Shown here one piece after another: positions 1-36,203 of a stretch of 36,203 bases of DNA (its first letter is position 1; every line of letters starts with the position of its first letter). Location of the stretch: contig CADAMO010000034.1 in assembly GCA_902788995.1 (NCBI GenBank), positions 1 through 36,203 on the forward strand. The letters run 5' to 3'. The notes under the pieces are model-generated. The model saw only the letters and a program-made list of their open reading frames with translations. It was not told the origin of the DNA and did not search any database. Origin of the DNA: Oscillospiraceae bacterium. Lineage in GTDB: Bacteria > Bacillota > Clostridia > Oscillospirales > Acutalibacteraceae. A program made the translations under genes and the position numbers.

Positions 1-57
1 TAAGTTTTCAACAATTTGCCGCTTTTCAACATTTTATCGCTTCTGTCACAAAAATCA

Positions 58-96
58 GGGCTGTTGAATCTCCTGTTCCGGAATTTGCAACAGCCC
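58..96 (-). terminator. Hairpin terminator, minus strand
   Basis: A 9-bp perfect stem (GGGCTGTTG at 58-66, CAACAGCCC at 88-96) is followed on the minus strand by a run reading TGATTTTTG. It probably ends the minus-strand operon whose last gene stops at 347, with a repeat element in between. Confidence 0.5.
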
Positions 97-167
97 CTTC
101 CTTTCCGGTTTAGCACAGATAATGGTGGGATTTGGACAGAACAGACCGTGCGGTTGCGGTATTTCCG

Positions 168-322
168 GTAGCGCGGCACCTCAGTGCCGCTATTGGGCAA
201 ACAACTATTTGAAGCATTGTTCGATCGAATCATGTTTATTGTGTAAGAAAACACAATCGGCAATGTCAAAATCCGTTTCAAAAGTTACAATTGCCACGAG
301 CGGCACTGAGGTGCCGCGCTAC
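168..322. repeat. REPIN-like inverted-repeat element, copy 1
   Basis: A perfect 24-bp inverted repeat bounds this 155-bp stretch: GTAGCGCGGCACCTCAGTGC plus CGCT at 168-191 and its exact reverse complement at 299-322. Each arm is itself a small hairpin (GCGGCAC, loop, GTGCCGC), the REP-doublet layout. The interior is AT-rich and holds another hairpin (ATTGTGT 238-244 with ACACAAT 251-257). The same arm sequence recurs at 23661 and 23862. The stretch from 1 to 346 contains no convincing gene, only this element and the terminator at 58-96. Confidence 0.75.
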
Positions 323-346
323 CATTATATGCCCGCCGCGCGGGGG

Positions 347-2248
347 TTATCCGTTCGCGTCCGTCTGCCCGAAGAGCTCCGGCAGCATGAGGCCCATGAG
401 GATCTCCGCGTCGGTCCAGCCGGATTCGCTGCACAGGGCGGCCCAGCCCACGTCGTGGGGGTTGCCGTAGGCCTCCCGCAGGTCCATATCGAAGGCCCGG
501 CACCAGGAGCCGTCCGTTTTCGGATCGCAGGACGCCGCCTGCGTTTTCAGGAAAAAGGCGGCGATGCTCCGCCAGCGGTCGTAAAACCGCCGGTCGCCGG
601 TGACGCGCCACGCCGTGGCAAAGCCCACCGGCAGCCAGTTGACGGAATAGAGCAGGTCCGCCACGGGGTCGCCGTTTTCCGTCAGCAGCGAGCACTCGCC
701 GTTTGACTCCCGCGAGCAATTGGCCTTGTAGCCCGTGTCCCATTCGCAGTAGCCCCCGAAGGGATGGCGGTGGGTCTCCAGATCCTCCGCCGCCCGGTAC
801 AGCATCTCTCTGTGCTCCTGTTCCCCGGTCGCCTGATACAGCAGGGCAAGGGGCAGGATCAGCCGGCACAGCTCCTCCGTTTCGCTCTGCTCCCGCCGGG
901 TGTCGGGGTACAGCGCCATGATGGTTTCAAGTCCCCGCCTGGCAGTATGCAGATACGTTTCGCTGCCGCCGCAGAGAAAGGCCAGCAGCAGGGCCGCGTG
1001 ATAATAGGCGTTATAGTGGGCGGAGGGCGCGCCGTGTTCCGCCTCCGCCAGGGCGCGCAGTCCCGCTTCATCGAGGAAGGGCGCGTCCGTCCGGGGCTGT
1101 CGGCAGCCGTCTTTGGCGGTGGTCCGCACCAGAAAATCCAACACGCGGCACACGTCCGGGAACCGCTCCCGGTTCCCGCCGTAATAACAGTCGTACAGCG
1201 CGGGCAGCACCGCCCTTGCCGCGTCGTCCTGATAGCAGACCTCCCACCCGACGTCGGTCCAGCGCAGCATGCCGTCAAAGGGGCCGCCCTTTCTCATCAT
1301 GGGGCCGAATACCAGCCCCGTCAGGTTGTCGGCGATCGCAAGGGCTTCCTCCGAGCCGGTCAGTCTTCCGTAAAACCGGAAGGCCCCGGCCGCTTCGCCG
1401 GTGCAGTCCGTTCGGATGGAATCCGCCGTGGTCTGTACGCCCTCCGGGTCGACGTTGTGGCGCAGCCCCTCCCGGACGCCGCCCCGGCCCTCGTCCACTA
1501 AATAGCCGCGCAGCCAGCGGAGCCCCCGCTCTACCGCCTCCCTTCGGCAGCGGTCAAAGGTCGCATCGTCGGACAGGTCCTCCGTGACGCCGTATCGCAC
1601 AACGGATTCCGGCCAACGGGAAGGAGTTCCGCCCGTCAGCCATCCGGCGATGAAGGCGATCAGCCTTTTCCACGCCTGGGAGGGGGCGTACCGGGCGCGG
1701 ATGAAATTGTGCAGCGTGAAGGAGGTCATCATCACGTTGTCCCCCAGCAGCCACAGCCCCGGGGCGCTGTCTTTCTGCATCTCCTCCGGCGGCGCGTTCC
1801 AGCGGCGGTGGGCGACGATATGCTCCCGGTAGGCCAGCAGTACCCGCATGCCGGGGACGGAAAAATAGGGCTTCACCATCCGGTTGCCGCCGTCGTCCAG
1901 CAGGTCGCCCACGGCAAGGCCGGGCGCGCCGCCCTCCTCTTCCGGCAGCAGGGCCACGAGGCGGCTGCGGGTGGTATCCGCAGGCCCTGCGCAGTAGACG
2001 TCGCCAAAGCTTAGCAGCGCCTCCGCAAACGTGTGCTTGCCCTTCTGAAAACACTGGGCCTCCAACCGATCCCGCAGGCGGGGGTCGGGCACGCCGCATT
2101 CGCCGAAAATACAAAAGCTGTCAAAGGCGTCCAGCTCCGCACGGAGGGCCTCTTCAAAGGTCATCCGGGTGAGCTTCCCGCCGCAGCTTTCCAGCACCTT
2201 GCCGAGATCGGAACCCCGGTCGTTCAGCAGCAGACAATTCATTGCCAT
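347..2248 (-). CDS. Large two-domain protein with glycosidase-like helical C-terminal region
   Basis: This 633-aa protein has no signal peptide. The first ~180 residues look like an alpha/beta Rossmann-type domain resembling GATase1-like segments (FDSFCIFGECG, then YCAGPAD and a GDLLDDGGNRMVKPYF stretch). From about 200 onward it is all-helical with Trp/Tyr-rich repeats (WLRGYLVDEG, YDCYYGGNRERFP, HYNAYYHAALLLAF, GGYCEWDTGYKANCS), the look of an (alpha/alpha)6 toroid such as six-hairpin glycosidases. I cannot assign a family or substrate. It is the third gene of a minus-strand operon, starting 24 nt after the radical SAM gene. A second ATG at 2242 sits at better distance from AGAGGG and may be the true start. 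Function: inferred carbohydrate-active, low certainty. Confidence 0.75.
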   Translation of the reverse strand: MAMNCLLLNDRGSDLGKVLESCGGKLTRMTFEEALRAELDAFDSFCIFGECGVPDPRLRDRLEAQCFQKGKHTFAEALLSFGDVYCAGPADTTRSRLVALLPEEEGGAPGLAVGDLLDDGGNRMVKPYFSVPGMRVLLAYREHIVAHRRWNAPPEEMQKDSAPGLWLLGDNVMMTSFTLHNFIRARYAPSQAWKRLIAFIAGWLTGGTPSRWPESVVRYGVTEDLSDDATFDRCRREAVERGLRWLRGYLVDEGRGGVREGLRHNVDPEGVQTTADSIRTDCTGEAAGAFRFYGRLTGSEEALAIADNLTGLVFGPMMRKGGPFDGMLRWTDVGWEVCYQDDAARAVLPALYDCYYGGNRERFPDVCRVLDFLVRTTAKDGCRQPRTDAPFLDEAGLRALAEAEHGAPSAHYNAYYHAALLLAFLCGGSETYLHTARRGLETIMALYPDTRREQSETEELCRLILPLALLYQATGEQEHREMLYRAAEDLETHRHPFGGYCEWDTGYKANCSRESNGECSLLTENGDPVADLLYSVNWLPVGFATAWRVTGDRRFYDRWRSIAAFFLKTQAASCDPKTDGSWCRAFDMDLREAYGNPHDVGWAALCSESGWTDAEILMGLMLPELFGQTDANG

Positions 2249-2272
2249 CCCTCTGTTCTTTCTCCGGTTTTG

Positions 2273-3157
2273 TCAGAAAATCAGGCTCGCCTTGCTGTCC
2301 CACTTGGAATAGAGATGTCCGTCGGGCCGCAGGATCAGGTATTTGACTGCGGTCTTGTTGGTCTCCTGGGACATGGAGTCTTCGTCCACCACCACGGAAA
2401 AGCCGTGGTAGTCGTACCGGTCGGCGCCGTATTCCAGCGTGTCGAGGTATTTGCCGCCCGCTTTCACGTCGGCCTTCAGCGTCTCGATAAAGTCAAGGGT
2501 TTTTGCGGTCACGTGGCGGCTGATCCACTTGCCCTGTTCCGTGTTGCTGTCCGGCGCCCACAGGGCGCGGAAGGTGATCTGATCCGCCCCCAGCGCCGAG
2601 CAAAGTTCGATCACGCTTTCGGGGGTATATGCGTGATGCGCCAGAACGCCGTCGTTCATGTTGAGGCACAGGCGCAGGTTGATATCTCTCTTTTTGATCT
2701 CTTCGCAAAAGGTTTTCAGACAGAGGGTTTTGTCGGCGGTCTGGATCATATCGCGGTTGTTTTCGTCGTCGTCCAGGCAGGCGACGGAGACCGCGATGGT
2801 GGTCACGCCCACGGAGCTCTGGAAGAAATCCAGAAAATCCGGGTCGATGAACGCGCCGGTGGTCTGCATTTCGATGTTGAGGAAGGGGGTGCGCAGGCTG
2901 CGGTTGACCTCGCTGAACACCCGCAGGAATTCCTTGTTCTGCTGGGGCTCGTTGTTGCCGGTCAGCATGCAGGTGTTGCAGCCGTTCTCCCGGGCGTACT
3001 CCAGACGCTTGCGCATATTGCCGGTGTAGGTGGCGTAACAGCTCACATCCGTAAACCGGTCGCGGTAATCGGAGGTGTGCATTTTGCTGCAGCAGAAGCG
3101 GCAGTCGTTGATACATTTGTTGGCCGGCACGCAGACCGACAGGCTTTGAATATTCAT
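2273..3157 (-). CDS. Radical SAM protein
   Basis: This 294-aa protein carries the radical SAM cluster motif CxxxCxxC (C15, C19, C22 in KCINDCRFC), which binds a 4Fe-4S cluster that cleaves S-adenosylmethionine. The rest fits a MoaA-like partial TIM barrel (TGNNEP near the SAM-binding strand, NIEMQTTG, NLRLCLNMNDG). No SPASM-type cysteine cluster follows; the C-terminus ends YLILRPDGHLYSKWDS. The start at 3157 is chosen because AAGGAGA lies 7 nt upstream; an in-frame upstream start would overlap the preceding gene. It lies 19 nt after the DXS-like gene and 24 nt before the next gene, so one operon. The substrate is unknown; context suggests modification of a product linked to the DXS-like enzyme. 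Confidence 0.88.
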   Translation of the reverse strand: MNIQSLSVCVPANKCINDCRFCCSKMHTSDYRDRFTDVSCYATYTGNMRKRLEYARENGCNTCMLTGNNEPQQNKEFLRVFSEVNRSLRTPFLNIEMQTTGAFIDPDFLDFFQSSVGVTTIAVSVACLDDDENNRDMIQTADKTLCLKTFCEEIKKRDINLRLCLNMNDGVLAHHAYTPESVIELCSALGADQITFRALWAPDSNTEQGKWISRHVTAKTLDFIETLKADVKAGGKYLDTLEYGADRYDYHGFSVVVDEDSMSQETNKTAVKYLILRPDGHLYSKWDSKASLIF

Positions 3158-3176
3158 GAAAAAGTCTCCTTTTTGA

Positions 3177-4943
3177 TCATTCGTTCTCCTGTGCAAGGTT
3201 TTTATCCAGCAGCGCGCAGAGCCGCGGGTCCGAGATCCCGCTTTCCTCCAGCAGCGCTTCCGCGTTGAAATCGGTGTGGAACGCTTTTGAAATGCCCAGG
3301 TTTATCACCTTCATACCGGCGTCGCCGTAGAAGGAGGCGATCCGCTCGCCGAAGCCGCCGTCCAGCACCCCGTCCTCCAGCGTGATCACAAGGCGGTGAT
3401 CGGCGCAAAGGTCCTTCAGCAGCGCGTCGTCCGTGCCGGAAAGAAAACAGGGGTTGATCACCGTGACCTTCCGGCCCGTCCGCTCGTAATACGCCTGCGC
3501 GGCCTCCTTCGCCATGGGGATCAGCGACCCCACGGCGATCAGGGCGGCCCCGCCGCCGCGCTGCACCACCTTGTAACGGTTCAGCTGTGAGTAATCCGTG
3601 GTATCCTCCGCGCCGCTTTCAATGATCCTGACCGGGACCCGGATGGCCGTCGGGTGGTTCTTCTGGGTCGTCGCGTACCGGAACATCTGCCGGTATTCCT
3701 CTTTGGTGGAGGGGGCGAGATAAACCAGATTCGGGATATGGATCAGCTCCTGCATATCGCACAGCCCGAAGTGGGTGTTGGATTTCATGCCATACGCCCC
3801 CGGCAGCAGCACCAGTACGGTAACGGGGTTGTTGTTCAGGCAGATATCGTGGATCAGCTGGTCGTAGGCCCGCTGCAAAAAGGTGGCGTATACCCCGAAC
3901 ACCGCCGTGCCCCCGTAGTGGGCGACGCCGCTGCAGACGGCCGCGGCGTTTTCCTCCGCGATGCCCACGTCGATAAACCGGCCCTTCTGTTCCCAGTCCG
4001 CGCGCTCCTGTCCCACAAAGCCCATGGCCCGGGGCGTGCCGGCGGTCAGCACGATGGCGTGCGGGTCGTTTTCCAGCAGCTCGGTCAGACTGTCGTGCAC
4101 GGTGGTATCATAGACGGGATAGCCGTTTTTCGGCGCGCCGTCTTCAATGCGGAAGGGCCCGCCGGAGTGCCAGTTCTCCCGGTCCTTCTCCGCGTAGGGC
4201 AGCCCCTTTCCCTTGACGGTGCGCACGTGCACCACCACCGGGTGATCGATATCCCGCACGCTTTCGAGCATCTCCACCAGCTTATCCACGTTGTGACCGT
4301 CGTCCAGATAGCGGTAATCGAGGTTGAGTCCCCGGAAGGGGTTGCGCGCCGCCCTGCCGCCGCTTTCCCGCAGCTCCCGCAGCGCGGCGTAAAGGCCGCC
4401 GTGGTTTTCCGCCACGCTCTGGTCGTTGTCGTTGACGATGATTATCAGGTTCCCTTGGTACTCGCCGGCGGTGTTGAGGGCTTCATAAGCTTCGCCGCCC
4501 CCCAGCGCGCCGTCGCCGATGACGGCGATGATATTTTCGTTGCCGCCGAAGGCGTCCCGGGCGGCCGCCATTCCCAGCGCCAGCGAAACGGAGGTGGCGG
4601 AATGGCCGACGGTAAAGTGGTCGTGCTCGCTTTCGGCGGGGTTGGTAAAGCCCGTCACTTCCCGAAAGTGGGCGGGGTCCGTATAGGCCTGCTTCCGTCC
4701 TGTCAGGATCTTGTGGGGATAGCACTGGTGAGAGACGTCCCACACCAGCTTATCCTTCGGCGATTCGAAAACGTAGTGCAGCGCCACCGTCAGCTCCACC
4801 ACGCCCAGGTTGGACCCTACATGGCCGCCGGTGTGGCTGAGTTTGTGGATCAGCGCCGCGCGGGTCTCTTCCGCCAGCGCCGGCAGCTCTTCCCGCCGCA
4901 GCCGTTTGACGTCCTGCGGGCTGTTGATTTTCTCAAGATACAT
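3177..4943 (-). CDS. 1-deoxy-D-xylulose-5-phosphate synthase-like enzyme (divergent)
   Basis: This 588-aa thiamine-diphosphate enzyme matches DXS in order: HxxGHVGSNLGVVELTVALH (37-56), the WDVSHQCYPHKILTGR stretch (69-83), the ThDP motif GDG...NDN (143-173) and the catalytic-Glu strand DVGIAEEN (E330). DXS makes 1-deoxy-D-xylulose 5-phosphate from pyruvate and glyceraldehyde 3-phosphate. Several usually conserved places differ: AEQH is AEEN, THHG is THFG (390-393), GDGAMTAG is GDGALGGG, and it is about 30 residues shorter than typical DXS. It may therefore be a paralogue with another acceptor. The start MYLEKINSP is chosen because it matches the family start; a TTG 13 codons upstream is possible. 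First gene of an operon with a radical SAM protein. I withhold the symbol dxs for this reason. Confidence 0.85.
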   Translation of the reverse strand: MYLEKINSPQDVKRLRREELPALAEETRAALIHKLSHTGGHVGSNLGVVELTVALHYVFESPKDKLVWDVSHQCYPHKILTGRKQAYTDPAHFREVTGFTNPAESEHDHFTVGHSATSVSLALGMAAARDAFGGNENIIAVIGDGALGGGEAYEALNTAGEYQGNLIIIVNDNDQSVAENHGGLYAALRELRESGGRAARNPFRGLNLDYRYLDDGHNVDKLVEMLESVRDIDHPVVVHVRTVKGKGLPYAEKDRENWHSGGPFRIEDGAPKNGYPVYDTTVHDSLTELLENDPHAIVLTAGTPRAMGFVGQERADWEQKGRFIDVGIAEENAAAVCSGVAHYGGTAVFGVYATFLQRAYDQLIHDICLNNNPVTVLVLLPGAYGMKSNTHFGLCDMQELIHIPNLVYLAPSTKEEYRQMFRYATTQKNHPTAIRVPVRIIESGAEDTTDYSQLNRYKVVQRGGGAALIAVGSLIPMAKEAAQAYYERTGRKVTVINPCFLSGTDDALLKDLCADHRLVITLEDGVLDGGFGERIASFYGDAGMKVINLGISKAFHTDFNAEALLEESGISDPRLCALLDKNLAQENE

Positions 4944-5046
4944 CTTTCGCGATCCGTCCTGCGGTTTGATTTTTTTCGGCAACGGCGGAAATCGGCTCCG
5001 GGAATCAACCCGGCAAGGCTCCGCCGCTGTCGGCAGTTATATTTCA

Positions 5047-5074
5047 ATCATACCATTTTATACATTTTTTGCAA
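5047..5074 (-). promoter_or_regulatory. Promoter for the DXS-like operon
   Basis: Reading the minus strand, TTGCAA (5069-5074), 16 nt, then TATGAT (5047-5052), about 100 nt upstream of the DXS-like start. The upstream gene's terminator ends only about 10 nt before the -35 box. Confidence 0.55.
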
Positions 5075-5084
5075 GTTTTTTTTG

Positions 5085-5114
5085 AAAAAAGGAGCGGCTT
5101 CGCTGCGCCGCTCC
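5085..5114 (-). terminator. Rho-independent terminator of the NAD-kinase-like/SPFH operon
   Basis: On the minus strand GGAGCGGC (5107-5114 complement) pairs with GCCGCTCC (5091-5098 complement) over an 8-nt loop and is followed by six T residues. It lies 20 nt after the stop codon at 5134. Confidence 0.85.
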
Positions 5115-5133
5115 CCGGTTGATTGCTGTTGTA

Positions 5134-6069
5134 TCAGACCACCAGATGGCCCCTTGTCTCGCACACCCCGATCTCCGCCGAAGCGCCGGCGTTGAATTCC
5201 AGGCAGTCGTTTTCCATACCGTCGCTGAAAATGACCCCGTTTTCGGGCATCTGGGAGACGATCTTCATCGGCCTGCCGCCGCGTACCTGCCCGAACACCA
5301 GCGACGCGCCGGTGCTTTTGCTGGGATAGGGCTCGCGGACCGTGTAGTACAGGTAGTCGGATTCCCACGTGAAGCCGTCCGCCAGGGCGGGGGTCCCCTT
5401 CACCCCGCAGAAGCGGTCGATGCCCCCGGCCCCGGCGATGACGCTGCGCAGCCAGCCGGTGGCCCCCAGCCCCGTTGAGACGATGACGCCGCTGGAGCTT
5501 TGCGTCTCCGCTTCCTCCCCGATCTGCAGCCGGTACCGGGCGGAGGCGTGGGTGCGCTGCCCGATGAACAGATCGTTGACCCCGACGATGCGCTGCCCGT
5601 CGTTCAGGGTGGCCTGCGCCAGCGTGATCTCCCGCGTCTGCCGGCGGCCCTCGGCGGCCTCCGGCACGACTTTTGACAGGTCCCCGGCGGAGAAGGGGAG
5701 CAGCACGCCGTCCCATCGGGCGGGGTCCGGGTTCACCCCGATGAGCTTCTGAACGGTCAGGTATTTCAGCGTGTTCGCCACCAGCCCGTCGCGGCCCACG
5801 GCGACCACCAGATCCTGTTCCCCGAACAGGAACCCCGACAGAAAATCCCGGTCGATCACCTGCAGCCTGCCGTAGGCCGCAAGCGCTGCCGCAGCCTCGT
5901 CCACCGCGGCGCGGTAGGCGCTGTCCTCGGCGAGATAGTCCTCAAAATCCCCGCCGTGATGTTCGATATAAAACCTGGCCTGACCGACGGTGTTGTAGCG
6001 CCGGATCAGGTTTTCCAGCCTTGTTTTCTGGGTCACCAGAATGATTTTGTTGTCGGTCAGCCGTTTCAT
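5134..6069 (-). CDS. NAD-kinase-like protein with altered signature motifs
   Basis: This 311-aa protein aligns by eye with the ATP-NAD kinase fold: LVVAVGRDGLVANTLKYL stands where NAD kinases have GGDGT, IGVNPDPARWDG is the NPxx strand, GVNDLFIG replaces the usual NE motif, and SSGVIVSTGLGATGWLRS matches the T-x-x-GSTAY loop. NAD kinases phosphorylate NAD(H) to NADP(H). Here GGDGT is changed to GRDGL, and NE to ND, so classic NAD kinase activity is doubtful. The start is ATG with AAGAGGTAA just upstream, only 3 nt after the SPFH stop codon, so the two are translationally coupled. A terminator follows. Likely a cytosolic nucleotide- or sugar-phosphate-binding partner of the SPFH protein (inference). 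Confidence 0.75.
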   Translation of the reverse strand: MKRLTDNKIILVTQKTRLENLIRRYNTVGQARFYIEHHGGDFEDYLAEDSAYRAAVDEAAAALAAYGRLQVIDRDFLSGFLFGEQDLVVAVGRDGLVANTLKYLTVQKLIGVNPDPARWDGVLLPFSAGDLSKVVPEAAEGRRQTREITLAQATLNDGQRIVGVNDLFIGQRTHASARYRLQIGEEAETQSSSGVIVSTGLGATGWLRSVIAGAGGIDRFCGVKGTPALADGFTWESDYLYYTVREPYPSKSTGASLVFGQVRGGRPMKIVSQMPENGVIFSDGMENDCLEFNAGASAEIGVCETRGHLVV

Positions 6070-6072
6070 GAT

Positions 6073-7173
6073 TTACCTCTTTCTCAAGCTTTCCAGCAGA
6101 TCCGGCGTGATGTTCAGCGTGCCGATCTTCTCGCTGTTGGCCGCCAGCTTTTCAAAGGCCCCGGCGATCATCTTTTCGGGATCCATGTTGAGGGTGGCCA
6201 GCGCGATGAGCACCTCGGGGCTGAGCCTGCCGTAGGCTTCCATGACGGCGCTGACGCGATAGGCTTCCGCGTCCGCGTCCTTCTTCGCGTTTTCCAGCCG
6301 CATCTCGGCCAGTTCCTTCCGTTTCCGTTCCAGCTCGATCTCGGCGTCGATCTTCATCTGCTCCCGCTCCGCCTGCGCTTCGGTCTCCATACGGGCGCGT
6401 TCGGTCTTTGCCTCGGTCTCCATGCGGTCGCGCTCGGTCTGCGCCGCGATGCGGATGCGTTCCAGCTCGTTCTCCTTTTCCAGCAGCATCCGCTTGGTTT
6501 CAATCTCCGTCTGACGGATCTGTTTCTTCTTTTCCTCTACGGAGATCTCGGTGCTCAGCTCGTTTTCCTTCACCTTCCGCTCCTGCTCAATGGAGGCGTT
6601 CCGCCGTTCATACAGCGCGTCGTCGCTCTCCTTCAGGATCTCCTCCCGCGTCCGGGCCTCCAGCGCCCGGTGGGTCTCGTTGTTGGCGCAGATCCGCAGG
6701 ATGGAAAACCCGGTGATCTCCACTCCGAGGCCTTCAAGCTCCTCCAGCGCCCGCAGGTCCTCCAGGATCGCTTCGGTCAGCTCCTTTTCCGACCGGATCG
6801 CCTTCGTCAGCGGAATGAGGCTCACCCGGTTCTTGATCAGCGCGTCCGTGATGTTGACGACGCGCTTGGAAAGCTTGTCGATGGGTTCGTCGTAGTATTC
6901 TTTGTCCTTCAGCCTGACGGTGAAGTTCATCTGCTCCGCGATTTTTTCACAGTCGGCGACCCGGTAGGCCAGCTGCCCCTGCACGGTGACGTTCTGGAAA
7001 TCGCAGGTCTGTTCCTCGTAGATGAAATCGGCTTCCTGCACCGAGACCGGCACTACCGCCACGGTCGTGCCCTTGGTGAAGCAATAGAAGGACAGGCCCC
7101 TTCCGGCAGCCGTCCGTCTGCCCTTTTTGTAACGCAACACGTATTCGTTCGGTAAAAATTGAAGATACATCAT
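6073..7173 (-). CDS. SPFH/band 7 domain protein
   Basis: This 366-aa protein has an N-terminal SPFH domain (about 1-185; a strand-rich part with QNVTVQGQLAYRVAD, then VNITDALIKNR and EELEGLGVEITGFSILRI) and a long charged coiled coil (about 190-310) made of Glu/Arg/Lys/Ala-rich repeats containing METEAKTERARMETEAQ. A short C-terminal helix region follows. No transmembrane segment is evident, so it may associate with membranes peripherally. SPFH proteins build oligomeric membrane scaffolds. The start at 7173 (or the next codon, 7170) is chosen because AGGAGG lies 4-7 nt upstream, not the earlier ATG at 7236, which lies within the promoter. First gene of a two-gene operon with a promoter and tandem operator-like repeats upstream. 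Confidence 0.85.
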   Translation of the reverse strand: MMYLQFLPNEYVLRYKKGRRTAAGRGLSFYCFTKGTTVAVVPVSVQEADFIYEEQTCDFQNVTVQGQLAYRVADCEKIAEQMNFTVRLKDKEYYDEPIDKLSKRVVNITDALIKNRVSLIPLTKAIRSEKELTEAILEDLRALEELEGLGVEITGFSILRICANNETHRALEARTREEILKESDDALYERRNASIEQERKVKENELSTEISVEEKKKQIRQTEIETKRMLLEKENELERIRIAAQTERDRMETEAKTERARMETEAQAEREQMKIDAEIELERKRKELAEMRLENAKKDADAEAYRVSAVMEAYGRLSPEVLIALATLNMDPEKMIAGAFEKLAANSEKIGTLNITPDLLESLRKR

Positions 7174-7235
7174 ACTGCCTCCTGTCATCATTGTCGGAAA
7201 TAACCTGAGGGGCGCCGCCTCAATTATTTTCATCA

Positions 7236-7260
7236 TGATATTATCACAATGATATTATCA
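7236..7260. promoter_or_regulatory. Tandem 11-bp operator-like repeats
   Basis: TGATATTATCA occurs twice (7236-7246 and 7250-7260), 14 bp apart centre to centre. Each copy is a palindrome around one central base. The pair fills the spacer and -10 of the SPFH promoter, so a bound repressor would occlude RNA polymerase. The cognate regulator is not identifiable from the window. Confidence 0.6.
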
Positions 7261-7266
7261 TGTCAA
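7238..7266 (-). promoter_or_regulatory. Promoter of the SPFH operon
   Basis: Minus strand TTGACA (7261-7266), exactly 17 nt, TAATAT (7238-7243). The -35 is perfect. It sits 65 nt upstream of the chosen start. Confidence 0.8.
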
Positions 7267-7324
7267 GTCTTTTCTTGCATTTTTTTCAGAAGTACCCCGT
7301 TTTTTCGGTCGGAGGCCGCGTCTC

Positions 7325-7353
7325 TTGACTTGCAACGCCCTTTTCAGTACAAT
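7325..7353 (+). promoter_or_regulatory. Promoter of the GH116-type gene
   Basis: TTGACT (7325-7330), 17 nt, TACAAT (7348-7353), giving a leader of about 30 nt to the ATG at 7391. Confidence 0.7.
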
Positions 7354-7390
7354 AAAAACATCTCAACACAACGTGAGGGGGAGAACGACG

Positions 7391-9931
7391 ATGAACAAAC
7401 GGACGGTCTATACGGGCGAGGCCCTGCGGGAGATCTCCTTTCCGCTGGGCGGGATCGGCACGGGCTGCATCGGGCTGGCGGGCAACGGCAGCTTAGTGGA
7501 CTGGGAGATCTTCAACCGGCCCAACAAGGGGGGCGACAACGGCTTTTCCCACTTTGCGGTGAAGGCCGCCCGGGACGGGCAGACCCTTGACGCCCGGGTG
7601 CTGTGCGCGGACGACAACGCCCGCCTGACGGGCGAATACGGCCATGGCTACGGCGCGGGCAAGCGCAGCGTCTCCATGCAGGGGTTCCCTCACTTCCGGG
7701 AGGCGGTGTTCACGGGAACCTTCCCCGTGGCGACGGTGGAATTTGCCGACGGGACCTTTCCGGGGCAGGTGACGCTGACGGTCTTCAATCCGCTGATCCC
7801 CCGCAACGACAGAGATTCCTCCCTGCCGGCGGCGTTCTTTGAGATCGCCGTCCGCAACACCGGCGACAGCCCGCTGGAATACACCGTGGCCGGCACGCTG
7901 CGCAACCCGGCGGGGCAGTCGGTAAACGCCTTTATCCCGGCAAACAACGGCGGCGCGCTGCACCTGACGCAGCAGGCGCACGCCCCCGACAGCCCCGACT
8001 ACGTGGATATGACCCTGGCGGCATGGGGGAGCGGTGATATCGGCTGTCAGGAATATTGGTACCGGGGCGGCTGGAACGACGGGCTGGAGCGCTACTGGCG
8101 CAACTTCACCGAATGCGCCGCCCTGCCGCCGAGACGTTATGAGGATTGCGGAAAGCAGGATACGGGCACGCTGGCGCTGCGGTTTTCCGCCGCGCCGGGG
8201 GAGACGGTGAAGGCCCGGTTTGTGATCGCATGGAACAAGCCCAACTGCTGTAACTACTGGAACCGCCTGACGGAGACGACGGAAGACGGGGAGGAGCGGG
8301 ATGTGACGTGGAAGAACTACTACGCCACCCTGTTCCGGGATTCCGCCGAAACGGCCGCCTACGCCCTGACCCATTGGGACCGCCTTTGGGCGCAGACGCT
8401 GCGTTACCGTGACGCGCTGTTTTCCTCCTCCCTGCCCGAAGCGGCGACGGAGGCGCTGGCCTCCGCCGTGGCAGTGCTGAAAAGCCCCACGGTGCTGCGG
8501 CTGGAGGACGGCTCCTTTTACGGCTGGGAGGGCGTGTGGGAGCACGAAGGCTCCTGCGAAGGCACCTGCACCCACGTGTGGAACTACGCCTACGCCCTGT
8601 GCTTTCTGTTCCCGTCGCTGGAACGGAGCATCCGGGAGACGGATTTCACCTATAATCAGGATGAGACCGGCCGCATGGCCTTCCGGATGCAGCTTCCCCT
8701 TGGTCGGGGCAGAAGCGGCTTCCGCGCCTGCGTGGACGGGCAGATGGGCGGCGTGATCAAAACCTACCGGGAGTGGAAGCTCTGCGGCGACGACGAGTGG
8801 CTGCGGCGGCTGTGGCCCCGGGTGAAAAAATCGCTGGAATACGCCTGGAACGAGGATAACCCCGACCGCTGGGACCGGGACAGGGACGGCCTGCTGGAGG
8901 GCCGCCAGCACCACACGCTGGATATGGAGCTGTTCGGGCCCTCTTCCTGGCTGGAGGGCTTCTATCTGGCGGCGCTGAAATGCGGGGCGGAGATGGCCGC
9001 GCATTTGGGCGAAAGCGACAGCGCGGCGGAATATGAAGCGCTGTTCCGCCGGGGAAAGGAACGCTGCGACCGGGAGCTGTTCAACGGCCGGTGGTACTGC
9101 CAGCGTATCGACCTGACGGACCGTTCGCTGCTGGCGCCCTACGCCGACGCAGCGGGCTACTGGAACGACGAATCCGGCGAGATCAAATATCAGATCGGCG
9201 AGGGGTGCGAGATCGACCAGTGCCTGGCCCAGTGGCACGCCCATCTGTGCGGCCTCGGCGAGATCTTCGACAAGGCGCAGCTGCAAACGGCGCTGCACAG
9301 CCTGTACCGCCACAACTTTCTGCCGGATATGCGCCGTCACTACAACACCTTCCGTCTGTTCGCCGTCAACGGCGAGACAGGGGCGATTATCTGCTCTTTC
9401 CCGGATGGCGTCAAAGCCCCGGCCATCCCGATCCCTTACGCGCAGGAATCCATGCACGGCTTTGAATACGCGCTGGCGGGGCTGATGATCGCTGAGGGCA
9501 TGACCGACGAGGGCATGGCCATCGTCACCGCCGTGCGGGACCGCTACCGTGGGTACAACCGCAACCCCTTCAACGAGATCGAGTGCGGCTCCAATTACGC
9601 CCGCAGTATGGCCTCCTTCGCCCTGCTGCCGCTCTTTTCCGGCTTTTCCTTCGACATGACAAAGGGAAGGCTGGGCTTTGCCCCCGTGCTGCCGGGGGAT
9701 TTCCGCGCGCCATGGTTCCTTGACTGCGCCTGGGGCGTGTTTGAACGCAAAGATGGAACCGTCGTGCTGACCATCGAGGACGGGGCGCTGCCGCTGCAAA
9801 CGCTGACCCTTCCGTTCCTTAAAAACGTCCGCGCGGTCGCGGTGGACGGCAAGGAGATTCCCTTTACGTTCAGCGACGGCCGCCTGTCGCTGCAGGCGAC
9901 GATCATGAAAAAACTGACTGTGCTCGCGTAA
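7391..9931 (+). CDS. GH116-type glycosidase (non-lysosomal glucosylceramidase-like)
   Basis: This 846-aa cytosolic-looking protein has the two-part build of GH116/GBA2 enzymes: an N-terminal beta-sandwich domain (ISFPLGGIGTGCIGLAGNG at about 13-31; DWEIFNRP) and a C-terminal (alpha/alpha)6 catalytic domain from about 350. Candidate catalytic regions are EGVWEHEGSCEGTCTHVWNY, in the position of the family nucleophile Glu, and HTLDMELFGPSSWLEG, in the position of the acid/base Asp. The family cleaves beta-glucosides or beta-xylosides with retention. The start is ATG with GGGGGAG 8 nt upstream; an earlier in-frame start would lie inside the promoter. Monocistronic, ending in a terminator. Its exact substrate is not predictable here. 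Confidence 0.85.
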   Translation: MNKRTVYTGEALREISFPLGGIGTGCIGLAGNGSLVDWEIFNRPNKGGDNGFSHFAVKAARDGQTLDARVLCADDNARLTGEYGHGYGAGKRSVSMQGFPHFREAVFTGTFPVATVEFADGTFPGQVTLTVFNPLIPRNDRDSSLPAAFFEIAVRNTGDSPLEYTVAGTLRNPAGQSVNAFIPANNGGALHLTQQAHAPDSPDYVDMTLAAWGSGDIGCQEYWYRGGWNDGLERYWRNFTECAALPPRRYEDCGKQDTGTLALRFSAAPGETVKARFVIAWNKPNCCNYWNRLTETTEDGEERDVTWKNYYATLFRDSAETAAYALTHWDRLWAQTLRYRDALFSSSLPEAATEALASAVAVLKSPTVLRLEDGSFYGWEGVWEHEGSCEGTCTHVWNYAYALCFLFPSLERSIRETDFTYNQDETGRMAFRMQLPLGRGRSGFRACVDGQMGGVIKTYREWKLCGDDEWLRRLWPRVKKSLEYAWNEDNPDRWDRDRDGLLEGRQHHTLDMELFGPSSWLEGFYLAALKCGAEMAAHLGESDSAAEYEALFRRGKERCDRELFNGRWYCQRIDLTDRSLLAPYADAAGYWNDESGEIKYQIGEGCEIDQCLAQWHAHLCGLGEIFDKAQLQTALHSLYRHNFLPDMRRHYNTFRLFAVNGETGAIICSFPDGVKAPAIPIPYAQESMHGFEYALAGLMIAEGMTDEGMAIVTAVRDRYRGYNRNPFNEIECGSNYARSMASFALLPLFSGFSFDMTKGRLGFAPVLPGDFRAPWFLDCAWGVFERKDGTVVLTIEDGALPLQTLTLPFLKNVRAVAVDGKEIPFTFSDGRLSLQATIMKKLTVLA

Positions 9932-9953
9932 AAGCCGGTCAGAAAACAGAAAC

Positions 9954-9985
9954 GGCTCCCCGAACGTTCCGTCGTCCGGGGAGCC
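9954..9985. terminator. Terminator between convergent GH116 and GH2 genes
   Basis: GGCTCCCCG (9954-9962) pairs with CGGGGAGCC (9977-9985); a T-rich tract reading TTGTCGTTCGTTTTTTT follows on the plus strand. It lies 22 nt after the GH116 stop and 32 nt before the convergent GH2 stop. Confidence 0.85.
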
Positions 9986-10017
9986 TTGTCGTTCGTTTTT
10001 TTGTCGGTCTGAACCGC

Positions 10018-12960
10018 TTATTTACCGGGGATCAGCCGGAAAGACCAGCGGAAGTCGCCGGTGGGCAGCTCGTAGGCCGCTTCCGGTTCCGGCCCGCAGG
10101 AATGGGAGCCGAGACCGCGCATTTTATGGTCGAGGTACAGGTAGATGTTTTCGCTCTCCTCCAGCTCGTCGCAGTGGCGGGCCGTCGACAGATTTTCCAG
10201 CGTGAAATCGTGCAGGGAGAAGGCGAAAGCGCCCTCCGCGGTCAGCGCGCCGTTTCCGCCCGAAACCGTCACCCGGCGGCAGTCCTCATGGCTGCCCGTC
10301 TCCTGGGGCACGTCGTAGCGGAAATTCATCTCTTCCACGTGGGCTTCGTACACGCCCACGGGGGCGTTGGCCTTGCAGTCGGGGTAGCTTTCCCCGGGGC
10401 CGCGCCCCAGCCAGCGGCAATGGGCGGCCGCCTTCGGCAGCGTCAGGATCACGCCCACCCGGGGCAGGATGGCCGGTGCGTCGCCGTAGCGCTTCAGGTC
10501 CACTGTCACGTCCACCGCGCCGCCGGTAATACGGTAGACGATTTCCGTCAGAAAGCCCCATTGGTGGCTGAAGGGCAGCAGCTTTCCCGTCGCCGTCACC
10601 GTGACCTCCTCCGGCGCGTCGTCCACCGTCACGCCGTAGCAGCCGAACCGCAGCGTCCGGACGAGCTTTTCCTCCCAATCGTCCTTATGGTTGGGCGGGA
10701 AGATGGCCCCGTCGTTGTCCGTGCCCGCCCGGAAGCAGTTGAGCTTCATCGGCGCGGCCAGCAGGGAAGCCCCGTTGTATGTGAGACCGGACAGCAGCCC
10801 GCCGGTGATGTTGACCGCGAAGCCCTCTCCCCGGACCGTCACGTCGTCCCCGTCTTGTTCCACAGTGTGGGCAAACGCCGCTTTTTCCTTTTCGGGACGG
10901 GGCAGGTCTGCCAGGATCTTCTGCTTATGGGCGACCGTCTCGCCGTCTTTGACGAACACACAGTCGGCGGTGACGATCCCCGTCAGGCCCGCCGTTTCCA
11001 GCGGCAGCGGAATCAATCGCCATGCCCGGGGCGCGAGGCCGTCCAGTGGGATTTCCCCCTCCCGCACAGTCCTGCCGTCGGCGGATACCGACCAGTGTAG
11101 GATGACCCCGTTCAGCGGTGTGAAATCACAGGTGTTTTTGACGGAAACGCCCTCCGCCTCCCAGCGGACATGGACCGGCGCGGAGACCTCCCGCAGCTCG
11201 CCCCAGGCGGGCTTTGGCGTGCCGTCGGAGGTGTGGTAGCCGTCAAGGGAAAAGTTTCTCCAATGGTACACGTCGTCGGCAAAGTCGCCGCCGAAGAGAT
11301 AGCGGGGGCGGCCGTCCTTGCCCTCTGTGTAAAAGCCGTGGCTCTTGAACTCCCACACATAGCCGCCGCAGCAGTTCTCGTGTTCATACACCCAGTTCCA
11401 GATGTCCTCCAGCCCGCCGGGGCTGTTGCCCATGGCGTGGGCGTATTCCACCATCAGAAGCGGATATCGCGGATTGACTTCGGAATCGTGCAGCGTCTTC
11501 ATGGGCATATAGCCGGTGGGGGCGAACCGCTCCGCTGCTTCCGGGTGACATTCGCTCATGTCCTTGATGGGCTTGCGCACCGCCTGCTTCGTCAGCCAGT
11601 CGGCGCAGCGCACCTGATTGGGGCCGGTGCCGCATTCGTTTCCAAGGGACCAGATGTTGACGCAGGTCTCGTTTTTGTTGATGGCGTACATGCGGCTCAC
11701 CCGGTCGAGGAACGCGTCGGCCCACTCCGGGTCCTTGTTCAGCGCCCCCTGGTCGCCGGTGCACTCCGCCCCGTGGGTCTCGCAGTCCGCCTCGTCCATC
11801 ACGTAGACGCCCAGCTCTGAGCACAGCTCATAGAACACCGGCTGGTTCGTGTAGTGAGAGCAGCGGATGGCGTTGAGATGGCAGGATTTGATATCCCGCA
11901 GTTCGCTTTCGATCTGCGCCGCCGTGACGGTCCGGCCCGTCTTTGCGTTGTTTTCATGGCGGTTCACGCCCTTTAAGGTGATGGGGCGGCCGTTGAGCAG
12001 CAGGCGGCAGCCTGCGATTTCGCTTTTGGCGATACCGGCCTTTTTCGTGTGGATCTCCTTGACCGCGCCGTTCTCAAGGATTTCGAGATAAACGGTGTAA
12101 AGATAGGGCTGTTCCGCGTTCCAAAGGACGGCGTTTTCCAGCGGCAGGAAGGCACCGCCGGTCTCCGTCAGGGGCTGCTCCGCAGTGGACAGGACCGCAC
12201 CGTCCGCGTCGCAGAGGGTCAGGCGCAGCGTTGCGGGGGTATGCCCCACCGAGCAGCAGTAGTTGACGGTAAAGCCGGTCTCCTCCGGCAGCAGAGTGTA
12301 GTCCCACAGGGCGTTTTCACCGGTGAAAACCAGCATCACGCTGCGGAAAATGCCGCTGGCCAGCAGCATATCCTGATTTTCGAGATACGAGGCGTCGGAG
12401 TAGGTGTAGACCTTCACCGCCAGCAGGTTGTCCCCGTCCCGCAGCAGGCCGGTCACGTCGAATTCCGCCGGGATGCGGCTGCCTTTGGAAAAGCCCACGT
12501 AGGCCCCGTTCAGCCAGACGAAAAAGGCGTTATCCACGCCGAGAAAGCGCAGGTAAACGTGCCCGCTCTCCGGTTTTTCCGCTGTGAAATGCCGCCGGTA
12601 CAGCCCCACGGGGTTGGTCCGGTGGATATAGGGCGGGTCGTAGGGGAAGGGATAGCGCACGTTGGGATAGCAGCAGCTGCCGTACCCCTGAAACTGCCAC
12701 ATGGAGGGCACGGGAAGCGTATCCCAATCGGCGTCCGGTCGGGCGGGGTCGTAAAAGGCCTCGGCGGCGTCCTCCTCCCGGTAAGAGAAACGCCAGTCGC
12801 CGTCCAGCAGCTGGATGCGGTCGGATTCGGTGAAATTCCGGTGGGTGACGCCACGCTTTTGCGCCGGGATCACCATGGTCCGCGCCGGCAGACGGCTCTC
12901 CTCCAGCCGGTGGGGGTTGAAAATATATTCTTTCGGATAAACGGTATTGACAGGCGTCAT
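10018..12960 (-). CDS. lacZ: GH2 beta-galactosidase
   Basis: This 980-aa protein matches LacZ-type GH2 enzymes end to end: sugar-binding jelly-roll domain (DWDTLPVPSMWQFQGYG), Ig-like domains, TIM barrel (ITLKGVNRHENN) and the C-terminal Bgal small-chain domain (LPRVGVILTLP, WLGRGPGESYPD). The acid/base is E442 in IWSLGNECGTG and the nucleophile E505 in VEYAHAMGNSPGG. It hydrolyses terminal beta-galactosides such as lactose. No signal peptide, so cytosolic. The ATG at 12960 is chosen because GGAAAAGGATCT precedes it; upstream in-frame codons include the promoter. Transcribed alone and divergently from the Gfo/Idh/MocA gene; no permease is adjacent. The symbol follows family usage; substrate could also be another beta-galactoside. 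Confidence 0.93.
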   Translation of the reverse strand: MTPVNTVYPKEYIFNPHRLEESRLPARTMVIPAQKRGVTHRNFTESDRIQLLDGDWRFSYREEDAAEAFYDPARPDADWDTLPVPSMWQFQGYGSCCYPNVRYPFPYDPPYIHRTNPVGLYRRHFTAEKPESGHVYLRFLGVDNAFFVWLNGAYVGFSKGSRIPAEFDVTGLLRDGDNLLAVKVYTYSDASYLENQDMLLASGIFRSVMLVFTGENALWDYTLLPEETGFTVNYCCSVGHTPATLRLTLCDADGAVLSTAEQPLTETGGAFLPLENAVLWNAEQPYLYTVYLEILENGAVKEIHTKKAGIAKSEIAGCRLLLNGRPITLKGVNRHENNAKTGRTVTAAQIESELRDIKSCHLNAIRCSHYTNQPVFYELCSELGVYVMDEADCETHGAECTGDQGALNKDPEWADAFLDRVSRMYAINKNETCVNIWSLGNECGTGPNQVRCADWLTKQAVRKPIKDMSECHPEAAERFAPTGYMPMKTLHDSEVNPRYPLLMVEYAHAMGNSPGGLEDIWNWVYEHENCCGGYVWEFKSHGFYTEGKDGRPRYLFGGDFADDVYHWRNFSLDGYHTSDGTPKPAWGELREVSAPVHVRWEAEGVSVKNTCDFTPLNGVILHWSVSADGRTVREGEIPLDGLAPRAWRLIPLPLETAGLTGIVTADCVFVKDGETVAHKQKILADLPRPEKEKAAFAHTVEQDGDDVTVRGEGFAVNITGGLLSGLTYNGASLLAAPMKLNCFRAGTDNDGAIFPPNHKDDWEEKLVRTLRFGCYGVTVDDAPEEVTVTATGKLLPFSHQWGFLTEIVYRITGGAVDVTVDLKRYGDAPAILPRVGVILTLPKAAAHCRWLGRGPGESYPDCKANAPVGVYEAHVEEMNFRYDVPQETGSHEDCRRVTVSGGNGALTAEGAFAFSLHDFTLENLSTARHCDELEESENIYLYLDHKMRGLGSHSCGPEPEAAYELPTGDFRWSFRLIPGK

Positions 12961-12990
12961 AGATCCTTTTCCTTTCCCTGTGATAGATTG

Positions 12991-13019
12991 ATTGTAGCAC
13001 AGGCAAAAGGGAAAAGCAA
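12991..13019 (-). promoter_or_regulatory. Promoter of the GH2 gene
   Basis: Minus strand TTGCTT (13014-13019), 17 nt, TACAAT (12991-12996), about 30 nt before the start codon. Confidence 0.65.
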
Positions 13020-13085
13020 GGTTTTCAAAAGGGGAGGATCCCGTTTTGCGAACGCATTGAAAAAAGAGACGAACCGGTCCACCGC

Positions 13086-13114
13086 TTGACAAGCGGCGGA
13101 AAGAAAAATATAAT
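13086..13114 (+). promoter_or_regulatory. Consensus promoter of the Gfo/Idh/MocA gene
   Basis: TTGACA (13086-13091), 17 nt, TATAAT (13109-13114): both boxes and the spacing match the sigma-A consensus exactly, the strongest promoter in the window. Confidence 0.88.
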
Positions 13115-13132
13115 GATACGTGCTTGATTTTA

Positions 13133-13176
13133 CGTCAGGGCGTCGGCGCCGCAGCACGGCGACGGTTTACCTGACG
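13133..13176 (+). promoter_or_regulatory. Structured 5' leader hairpin
   Basis: In the leader of the Gfo/Idh/MocA transcript, CGTCAGG (13133-13139) pairs with CCTGACG (13170-13176), and inside it CGTCG (13141-13145) pairs with CGACG (13160-13164), extended by CCG/CGG around a 5-nt loop. No U-run follows, so it is not a plain terminator. It begins about 12 nt after the expected transcription start and ends about 8 nt before the ribosome binding site. Function unknown; no known riboswitch class recognised. Confidence 0.45.
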
Positions 13177-13197
13177 GGATGATGAAAGGAAACAGAC

Positions 13198-14202
13198 ATG
13201 GAACAACTGAGCGTCGCCGTGATCGGCCTGCAGTTCGGCATGGCGCACATCGAGGGCGCCATGGGCTGCGGCGCGGAGATCGCGGCCATCTGTGACAGCA
13301 ACGAAGAACACCTGCGCTTTGCCGGAGAGCGGTATACCATCCCCGAAGAGAAACGCTTTACCGATTATCGGGAGCTGCTGCACCGGGATGATATCGACGC
13401 GGCGGTGATCGCCGTGCCGGACCAGCAGCACCGGGAGCTGTCCTGCGCGTTCCTGGCGGCGGGCAAGCACGTGCTGTGCGAAAAGCCCATGGCGCTGACG
13501 CGGGAGGATACCGAGGCCATGATCCTGGCGGCGGACGCATCCGGCCGCCAGATGATGGTGGGGCAGATCTGCCGGTTCACCCCCGCCTTCGAAAAGGCCA
13601 AGGAGCTGGTGGACAACGGGACGCTGGGCGACCTGTATTTTCTGGAATCGGAATACGCCCACGACTATATGAAGATCGTGGACAACTGGCGCGCCGACCC
13701 GTTGCGTCACGGCGTCATCGGCGGCGGCTGCCACGCGGTGGATCTGCTGCGCTGGCTGGGGGGCGACCCGCAGGAGGTGTTCGCCTACGGCACCAAGCGG
13801 CTGCTGCCCCAGGTGCCCTACGACGACGCCACCGTAGCGGTGCTGAAGTTTGACGACAAGACCATGGGCAAGGTCTTCGTCTCCACCGGCTGCAAGCGGG
13901 ATTACACCATGCGCACCGTTCTCTATGGCACCAAAGGCACGCTGATCTGCGACAACACCTCGCCCACCATGACCCTGTTCACCGTGGGCGACGACGACAT
14001 GGCCCACGAGCCGGAGATCATACCGGTGGAGGTCAACAACCACAACGCGGTGCGGGAGTTTGAATCCTTCGCCGCGGCGATCCGGGAGGGCCAGCCCGTC
14101 CTGACGGACGCGCGGGAGGGCGCGAAGACCGTGGAGGTCTGCCGGTCCATCATCGAATCCGCCGCTTCGGGAAAGCCCGTCCGCCCGGATTACACATTTT
14201 GA
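13198..14202 (+). CDS. Gfo/Idh/MocA family oxidoreductase
   Basis: This 334-aa NAD(P)-dependent dehydrogenase has an N-terminal Rossmann fold (VAVIGLQFG at 6-14, a slightly altered GxGxxG region, then ICDSNEEH and AVIAVPDQQH) and the family signature CEKPMAL with catalytic K96. A conserved His lies in GGGCHAVDLLRW at about 179. These enzymes oxidise or reduce sugars, inositols or their derivatives. The substrate is not identifiable. AAAGGA is 8 nt before the start. It follows a perfect consensus promoter and structured leader, and is followed after 29 nt by the NifX-FKBP fusion gene, possibly co-transcribed. Sits among glycoside hydrolases, consistent with a role in sugar catabolism. Confidence 0.9.
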   Translation: MEQLSVAVIGLQFGMAHIEGAMGCGAEIAAICDSNEEHLRFAGERYTIPEEKRFTDYRELLHRDDIDAAVIAVPDQQHRELSCAFLAAGKHVLCEKPMALTREDTEAMILAADASGRQMMVGQICRFTPAFEKAKELVDNGTLGDLYFLESEYAHDYMKIVDNWRADPLRHGVIGGGCHAVDLLRWLGGDPQEVFAYGTKRLLPQVPYDDATVAVLKFDDKTMGKVFVSTGCKRDYTMRTVLYGTKGTLICDNTSPTMTLFTVGDDDMAHEPEIIPVEVNNHNAVREFESFAAAIREGQPVLTDAREGAKTVEVCRSIIESAASGKPVRPDYTF

Positions 14203-14231
14203 AAAACGACATTCGATAAAGGAGACCAGCT

Positions 14232-15071
14232 ATGAAAATTGCGGTAACTTACGACAACGGAACTATCTTCCAGCACTTCGGCCACACGGAGACCTTCAAG
14301 GTCTATGAGGTGGAGGACGGGAAAGTGACCCGTTCGGAAATCATCGGCTCCGACGGCACCGGCCACGGGGCGCTGGCGGGCCTGCTGAACGACCGTGGCG
14401 TCGACGTGCTGATCTGCGGCGGCATCGGCGGCGGCACCCAGGCGGCGCTGGCCGACAAAGGCATCGAGCTGTGCGCGGGGGCTTCCGGCAGCGCGGACGA
14501 GGCGGTGGAGGCCTATCTGCGGGGCGAGCTGGTGAACACAGGCGCCAACTGCGACCACCACGGCGAGGGCCACGCCTGCGGCGAGCACAGCTGCAGCGAC
14601 GCGGAACACAACTGCGGCGGCTGCCACGGCAAACCCGCCGTCGAGGGCAAAAACGTGGGCAAGACCTGCCGCACCCACTACCGGGGTACTTTTAACGACG
14701 GCGCCCAGTTCGATTCCTCCTACGACCGGGGCGAGCCGCTGGAATTCGTCTGCGGCGCAGGCCAGATGATCAAGGGCTTTGACGCGGCGGTGGCCGACAT
14801 GGACGTGGGGCAGGTGGTGGATATCCATCTGATGCCGGAGGAGGCCTACGGCCAGCCGGATCCCGCCGCCATCTTCACGGTGGCCATCTCCCAGCTGCCG
14901 GGGGCGGAGGAGCTCTCCGCGGGCGAGCAGGTCTATCTGCAGGATCAGTTCGGCCGGCCTTTCCCGGTGAAGGTGGCGGCTAAGGACGCGGAGACCATCA
15001 CCTTTGACGCCAACCACGAGATGGCGGGCAAGGAGCTGAACTTCCGCATCGAGCTGGTGGAGGTGCGGTAA
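14232..15071 (+). CDS. NifX-like / Cys-His-rich linker / SlyD-type FKBP fusion
   Basis: This 279-aa protein joins two domains. Residues 1-105 resemble the dinitrogenase iron-molybdenum cofactor family (NifX/NifB C-terminal type): MKIAVTYDNG, HFGHTETFKVYEV, then GVDVLICGGIGGGTQ and CAGASGSADEAV. Residues 107-132 are a metal-binding-like linker with five Cys and six His (C107, H109, H110, H114, C116, H119, C121, H126, C128, C131, H132). Residues 140-279 are an FKBP peptidyl-prolyl isomerase of SlyD type, including HYRGTFNDGAQFDSSY, GAGQMIKGFD, an inserted flap domain and FDANHEMAGKEL. SlyD proteins fold proteins and deliver nickel. Probably a cytosolic metal-handling or metallocluster chaperone (inference). 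AAAGGAGA precedes the ATG. The next gene starts 7 nt after its stop. Confidence 0.88.
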   Translation: MKIAVTYDNGTIFQHFGHTETFKVYEVEDGKVTRSEIIGSDGTGHGALAGLLNDRGVDVLICGGIGGGTQAALADKGIELCAGASGSADEAVEAYLRGELVNTGANCDHHGEGHACGEHSCSDAEHNCGGCHGKPAVEGKNVGKTCRTHYRGTFNDGAQFDSSYDRGEPLEFVCGAGQMIKGFDAAVADMDVGQVVDIHLMPEEAYGQPDPAAIFTVAISQLPGAEELSAGEQVYLQDQFGRPFPVKVAAKDAETITFDANHEMAGKELNFRIELVEVR

Positions 15072-15078
15072 CGGAACG

Positions 15079-15576
15079 ATGGACGTGCGAAAAGCGACCC
15101 CGGCAGATCTGGGCCGCCAGATGGCCATCTACGCCCGGGCGCGGGATTTCATGGCAAAGACCGGCAACCCGAACCAATGGGGGCCCAACAGCTGGCCGCC
15201 GGAGGACTTGATCCGGCGCGATATCCAAAATGGCGACAGCTACGTCTGCGTCGGCGACGATAACCGGGTGATCGGCACCTTCTTTTTTGCGCAAGGAGAG
15301 GATATCGAGCCCACCTACCGGGAGATCGACGGGGCGTGGCAGCAGGGCGGCCCCTACGGCGTGGTCCACCGCATCGCCTCGGACGGCTCCGAAAAGGGCG
15401 TGGGCGCCTTTTGCCTCAACTGGGCCTTTTCGCAGTGCGGCCACCTGCGCATCGACACCCACGCAGACAACGCGGTGATGCAGGGGCTGCTCGCTAAGCT
15501 GGGCTTTCAGCGCTGCGGGATCATCTATGTCCATGAGGACCGGGATCCCCGGTTTGCCTACGAAAAGATCGGATAA
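15079..15576 (+). CDS. GNAT family N-acetyltransferase
   Basis: This 165-aa protein has the GNAT order: N-terminal MDVRKATPADLGRQMAIYARAR, central strands VCVGDDNRVIGTFFF, an acyl-CoA-loop region after VVHRIASDGSEKGVGAFCLNWA (the basic/glycine loop is weak: SDGSEKGVG), and the C-terminal NAVMQGLLAKLGFQRCGIIYV. It transfers an acetyl group from acetyl-CoA to an unknown amine. It starts 7 nt after the NifX-FKBP stop with no strong ribosome binding site of its own (GGTAACGGA), so it probably depends on coupling. A strong hairpin ends the transcript. Confidence 0.85.
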   Translation: MDVRKATPADLGRQMAIYARARDFMAKTGNPNQWGPNSWPPEDLIRRDIQNGDSYVCVGDDNRVIGTFFFAQGEDIEPTYREIDGAWQQGGPYGVVHRIASDGSEKGVGAFCLNWAFSQCGHLRIDTHADNAVMQGLLAKLGFQRCGIIYVHEDRDPRFAYEKIG

Positions 15577-15761
15577 TACCATAAAGAAAGCGCGTCCGGG
15601 AAATCTTCGGGATCTCTCTGACGCGCTTTCTTTCTGTCATAAGCTTTGGGGTTGGGCGGCCGGCGGGTGACGGGACTGATATCCCAGGTTTTGCGCCGCT
15701 TTGCGTTCAGCTCTTTTTTCTTTTTCTTCGAGAGCTTTTCATAGGGGATGAATTTCTCCAT
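15558..15761 (-). CDS. Small conserved basic protein (67 aa)
   Basis: A 67-aa, Lys/Arg-rich protein that begins MEKFIPYEKLSKKKKKELN and continues with KRRKTWDISPVTRRPPNPKAYDRKKAR. I recall this pattern from small hypothetical proteins of Firmicutes; no function is known to me. The start is well supported by GGAGG 7 nt upstream. The C-terminal ~24 residues are read through the hairpin at 15584-15632 and the frame overlaps the convergent GNAT gene by 19 nt, so the C-terminus may be an extension acquired by loss of an earlier stop. High positive charge suggests nucleic-acid or ribosome binding (inference). Confidence 0.72.
   Translation of the reverse strand: MEKFIPYEKLSKKKKKELNAKRRKTWDISPVTRRPPNPKAYDRKKARQRDPEDFPDALSLWYYPIFS
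15584..15632. terminator. Long-stem bidirectional terminator
   Basis: AAGAAAGCGCGTC (15584-15596) pairs perfectly with GACGCGCTTTCTT (15620-15632) over a 23-nt loop. It ends the GNAT transcript but also lies inside the 3' end of the convergent small gene's reading frame. Confidence 0.7.
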
Positions 15762-15807
15762 ACTGATTCCTCCGTTTCATTGGATATTGCCGTTTTTTGG
15801 TTTTCAT
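15739..15807 (-). CDS. Possible 22-aa leader ORF
   Basis: A 22-codon frame starting MKTKKRQYP, preceded by AAAGGAAG with 6 nt spacing, overlaps the start of the 67-aa gene in another frame. Basic like its neighbour. Could couple translation or be chance; not recognised. Confidence 0.25.
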   Translation of the reverse strand: MKTKKRQYPMKRRNQYGEIHPL

Positions 15808-15878
15808 AAACGTCTTCCTTTCATGTTGATTTCTTTTTTTATAGCTGAGCCCGGTTGCACTTTCACGTGATAAACTGT

Positions 15879-15929
15879 AAAAAAAACAACCTTTCACCGG
15901 ATAAGTCGGCAAACCGAGGTCTGCCGGTG
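15879..15929 (-). terminator. Terminator of the GH127-type gene
   Basis: On the minus strand CACCGG and CCGGTG (15924-15929 and 15895-15900 complements) close an imperfect stem that includes CGGCA/TGCCG, followed by AAAGGTTG and eight T residues. It lies about 35-85 nt after the stop at 15963. A second short palindrome GTCGCGAC with its own T-run (around 15937-15955) lies between. Confidence 0.55.
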
Positions 15930-15962
15930 CTGTTGAAAAAAAACGGTCGCGACGCCTGTTTG

Positions 15963-17780
15963 TCAGCGCTCTTCTTTCAACAGGGGCATTTCCGTCATGC
16001 GCAGCCGGGCGCAGCCGTAGGGGATCAGCGCAACCTCCCGCCCGGCGGAAAGGGGCGCAATTGATTTCGGCGTTTTGCGGCAGACCGTGCGGTAGGGGAA
16101 TTTCAGTCCCCAGTCGATTTGCCGCATGACTGCTTTCGCCGTCACCGGCGGCGCGGCCTGTGAAAACGGGATATCGGATATCTCCTGCCGTGAGATTTCA
16201 AATTCCGTCGCCCCGAAGGCGTAATTCCAGTCGGTGGTGGGGATAAAGCTGTAATCGCAGTAGGGCGCTTTGCGCTCCACGCCCCGTTTGACGTACTCCC
16301 GGGCCTGCTTCTTATAGCTGATGGGCACGGAAAACAGCAGCGAGCCCGCCTGCAGGGCGAAGAGGCCGTTGGGCCGCTGTTTCAGCATGGGGACGGTTCC
16401 AAATTGAACGTCGATCTCCGTATGTCCGGGTCCGATCTTCATTTCCACCGTCCCGCCGGGATGGTTCTCCCCGTTAACGGTAAGTCCCTGCGCAAAGGAC
16501 GGGATTCGGATGCAGAACGTAAACGCCCGGTCGGCGTCGATGGTAAAGCGCGCCTCGTTTTTGAACGGATAGCCGCTTTCCAGCCGGATGGTCACGCCCC
16601 GGTCCTTCAGCACAGAGGGCAGCAGAACGGAACAGAGGATCGTTTCCTCCCGGTGCAGGAACGCGGACAGCGCCAGCTTCGGCCAGCCCTGACTGAAATT
16701 GGCGGTGCAGCAGCCGAAGTTCGGTTCCAGCCCGAACAGGTGCGCTTCCGGGCCGTTGGTGCTGAAGGGCGCCATCCGCATCGTCCGCTGACAGGCGATC
16801 TGGTTGACCATCTGCACGTACTGGTGGGTCCACATATCCTCGCTCAAGGTGGCGGGTAGGGCGTTGAAGGCCAGCAGCTCCAGCCGTTCCGCCCATTTGG
16901 CGTCGCCGGTATGGGCAAACAGGATCTCATAGGAAAACATCTGTTCAACAACGGAGCATAACTCCGTGCCCCGGGTGGGGTCGATGCCGGAGAGCACCTC
17001 GTCGCCGGTGAAGCCCTCGTAGGCCGTGCCGTTGTACCGGGCCAGGGTCTCCCGCAGCTTTTCGGAAAGATCGGTATAGGGCTCCCCCAGCAGCTCGTGG
17101 GAGACCGCTTCGCTTTTGAGCATCATGGCGATGTTGACGATGTGGGTCTTGCGCAGCCACAGGTGGCGGGGCGTTTGCCACGATTTCACCGCCCGGCGGT
17201 AATCGTAGCCCTGGTCCCGCAGCGTCCGTGCCAGCGCCTTCATCCAGTCCTCGTGATACCTCTCCCAAAGGAAATTCAGGGCGATGAAGGTCTCAAACCA
17301 CCGGTACTTCGCCCAGCCGAACAGACGGATCTCCCCGCTTTGCAGCAGGTCGTGGTAGTTTTTCAGGATACGGTAAAGGACCTCCGGGATCCGTTCGTCG
17401 CCGGAGCAGTCATAATACACCTTCAGCGTTTTTGAAATCAGCTGCACCGCCCAGGTATCGTAGAATTTCCGCCTCGCCTTCGGGCAGGGGCAGATCCAGC
17501 CGTCCTCCTCCTGGGCGGCGAGAATGGCGTCGATATACCGTTTCGCGGCGGCAATCAGCGCTTCGTCCTCCAGCAGATACGCCAGCGGAACGAACCCGTC
17601 CAGCCAGTAGGGCACCCGCTCCCAGCCTTCCCGGTCGCCGCCGATCCACTTGCTGTCGCGGACGTCCGGCCATATCTCATGCAGATGGCCGCTGAGCCCT
17701 TCCGCCTGAATCTCCAGCTGACGGCGCAGCCAGCCCTCCGGTTTGAGTTCATTTGACGTGTAAAAGCTCCATTGCCTCAT
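15963..17780 (-). CDS. GH127/DUF1680-type beta-L-arabinofuranosidase-like protein
   Basis: This 605-aa protein has the GH127-superfamily layout: an (alpha/alpha)6 barrel (about 1-390) then beta-sandwich domains. Visible marks are GGDREGWERVPYWLDG (48-63), DGWICP, the Glu-containing GTELCSVVEQMFSYE (E273 and E279) and the CC-x-x-N motif GCCTANFSQGWPK (C357, C358, N361), which in characterised GH127 enzymes supplies the catalytic/zinc-binding Cys. Those enzymes release beta-linked L-arabinofuranose; distant members have other activities. No signal peptide. GGAGG lies 8 nt before the ATG. Monocistronic with its own promoter, divergent from an aldo/keto reductase. Confidence 0.83.
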   Translation of the reverse strand: MRQWSFYTSNELKPEGWLRRQLEIQAEGLSGHLHEIWPDVRDSKWIGGDREGWERVPYWLDGFVPLAYLLEDEALIAAAKRYIDAILAAQEEDGWICPCPKARRKFYDTWAVQLISKTLKVYYDCSGDERIPEVLYRILKNYHDLLQSGEIRLFGWAKYRWFETFIALNFLWERYHEDWMKALARTLRDQGYDYRRAVKSWQTPRHLWLRKTHIVNIAMMLKSEAVSHELLGEPYTDLSEKLRETLARYNGTAYEGFTGDEVLSGIDPTRGTELCSVVEQMFSYEILFAHTGDAKWAERLELLAFNALPATLSEDMWTHQYVQMVNQIACQRTMRMAPFSTNGPEAHLFGLEPNFGCCTANFSQGWPKLALSAFLHREETILCSVLLPSVLKDRGVTIRLESGYPFKNEARFTIDADRAFTFCIRIPSFAQGLTVNGENHPGGTVEMKIGPGHTEIDVQFGTVPMLKQRPNGLFALQAGSLLFSVPISYKKQAREYVKRGVERKAPYCDYSFIPTTDWNYAFGATEFEISRQEISDIPFSQAAPPVTAKAVMRQIDWGLKFPYRTVCRKTPKSIAPLSAGREVALIPYGCARLRMTEMPLLKEER

Positions 17781-17843
17781 TGTTCAGTCCTCCGTGTTCG
17801 CCTTTTTTTCGCTTCCTGCCGCTGTTCCCTTCTTTATAGCAAC

Positions 17844-17872
17844 ATTATAACATCGCAGACCGGAATAGTCAA
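17844..17872 (-). promoter_or_regulatory. Promoter of the GH127-type gene
   Basis: Minus strand TTGACT (17867-17872), 17 nt, TATAAT (17844-17849), about 65 nt before the start. Confidence 0.78.
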
Positions 17873-17913
17873 AAAAAAGAATGTCCGCAACCGGATTTTC
17901 TTGGCAGATTCTG

Positions 17914-17943
17914 TTGCGAAAGCCGTTTTTATTGTGCTATACT
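17914..17943 (+). promoter_or_regulatory. Promoter of the first aldo/keto reductase
   Basis: TTGCGA (17914-17919), 18 nt, TATACT (17938-17943), about 35 nt before the ATG at 17979. Confidence 0.6.
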
Positions 17944-17978
17944 TGAAAAAATGAGTGACAAAGCAGGAGGATTGCAAC

Positions 17979-19109
17979 ATGAAATACCGCACCATGGGGA
18001 AGCTGGGCGTCAAGACGTCCGCCTTCGGCCTCGGCTGCATGCGCTTCAACGGCGAGGCCTCCGGCGATACCGTGATCGACGAGCAGAAGGCCATCAATCT
18101 GATCCGGCAGGCCATCGACGGCGGTGTGACCTACCTTGATACCGCCTACGTCTATCTCAACAAAACCTCGGAGATCGTGGTGGGCAAGGCCCTGCGGGAC
18201 GGCTACCGGGACAAGGTGACCATTGCCACGAAAATGCCGCTGGGTTCCGTCAGCGACCGGCAGAGCATGGAGGCCCTGCTGGCGGAGGAGCTGGAAAAGC
18301 TGCAGACCGACCATATCGACTTCTACCTGATGCACGGCATCGACAAGGAGGATTGGGAACAATTCAAGACCATCGGCGCGCCGCAGTTTTTCGACGATAT
18401 GAAGAAGGAGGGCAAGATCCGCTATAAGTGTTTTTCCTTTCACGGGTCCTATGAGGACTTTGCCTATATCCTGAACGACTACGACTGGGACATGGTGCAG
18501 ATCCAGCTCAACTACATGGATATCGAGAATCAGGCGGGGCTGAAGGGCCTGAAACTGGCGGGCGAAAAGGGGATCCCCGTGGTCATCATGGAGGGGCTGC
18601 TGGGCGGCAGGCTCTCCCACGCGCCGGAAAACGTACAGGCGCTCTATGACGCTTTTCCCGTGAAGCGCTCCCCGGTGGAATGGGCCTTCCGGTGGCTGTG
18701 CCACCACCCGGAGGTGGCGGTGGTGCTCTCCGGCTGCAACGAGCCGGAGCAGATCGAGGAAAATCTGCGGATCTTTGACGCCGTGGAGGCGGGCGCGATG
18801 GACGAAAACGAGCTGCAACTGATGGAGAACGTGCGCAAGGCCTACCTGGCCCGCACGAAGATCGGCTGCACCGGCTGTAAATACTGCATGCCCTGCCCGG
18901 GCGGCGTGAACATCCCCGGCATCTTCTCCGTCTGGAACAACGTCTCCCTCTACTGCACGGACCCGGCCAAGGACTGGGGATTGAAACGGATCAGGGAAAA
19001 CGACGCCGGGGCGGACAAGTGCCTTTCCTGCGGCGCCTGCGAAGCCGCCTGCCCCCAGCACCTGCCCATCATCGGGCAATTGCAGCAGGCGTGGAAAGAG
19101 CTGGGCTGA
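17979..19109 (+). CDS. Ferredoxin-tailed aldo/keto reductase 1
   Basis: This 376-aa protein is an aldo/keto reductase barrel (LGVKTSAFGLGCMRFN; Asp/Tyr in GGVTYLDTAYVY; Lys in TIATKMP; His in FYLMHGID) followed by a C-terminal 4Fe-4S ferredoxin-like domain with two cysteine sets, CTGCKYCMPCP and CLSCGACEAACP. Such proteins are common in anaerobes and are thought to couple a carbonyl or polyol reaction to low-potential electron carriers; substrates are mostly unknown. The start at 17979 is chosen because AGGAGG lies 8 nt upstream; an earlier ATG at 17955 has no ribosome binding site. Monocistronic; repeat-rich DNA follows. Confidence 0.9.
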   Translation: MKYRTMGKLGVKTSAFGLGCMRFNGEASGDTVIDEQKAINLIRQAIDGGVTYLDTAYVYLNKTSEIVVGKALRDGYRDKVTIATKMPLGSVSDRQSMEALLAEELEKLQTDHIDFYLMHGIDKEDWEQFKTIGAPQFFDDMKKEGKIRYKCFSFHGSYEDFAYILNDYDWDMVQIQLNYMDIENQAGLKGLKLAGEKGIPVVIMEGLLGGRLSHAPENVQALYDAFPVKRSPVEWAFRWLCHHPEVAVVLSGCNEPEQIEENLRIFDAVEAGAMDENELQLMENVRKAYLARTKIGCTGCKYCMPCPGGVNIPGIFSVWNNVSLYCTDPAKDWGLKRIRENDAGADKCLSCGACEAACPQHLPIIGQLQQAWKELG

Positions 19110-19136
19110 ACGGCGGGAACCGATGGCGAAAAAAAT

Positions 19137-19245
19137 GAAAGATGAGAGATGAAAGATGAAAAGCGGGGCGCGGGTCTCCGGTGGAGACCTCTGCCGAAGG
19201 CAGAAGCGCCGACCGAGGCGGCAGCCGAGACCCTGCGGCTGGCAT
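19137..19245. repeat. GATGARAGATGA repeat and string of four small hairpins
   Basis: A low-complexity GATGAGAGATGAAAGATGA tract (about 19141-19159) is followed by four consecutive short hairpins: GGTCTCC/GGAGACC (19173-19179, 19183-19189), TCTGCC/GGCAGA (19190-19195, 19199-19204), CGCC/GGCG (19207-19210, 19217-19220) and AGCCG/CGGCT (19223-19227, 19236-19240). A related GATGAGAGATGA tract, in inverted orientation, lies at about 25494-25516. The whole 19110-19542 stretch has no convincing gene. Confidence 0.45.
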
Positions 19246-19252
19246 TATATAT

Positions 19253-19415
19253 TACTGCTCCACCAATTAATACTTGAAGATTTCTGCTTGTCTAAACGCC
19301 GCAATACGGCGTCAGAAATCCTCGACAGGCGACAGCCTGTCTTGCGGGTTTCTTCCTTGTCTTGCGACGTTTATACGGCGCATAAATAATTCACGATTAA
19401 ATTGGTGGAGCAGTA
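19253..19415 (+). mobile_element. MITE-like element, copy A (163 bp)
   Basis: Begins TACTGCTCCACCAATT and ends with the reverse complement AATTGGTGGAGCAGTA, giving 16-bp perfect terminal inverted repeats bounded by TA on both sides, as in TA-targeting (IS630/mariner-type) elements. The interior folds into nested hairpins (ATTTCTG/CAGAAAT around ACGCCG/CGGCGT; GACAGGC/GCCTGTC). It codes for nothing convincing. A near-identical copy lies inverted at 35291-35457; they differ by a 5-base and a 1-base indel and one substitution. Confidence 0.8.
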
Positions 19416-19465
19416 TTATAGCATCTTTTTATGCGGAAGGAAAGATTTTTCAGAAGAAATTATTT

Positions 19466-19489
19466 TTTGGTAAAGAACTGTTTACTAAA
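19466..19489. promoter_or_regulatory. Operator-like inverted repeat over the MarR-CsoR promoter
   Basis: TTTGGTAAA (19466-19474), 6 nt, TTTACTAAA (19481-19489): 9-bp half-sites with one mismatch. The right half covers the -35 box, a typical autorepression position for a MarR-type protein. Confidence 0.5.
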
Positions 19490-19509
19490 TCGGCCTCGGG
19501 TGCTATAAT
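19481..19509 (+). promoter_or_regulatory. Promoter of the MarR-CsoR gene
   Basis: TTTACT (19481-19486), 17 nt, TATAAT (19504-19509), about 30 nt before the start codon. Confidence 0.72.
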
Positions 19510-19542
19510 AACGGTAATCTGGACAGAAAGGATCTGTCTTCC

Positions 19543-20223
19543 ATGTCTGACCATACCGCCCCCATTGACAGCCGCGCATCGGAGCTGATCGCGGTTTATG
19601 AATCCACCGCGAAAAAAAACGGCCTGACAGTACCCATGCTCCGGGTGCTGGAGACTGTCTGCCTGTGCCCCGGCTGTACGCAGAAAGCGGTGGGGGACGC
19701 GATGCGGACGTCGAAACAGCGGGTCAATCTGCTGGTGCGCGAGCTGGTGCAGCGGCAGCTGCTGACACAGCGCCGGAACGAAAACGACGGCAGAAGCAAG
19801 CTGCTGGCCCTGACCCAAAAGGGGGAGGCCATAACGGCGGAGCTGCGCCGCGCGGCGGAGCATGGCGACGGCGCTTCCGCCTCCCGCGGGACGCACACGC
19901 ACGTGCTGGAAGACGGCACGGTCGTCACCCACTCCCATGGGGACGCCCACGGGCACGTCCACTCCCATCAGCACACCAAAGCGGTGCTGGACAGGCTGGC
20001 GCGGTCCATCGGCCATCTGGAAAAGGTGCGGCAGATGGTGGAGGCCGGCGCGGATTGCAGCGAGGTGCTGATCCAGCTTTCCGCCGTGAAGGCCTCCGTC
20101 AACAGCACCGGCAAGCTGATCCTGAAGGACCACATCGAGCACTGCCTGGTGGACGCGGTGGAGCACGGCGACCATCAGACGGTGGAGGAGCTGAACCGGG
20201 CCATCGACCAGTTTATCAAATGA
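19543..20223 (+). CDS. Chimeric MarR-type / His-rich / CsoR-type metal-sensing regulator
   Basis: This 226-aa protein fuses two regulator families. Residues about 10-105 are a MarR-like winged helix (GLTVPMLRVLETVC, TQKAVGDAMRTSKQRVNLLV, the wing RRNENDGRSKLLALT). Residues 117-144 are His-rich (nine His, e.g. THTH and HSHGDAHGHVHSHQH). Residues 146-226 are a CsoR/RcnR-type four-helix domain; C172, H197 and C201 show the spacing of the CsoR copper site (Cys, +25 His, +4 Cys). CsoR proteins release DNA on binding Cu(I) or other metals. So DNA binding could come from either end and be gated by metal (inference). A MarR-like inverted repeat overlaps its promoter. The start ATG has AAAGGA 11 nt upstream. 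It is convergent with a membrane-protein pair. Confidence 0.88.
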   Translation: MSDHTAPIDSRASELIAVYESTAKKNGLTVPMLRVLETVCLCPGCTQKAVGDAMRTSKQRVNLLVRELVQRQLLTQRRNENDGRSKLLALTQKGEAITAELRRAAEHGDGASASRGTHTHVLEDGTVVTHSHGDAHGHVHSHQHTKAVLDRLARSIGHLEKVRQMVEAGADCSEVLIQLSAVKASVNSTGKLILKDHIEHCLVDAVEHGDHQTVEELNRAIDQFIK

Positions 20224-20232
20224 ACATAGAAA

Positions 20233-20273
20233 AGATCCGCAGCGGGAAAAGCTCCCTCTGCGGATCTGTTTTT
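20233..20273 (+). terminator. Terminator of the MarR-CsoR gene
   Basis: AGATCCGCAG (20233-20242) pairs with CTGCGGATCT (20258-20267), followed by GTTTTTT. It starts 10 nt after the stop codon. Confidence 0.88.
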
Positions 20274-20283
20274 TATTGCGTTT

Positions 20284-20592
20284 TTATTTTTTCAGCAGCT
20301 TCGCGCGCACCGTGCCGCGGGGATCCTTGATGAGCAGGATCACGACCCAGATGATCAGCGCGAGGGCTATGACGGAGAGCCCCAGGAAGGAATCGTTGAT
20401 CATGTCCTCCAGGGCGGGGGTGAAGTACTCCGCTTTCAGCTCGGCATACTCAAAGATCGCGTCCACCAGCCACATGATGGAAGCGCCCCAGAACATCCAG
20501 CACAGGGGCCCCAGCATCATCTTTTCGTCGCTCTTTTTATACCAGATCGCGGTGGTGATCACGGCGGCGAAAACGGTGATCAGTAACGTCAT
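20284..20592 (-). CDS. Small membrane protein (102 aa), partner 2
   Basis: This 102-aa protein has three likely membrane segments: residues about 2-17 (LLITVFAAVITTAIW), 27-46 (GPLCWMFWGASIMWLVDAIF) and 69-88 (LGLSVIALALIIWVVILL), with a basic C-terminal tail ending KDPRGTVRAKLLKK. Charged residues in DAIFEYAELKAEYF sit between segments 2 and 3. Family not named by me. Its ATG overlaps the stop of the upstream membrane gene by 4 nt (ATGA-type), so the two are translationally coupled and probably form one complex. Convergent with the MarR-CsoR regulator, which suggests, but does not prove, a metal-linked role. Confidence 0.82.
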   Translation of the reverse strand: MTLLITVFAAVITTAIWYKKSDEKMMLGPLCWMFWGASIMWLVDAIFEYAELKAEYFTPALEDMINDSFLGLSVIALALIIWVVILLIKDPRGTVRAKLLKK

Positions 20593-21005
20593 ACGCTTGC
20601 CTCCGCTTTCTGCGGGGCCGGGCGTTTTTCAATCGCTGCGGAGACCAGCACCATCGCGACCCAGATCACGGTGACCAGCACCGCCATCAGCACGCCCACC
20701 GAGACCATCTCGCTCAGCATCTCCGAGACCGCTTCCGGCCCCTCCGTTGCCGCGGTTAAGAACGGGAAGAAGGGAACCACCTCGCCGTGCCACAGGTGCT
20801 CAAACGCCAGCAGGATCACGCCGCCCCACAGCAGGTCGGCCAGCCAGAACAGCTTTCTGGCGAATCCGGTCCTGACAGGGGCTTCCGTGGAAGCGCCGTC
20901 GGAATGCAGCTTCATCTGCGCTCTGTTCTGTTCATACTTTTTCAGCAGAACCGCAGCGGCCGTCACGACGATCGCTTCGGTTCCGGGAACAACAAAACAT
21001 GCCAT
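20589..21005 (-). CDS. Small membrane protein (138 aa), partner 1
   Basis: This 138-aa protein begins MACFVVPGTEAIVVTAAAV, a first membrane segment (about 3-21) with an early Cys. A soluble loop (22-50) is followed by a second segment (51-70, KLFWLADLLWGGVILLAFEH), the motif FEHLWHGEVVPFFPFL with two His and two Glu, and a last segment (about 99-123). The His/Glu motif at a membrane boundary could bind metal (inference). Start: AAAGGAG lies 9 nt before the ATG. First gene of a two-gene operon; possible promoter TTGCGG-18-TAAAAT at 21037-21066 on the minus strand. No characterised family recognised. Confidence 0.82.
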   Translation of the reverse strand: MACFVVPGTEAIVVTAAAVLLKKYEQNRAQMKLHSDGASTEAPVRTGFARKLFWLADLLWGGVILLAFEHLWHGEVVPFFPFLTAATEGPEAVSEMLSEMVSVGVLMAVLVTVIWVAMVLVSAAIEKRPAPQKAEASV

Positions 21006-21036
21006 AACAATAAACTCCTTTCTATTTTACGGGGTC

Positions 21037-21066
21037 ATTTTATCATAATCCGTTTTTTGTCCGCAA
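21037..21066 (-). promoter_or_regulatory. Possible promoter of the membrane pair
   Basis: Minus strand TTGCGG (21061-21066), 18 nt, TAAAAT (21037-21042). Weak -35; placed by position about 35 nt before the start. Confidence 0.4.
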
Positions 21067-21158
21067 GCCCCCGCCGGGGTTGTTTTTTTATATAAAGAAA
21101 GACGGGTCCCGCGAGAACTTGCTGTCAGCGGAATGAAAAAAATGTCAGGATTGTTTGT

Positions 21159-21227
21159 TGTAACCATTGACATTATAACATGAACGTGGTATAGTGTATA
21201 TAGATGAGACTACGAAGGTTACATCTA
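21159..21227. promoter_or_regulatory. Inverted repeats around the Rrf2 promoter
   Basis: TGTAACC (21159-21165) and GGTTACA (21217-21223) flank the promoter, and TAGATG (21201-21206) pairs with CATCTA (21222-21227) in the leader. Either could be a binding site for the Rrf2 protein encoded next. Confidence 0.4.
21167..21195 (+). promoter_or_regulatory. Promoter of the Rrf2-macrodomain-sirtuin operon
   Basis: TTGACA (21167-21172), 17 nt, TATAGT (21190-21195), about 65 nt before the first gene. Confidence 0.82.
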
Positions 21228-21261
21228 AATCCGGTTATGGCGGCTGACGGAGGCGTTCAAT

Positions 21262-21705
21262 ATGCAGATATCCTCAAGATTTACCATCGCGCTTCATATC
21301 TTCACCTGCGTTGACGTGTTCAAAGACCAACGCAAGGTGACCAGCGATTTTCTGGCGGGCAGCATCAATACCAATCCCGTAATCATCCGCAAGATCCTCA
21401 CCCAGCTCAAAAACGCGGGGCTCATCACAGTGGCCCGCGGCACGGGCGGGATCTCCCTGACAAAGGAGCTGTCCGATATCACGTTTTACGACGTGTATGA
21501 AGCCATCGAGCCGGTGGAAAACGGCGACCTGTTCCATTTTCACGAAAGCCCCAACCCGGAATGCCCGGTGGGAAGAAATATCCACGCGCTGCTGGACGAC
21601 AGGCTGAAAGCGATCCAGCGGGCGATGGAGGACGAGATGAAGCGGTACACGCTGCTGGATCTGCGCAGCGGGATCGCCGACCTGCTGGCAAAGGAAACCG
21701 AATGA
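21262..21705 (+). CDS. Rrf2 family transcriptional regulator
   Basis: This 147-aa protein matches the Rrf2 winged helix: MQISSRFTIALHIFTCV, then SDFLAGSINTNPVIIRKILTQL as the recognition part and GLITVARGTGGISLTK as the wing. The cluster-binding triple Cys of IscR/NsrR is absent; only one Cys remains in NPECPVGRN, the pattern of YwnA-like members that sense thiol or electrophile stress. GGAGG lies 8 nt before the start. It is the first gene of the operon, followed after 80 nt by the macrodomain gene, so it probably autoregulates and controls the ADP-ribosylation genes (inference). Confidence 0.88.
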   Translation: MQISSRFTIALHIFTCVDVFKDQRKVTSDFLAGSINTNPVIIRKILTQLKNAGLITVARGTGGISLTKELSDITFYDVYEAIEPVENGDLFHFHESPNPECPVGRNIHALLDDRLKAIQRAMEDEMKRYTLLDLRSGIADLLAKETE

Positions 21706-21785
21706 AGCGCGCCCCGGGAAACGCGCGGTTGACCGGGGCTTTAGCAGGAAAGACAGACGCGCGGCAGAAGAAAGAAGGCAACTCG

Positions 21786-22592
21786 ATGAACGAACAGATC
21801 ACCCAGGAGCAGCGGCTCGACGCATTGGTCGAGGCGTTCAAAAAGGACTCCGTACAATATCAAGACCTGCCGACCCCTGCGGACACGGAAGGGAAGCGGC
21901 GGCTGCTTCGCTCCCTGATGAATATCCGCATGCCGCGAAAGATGGATGATTCCGTTCTCTCCGTTCAGGACGCGTACCTACGGGAGCGCATCCGCGAAAA
22001 CGGAATCGTCACGCTTTCGGAGATCCCTGTGATCAGGGCCGGTATGTCCATCTGGCAGGGCGATATTACGAGGCTTGCTGTTGACGCCATCGTCAACGCC
22101 GCCAACTCGCGGATGCTGGGCTGCTTCGTCCCGATGCACACTTGCATCGACAACTGCATCCATACCTTCGCGGGGGTGCAACTCCGGGAGGCCTGCGACA
22201 GGCAGATGGAACAGCTCCGGGCGCGCTATGGCGGCGATTACGAGCAGCCCACCGGTGTGCCCATGCTGACGGAAGGCTTTAATCTGCCGGCGAAAAAGGT
22301 CGTTCACGTCGTCGGCCCGATCGTGGAGGGAAGCCTGACCGCCGCCCATGAAAAGGCGCTGGCGGACTGCTACCGGAACACCCTTGCGCTGTGCGCCGAA
22401 AACGGCCTGCGCAGCGTGGCCTTCTGCTGCATTTCCACGGGCGTGTTCCGCTTTCCGAACCGGCGGGCGGCGGAGATCGCCGTGGAGACGGTGAGAAGCT
22501 GGCTGAAAGAACACGGCGGCCTGATCGACCGGGTGATTTTCAACGTATTCAAAGATGAGGATAAACGATACTATGAAGAACTCTTATACTGA
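21786..22592 (+). CDS. Zinc-dependent macrodomain protein-ADP-ribose hydrolase
   Basis: This 268-aa protein has an N-terminal helical extension (1-85) and a macrodomain: WQGDITRLAVDAIVNAANS (90-108), then GCFVPMHTCIDNCIH (112-126) whose C113, H118 and C120 fit the zinc-binding loop of Firmicutes SirTM-linked macrodomains, and VVHVVGPIVEG and CCISTGVFRFPN for the second ribose loop. It removes ADP-ribose from modified proteins. The start with AAGG 8-10 nt upstream is preferred over longer frames into the Rrf2 gene. It overlaps the sirtuin start by 20 nt, so they are coupled. Confidence 0.9.
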   Translation: MNEQITQEQRLDALVEAFKKDSVQYQDLPTPADTEGKRRLLRSLMNIRMPRKMDDSVLSVQDAYLRERIRENGIVTLSEIPVIRAGMSIWQGDITRLAVDAIVNAANSRMLGCFVPMHTCIDNCIHTFAGVQLREACDRQMEQLRARYGGDYEQPTGVPMLTEGFNLPAKKVVHVVGPIVEGSLTAAHEKALADCYRNTLALCAENGLRSVAFCCISTGVFRFPNRRAAEIAVETVRSWLKEHGGLIDRVIFNVFKDEDKRYYEELLY

Positions 22593-23580
22593 CCGGCCAA
22601 ACGGTTATCTGGAAACCATCCAAAAGGGGCTTTCCGCCGTGCGCGGCTTTGATCTTCACGTTTCCTACGGCAGCGGAGACCGAAGCGCGCGTCTTACGCG
22701 GCTGAAAAACGAGCTGGAAACCGCGGACGCCGTTGTCGTGGGCGCAGGCGCGGGACTTTCCACCGCGGCGGGGCTGACCTACTCCGGCGAACGCTTTGAA
22801 CGGTATTTCTTTGACTTCGCGGAAAAATACGGCATCCGGGATATGTATTCCGGCGGCTTTTACCCGTTTCCCGACGCGGAGACGCGGTGGGCCTGGTGGG
22901 CGCGGCATATCTATTTCAACCGCTGTATCGACCCGCCGAAGCCGGTCTATCCCGCGCTGCTGTCCCTGCTGGCGGGCAAGGATTATTTCGTGATCACCAC
23001 CAACGTGGATCATCAGTTCCAGCGGGCGGGCTTCGACAAAAAATGCCTGTTCTATACCCAGGGGGATTACGGCCTGTTCCAGAGCGTCGATCCCAAGGTA
23101 CAGGAAACCTTCGACAACGAAGAATGGGTCATGAAAGCCATGGCGGCCCAGGGGTTTGTGCGGGACGAAAACGGCGTATTCCGCGTTCCGGAAACCGGAA
23201 AACTCTCCATGCGGCTGCCTTCGGACCTGATCCCCGCCGCCCCGAACGGCGACCCCGTGACCATGAACCTGCGCTCCGACGATTCCTTTGTGGAGGACGA
23301 GGGCTGGCACAGGGCGTCGGCAGCCTATTCCGATTTCCTGCGCCGCCATCAGGGGCTGCATACGCTGTACCTTGAAATCGGCGTGGGCTCCAACACGCCG
23401 GTGATCATCAAATACCCCTTTTGGCAGATGACGAAAGAAAACAAACAGGCGGTGTACGCCTGCCTCAACTTCTCGGAAGCCTGTTGCCCGAAAGAGATCG
23501 AAAAAAAGTCGATCTGCATTGACGGCGATACGGCGGACGTGCTGGAACAATTACAATCGGATCATTTTTCCGAAAAATAA
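22573..23580 (+). CDS. Class M sirtuin (SirTM), protein ADP-ribosyltransferase
   Basis: This 335-aa protein has the sirtuin NAD-binding features VVVGAGAGLSTAAGL (54-68) and TTNVDHQF (142-149; N144, D146). Where deacetylating sirtuins have catalytic His-Gly it has Q163 in YTQGDYG, the mark of class M sirtuins that ADP-ribosylate a lipoylated carrier rather than deacetylate. The ATG at 22573 (AGGAT upstream) lies inside the macrodomain gene. The known systems also carry a lipoyl carrier (GcvH-L) and ligase (LplA2); neither is present here, so the target must be elsewhere or different. A terminator follows directly. Confidence 0.9.
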   Translation: MKNSYTDRPNGYLETIQKGLSAVRGFDLHVSYGSGDRSARLTRLKNELETADAVVVGAGAGLSTAAGLTYSGERFERYFFDFAEKYGIRDMYSGGFYPFPDAETRWAWWARHIYFNRCIDPPKPVYPALLSLLAGKDYFVITTNVDHQFQRAGFDKKCLFYTQGDYGLFQSVDPKVQETFDNEEWVMKAMAAQGFVRDENGVFRVPETGKLSMRLPSDLIPAAPNGDPVTMNLRSDDSFVEDEGWHRASAAYSDFLRRHQGLHTLYLEIGVGSNTPVIIKYPFWQMTKENKQAVYACLNFSEACCPKEIEKKSICIDGDTADVLEQLQSDHFSEK

Positions 23581-23585
23581 AAAAT

Positions 23586-23626
23586 AACAGGCTCTCTGAA
23601 CGAAAACGTCAGGGAGCCTGTTTTCA
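23586..23626 (+). terminator. Terminator of the macrodomain-sirtuin operon
   Basis: AACAGGCTC with CTGA (23586-23599) pairs with TCAG and GAGCCTGTT (23609-23622), followed by TTTC. It starts 6 nt after the sirtuin stop. Confidence 0.85.
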
Positions 23627-23660
23627 TGAACCGGAACTTTGTCGGGCTGACGCGAACCCC

Positions 23661-23885
23661 GTAGCGCGGCACCTCAGTGTCGCTGTGAGGGAAAAATTTC
23701 ATCACGTAGCACGGCGTATCACGCCGTCTGACATATCAGATTCAAATAACTGAATTGTAGCTAAGAACTTCCATAGGGTATCATACAGAGAAGCAACAAA
23801 TCATCATGGGCAGGCATCAGACGGCGCAATGCGCCGTGCTACCATAGTTGTTTGCGCAAAGAGCGGCACTGAGGCGCCGCGCTAC
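23661..23885. repeat. Nested REPIN-like element, copy 2
   Basis: Two inverted pairs are nested. Outer arms 23661-23684 and 23862-23885 match the REPIN arms at 168-322 (two mismatches to each other). Inner arms 23706-23731 and 23817-23842 share the head GTAGCRCGGC but have another hairpin, ACGGCG loop CGCCGT; they differ only in the 5-base loop (TATCA versus CATTG read in the same direction). No open reading frame of note lies inside. The 23627-24002 gap holds only this element and unremarkable sequence. Confidence 0.7.
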
Positions 23886-24002
23886 CGCATGATCGAACGG
23901 CTCGACAAACCGCAAATCTGCGTAAACCCATCAGGTGGGAAAGTTGACTTTGTTCTTCGCCGTTAGTTTTCAGAACCCGTCCCTCTGCGGAGGCCGTTTT
24001 TG

Positions 24003-25116
24003 TCAGTTGGCCGAAAAGCGCAGGGTGATGGAGGTGGAGCCGTCGTCGGCCAACGTCACCACGTCGTCCTCCTTCCATGCGCTGGAGGAGGGCAGGAAGG
24101 TGTACCCCGTCAGGTTCATGCGGGAGAGCACGTCCGAAATCTTCACTTCATTGCTGACAAAGGTGAGGGTGGGCGTTGTCTGCGGCAGATCGGCTGCGGT
24201 CAGCGCCGTGCCCTCGGGCTTGCTGGTCATAAAGAAGACGGAGCCGTCCCGGTTCAGGAATTTCATCGTCCGCTTGTTGGCGACCCAGTGGATGGTCGCC
24301 TTTCGCTCCGGAGCGCTGGAAAGCGTCTGGAAACTGTTGCCCTTCCATTTGACGGTCATGGTCACGTCCCCTTCGCCGCCTGGAGCGTCCTTGCGGACGA
24401 CGTACTGCTTGCCGCTCTCGGAGCAGAGGGAGAAGGCCGGATCGTCGAAGGTGATCTCAAACAGTTCCGGGGGCTGGCAGCCGCTCTTGCTCACGGTGGA
24501 AACGGCGCCGTCCTTCAGGTTCATGGCCTGCATCATAAACAGGCTGTCGGGGATCTGCGCCCGGCTGGCGCTTCCGGTGAAATCGGCGAAGCAGCTGAGC
24601 CGTTCGTCGTCCTCACCATAGCCGAAGTCGCTGACGAAGGTATCGGTGCCAAGCTGCAGGAAGGGGTACTCGCCGCCGCCCATATATTTGCGGTAGGAGA
24701 TGGCGCCGTCGCCCGCCTGCGCCACGAAGGTGAAGGAATAGTAACCGCCTGTCGCCGCCCTTGACGGAAAGACGGTCCGGCGCCAGCAGGTCCGTCTCCT
24801 CCGGGTCCGTCAGCACGGGATTGGTGAGATTATTGAGGGCAATGCCCGCAAGAACCTGTTCGGCGGTGTAGTCCGCCGGGGCGGTCACCCTCACGGTGAA
24901 GGTGGGCTCCACGTTCTTCACGCTCACAAAATCCGGCTCATAGTCCTCCGTCTCCGGCGCTTCTTCGCCTTCCAGCAGGCTCACGCTCCGCCCTTGCGGC
25001 GCGTTGGACGAGCCGCCCAGCAGCGCGCCGTTCTGTTTCGGGGCGCAGCCGGAAAAAACAGAAAGAAACATCGCGACGAGCAGCGCCGCCGCGCAGGGGA
25101 TGCGCATTTTTCTCAT
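24003..25116 (-). pseudogene. Frameshifted exported lipoprotein-like gene
   Basis: The 5' part (25116 down to about 24755) encodes a signal peptide with a lipobox-like FSGC (Cys near residue 24), a Gly/Ser-rich stretch and a strand-rich segment (NVEPTFTVRVTAPADYTAEQ). Near 24745-24765 the reading frame must move by one base in a G/C run (minus strand AAGGGCGGCGACAGG) to continue sensibly as TGGYYSFTFVAQAGDG and run to the stop at 24003. Rejoined, it would be about 370 aa, with repeated strand segments (TVKWKGNSF, LTFVSNEVKISDVLSRMN). Function unknown. The start is good: GGAGG 9 nt upstream. It could be a real mutation, an assembly error or, less likely, programmed shifting. Confidence 0.7.
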
Positions 25117-25160
25117 AAAAAAACGCCTCCAATCGAGAGACCGGCTTTTTTCTTTTGAAC

Positions 25161-25189
25161 AATATACCCAAAAAATGTGAACAATTCAA
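25161..25189 (-). promoter_or_regulatory. Promoter of the lipoprotein-like gene
   Basis: Minus strand TTGAAT (25184-25189), 17 nt, TATATT (25161-25166), about 45 nt before the start. Confidence 0.6.
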
Positions 25190-25288
25190 CTTCCGGATGA
25201 CGTGGTTCCTGCAAGAAAAATCTTCCGTAAAAAAGAAAGGCAAACGGCAGCGGGAGGGCGGAACCGTCGCGTGCCGCCGGATTTTCTG

Positions 25289-25317
25289 TTGACAAAGACG
25301 CCGGAAAAGCCCATAAT
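25289..25317 (+). promoter_or_regulatory. Promoter of the truncated deacetylase
   Basis: TTGACA (25289-25294), 17 nt, CATAAT (25312-25317). After loss of the deacetylase it would now read into the isomerase-like gene at 25559. Confidence 0.68.
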
Positions 25318-25363
25318 GAAAACGGAAGCTGACAGACGCTTTATCAGATCGGAGGGATCGCCG

Positions 25364-25480
25364 ATGAAATATCTGCACATGCGCTTTCCGGAGGGAAAGA
25401 CCAAGGCCGTCACCCTCAGTTACGACGACGGCGTGAAACAGGACTGGTACTGCTGGCTCCCCACCGCCCATCCCCAATAA
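25364..25480 (+). pseudogene. Truncated polysaccharide deacetylase
   Basis: The first ~27 residues, MKYLHMRFPEGKTKAVTLS then YDDGVKQD, match the start of polysaccharide-deacetylase (NodB-type) proteins, including the first metal-binding Asp pair of the TxSYDDG motif. The frame then loses similarity (WYCWLPTAHPQ) and stops at 25480, about 38 codons, where an intact enzyme would have at least 200. Promoter and a GGAGGGA ribosome binding site are intact. A GATGAGAGATGA-type repeat lies just after the break (25494-25516), suggesting deletion at a repeat. Confidence 0.72.
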
Positions 25481-25558
25481 TAATGCCTGTTTTTTCATCT
25501 CTCATCTCTCATCATTATCCAACCATCATCCGTGACCAAATAAAAAGGAAGCGACCAT

Positions 25559-26314
25559 ATGAAACTGTGTGTACCGATCCCCTGTTTTTTCGGCAATCTG
25601 CCCTTTGAAACCGCTGTGAAAAAGACGGCGGCGTTGGGCTACCGATACGTTGAAATCTATGATTGGCGGCAGCTTGATCTGCCGGCCGCCAAAAAGGCGC
25701 TGGAGGGCGCGGGCGTTACCATGCTCAGCATGTGTACCACCGAATTCAGGCTGACGGACCCCGCCTGCCGCGAACAATGGGTGCAGGGCGTCAGAGACAG
25801 CTGCGAGGCGGCCCGGGTCCTCGGCGTCAAAAAGCTGATCACCCAGGTGGGGCCGGATACCGGCGCGGACAGGGAAGTTCAGCACCGGTCCATCGTGGAG
25901 GGACTCAGGGCCGGCGCGCCGACCCTGGAGGCGGCGGACGTCACCGTCATGATCGAGCCGCTGAATATCAGGGTGGATCACCCGGGGTATTATCTGACCT
26001 CCTCCGCCGAGGCCTTTGAAATCGTCCGCGAGGTGGGCAGCCCCAACGTGAAGGTGGTCTTTGATATCTATCATCAGCAGATCTCCGAGGGGAATATCAT
26101 CCCGAATATTCTTGAGAACCTCGACGCCATCGCCCATCTGCACGCCGCCGGTCACCCGGGACGGCATGAGCTGCAATATGGCGAGAGCGATTACAAGAAC
26201 ATTTTTGCCGCCGTTGACAAGGCCGGGTATTCCGGCGCCTGCGGGCTGGAATACGGCCCGCTGATGGCCCCGGAAGAGAGCCTTGCGCTGGCCAAACGGC
26301 TGTACGGGGGTTGA
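25559..26314 (+). CDS. Hydroxypyruvate isomerase-like TIM barrel protein
   Basis: This 251-aa protein fits the AP-endonuclease-2-like sugar isomerase barrel, nearest to hydroxypyruvate isomerase: YRYVEIYDW near the N-terminus, TVMIEPLNIRVDHPGYYL with the metal-binding Glu, VKVVFDIYHQQISEGNII with the Asp-Ile-Tyr-His motif, LHAAGHPGRHEL, and GLEYGPL with the last Glu. Such enzymes interconvert ketose and aldose forms using a divalent metal. AAGGAAG precedes the start. It has no close promoter of its own except that of the truncated deacetylase. Cytosolic; likely sugar-acid or sugar metabolism. Confidence 0.85.
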   Translation: MKLCVPIPCFFGNLPFETAVKKTAALGYRYVEIYDWRQLDLPAAKKALEGAGVTMLSMCTTEFRLTDPACREQWVQGVRDSCEAARVLGVKKLITQVGPDTGADREVQHRSIVEGLRAGAPTLEAADVTVMIEPLNIRVDHPGYYLTSSAEAFEIVREVGSPNVKVVFDIYHQQISEGNIIPNILENLDAIAHLHAAGHPGRHELQYGESDYKNIFAAVDKAGYSGACGLEYGPLMAPEESLALAKRLYGG

Positions 26315-26376
26315 TCGCCCTCTTTGAAAACCGGGGGCTGTCCCGAACCGGAAACTGATCGAAAAAGGCGGTGTGA

Positions 26377-27261
26377 ATGATGCTGTTGCGGCAGATCAAA
26401 TATTTCCAGACCATCGTGGAGAAGGGCAGCTTCAGCGATGCGGCGGCAGACCTGTATATCTCCCAGTCCGCCGTCTCGCAGCAGATGCAGGCGCTGGAAA
26501 AAGAGCTGGGCGTCGCGCTGTTCGAGCGGCACAACCGGCGGTTCACCCTGACGGAGGCCGGCGAACACTTCTATAAAAAATCGCTGGTCATCACAGCGGA
26601 GCTGGAGCAGCTGCAGCGGGAGGTGGTCCGGATCGACCGCAGGGATGAGGCCGTCCTGTCGCTGGGCGTCCTCGTCAGCTACGACGGGGAAGAATTTCAC
26701 CGCGCCATCGCGGCTTTTGCCGAAGCCTATCCGTCCGTCAGGCTGAATATTCTCCGCGGCAACCACGAGGAGCTGTATCACGCCCTGCGCACCGAAAAAA
26801 TCGACCTGGCCCTCAACGACCAGCGCCGCGCTTTTTCGGACGCCTATGAAAACGTGGTGCTGGCGCGTACCGTCTGTTCGGTGGAGATCGCGGCGCACAA
26901 CCCGCTGTCAAAGCTGGCGTCCGTCGAAATCGAAGATTTACGGAACATTCCCTGCATTCTGGTCGCCTCCGGCGAACAGCAGGAGGAAGAACGCAGATAC
27001 TACCGCGATATCGTGGGCTTCAAGGGCGATTTCCTGTTCGCCGAGTCCCTGCAGGACGCCCGCGTCATGGTCATCTCCAACCGCGGCGTGCTGCCGGTGG
27101 AGACCACGAAAAACGAAGCCGCCGTCGGCGCGGCGCTCCGGCGCGTTCCGCTGACAAGGCGCGGCGAGCGGATCGCCCGCAATTACTGCGCCTTCTGGAA
27201 AAAGGATAATTCCGGGTTTTACGTGGAGGCGTTTGCCGAGATGCTGAAAGCCGCTTTTTGA
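26377..27261 (+). CDS. LysR family transcriptional regulator 1
   Basis: This 294-aa protein has an N-terminal LysR helix-turn-helix (LRQIKYFQTIVEKGSFSDAA, LYISQSAVSQQMQALEKELG, LFERHNRRFTLTEAGEHFY; residues 4-68) and a periplasmic-binding-like effector domain (VLSLGVLVSYDGEEF to the end). The start may be the first or second of two adjacent ATG codons. It lies 62 nt after the isomerase gene and upstream of a flavodoxin/aldo-keto reductase operon in the same direction, which it may control. Effector unknown. Confidence 0.9.
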   Translation: MMLLRQIKYFQTIVEKGSFSDAAADLYISQSAVSQQMQALEKELGVALFERHNRRFTLTEAGEHFYKKSLVITAELEQLQREVVRIDRRDEAVLSLGVLVSYDGEEFHRAIAAFAEAYPSVRLNILRGNHEELYHALRTEKIDLALNDQRRAFSDAYENVVLARTVCSVEIAAHNPLSKLASVEIEDLRNIPCILVASGEQQEEERRYYRDIVGFKGDFLFAESLQDARVMVISNRGVLPVETTKNEAAVGAALRRVPLTRRGERIARNYCAFWKKDNSGFYVEAFAEMLKAAF

Positions 27262-27295
27262 TTGATTTCATATAAGCAAAACTGATCCGAAACCC

Positions 27296-27329
27296 TCCGA
27301 ATCTGAATTGATTCAGGTTCGGATTTTTT
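27296..27329 (+). terminator. Terminator of LysR 1
   Basis: TCCGAATCTGAAT (27296-27308) pairs with ATTCAGGTTCGGA (27311-27323) with one G-U pair, then TTTTTT. Its 3' arm overlaps the next promoter. Confidence 0.82.
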
Positions 27330-27336
27330 ATATACT
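27308..27336 (+). promoter_or_regulatory. Promoter of the flavodoxin operon, inside the terminator
   Basis: TTGATT (27308-27313), 17 nt, TATACT (27331-27336). The -35 lies in the terminator loop and the spacer is its 3' arm and U-tract. About 27 nt to the start codon region. Confidence 0.6.
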
Positions 27337-27369
27337 GTGGGCAGAAACAGAAAAACGGAGGACAGAAAC

Positions 27370-27882
27370 ATGGCAAACCTGATTTTATATTACTCCCGCA
27401 AGGGGCAGAACTACGTCAACGGCACCATCAAAAGCCTTGCCAAAGGCAACACGGAGATCTGCGCGGAATTCATTCAGAAGGCCGTCGGCGGCGACCTGTT
27501 CGAGATCGACACGGTCAAGCCCTATTCCGCGGATTACATGACCTGCACGGCCGAAGCCAAGGACGAGCTGCGGGCGAAGGCCCGCCCCGAACTGAAAGAA
27601 GCGCTTGCCGATATCGCCGCTTACGACAACGTCTTCGTCTGCGGTCCCTGCTGGTGGGGCACGTTCCCCTGCGCCGTCTTTACCCAGCTGGAAGCGCTGG
27701 ATTTCACCGGCAAAAAGGTGATGGCCCTGATGACCCACGAGGGCAGCGGCCTGGGCCATTGTGAGCGGGATCTGCAATCGGTCTGCAAGGGCGCGTCCTT
27801 CGGCAGAGGGCTTGCCGTTCACGGGGCGGACGCGGCAAAAAGCGAGACCGCCGTCGCCAGATGGGCGAAGGAGCAGGTATGA
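27370..27882 (+). CDS. Flavodoxin family protein
   Basis: This 170-aa protein is a flavodoxin-like FMN fold: NLILYYSRKGQNYV (4-17) gives the phosphate-binding loop of the short SRxGxN type, YDNVFVCGPCWWGTFPCAVF holds the W-W-G isoalloxazine loop, and KVMALMTHEGSGLG the last loop. Such proteins carry electrons or act as FMN-dependent quinone or disulfide reductases. GGAGG lies 8 nt before the ATG at 27370. Its stop overlaps the next start (ATGA), and the operon continues to a ferredoxin-tailed aldo/keto reductase, a plausible redox partner. Confidence 0.9.
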   Translation: MANLILYYSRKGQNYVNGTIKSLAKGNTEICAEFIQKAVGGDLFEIDTVKPYSADYMTCTAEAKDELRAKARPELKEALADIAAYDNVFVCGPCWWGTFPCAVFTQLEALDFTGKKVMALMTHEGSGLGHCERDLQSVCKGASFGRGLAVHGADAAKSETAVARWAKEQV

Positions 27883-28214
27883 CCGACCGGGAACAGATCG
27901 AGGCCCTCTATCATGAAATGTACTCCGCCATGGTCCGCAAGGACCGGGCGGAGCTTCTGCGGCTTCACGACGAGTCTTTCACGCTCATCCACATGACCGG
28001 AATGCGGCAGAGCCGGCAGGTCTATATCGACAGCATCATGAACGGCACGCTGAACTATTACGACGAAAAGACCGAGTCGCTGGAGATCACGGTGAGCGGC
28101 GGCAAAGCGGTCATGCGCGGGCACAGCCGGGTGACCGCCGCGGTGTTCGACGGCGGCAAACACACGTGGCCCCTCGCGCTGCAGTTTAATCTGAAAAAGA
28201 CAGACGGCGGATGA
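27879..28214 (+). CDS. NTF2-like (SnoaL/DUF4440-type) protein
   Basis: This 111-aa protein resembles small NTF2-fold proteins: TDREQIEALYHEMYSAMVRKD at the N-terminal helix, LHDESFTLIHMTG, then ESLEITVSGGKAVMRGHSRV and a C-terminal TWPLALQFNLKKT strand pair. Members are ligand-binding or isomerase-like; function here is unknown. The start at 27879 overlaps the flavodoxin stop by 4 nt and has AAGGAG upstream, so it is coupled to that gene. Confidence 0.82.
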   Translation: MTDREQIEALYHEMYSAMVRKDRAELLRLHDESFTLIHMTGMRQSRQVYIDSIMNGTLNYYDEKTESLEITVSGGKAVMRGHSRVTAAVFDGGKHTWPLALQFNLKKTDGG

Positions 28215-28261
28215 AAGCTGACGCGGGCGCAGGCTTCCACCTATTGAAAGGAGAATGAAAT

Positions 28262-29395
28262 ATGGAACAGAGCAGGTTTTTTCCTGAAATCAATGGCAAT
28301 TTCGGCTTCGGCTGCATGCGGCTGCCGATGAAGGACGGCAAGGTCGATTATGAGGAATTCTGCCGGATGGCGGACGCCTTCATCGACGCGGGCTTCAATT
28401 ATTTCGATACTGCCCACGGCTATATCGGCGGGCAGTCCGAAACGGCCATCCGGGACTGCGTTTCAAAGCGGTACGACCGCAGCCGCTTTCTGCTGACCAA
28501 CAAGCTGACGGACCCCTACTTCAAAAAGCAGGAGGATATCTGTCCCTTCTTCGAGCAGCAGCTGGCGTGGTGCGGCGTGGATTATTTCGACTTCTATCTG
28601 ATGCACGCTCAGGATAAAAACAACTATCAGAAGTTCAAGCGCTGCAAGGCGTATGAGACGGCCTACGCCCTGAAAGAGGAAGGGCTGATCCGCCATTTCG
28701 GCATCTCCTTCCACGACAAAGCGGAGGTGCTGGACAGGATTCTGACGGAGCACCCGGAGGTGGAGATCGTGCAGATCCAGTTCAACTACGTGGATTACGA
28801 CGACGCCTCCGTGGAGGCCCGCAAGGTGTATGAGGTCTGCGAAAAGCACGGCAAGCCCGTGATCGTGATGGAGCCGGTCAAGGGCGGCAGCCTTGTCCGC
28901 CTGCCGGAACAGGCCGACGCGATCCTGCGGGAGCTGAAGGGCGGCAGCAACGCCGCCTACGCCATCCGCTTCGCCGCCAGCTTCCCGAATATGGCCATGG
29001 TGCTCTCCGGCATGAGCGACATGGCGCAGATGGAGGACAACCTCTCCGCCATGCGGGATTTCACGCCGCTGAACGAGGCGGAGCACGCGGCGATCCGCCG
29101 GGTCTGCGATATCTTCCGCAGCCTGAACCTGATCCCCTGCACCTCCTGCCGCTACTGCGTGGAAGAAAATGAGTGTCCCAAAGGGATCCGCATCCCGGAT
29201 ATGTTTTCTTCGCTCAACGCCCATGAGGCGTTCCACAACTGGAACACCGGCTATTACTACAATACCGTCATCACCGGCGGCGGCCACGGCAAGGCGTCGG
29301 AGTGTATCCGCTGCGGTAAGTGCGAAAAGGTCTGTCCCCAGCACCTGCCCATCCGTGAGCTGCTGAAAAACGTGGCCGCCACGTTTGAAAAATAA
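28262..29395 (+). CDS. Ferredoxin-tailed aldo/keto reductase 2
   Basis: This 377-aa protein has the aldo/keto reductase barrel (FGFGCMRLPM; Asp in NYFDTAHGYI; Lys in LLTNKLT; His in FYLMHAQD) and a C-terminal 4Fe-4S domain with CTSCRYCVEENECP and CIRCGKCEKVCP. The catalytic Tyr site reads Y in HGYIGGQSE. Third gene of the flavodoxin operon, 47 nt after the NTF2-like gene with its own AAAGGAG site. Probably exchanges electrons with the flavodoxin (inference). Confidence 0.9.
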   Translation: MEQSRFFPEINGNFGFGCMRLPMKDGKVDYEEFCRMADAFIDAGFNYFDTAHGYIGGQSETAIRDCVSKRYDRSRFLLTNKLTDPYFKKQEDICPFFEQQLAWCGVDYFDFYLMHAQDKNNYQKFKRCKAYETAYALKEEGLIRHFGISFHDKAEVLDRILTEHPEVEIVQIQFNYVDYDDASVEARKVYEVCEKHGKPVIVMEPVKGGSLVRLPEQADAILRELKGGSNAAYAIRFAASFPNMAMVLSGMSDMAQMEDNLSAMRDFTPLNEAEHAAIRRVCDIFRSLNLIPCTSCRYCVEENECPKGIRIPDMFSSLNAHEAFHNWNTGYYYNTVITGGGHGKASECIRCGKCEKVCPQHLPIRELLKNVAATFEK

Positions 29396-29441
29396 GGGCT
29401 GCAGCGGAAAAACCGACAGACAAAACAGAAGAACCGACAAA

Positions 29442-29472
29442 ACGGCCCGCGGCAGTTGCTGCCGCGGGCCGT
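29442..29472. terminator. Bidirectional terminator
   Basis: ACGGCCCGCGGCAG (29442-29455) pairs with CTGCCGCGGGCCGT (29459-29472) around a 3-nt loop. The U-rich side (TTTTGTCGG) is on the minus strand, serving the dockerin-flavodoxin gene; the plus side serves the aldo/keto reductase. Confidence 0.8.
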
Positions 29473-29488
29473 GCGCTGTTGTTCAAAA

Positions 29489-30655
29489 TTATGATCTGAC
29501 GGACGCCGAAAGCGTGAGCGTGACCGCGCCGTTTCCGAGAAGCGCGTTCAGCGCGCCACCGTCCAATCCCTCTATTTTTCCAAGGCGGGTGTAACGCCAG
29601 GTGTTGGACCCGTAGAACACCACGATCTGATTGCCGTTGTAAAGGACGATATCGCCCGCGGCGGTCGTTGTCTGAGCGTCGTTCCTCGGCAGGCCGGTTC
29701 CCAGCGCGCCCACCTGTTCAAAGCCGCCGTAGGGGGTTGTCTGCACCGTCACCGGGGCTTTTGCGGCCAGTTTCGTGAGCGAAGCAACGGCCTCGTTGTC
29801 TTCCCATACGACGCTGATTGCGGTTCCGTTGATGGTCATTTGCAAGGCGGGTTCCTCCTTCTTTTTCGTTTGTTTCAGATCGATCTCCGTCAGCCATCCG
29901 GCGATTTCGTCTTTCTCCGTCCCGACGGCGAACCGTTTTCCCTCTTTCCATACGGCGTCCGGCGCCAGCGGATGGAGGTTGTCAGCACTGCTCCCCACCG
30001 GGCTTGAAGCCGACGTGCAGAAGGGGACGAGCGTTTTGCCGGTCAGGTCCGCGCTTTCCAGAAACGTGTAAAGGATCTTCGGGGCTTGCCCATGCCAGAT
30101 GGGATAACCCAGCAGGACCGTCCCGTAACCACTCACGTCCGGCAGTGGGCCTTCGATCTCCGGCCGGGCGGCGGGGTCATGCTGCTCCCGGTCCGCGCGG
30201 CAGTCGGTGTAATAGCGGATGTCCTCGTCGGTATAGGGGATCTTCGCCCGGAGCTCATAGATGTCCGTGTTCAGAAGCTCCGCCGCGTATTCCGCCAGGG
30301 GTTTCGTGTGCCCGGTGCGGGAAAAATACACCACCAGTATTTTATCCGTTGTCTGCGGTTCCGGCTCCGCGGATCCGCTTTTTACCGGCAGCGCGGTTTC
30401 CAGCCCCACGGCATACCGCAGCACCAGACGGGCGTCCGCGGCGCTCAGCTTGCCGTCCGCGTCCGCGTCCATGCAGGCAAGGTCGGCTTCCTCCAGCCCC
30501 ACGCCGGCCCGCAGCACCAGCCGGGCGTCCCCCGCGGTCACGCGGCCGTCGCCGTCCGCGTCTCCCACCGCAGGGGCGCAGGCAAAGCAGGGCAGGCAGC
30601 ACAGTCCGACGGCGCAGACAAGGCAGAAAACAAGAATCGTCCTGATTTGTTTCAT
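29489..30655 (-). CDS. Exported dockerin-flavodoxin-cyclophilin-like fusion protein
   Basis: This 388-aa protein starts with a signal peptide (1-30: KQIR, hydrophobic core with several Cys, then AC-APAV). Residues 31-85 are two dockerin-type calcium repeats (GDADGDGRVTAGDARLVLR and MDADADGKLSAADARLVLR). Residues about 104-260 are a flavodoxin (KILVVYFSRTGHTKPLAEY, GYPIWHGQAP, PFCTSASSPVG). Residues about 276-388 match a cyclophilin-like domain (MTINGTAISVVWEDNEA, GDIVLYNGNQIVVFYG). Dockerins dock enzymes on cohesin scaffolds. The start is chosen 4 nt after the hydrolase stop; its own ribosome site is weak (TTGAGACG). Last gene of a minus-strand operon. A flavin protein outside the cell, probably surface-bound, is unusual. 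Confidence 0.87.
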   Translation of the reverse strand: MKQIRTILVFCLVCAVGLCCLPCFACAPAVGDADGDGRVTAGDARLVLRAGVGLEEADLACMDADADGKLSAADARLVLRYAVGLETALPVKSGSAEPEPQTTDKILVVYFSRTGHTKPLAEYAAELLNTDIYELRAKIPYTDEDIRYYTDCRADREQHDPAARPEIEGPLPDVSGYGTVLLGYPIWHGQAPKILYTFLESADLTGKTLVPFCTSASSPVGSSADNLHPLAPDAVWKEGKRFAVGTEKDEIAGWLTEIDLKQTKKKEEPALQMTINGTAISVVWEDNEAVASLTKLAAKAPVTVQTTPYGGFEQVGALGTGLPRNDAQTTTAAGDIVLYNGNQIVVFYGSNTWRYTRLGKIEGLDGGALNALLGNGAVTLTLSASVRS

Positions 30656-30659
30656 CGTC

Positions 30660-31658
30660 TCAATGCAGATACGCGGTGAAGAAGCCTTCCAGCCTGTCAA
30701 AGGGGATGGCGTTCGTTTTGCCGCCGTCGTACAGGTCGGTGTGGGAGGCGCCGGGGATCAGCAGCAGCTCTTTGTTGTCCGCGTATTTGCTGTCCTTCAC
30801 CATGTCGGCGTAGGCGTCCTTGCCGAAGTAGCAGGAGTGGGCCGCGTCGCCGTGGACCACCAGCACCGCGCTGCGGATCTCGTTGGAATACATCAGAATG
30901 GGCTGGTTGAGGAAGGATTCGCAGCCCGTCACGTTCCAGCCCCCGTTGGAGTTGAGGGAACGGGGATGGTAGCCGCGTTCGGTTTTGTAGTAATCGTAAT
31001 AATCCTTCACAAAATACGGCGCATCCTCGGGCAGGGGATCCACCACGCCGCCGCCGGGCTTGTATTCGCCCGCTTTCAGGTCCGCCAGCCGCTGGGCGCA
31101 CAGGGCGGCCCTTTTTGCGTAACGGGCCTCCTCGCTGTCCTCCGCGTCAAAATAGCCCTTGGCGTTGACGCGGGTCATGTCGTACATGGTCATGGCCGCC
31201 GTCGCCTTCACGCGGGTATCCAGCGCCGCCGTGTTGACGGCCATGCCGCCCCAGCCGCAAATGCCGATGATGCCGATGCGGTCCGGGTCGGCCTTGCCGC
31301 AGAGGGAGAGGAAATCCACCGCCGCCATGAAATCCTCGGTGTTGATATCGGGAGAGGCCATATATCGCACGTTGCCGCCGCTCTCCCCGGTGAAGGAGGG
31401 GTCGAAGGCCAGCGTCAGAAAGCCGCGCTCTGCCATGGTCTGGGCGTACAGCCCCGCGCACTGCTCCTTCACCGCCCCGAAGGGACCGCACACCGCAATG
31501 GCCGGCAGTCTGTCCGCCGCGCCCTTCGGCGCGTACAGATCCCCCGCCAGCGTAATGCCGTAGCGGTTGACGAAGGTCACCTTGCTGTGGTCGACTTTGT
31601 CGCTTTTCGGGAACGTCTTGTCCCATTCCCGCGTCAGTGTCAATGTTTCTTTTTTCAT
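30660..31658 (-). CDS. Alpha/beta hydrolase-fold protein without Ser nucleophile
   Basis: This 332-aa protein has an alpha/beta hydrolase core: ITLAGDLYAPKG, LPAIAVCGPFGAVKEQ with the oxyanion region, AFDPSFTGESGG, the elbow IGICGWGGMA (131-140), VLVVHGDAAHS (acid Asp) and IPGASHTDLYD (His). At the elbow the position normally taken by the nucleophile (sm-x-nu-x-sm) is W136, with C134 two residues before, so it may not be a conventional hydrolase. AAAGGA lies 10 nt before the start. Middle gene of the operon between the 74-aa protein and the dockerin-flavodoxin. Confidence 0.87.
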   Translation of the reverse strand: MKKETLTLTREWDKTFPKSDKVDHSKVTFVNRYGITLAGDLYAPKGAADRLPAIAVCGPFGAVKEQCAGLYAQTMAERGFLTLAFDPSFTGESGGNVRYMASPDINTEDFMAAVDFLSLCGKADPDRIGIIGICGWGGMAVNTAALDTRVKATAAMTMYDMTRVNAKGYFDAEDSEEARYAKRAALCAQRLADLKAGEYKPGGGVVDPLPEDAPYFVKDYYDYYKTERGYHPRSLNSNGGWNVTGCESFLNQPILMYSNEIRSAVLVVHGDAAHSCYFGKDAYADMVKDSKYADNKELLLIPGASHTDLYDGGKTNAIPFDRLEGFFTAYLH

Positions 31659-31679
31659 GCTTCTGTCATCCTTTCCATT

Positions 31680-31904
31680 TTATCTGATGTGTCGCTCTGT
31701 TTGCCGGATCAGGTCGTCCATCCGGTCGATCCGTTTGCCGCAGTCGTGCAACTGTTCCAGAAGCGCGCAGCGTCGTCTGCGCAGCGCCGTTTTCAGTTCG
31801 GCAAAGCGCCCCGCCTGAAACAGCCGTTCCGCCAGCGCGATCTCCTCCGGGCTGCACCCGGCAACCCGCAGTCCGTCGCGCAGCTGCAAAAGCCCTTCGT
31901 CCAT
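31680..31904 (-). CDS. Small helical protein (74 aa)
   Basis: This 74-aa, probably all-helical protein reads LRDGLRVAGCSPEEIALAERLF then RRRRCALLEQLHDCGKRIDRMDDLIRQTERHIR, with the look of a helical bundle or coiled coil with three Cys. No family name known to me. The start at 31904 is chosen because GGAGG lies 7 nt upstream, over an in-frame ATG at 31934. First gene of the minus-strand operon divergent from LysR 2; ends 21 nt before the hydrolase start. Confidence 0.75.
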   Translation of the reverse strand: MDEGLLQLRDGLRVAGCSPEEIALAERLFQAGRFAELKTALRRRRCALLEQLHDCGKRIDRMDDLIRQTERHIR

Positions 31905-31932
31905 CTTCGCGCCTCCTTTTTTGTTCAATTTC

Positions 31933-31986
31933 ATTATATCCTCTTGCGCGGCGTTTTGCTAATGGTTATAATGAATATCATGATAT
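31933..31986. promoter_or_regulatory. Divergent regulatory region with palindromic operator
   Basis: For LysR 2 (plus): TTGCGC (31944-31949), 17 nt, TATAAT (31967-31972). For the divergent operon (minus): TATAAT at 31933-31938, with a weak TTAGCA 18 nt upstream. A 12-bp perfect palindrome ATATCATGATAT (31975-31986) lies at the plus transcription start, a likely autoregulation site. The two promoters overlap, so one regulator can act on both. Confidence 0.6.
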
Positions 31987-32013
31987 GTAGATAAGGAATA
32001 TCAGGAGGGTAAT

Positions 32014-32901
32014 ATGGAGATCCGCACGCTGCGCTATTTTCTTGCCGTGGCAAGGGAAGAGAACATGACGAGGGCCGCCGGGCTGCTGCACGTGACCCAG
32101 CCCACGCTTTCCAAAACCCTGAAGGCGCTGGAAGAGGAGCTGGGCCAAAAGCTCTTCGAGCGCCACAGCTTTTCCATCTCCCTCACCCAGGAGGGCGTTC
32201 TGCTGCGGGACCGGGCGGAGGACCTCGTCACCATGGCGGACAAGATCGAACAGGAATTTCTGTCGCTGGACGACGTGACAGGCGGCGAGCTGTACCTCGG
32301 CCTGGGAGAATCCTATCAGATCCGCTACCTTGCCAGGGAGATCCTGGCGCTGAAAGAGACCTGCCCCGGCCTGCGCTATCACATCACCAGCGGCGATACG
32401 GAACAGGTGACAGAAAAGCTGGATAAGGGGCTGCTGGATTTCGCCGTGCTTTGCGACACGCCGGACGGACGGAAGTACGACTGGTTGCCCTTTCCGGAAC
32501 CGGACGTGTGGGGCGTGGTGATGCCCGCTGGCGCTGCGCTGGCAAAAAAGAAGACCGTCACGGCGGACGATCTGAAAGGCTTGCCGCTGTTCACTTCGGA
32601 GCAGGGCTGGAAAAACGATATCGGCCGGTGGTGCGGCGAAAAGCGGCAGGACCTTCGGCTGGAGGGCACCTTCCGTCTGTCCTACAACGCCTCCGTCTTT
32701 GTGAAAGAGGGGCTGGGATATCAGCTGACCTTCGCGGGTCTGGTGGATACCTCGCCGGGGAGCGGTCTTGCGTTCCGCCCCCTGTCGCCGACGCTGGAAA
32801 CGAAACTGTTCCTGATCTGGAACAAATACCAGACCTTCACCCCCATCGCGGAGCGGTTCCTGAAACAGGTCAGGGGTCGCTTCCGCCCGGAAGAAAGGTA
32901 A
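32014..32901 (+). CDS. LysR family transcriptional regulator 2
   Basis: This 295-aa protein has the LysR helix-turn-helix (IRTLRYFLAVAREENMTRAA, LHVTQPTLSKTLKALEEELG, LFERHSFSISLTQEG; residues 3-66) and the effector-binding domain beginning GELYLGLGES. AGGAGG precedes the ATG. It is divergently transcribed from the operon of the small helical protein, hydrolase and exported flavodoxin, the classic arrangement for a LysR regulator and its target. Effector unknown. Confidence 0.92.
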   Translation: MEIRTLRYFLAVAREENMTRAAGLLHVTQPTLSKTLKALEEELGQKLFERHSFSISLTQEGVLLRDRAEDLVTMADKIEQEFLSLDDVTGGELYLGLGESYQIRYLAREILALKETCPGLRYHITSGDTEQVTEKLDKGLLDFAVLCDTPDGRKYDWLPFPEPDVWGVVMPAGAALAKKKTVTADDLKGLPLFTSEQGWKNDIGRWCGEKRQDLRLEGTFRLSYNASVFVKEGLGYQLTFAGLVDTSPGSGLAFRPLSPTLETKLFLIWNKYQTFTPIAERFLKQVRGRFRPEER

Positions 32902-32915
32902 AAACAAAAACCGCA

Positions 32916-32954
32916 CAAAAAAACGCAGGACGGCCACTCGACTGTTCCTGCGTT
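32916..32954. terminator. Bidirectional terminator between LysR 2 and the DUF362 gene
   Basis: AACGCAGGA (32922-32930) pairs with TCCTGCGTT (32946-32954). On the minus strand seven T residues follow the stem; on the plus strand the tail is GCTTCTTT, weaker. Confidence 0.78.
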
Positions 32955-32988
32955 GCTTCTTTGTAATGGCACGGGGGCGTTTTTTCCG

Positions 32989-34032
32989 TTATCTGCGGCG
33001 ATTGCGGCCGAAGAACGTGTTGTAGCGGTCCGGCTGCCAGCCGGGCTTGATGTCTTTGACCGCTTCCGCCGCCGTGATGACGGCGTCGCCGTTGTCCACG
33101 TCGATGAGGGTATAGCGGTCGTTGCCCATGCCCAGCTCTTTCATATAGCTTAATTGCCGCAGGCCGTGGCGGGTCTCCACCCGCTCGATCAGGGCTTTGC
33201 CTCCGCCCTCCGGCAGGCTGTAGATCAGGTCAATACAGGCGTTGTCTGCGGCGAGGATATCCAGCGAGGCGATGATGCCCACGTCCGGCGTGACGACCGG
33301 CTCCGCTTCGGGGCCTTCGCAGTCGCAGGAGACGGACATATTCCGCATGACGTTGACAAAACAGACGTGCGGCGCGAAGAAGTCAACGGTGGCCTTGGTG
33401 CTCTCGGTGATGCGCTCCATCAGCTCCTCCTCCGCGATGCTCCACCTATTTTTGGACCCCACGGCGGTGTGGATGGCCGCCTTGCCGATGCGGCCGTCCG
33501 CGCAGCCGATGCCGACGTTTTTGTTGCTGCCGCCGAAGCCGCCCATGGTGTGGCCCTTGAAATGCGTCAGCACCAGCAGGGAATCGTAGTTCAGCATGTT
33601 CTTTCCCACGTGCATCTCGTCAAACCATTTGCCGCCCTTCACCGGCAGCGCGGCCACGCCCTCGCTGTCCGTGATATCCACCGGGCAGAAGGTCCAGCCG
33701 TTGATTTCGAGCGTTTTGCGATGGGCTTCCGTCGTGTAGCGGCTGCCCTCATAGTAGGTGTTCGTTTCAATGATCGTCCCCTCCGGCAGGCGGGCGTCGA
33801 TCAGCGCCTTCACCCAGGGGCGGGGGATGATGTTCGGGCCTTCCGCTTCGCCGGTGTGCAGCTTGATCGCCACTTTGCCGCTCAGCGCTCCGCTCACCCT
33901 GTCATAAATCTTTTTCAGCCCTTCTTCGGACAGGTCGCGGGTGAAGAACACCACGGAGCTGCCGCCGGTACGTTCCTCAAAGGGCACGTATTGATTGCCG
34001 TCCTTCCCGGGTATGGGGTTGTTCATACTCAT
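32989..34032 (-). CDS. DUF362 domain protein
   Basis: This 347-aa protein matches DUF362: VAIKLHTGEAEGPNIIPRPW, ETNTYYEGSRYTTEAHRKTL, LLVLTHFKGHTMGGFGGSNKN with its conserved His/Gly stretch, and VNVMRNMSVSCDC. DUF362 proteins often carry a 4Fe-4S ferredoxin segment; here no CxxCxxC set is present. Function unknown, presumed redox-linked. AGGAGG lies 8 nt before the ATG. It is the second gene after the third aldo/keto reductase, 61 nt downstream of it, and is followed by a terminator. Confidence 0.88.
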   Translation of the reverse strand: MSMNNPIPGKDGNQYVPFEERTGGSSVVFFTRDLSEEGLKKIYDRVSGALSGKVAIKLHTGEAEGPNIIPRPWVKALIDARLPEGTIIETNTYYEGSRYTTEAHRKTLEINGWTFCPVDITDSEGVAALPVKGGKWFDEMHVGKNMLNYDSLLVLTHFKGHTMGGFGGSNKNVGIGCADGRIGKAAIHTAVGSKNRWSIAEEELMERITESTKATVDFFAPHVCFVNVMRNMSVSCDCEGPEAEPVVTPDVGIIASLDILAADNACIDLIYSLPEGGGKALIERVETRHGLRQLSYMKELGMGNDRYTLIDVDNGDAVITAAEAVKDIKPGWQPDRYNTFFGRNRRR

Positions 34033-34093
34033 TCGGGAATCCTCCTGTCATTGATAGATTCTGTATGGATATTTTTGAATCAGACGCCGCCGG

Positions 34094-35239
34094 TTATACG
34101 CCGAACAGCGCCGCGGTCCGCTCCATCCGGTCCGCCACCTCCACGCCGAAGGGGCACCGTTCCTCACAGCCGCGGCAGCCGATGCATTCCGAAGCGGTGT
34201 GCGCCAGCGCCCTGTAATGCGCCGCGACGCTCTGGGGGACCTCCTTCTGGGCGGCGGCCAGATCATAGAGTTTGTTCACCATGGCGATGTCGATCTCCAT
34301 GGGGCAGGGCTTGCAGTGGCCGCAGTAGGTGCACTGCCCGCGATAGGCGTGCAGCGGGGCGGTGGCCAGCACGGAGGCGTAGTCCTTCTCCTCCGCCGAC
34401 GCGGTTTCGTAGGCCAGCGCCGCGTCCACCTGTTCCGGGGTGTCGAAGCCGCAGAGGATGGAGGCCACGCCGGGGCGGGTCAGGGAGTAGTGGATCAGCT
34501 GCGAGGGCGTAAAGGTCACGCCGAAGGGCGACTGGGCCTTGTCGAACAGCCTGCCGCCGAAAAAGCCCTTCATGACGGTGATGCCCACGTTTTTCTCTTC
34601 GCACATCCGGTAAAGCTCGGCCCGGTCGGGGTCAATACCGGAAAACCGCGCGTCGTCGTAACCGCCGAACATCTGGTCCAGGTCCTCGGTAGCGGGGCGC
34701 ATATCAAAGGCCGGGTTGATGCTGAACAGGATCATCTCGATAAAACCGGTCTGCACCGCCAGCTTGCCGATCTGCGGGTTGTGGGTGGACAGGCCGATAT
34801 GCCGGATGACGCCCTTCTCATGCAGTTCATGAACGTATTCGATGAACGGTCCGTTCATGGCCGTGTTCCAGTCCTCCATGGAATCGATGTAGTGGATCAT
34901 GCCCAGGTCGATATAGTCGGTGCGAAGCCGCTGCAGCAGGTCCTCAAACGCCGGACGGACAAAGTTCATATCTCTCGTCCGGACGTACTGGCCGTTCTGC
35001 CAGGTGGAGCCCACGTGCCCCTGCACGTACCATGAATCCCGGCAGCCCTCCATGGCCTTGCCGATGATATCCCGGGATTTCGGGTCCGGCATCCAGCAGT
35101 CCACAATGTTCATACCCTTGTTGTGGGCGTACCGCAGCAGCTCCACCGAGTGGGCCTCGTCGTGGCGTTCCAGCCACTCCCCGCCGAATCCGATCTCGCT
35201 GACGGACAGGCCGGTTTTGCCGAGTATCCGATATTGCAT
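34094..35239 (-). CDS. Ferredoxin-tailed aldo/keto reductase 3 (catalytic tetrad altered)
   Basis: This 381-aa protein has the aldo/keto reductase barrel start (ILGKTGLSVSEIGFGGEW) and a C-terminal pair of 4Fe-4S motifs (CTYCGHCKPCP and CIGCRGCEERCP). The region that usually reads DTAxxYG is DCWMPDPKSRD, lacking the Tyr, and the strand that usually ends in TK reads WYVQGHVG, lacking the Lys; a His remains in LGMIHYID. It may be an electron-transfer or non-canonical enzyme. The start is ATG at 35239 with GGAGG 9 nt upstream; TTG one codon earlier is possible. First gene of an operon with DUF362. Confidence 0.88.
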   Translation of the reverse strand: MQYRILGKTGLSVSEIGFGGEWLERHDEAHSVELLRYAHNKGMNIVDCWMPDPKSRDIIGKAMEGCRDSWYVQGHVGSTWQNGQYVRTRDMNFVRPAFEDLLQRLRTDYIDLGMIHYIDSMEDWNTAMNGPFIEYVHELHEKGVIRHIGLSTHNPQIGKLAVQTGFIEMILFSINPAFDMRPATEDLDQMFGGYDDARFSGIDPDRAELYRMCEEKNVGITVMKGFFGGRLFDKAQSPFGVTFTPSQLIHYSLTRPGVASILCGFDTPEQVDAALAYETASAEEKDYASVLATAPLHAYRGQCTYCGHCKPCPMEIDIAMVNKLYDLAAAQKEVPQSVAAHYRALAHTASECIGCRGCEERCPFGVEVADRMERTAALFGV

Positions 35240-35290
35240 CAATGTGGTCCTCCTTATGTTGTGGATCCTTCCCGTGATCCAGCTTCTTAT

Positions 35291-35457
35291 TACTGCTCCA
35301 CCAATTTAATCGTGAATTATTTATGCGCCGGATAAACGTCGCAAGACAAGGAAGAAACCGCAAGACAGGCTGTCGCCTGTCGAGGAGAGGATTTCTGACG
35401 CCGTATTGCGGCGTTTAGACAAGCAGAAATCTTCAAGTATTAATTGGTGGAGCAGTA
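35291..35457 (-). mobile_element. MITE-like element, copy B (167 bp, inverted)
   Basis: The reverse complement is nearly identical to 19253-19415, with the same 16-bp terminal inverted repeats (TACTGCTCCACCAATT) and TA at both ends. It sits about 50 nt upstream of the aldo/keto reductase 3 start, so it may provide part of that operon's upstream region. It encodes no protein I accept. Confidence 0.8.
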
Positions 35458-35597
35458 AAATACATTATAGCATAAAACGAACCGCAATTCAATTCCTTCC
35501 TCAAAAATTGTACAATATGCCCGGTTCCGCCGTTTTTCTGGTTCATCACGGAAAATTGTGGGATAGCGGCAAAGGGGGATTTGTCGAGCAAATTCGG

Positions 35598-35758
35598 AAT
35601 GCGGAATTCGGAATGCGGAGTTATTGCGAATCTCCGATTGCGTGCAATTTGAAACGTCCGGATTTGATTGCCTCGTTGATTCTTTAAGACATCCAATTAC
35701 AATCAAATCGCGTCAGCGATTTCCGAAATTCCGCATTCCGCATTCCGAATTCCGCATT
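35598..35758. repeat. 22-bp inverted-repeat element
   Basis: AATGCGGAATTCGGAATGCG plus GA (35598-35619) recurs as its exact reverse complement at 35737-35758; the motif GGAATGCGGAATTC is also repeated in tandem. The 117-bp interior includes a hairpin AAATCGC/GCGATTT. The whole 35243-35877 gap is filled by this element, the MITE copy B and a terminator; small frames crossing it look spurious. Confidence 0.55.
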
Positions 35759-35828
35759 AAATCACCTCGCCAAACCCCAATTTGTTAAAATTTATCAAGC
35801 CGAAATCCAAATTCAACCGGGTATAAAC

Positions 35829-35870
35829 CAAAAAATGCAAACAGCCCCTTCGCAGACGCGAAAGAGCTGT
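35829..35870 (-). terminator. Terminator of the LCP gene
   Basis: On the minus strand ACAGC-TTTCGC-loop-GCGAA-GCTGT (within 35841-35870) is followed by TTGCATTTTTT. It lies 8 nt after the stop codon at 35878. Confidence 0.8.
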
Positions 35871-35877
35871 AAAACAG

Positions 35878-36203
35878 TTATTCGGCTTTGGTGTCGCTGC
35901 CCTTTTTGATATCTTCATCCAGATCGGGAGGCAGATAGAAAACGTTCAGCATGGTTTTGATCGCGGTTTCGTTGGTAACATGCATCTCCGCAAATTCGCC
36001 CTTGGTGATCTCGCCTGTCAGGCTGACGTACTCGATATCGGACGCCGCGTTCAGTTTTGAAGCCGCGGTCGAAGCAATATACGTCATCTTCGGCAGATTC
36101 AGGTTGGTGTCAGAATTGTCACGAATGACATCATAAAGCTTGGTAACCACCGAAACATCCGACTTGACCGCCGGAACAACAGAGCTGAGGAACGCCTTGA
36201 TAT
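35878..36203 (-). CDS. LytR-CpsA-Psr family protein, 3' part
   Basis: Only the last ~107 codons are in the window; the gene enters from the right edge. The sequence IKAFLSSVVPAVKSD, then VVTKLYDVIRDNSDTNLNL, MTYIASTAASKL, IEYVSLTGEITKG and AIKTMLNVFYLPPDL fits the C-terminal part of an LCP catalytic domain, where helix-rich segments end in an FY-x-P tail. LCP proteins ligate wall teichoic acids or polysaccharides to peptidoglycan on the outer face of the membrane. The tail DIKKGSDTKAE is polar. A terminator follows. Assignment rests on the end only. Confidence 0.68.
   Translation of the reverse strand, partial: IKAFLSSVVPAVKSDVSVVTKLYDVIRDNSDTNLNLPKMTYIASTAASKLNAASDIEYVSLTGEITKGEFAEMHVTNETAIKTMLNVFYLPPDLDEDIKKGSDTKAE

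Follow-up and report, generated by a model that had tools for sequence, protein, structure and literature searches.

The window, a stretch of 36,203 nucleotides from an Oscillospiraceae bacterium (contig CADAMO010000034.1), contains a gene for a 226-residue protein in which a MarR winged helix is joined by a His-rich bridge to a CsoR domain. The open reading frame starts with ATG. An operon of two small predicted membrane proteins, called here MEMB2 and MEMB1, is convergent to the fusion gene. The features of the locus are:

19469-19486, strand not assigned: candidate MarR-type operator, GGTAAA-GAACTG-TTTACT (pattern search, promoter comparison, alignment)
19481-19509, + strand: predicted fusion promoter, TTTACT-17-TATAAT, with the -35 box inside the palindrome (10 of 12 consensus bases)
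19543-20223, + strand: fusion gene, 226 residues, MarR winged helix, His-rich bridge and CsoR domain (ORF, Pfam, relatives, model)
19570-19860, + strand: MarR winged-helix part, model residues 10-106, wing D82-G83-R84 (PF12802, model)
19894-19974, + strand: His-rich bridge, nine His in residues 118-144, H140 included (sequence, alignments)
19966-20220, + strand: CsoR domain, residues 142-226, with C172, H197 and C201 and with R151, R154 and Q178 (PF02583, alignments, model)
20284-20592, - strand: MEMB1, predicted membrane protein of 102 residues, candidate target, sharing 4 bases with the end of MEMB2 (ORF, comparisons)
20589-21005, - strand: MEMB2, predicted membrane protein of 138 residues with an EHxWHGE motif, candidate target (ORF, comparisons)
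21063-21079, - strand: candidate CsoR-type operator CCCCGGCGGGGGCTTGC before MEMB2 (pattern search, locus counts, alignment)

Upstream of the fusion gene lies an aldo/keto reductase with a C-terminal 4Fe-4S domain (17955-19109, + strand). Where the fusion and MEMB1 genes converge, at 20233-20275, a stem, GATCCGCAG/CTGCGGATC, followed by T's can be seen by eye. It is a likely terminator with a long loop that exceeds the limits of the scan, which did not list it. On the far side of the operon, an Rrf2-family regulator (21262-21705, + strand; PF02082, E 6.9e-32) is divergent from MEMB2, and the promoters predicted on the two strands overlap at 21167-21200. In the stretch 21561-23580 (+ strand) a macro-domain ORF (PF01661, E 3.9e-33) overlaps the next ORF, which has no Pfam match and is SIR2-like by eye (GAGAGLSTAAG). 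The two resemble the macrodomain-sirtuin pairs of other Firmicutes.

Both domains of the fusion protein are recognized by Pfam, confirming the sequence-only reading of the gene as a single MarR plus CsoR protein. PF12802 (MarR_2) covers residues 27-85 (E 2.3e-10, 40.9 bits, cut-off 27) and PF02583 (Trns_repr_metal) residues 145-222 (E 8.1e-24, 84.3 bits, cut-off 22.8). PF01047 (MarR) scores 24.0 bits, just below its cut-off of 24.6. Each of these three profiles matches all six intact fusion proteins at E <= 0.001. The cluster of nine His described earlier occupies positions 118, 120, 130, 132, 136, 138, 140, 142 and 144, and the C172 (+25) H197 (+4) C201 spacing read from the sequence is likewise found. 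The triad is invariant across the six fusions, as are, among other residues, the D82-G83-R84 wing, C45 and H140. The fusion is the sole PF02583 match found in its own genome (E <= 0.001).

The AlphaFold2 model of the monomer has a pLDDT of 77.5 and a pTM of 0.45; because of the latter value the arrangement of the domains in it is unreliable. The model shows a winged helix at residues 10-106, then a bridge of low confidence that includes a small hairpin, and finally three predicted CsoR-like helices (142-167, 172-208 and 211-225). All 50 Foldseek matches listed for the model are of MarR type and no CsoR chain is among them, so that the CsoR fold rests on the sequence and the predicted helices. 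Structure prediction, proposed earlier as a check, thus bore out the winged helix and gave CsoR-like helices, with no CsoR chain among the matches listed. The last helix of the MarR half stops, in the model, 22 residues past the DxR motif, whereas in five ordinary MarRs from the genus 48-57 residues follow it. The C-terminal dimerization helices of MarR are therefore predicted to be largely missing, and we infer from the shortness of this part that the CsoR bundle supplies oligomerization.

Intact fusions were found by profile search in six of the 26 genomes of the genus (G000, G020, G016, G010, G007 and G005). A seventh fusion genome, G025, has the two halves split over two contigs. With the window protein the other intact fusions share 93, 64, 63, 52 and 57% identity, and their occurrence in separate genomes rules out an assembly artefact. 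Outside the genus, the profile search gave no full-length fusion match in 98 relatives or in the samples of the order (394 genomes, E <= 1e-20), class (391, E <= 1e-25) and phylum (398, E <= 1e-20). These samples overlap; the only full-length match within them is G000 itself, and the search could miss fusions with an unrelated MarR. Two phylum matches start at model positions 76 and 80 but contain stops, and inspection by eye showed no MarR at these places. The matches listed from the open-licence literature include no MarR-CsoR or other CsoR-domain fusion, which is weak evidence of absence. The fusion is a new domain architecture inside two known families.

The CsoR half with a His-rich leader is the common form among the best 80 of 212 relatives examined. 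These 80 comprise three intact fusions and one cut by a contig end (in all G020, G010, G007 and G025) and 76 stand-alone CsoRs, identified by reading the ORFs and, for ten long ones, with Pfam. The ten long ORFs were scanned for further fusions, and each contained PF02583 alone. A separate MarR gene adjoining a stand-alone csoR was considered as the ancestor and rejected, as tblastn with the MarR half matched, among the loci searched, fusion loci only; no MarR was seen by eye upstream of three further csoR genes. In the tree the CsoR half of the L006 fusion groups with stand-alone CsoRs (support 98/88), so that two fusions, an exchange or the loss of a MarR half are possible. The history of the fusion, as judged from the sequences, may therefore involve more than one fusion, exchange or loss.

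Several hallmarks of the CsoR/RcnR (DUF156) family are present: the profile, the Cys-His-Cys triad, the RLXR arginines together with the helix-2 Gln, and a candidate G/C-tract operator. Proteins of this family form tetramers (dimers of dimers), and a tetramer would be expected here too. R151, R154 and Q178 are the counterparts of the RLXR arginines and the helix-2 Gln of S. lividans CsoR, whose R57A and Q81A mutants have no measurable DNA binding (PMC3902906). R151 and Q178 are kept in all 35 sequences compared (six fusions and 29 stand-alone proteins, with six more distant CsoRs left out), and R154 is R or K in all of them, being K in one fusion. The retention of these contact residues, together with that of the site before MEMB2 described below, argues against the CsoR half being a mere sensor.

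The metal site looks, from the alignment, InrS-like, with the four ligands H140, C172, H197 and C201, rather than specifically copper-binding. H140, the candidate fourth ligand, is kept in all six fusions and in all 29 stand-alone relatives compared. The residue before the first Cys is Asp (D171) in the six fusions and not the Tyr of the copper subgroup, which M. tuberculosis CsoR has in this place. In copper CsoR this Tyr belongs to a hydrogen-bond network with His and Glu, as described in PMC7055735, where Ni(II) is also described as bound by InrS through His21, Cys53, His78 and Cys82. The copper-site geometry suggested by the first reading of the locus holds for the spacing of the triad; D171 and the extra candidate ligand speak against a specifically copper-binding CsoR. 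Because InrS also binds copper and zinc tightly (PMC4235346), the sequence cannot name the metal of the fusion. The closest solved chains by sequence are the CsoR-like 6ahx and InrS 5fmn.

MEMB2 and MEMB1 each have three hydrophobic stretches by eye, and MEMB1 has conserved acidic residues. Neither protein matches a named family above cut-off, NCBIfam included. BCD (3/26), PEN-2 (4/23) and DUF6297 (3/23) were considered as identities and rejected, all being weak and below cut-off. Among PDB sequences MEMB2 has no match and MEMB1 a single one, at E 0.96; the MEMB2 model has no fold match at E <= 0.001. Of the 26 genomes of the genus 15 have MEMB2, as do 17 of the 150 sampled from the family; in all 16 MEMB2 loci from other genera (L113-L128) it is accompanied by MEMB1. 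The operon adjoins the fusion in G000, G020, G010, G007, G005 and G025 and a stand-alone His-rich CsoR in L036, L038, L057, L070, L091 and L121. In G016 (L004) there is no MEMB1 in the 457 bases beyond the fusion, and MEMB2 lies on another contig.

The candidate site before MEMB2 has the form CCCC-N4-GGGGCTTG. It is type 2-like and lacks the TAC/GTA dyad of the S. lividans site. The pattern CCCCNNNGGGGGCTTGC has its sole match in the genome at 21063-21079, and the reversed control has none. The site is found at -68 to -77, scoring 12-13 of 13, in all 12 MEMB2 loci that adjoin a His-rich CsoR, fused or not. None of the 14 MEMB2 loci without such a neighbour reaches a score of 11 (one scored 10), the absence of a neighbour being defined in a flank of at most about 1.5 kb and one of the 14 having only 117 upstream bases. 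The contrast (Fisher p 1e-7, with kinship ignored and duplicate loci counted once) describes the site rather than independently testing it, as do the palindrome counts given below, because both motifs had first been spotted by eye in the loci that were later counted. L123, set apart from the count, has a score of 11; a His-rich CsoR is encoded on a different contig of its genome (G059). With their more distant MEMB2, L123 and L121 (G160) serve better as independent cases.

Within the genus the site occurs before MEMB2 in all seven fusion genomes; the second MEMB2 copy of G010 was left out of the comparison. Eight MEMB2 genomes have no detected fusion. G003 (69% complete) has the site and G022 (74% complete) a partial one, while G024, G002, G004, G012, G011 and G009 have no C/G-tract site. 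The MEMB2 proteins of L180, L188 and L190-L193 form a second clade in these six genomes and are 53-57% identical to the window MEMB2. This distribution indicates that site and MEMB2 clade go together in the genus. A -10-like TA...T follows the site in all 13 aligned promoters. The window MEMB2 has a weak -35 box beside the site, and the scan places a minus-strand promoter further upstream, at 21200-21172. Similar sites lie within 500 bases upstream of stand-alone csoR in L042, L044, L045, L049, L052, L053 and L061. The form seen before these His-rich csoR genes, ATCCCC...GGGGC, suggests that they may be autoregulated in those lineages. The conserved site provides a first functional lead for the MEMB2/MEMB1 pair, which may be concerned with metal handling.

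The promoter of the fusion gene carries a palindrome of a different kind. MarR operators are palindromic and often lie at the regulator's own promoter, and the 11 bp between the arm centres here, about one helical turn, suit a winged-helix dimer. RGTAAA-N6-TTTACY has its sole match in the 3.38 Mb genome at 19469-19486, the reversed control pattern having two matches per strand. Allowing one mismatch, the window by itself has one match where 0.04 are expected. The pattern GTAAA-N6-TTTAC scores 11-12 of 12 at -71 to -76 in five of the seven fusion promoters (G000, G020, G016, G010 and G025, the last taken from its N-terminal contig), a score of 11 being reached by 0.29% of Markov-resampled fusion promoters. 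The other two, L006 and L007, lack the palindrome (scores 8 and 10). Among 76 stand-alone csoR genes, each taken to begin at the earliest start codon in frame and one lacking any upstream sequence, a single one reaches 11, at -19, and 12 is not attained. On aligning the five promoters, the invariant columns cluster in both arms and in the -10 region. An automatic inverted-repeat scan with arms of at least 7 found nothing at 19380-19545. The fragment first proposed for binding, 19440-19545, does include the palindrome; the CsoR-type site lies outside it, at 21063-21079.

The best explanation, which stands an even chance of being right and is drawn from sequence comparison, is that the fusion works as a metal sensor and repressor in which both DNA-binding modules are functional, the MarR half acting on its own promoter and the CsoR half on the membrane operon. 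The domains, their distribution, the conserved residues and the two conserved candidate sites are shown by the sequences; that each half binds DNA, that the protein represses, that metal releases it and that the halves are coupled is inferred. The CsoR domain would be both oligomeric core and metal sensor, its oligomerization replacing the missing dimerization part of MarR, and it would still bind the ancestral site before the MEMB2-MEMB1 operon. The winged helix, tethered through the His-rich bridge, would bind the separate palindrome over the -35 box of the fusion gene, which would thus be autoregulated. Metal would be held by C172 of one protomer, H197 and C201 of another, and H140 of the bridge. 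Its binding would pull the bridge in, simultaneously loosening the contact of CsoR with DNA and shifting the winged helices.

Several observations run against two working modules. The L006 and L007 fusions have no palindrome, the control pattern of the palindrome does find matches, and the inverted-repeat scan was blank at 19380-19545. Moreover, the site before MEMB2 is present in G003, and partly in G022, where the fusion was not found; the G016 fusion has no MEMB1 within 457 bases; and the promoter predicted on the MEMB2 strand lies upstream of the site, not beside it.

The first reading of the locus had offered either two modules or a metal-gated MarR. In the latter case the winged helix alone would bind DNA, with the CsoR domain reduced to a unit for oligomerization and metal sensing. 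The palindrome at the promoters of five of the seven fusions agrees with this, as does the short MarR C-terminal part, which would call for a new dimerizer. However, a CsoR half of this kind would not be expected to have its DNA-contact residues unchanged, nor the site before MEMB2 to be kept in every fusion genome. Comparison speaks for two modules, since there is a separate conserved candidate site for each half, and a purely metal-gated MarR is considered unlikely.

Improbable to a similar degree is regulation by the CsoR half as in its stand-alone relatives, with the MarR half a passenger or an aid to affinity and the palindrome belonging to another regulator or to the promoter itself. The CsoR-type site is indeed better supported than the palindrome, half of which is made up by the -35 box and which L006 and L007 do without. 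Nevertheless, the MarR wing motif is invariant in the six fusions, the upstream arm of the palindrome is kept at a fixed spacing in five promoters although it lies outside any sigma-70 box, and stand-alone csoR promoters have no palindrome at that position. That the protein integrates two signals, a metal through the CsoR half and a small molecule or oxidant through the MarR half, perhaps via C45, is very improbable: many MarRs do sense such ligands and C45 is invariant in all six fusions, but the ligand pocket typical of MarRs sits against the dimerization helices that are largely missing in the model.

If both modules work, a further possibility, itself rather doubtful, is that one metal-gated tetramer reads two unrelated operators with two unrelated DNA-binding folds. 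It may hold both, 1.6 kb apart, so that a single metal-controlled unit would link the promoter of the regulator with the membrane operon, which would in that case encode a new metal-handling membrane system as yet without a name. The helical bundle with which CsoR proteins contact DNA contains no classical DNA-binding motif. A natural protein keeping this mode together with a winged helix would allow a test, in one molecule, of whether a single metal event switches both. Such a protein would further exemplify how a regulator acquires a second DNA specificity by taking up a domain, here together with a new candidate operator at the promoter of its own gene. The two candidate operators and the candidate target operon are new here.

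The closest known counterparts of the CsoR half are the stand-alone His-rich CsoRs of Clostridia. They are up to 77% identical to it, have the same metal and DNA-contact residues, and show the same type of site before MEMB2 where the two adjoin. They differ in having neither the MarR domain nor GTAAA-N6-TTTAC at -71 to -76. The winged helix and DxR wing of the fusion are those of the MarR family (MexR, PcaV, SP03579 and others among the Foldseek matches listed), whose ordinary members possess the C-terminal dimerization part. InrS, the Ni(II)-responsive CsoR/RcnR-family repressor of Synechocystis (PDB 5fmn), is the second-best solved match (E 9.5e-18). It shares the Cys-His-Cys triad and a His in a His-rich N-terminal extension, His21 aligning with H140. 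InrS has no MarR domain, however, and of its allosteric residues Glu95 aligns with T213 and Glu98 with E216, which is kept in only four of the six fusions. AdcR, a zinc-responsive MarR repressor, resembles the fusion in placing a MarR fold under metal control, as is predicted here; its NCBIfam profile NF038251 matches the fusion weakly (19.6 bits, cut-off 175). AdcR holds its zinc within the MarR fold, whereas the candidate metal site of the fusion lies in the second domain.
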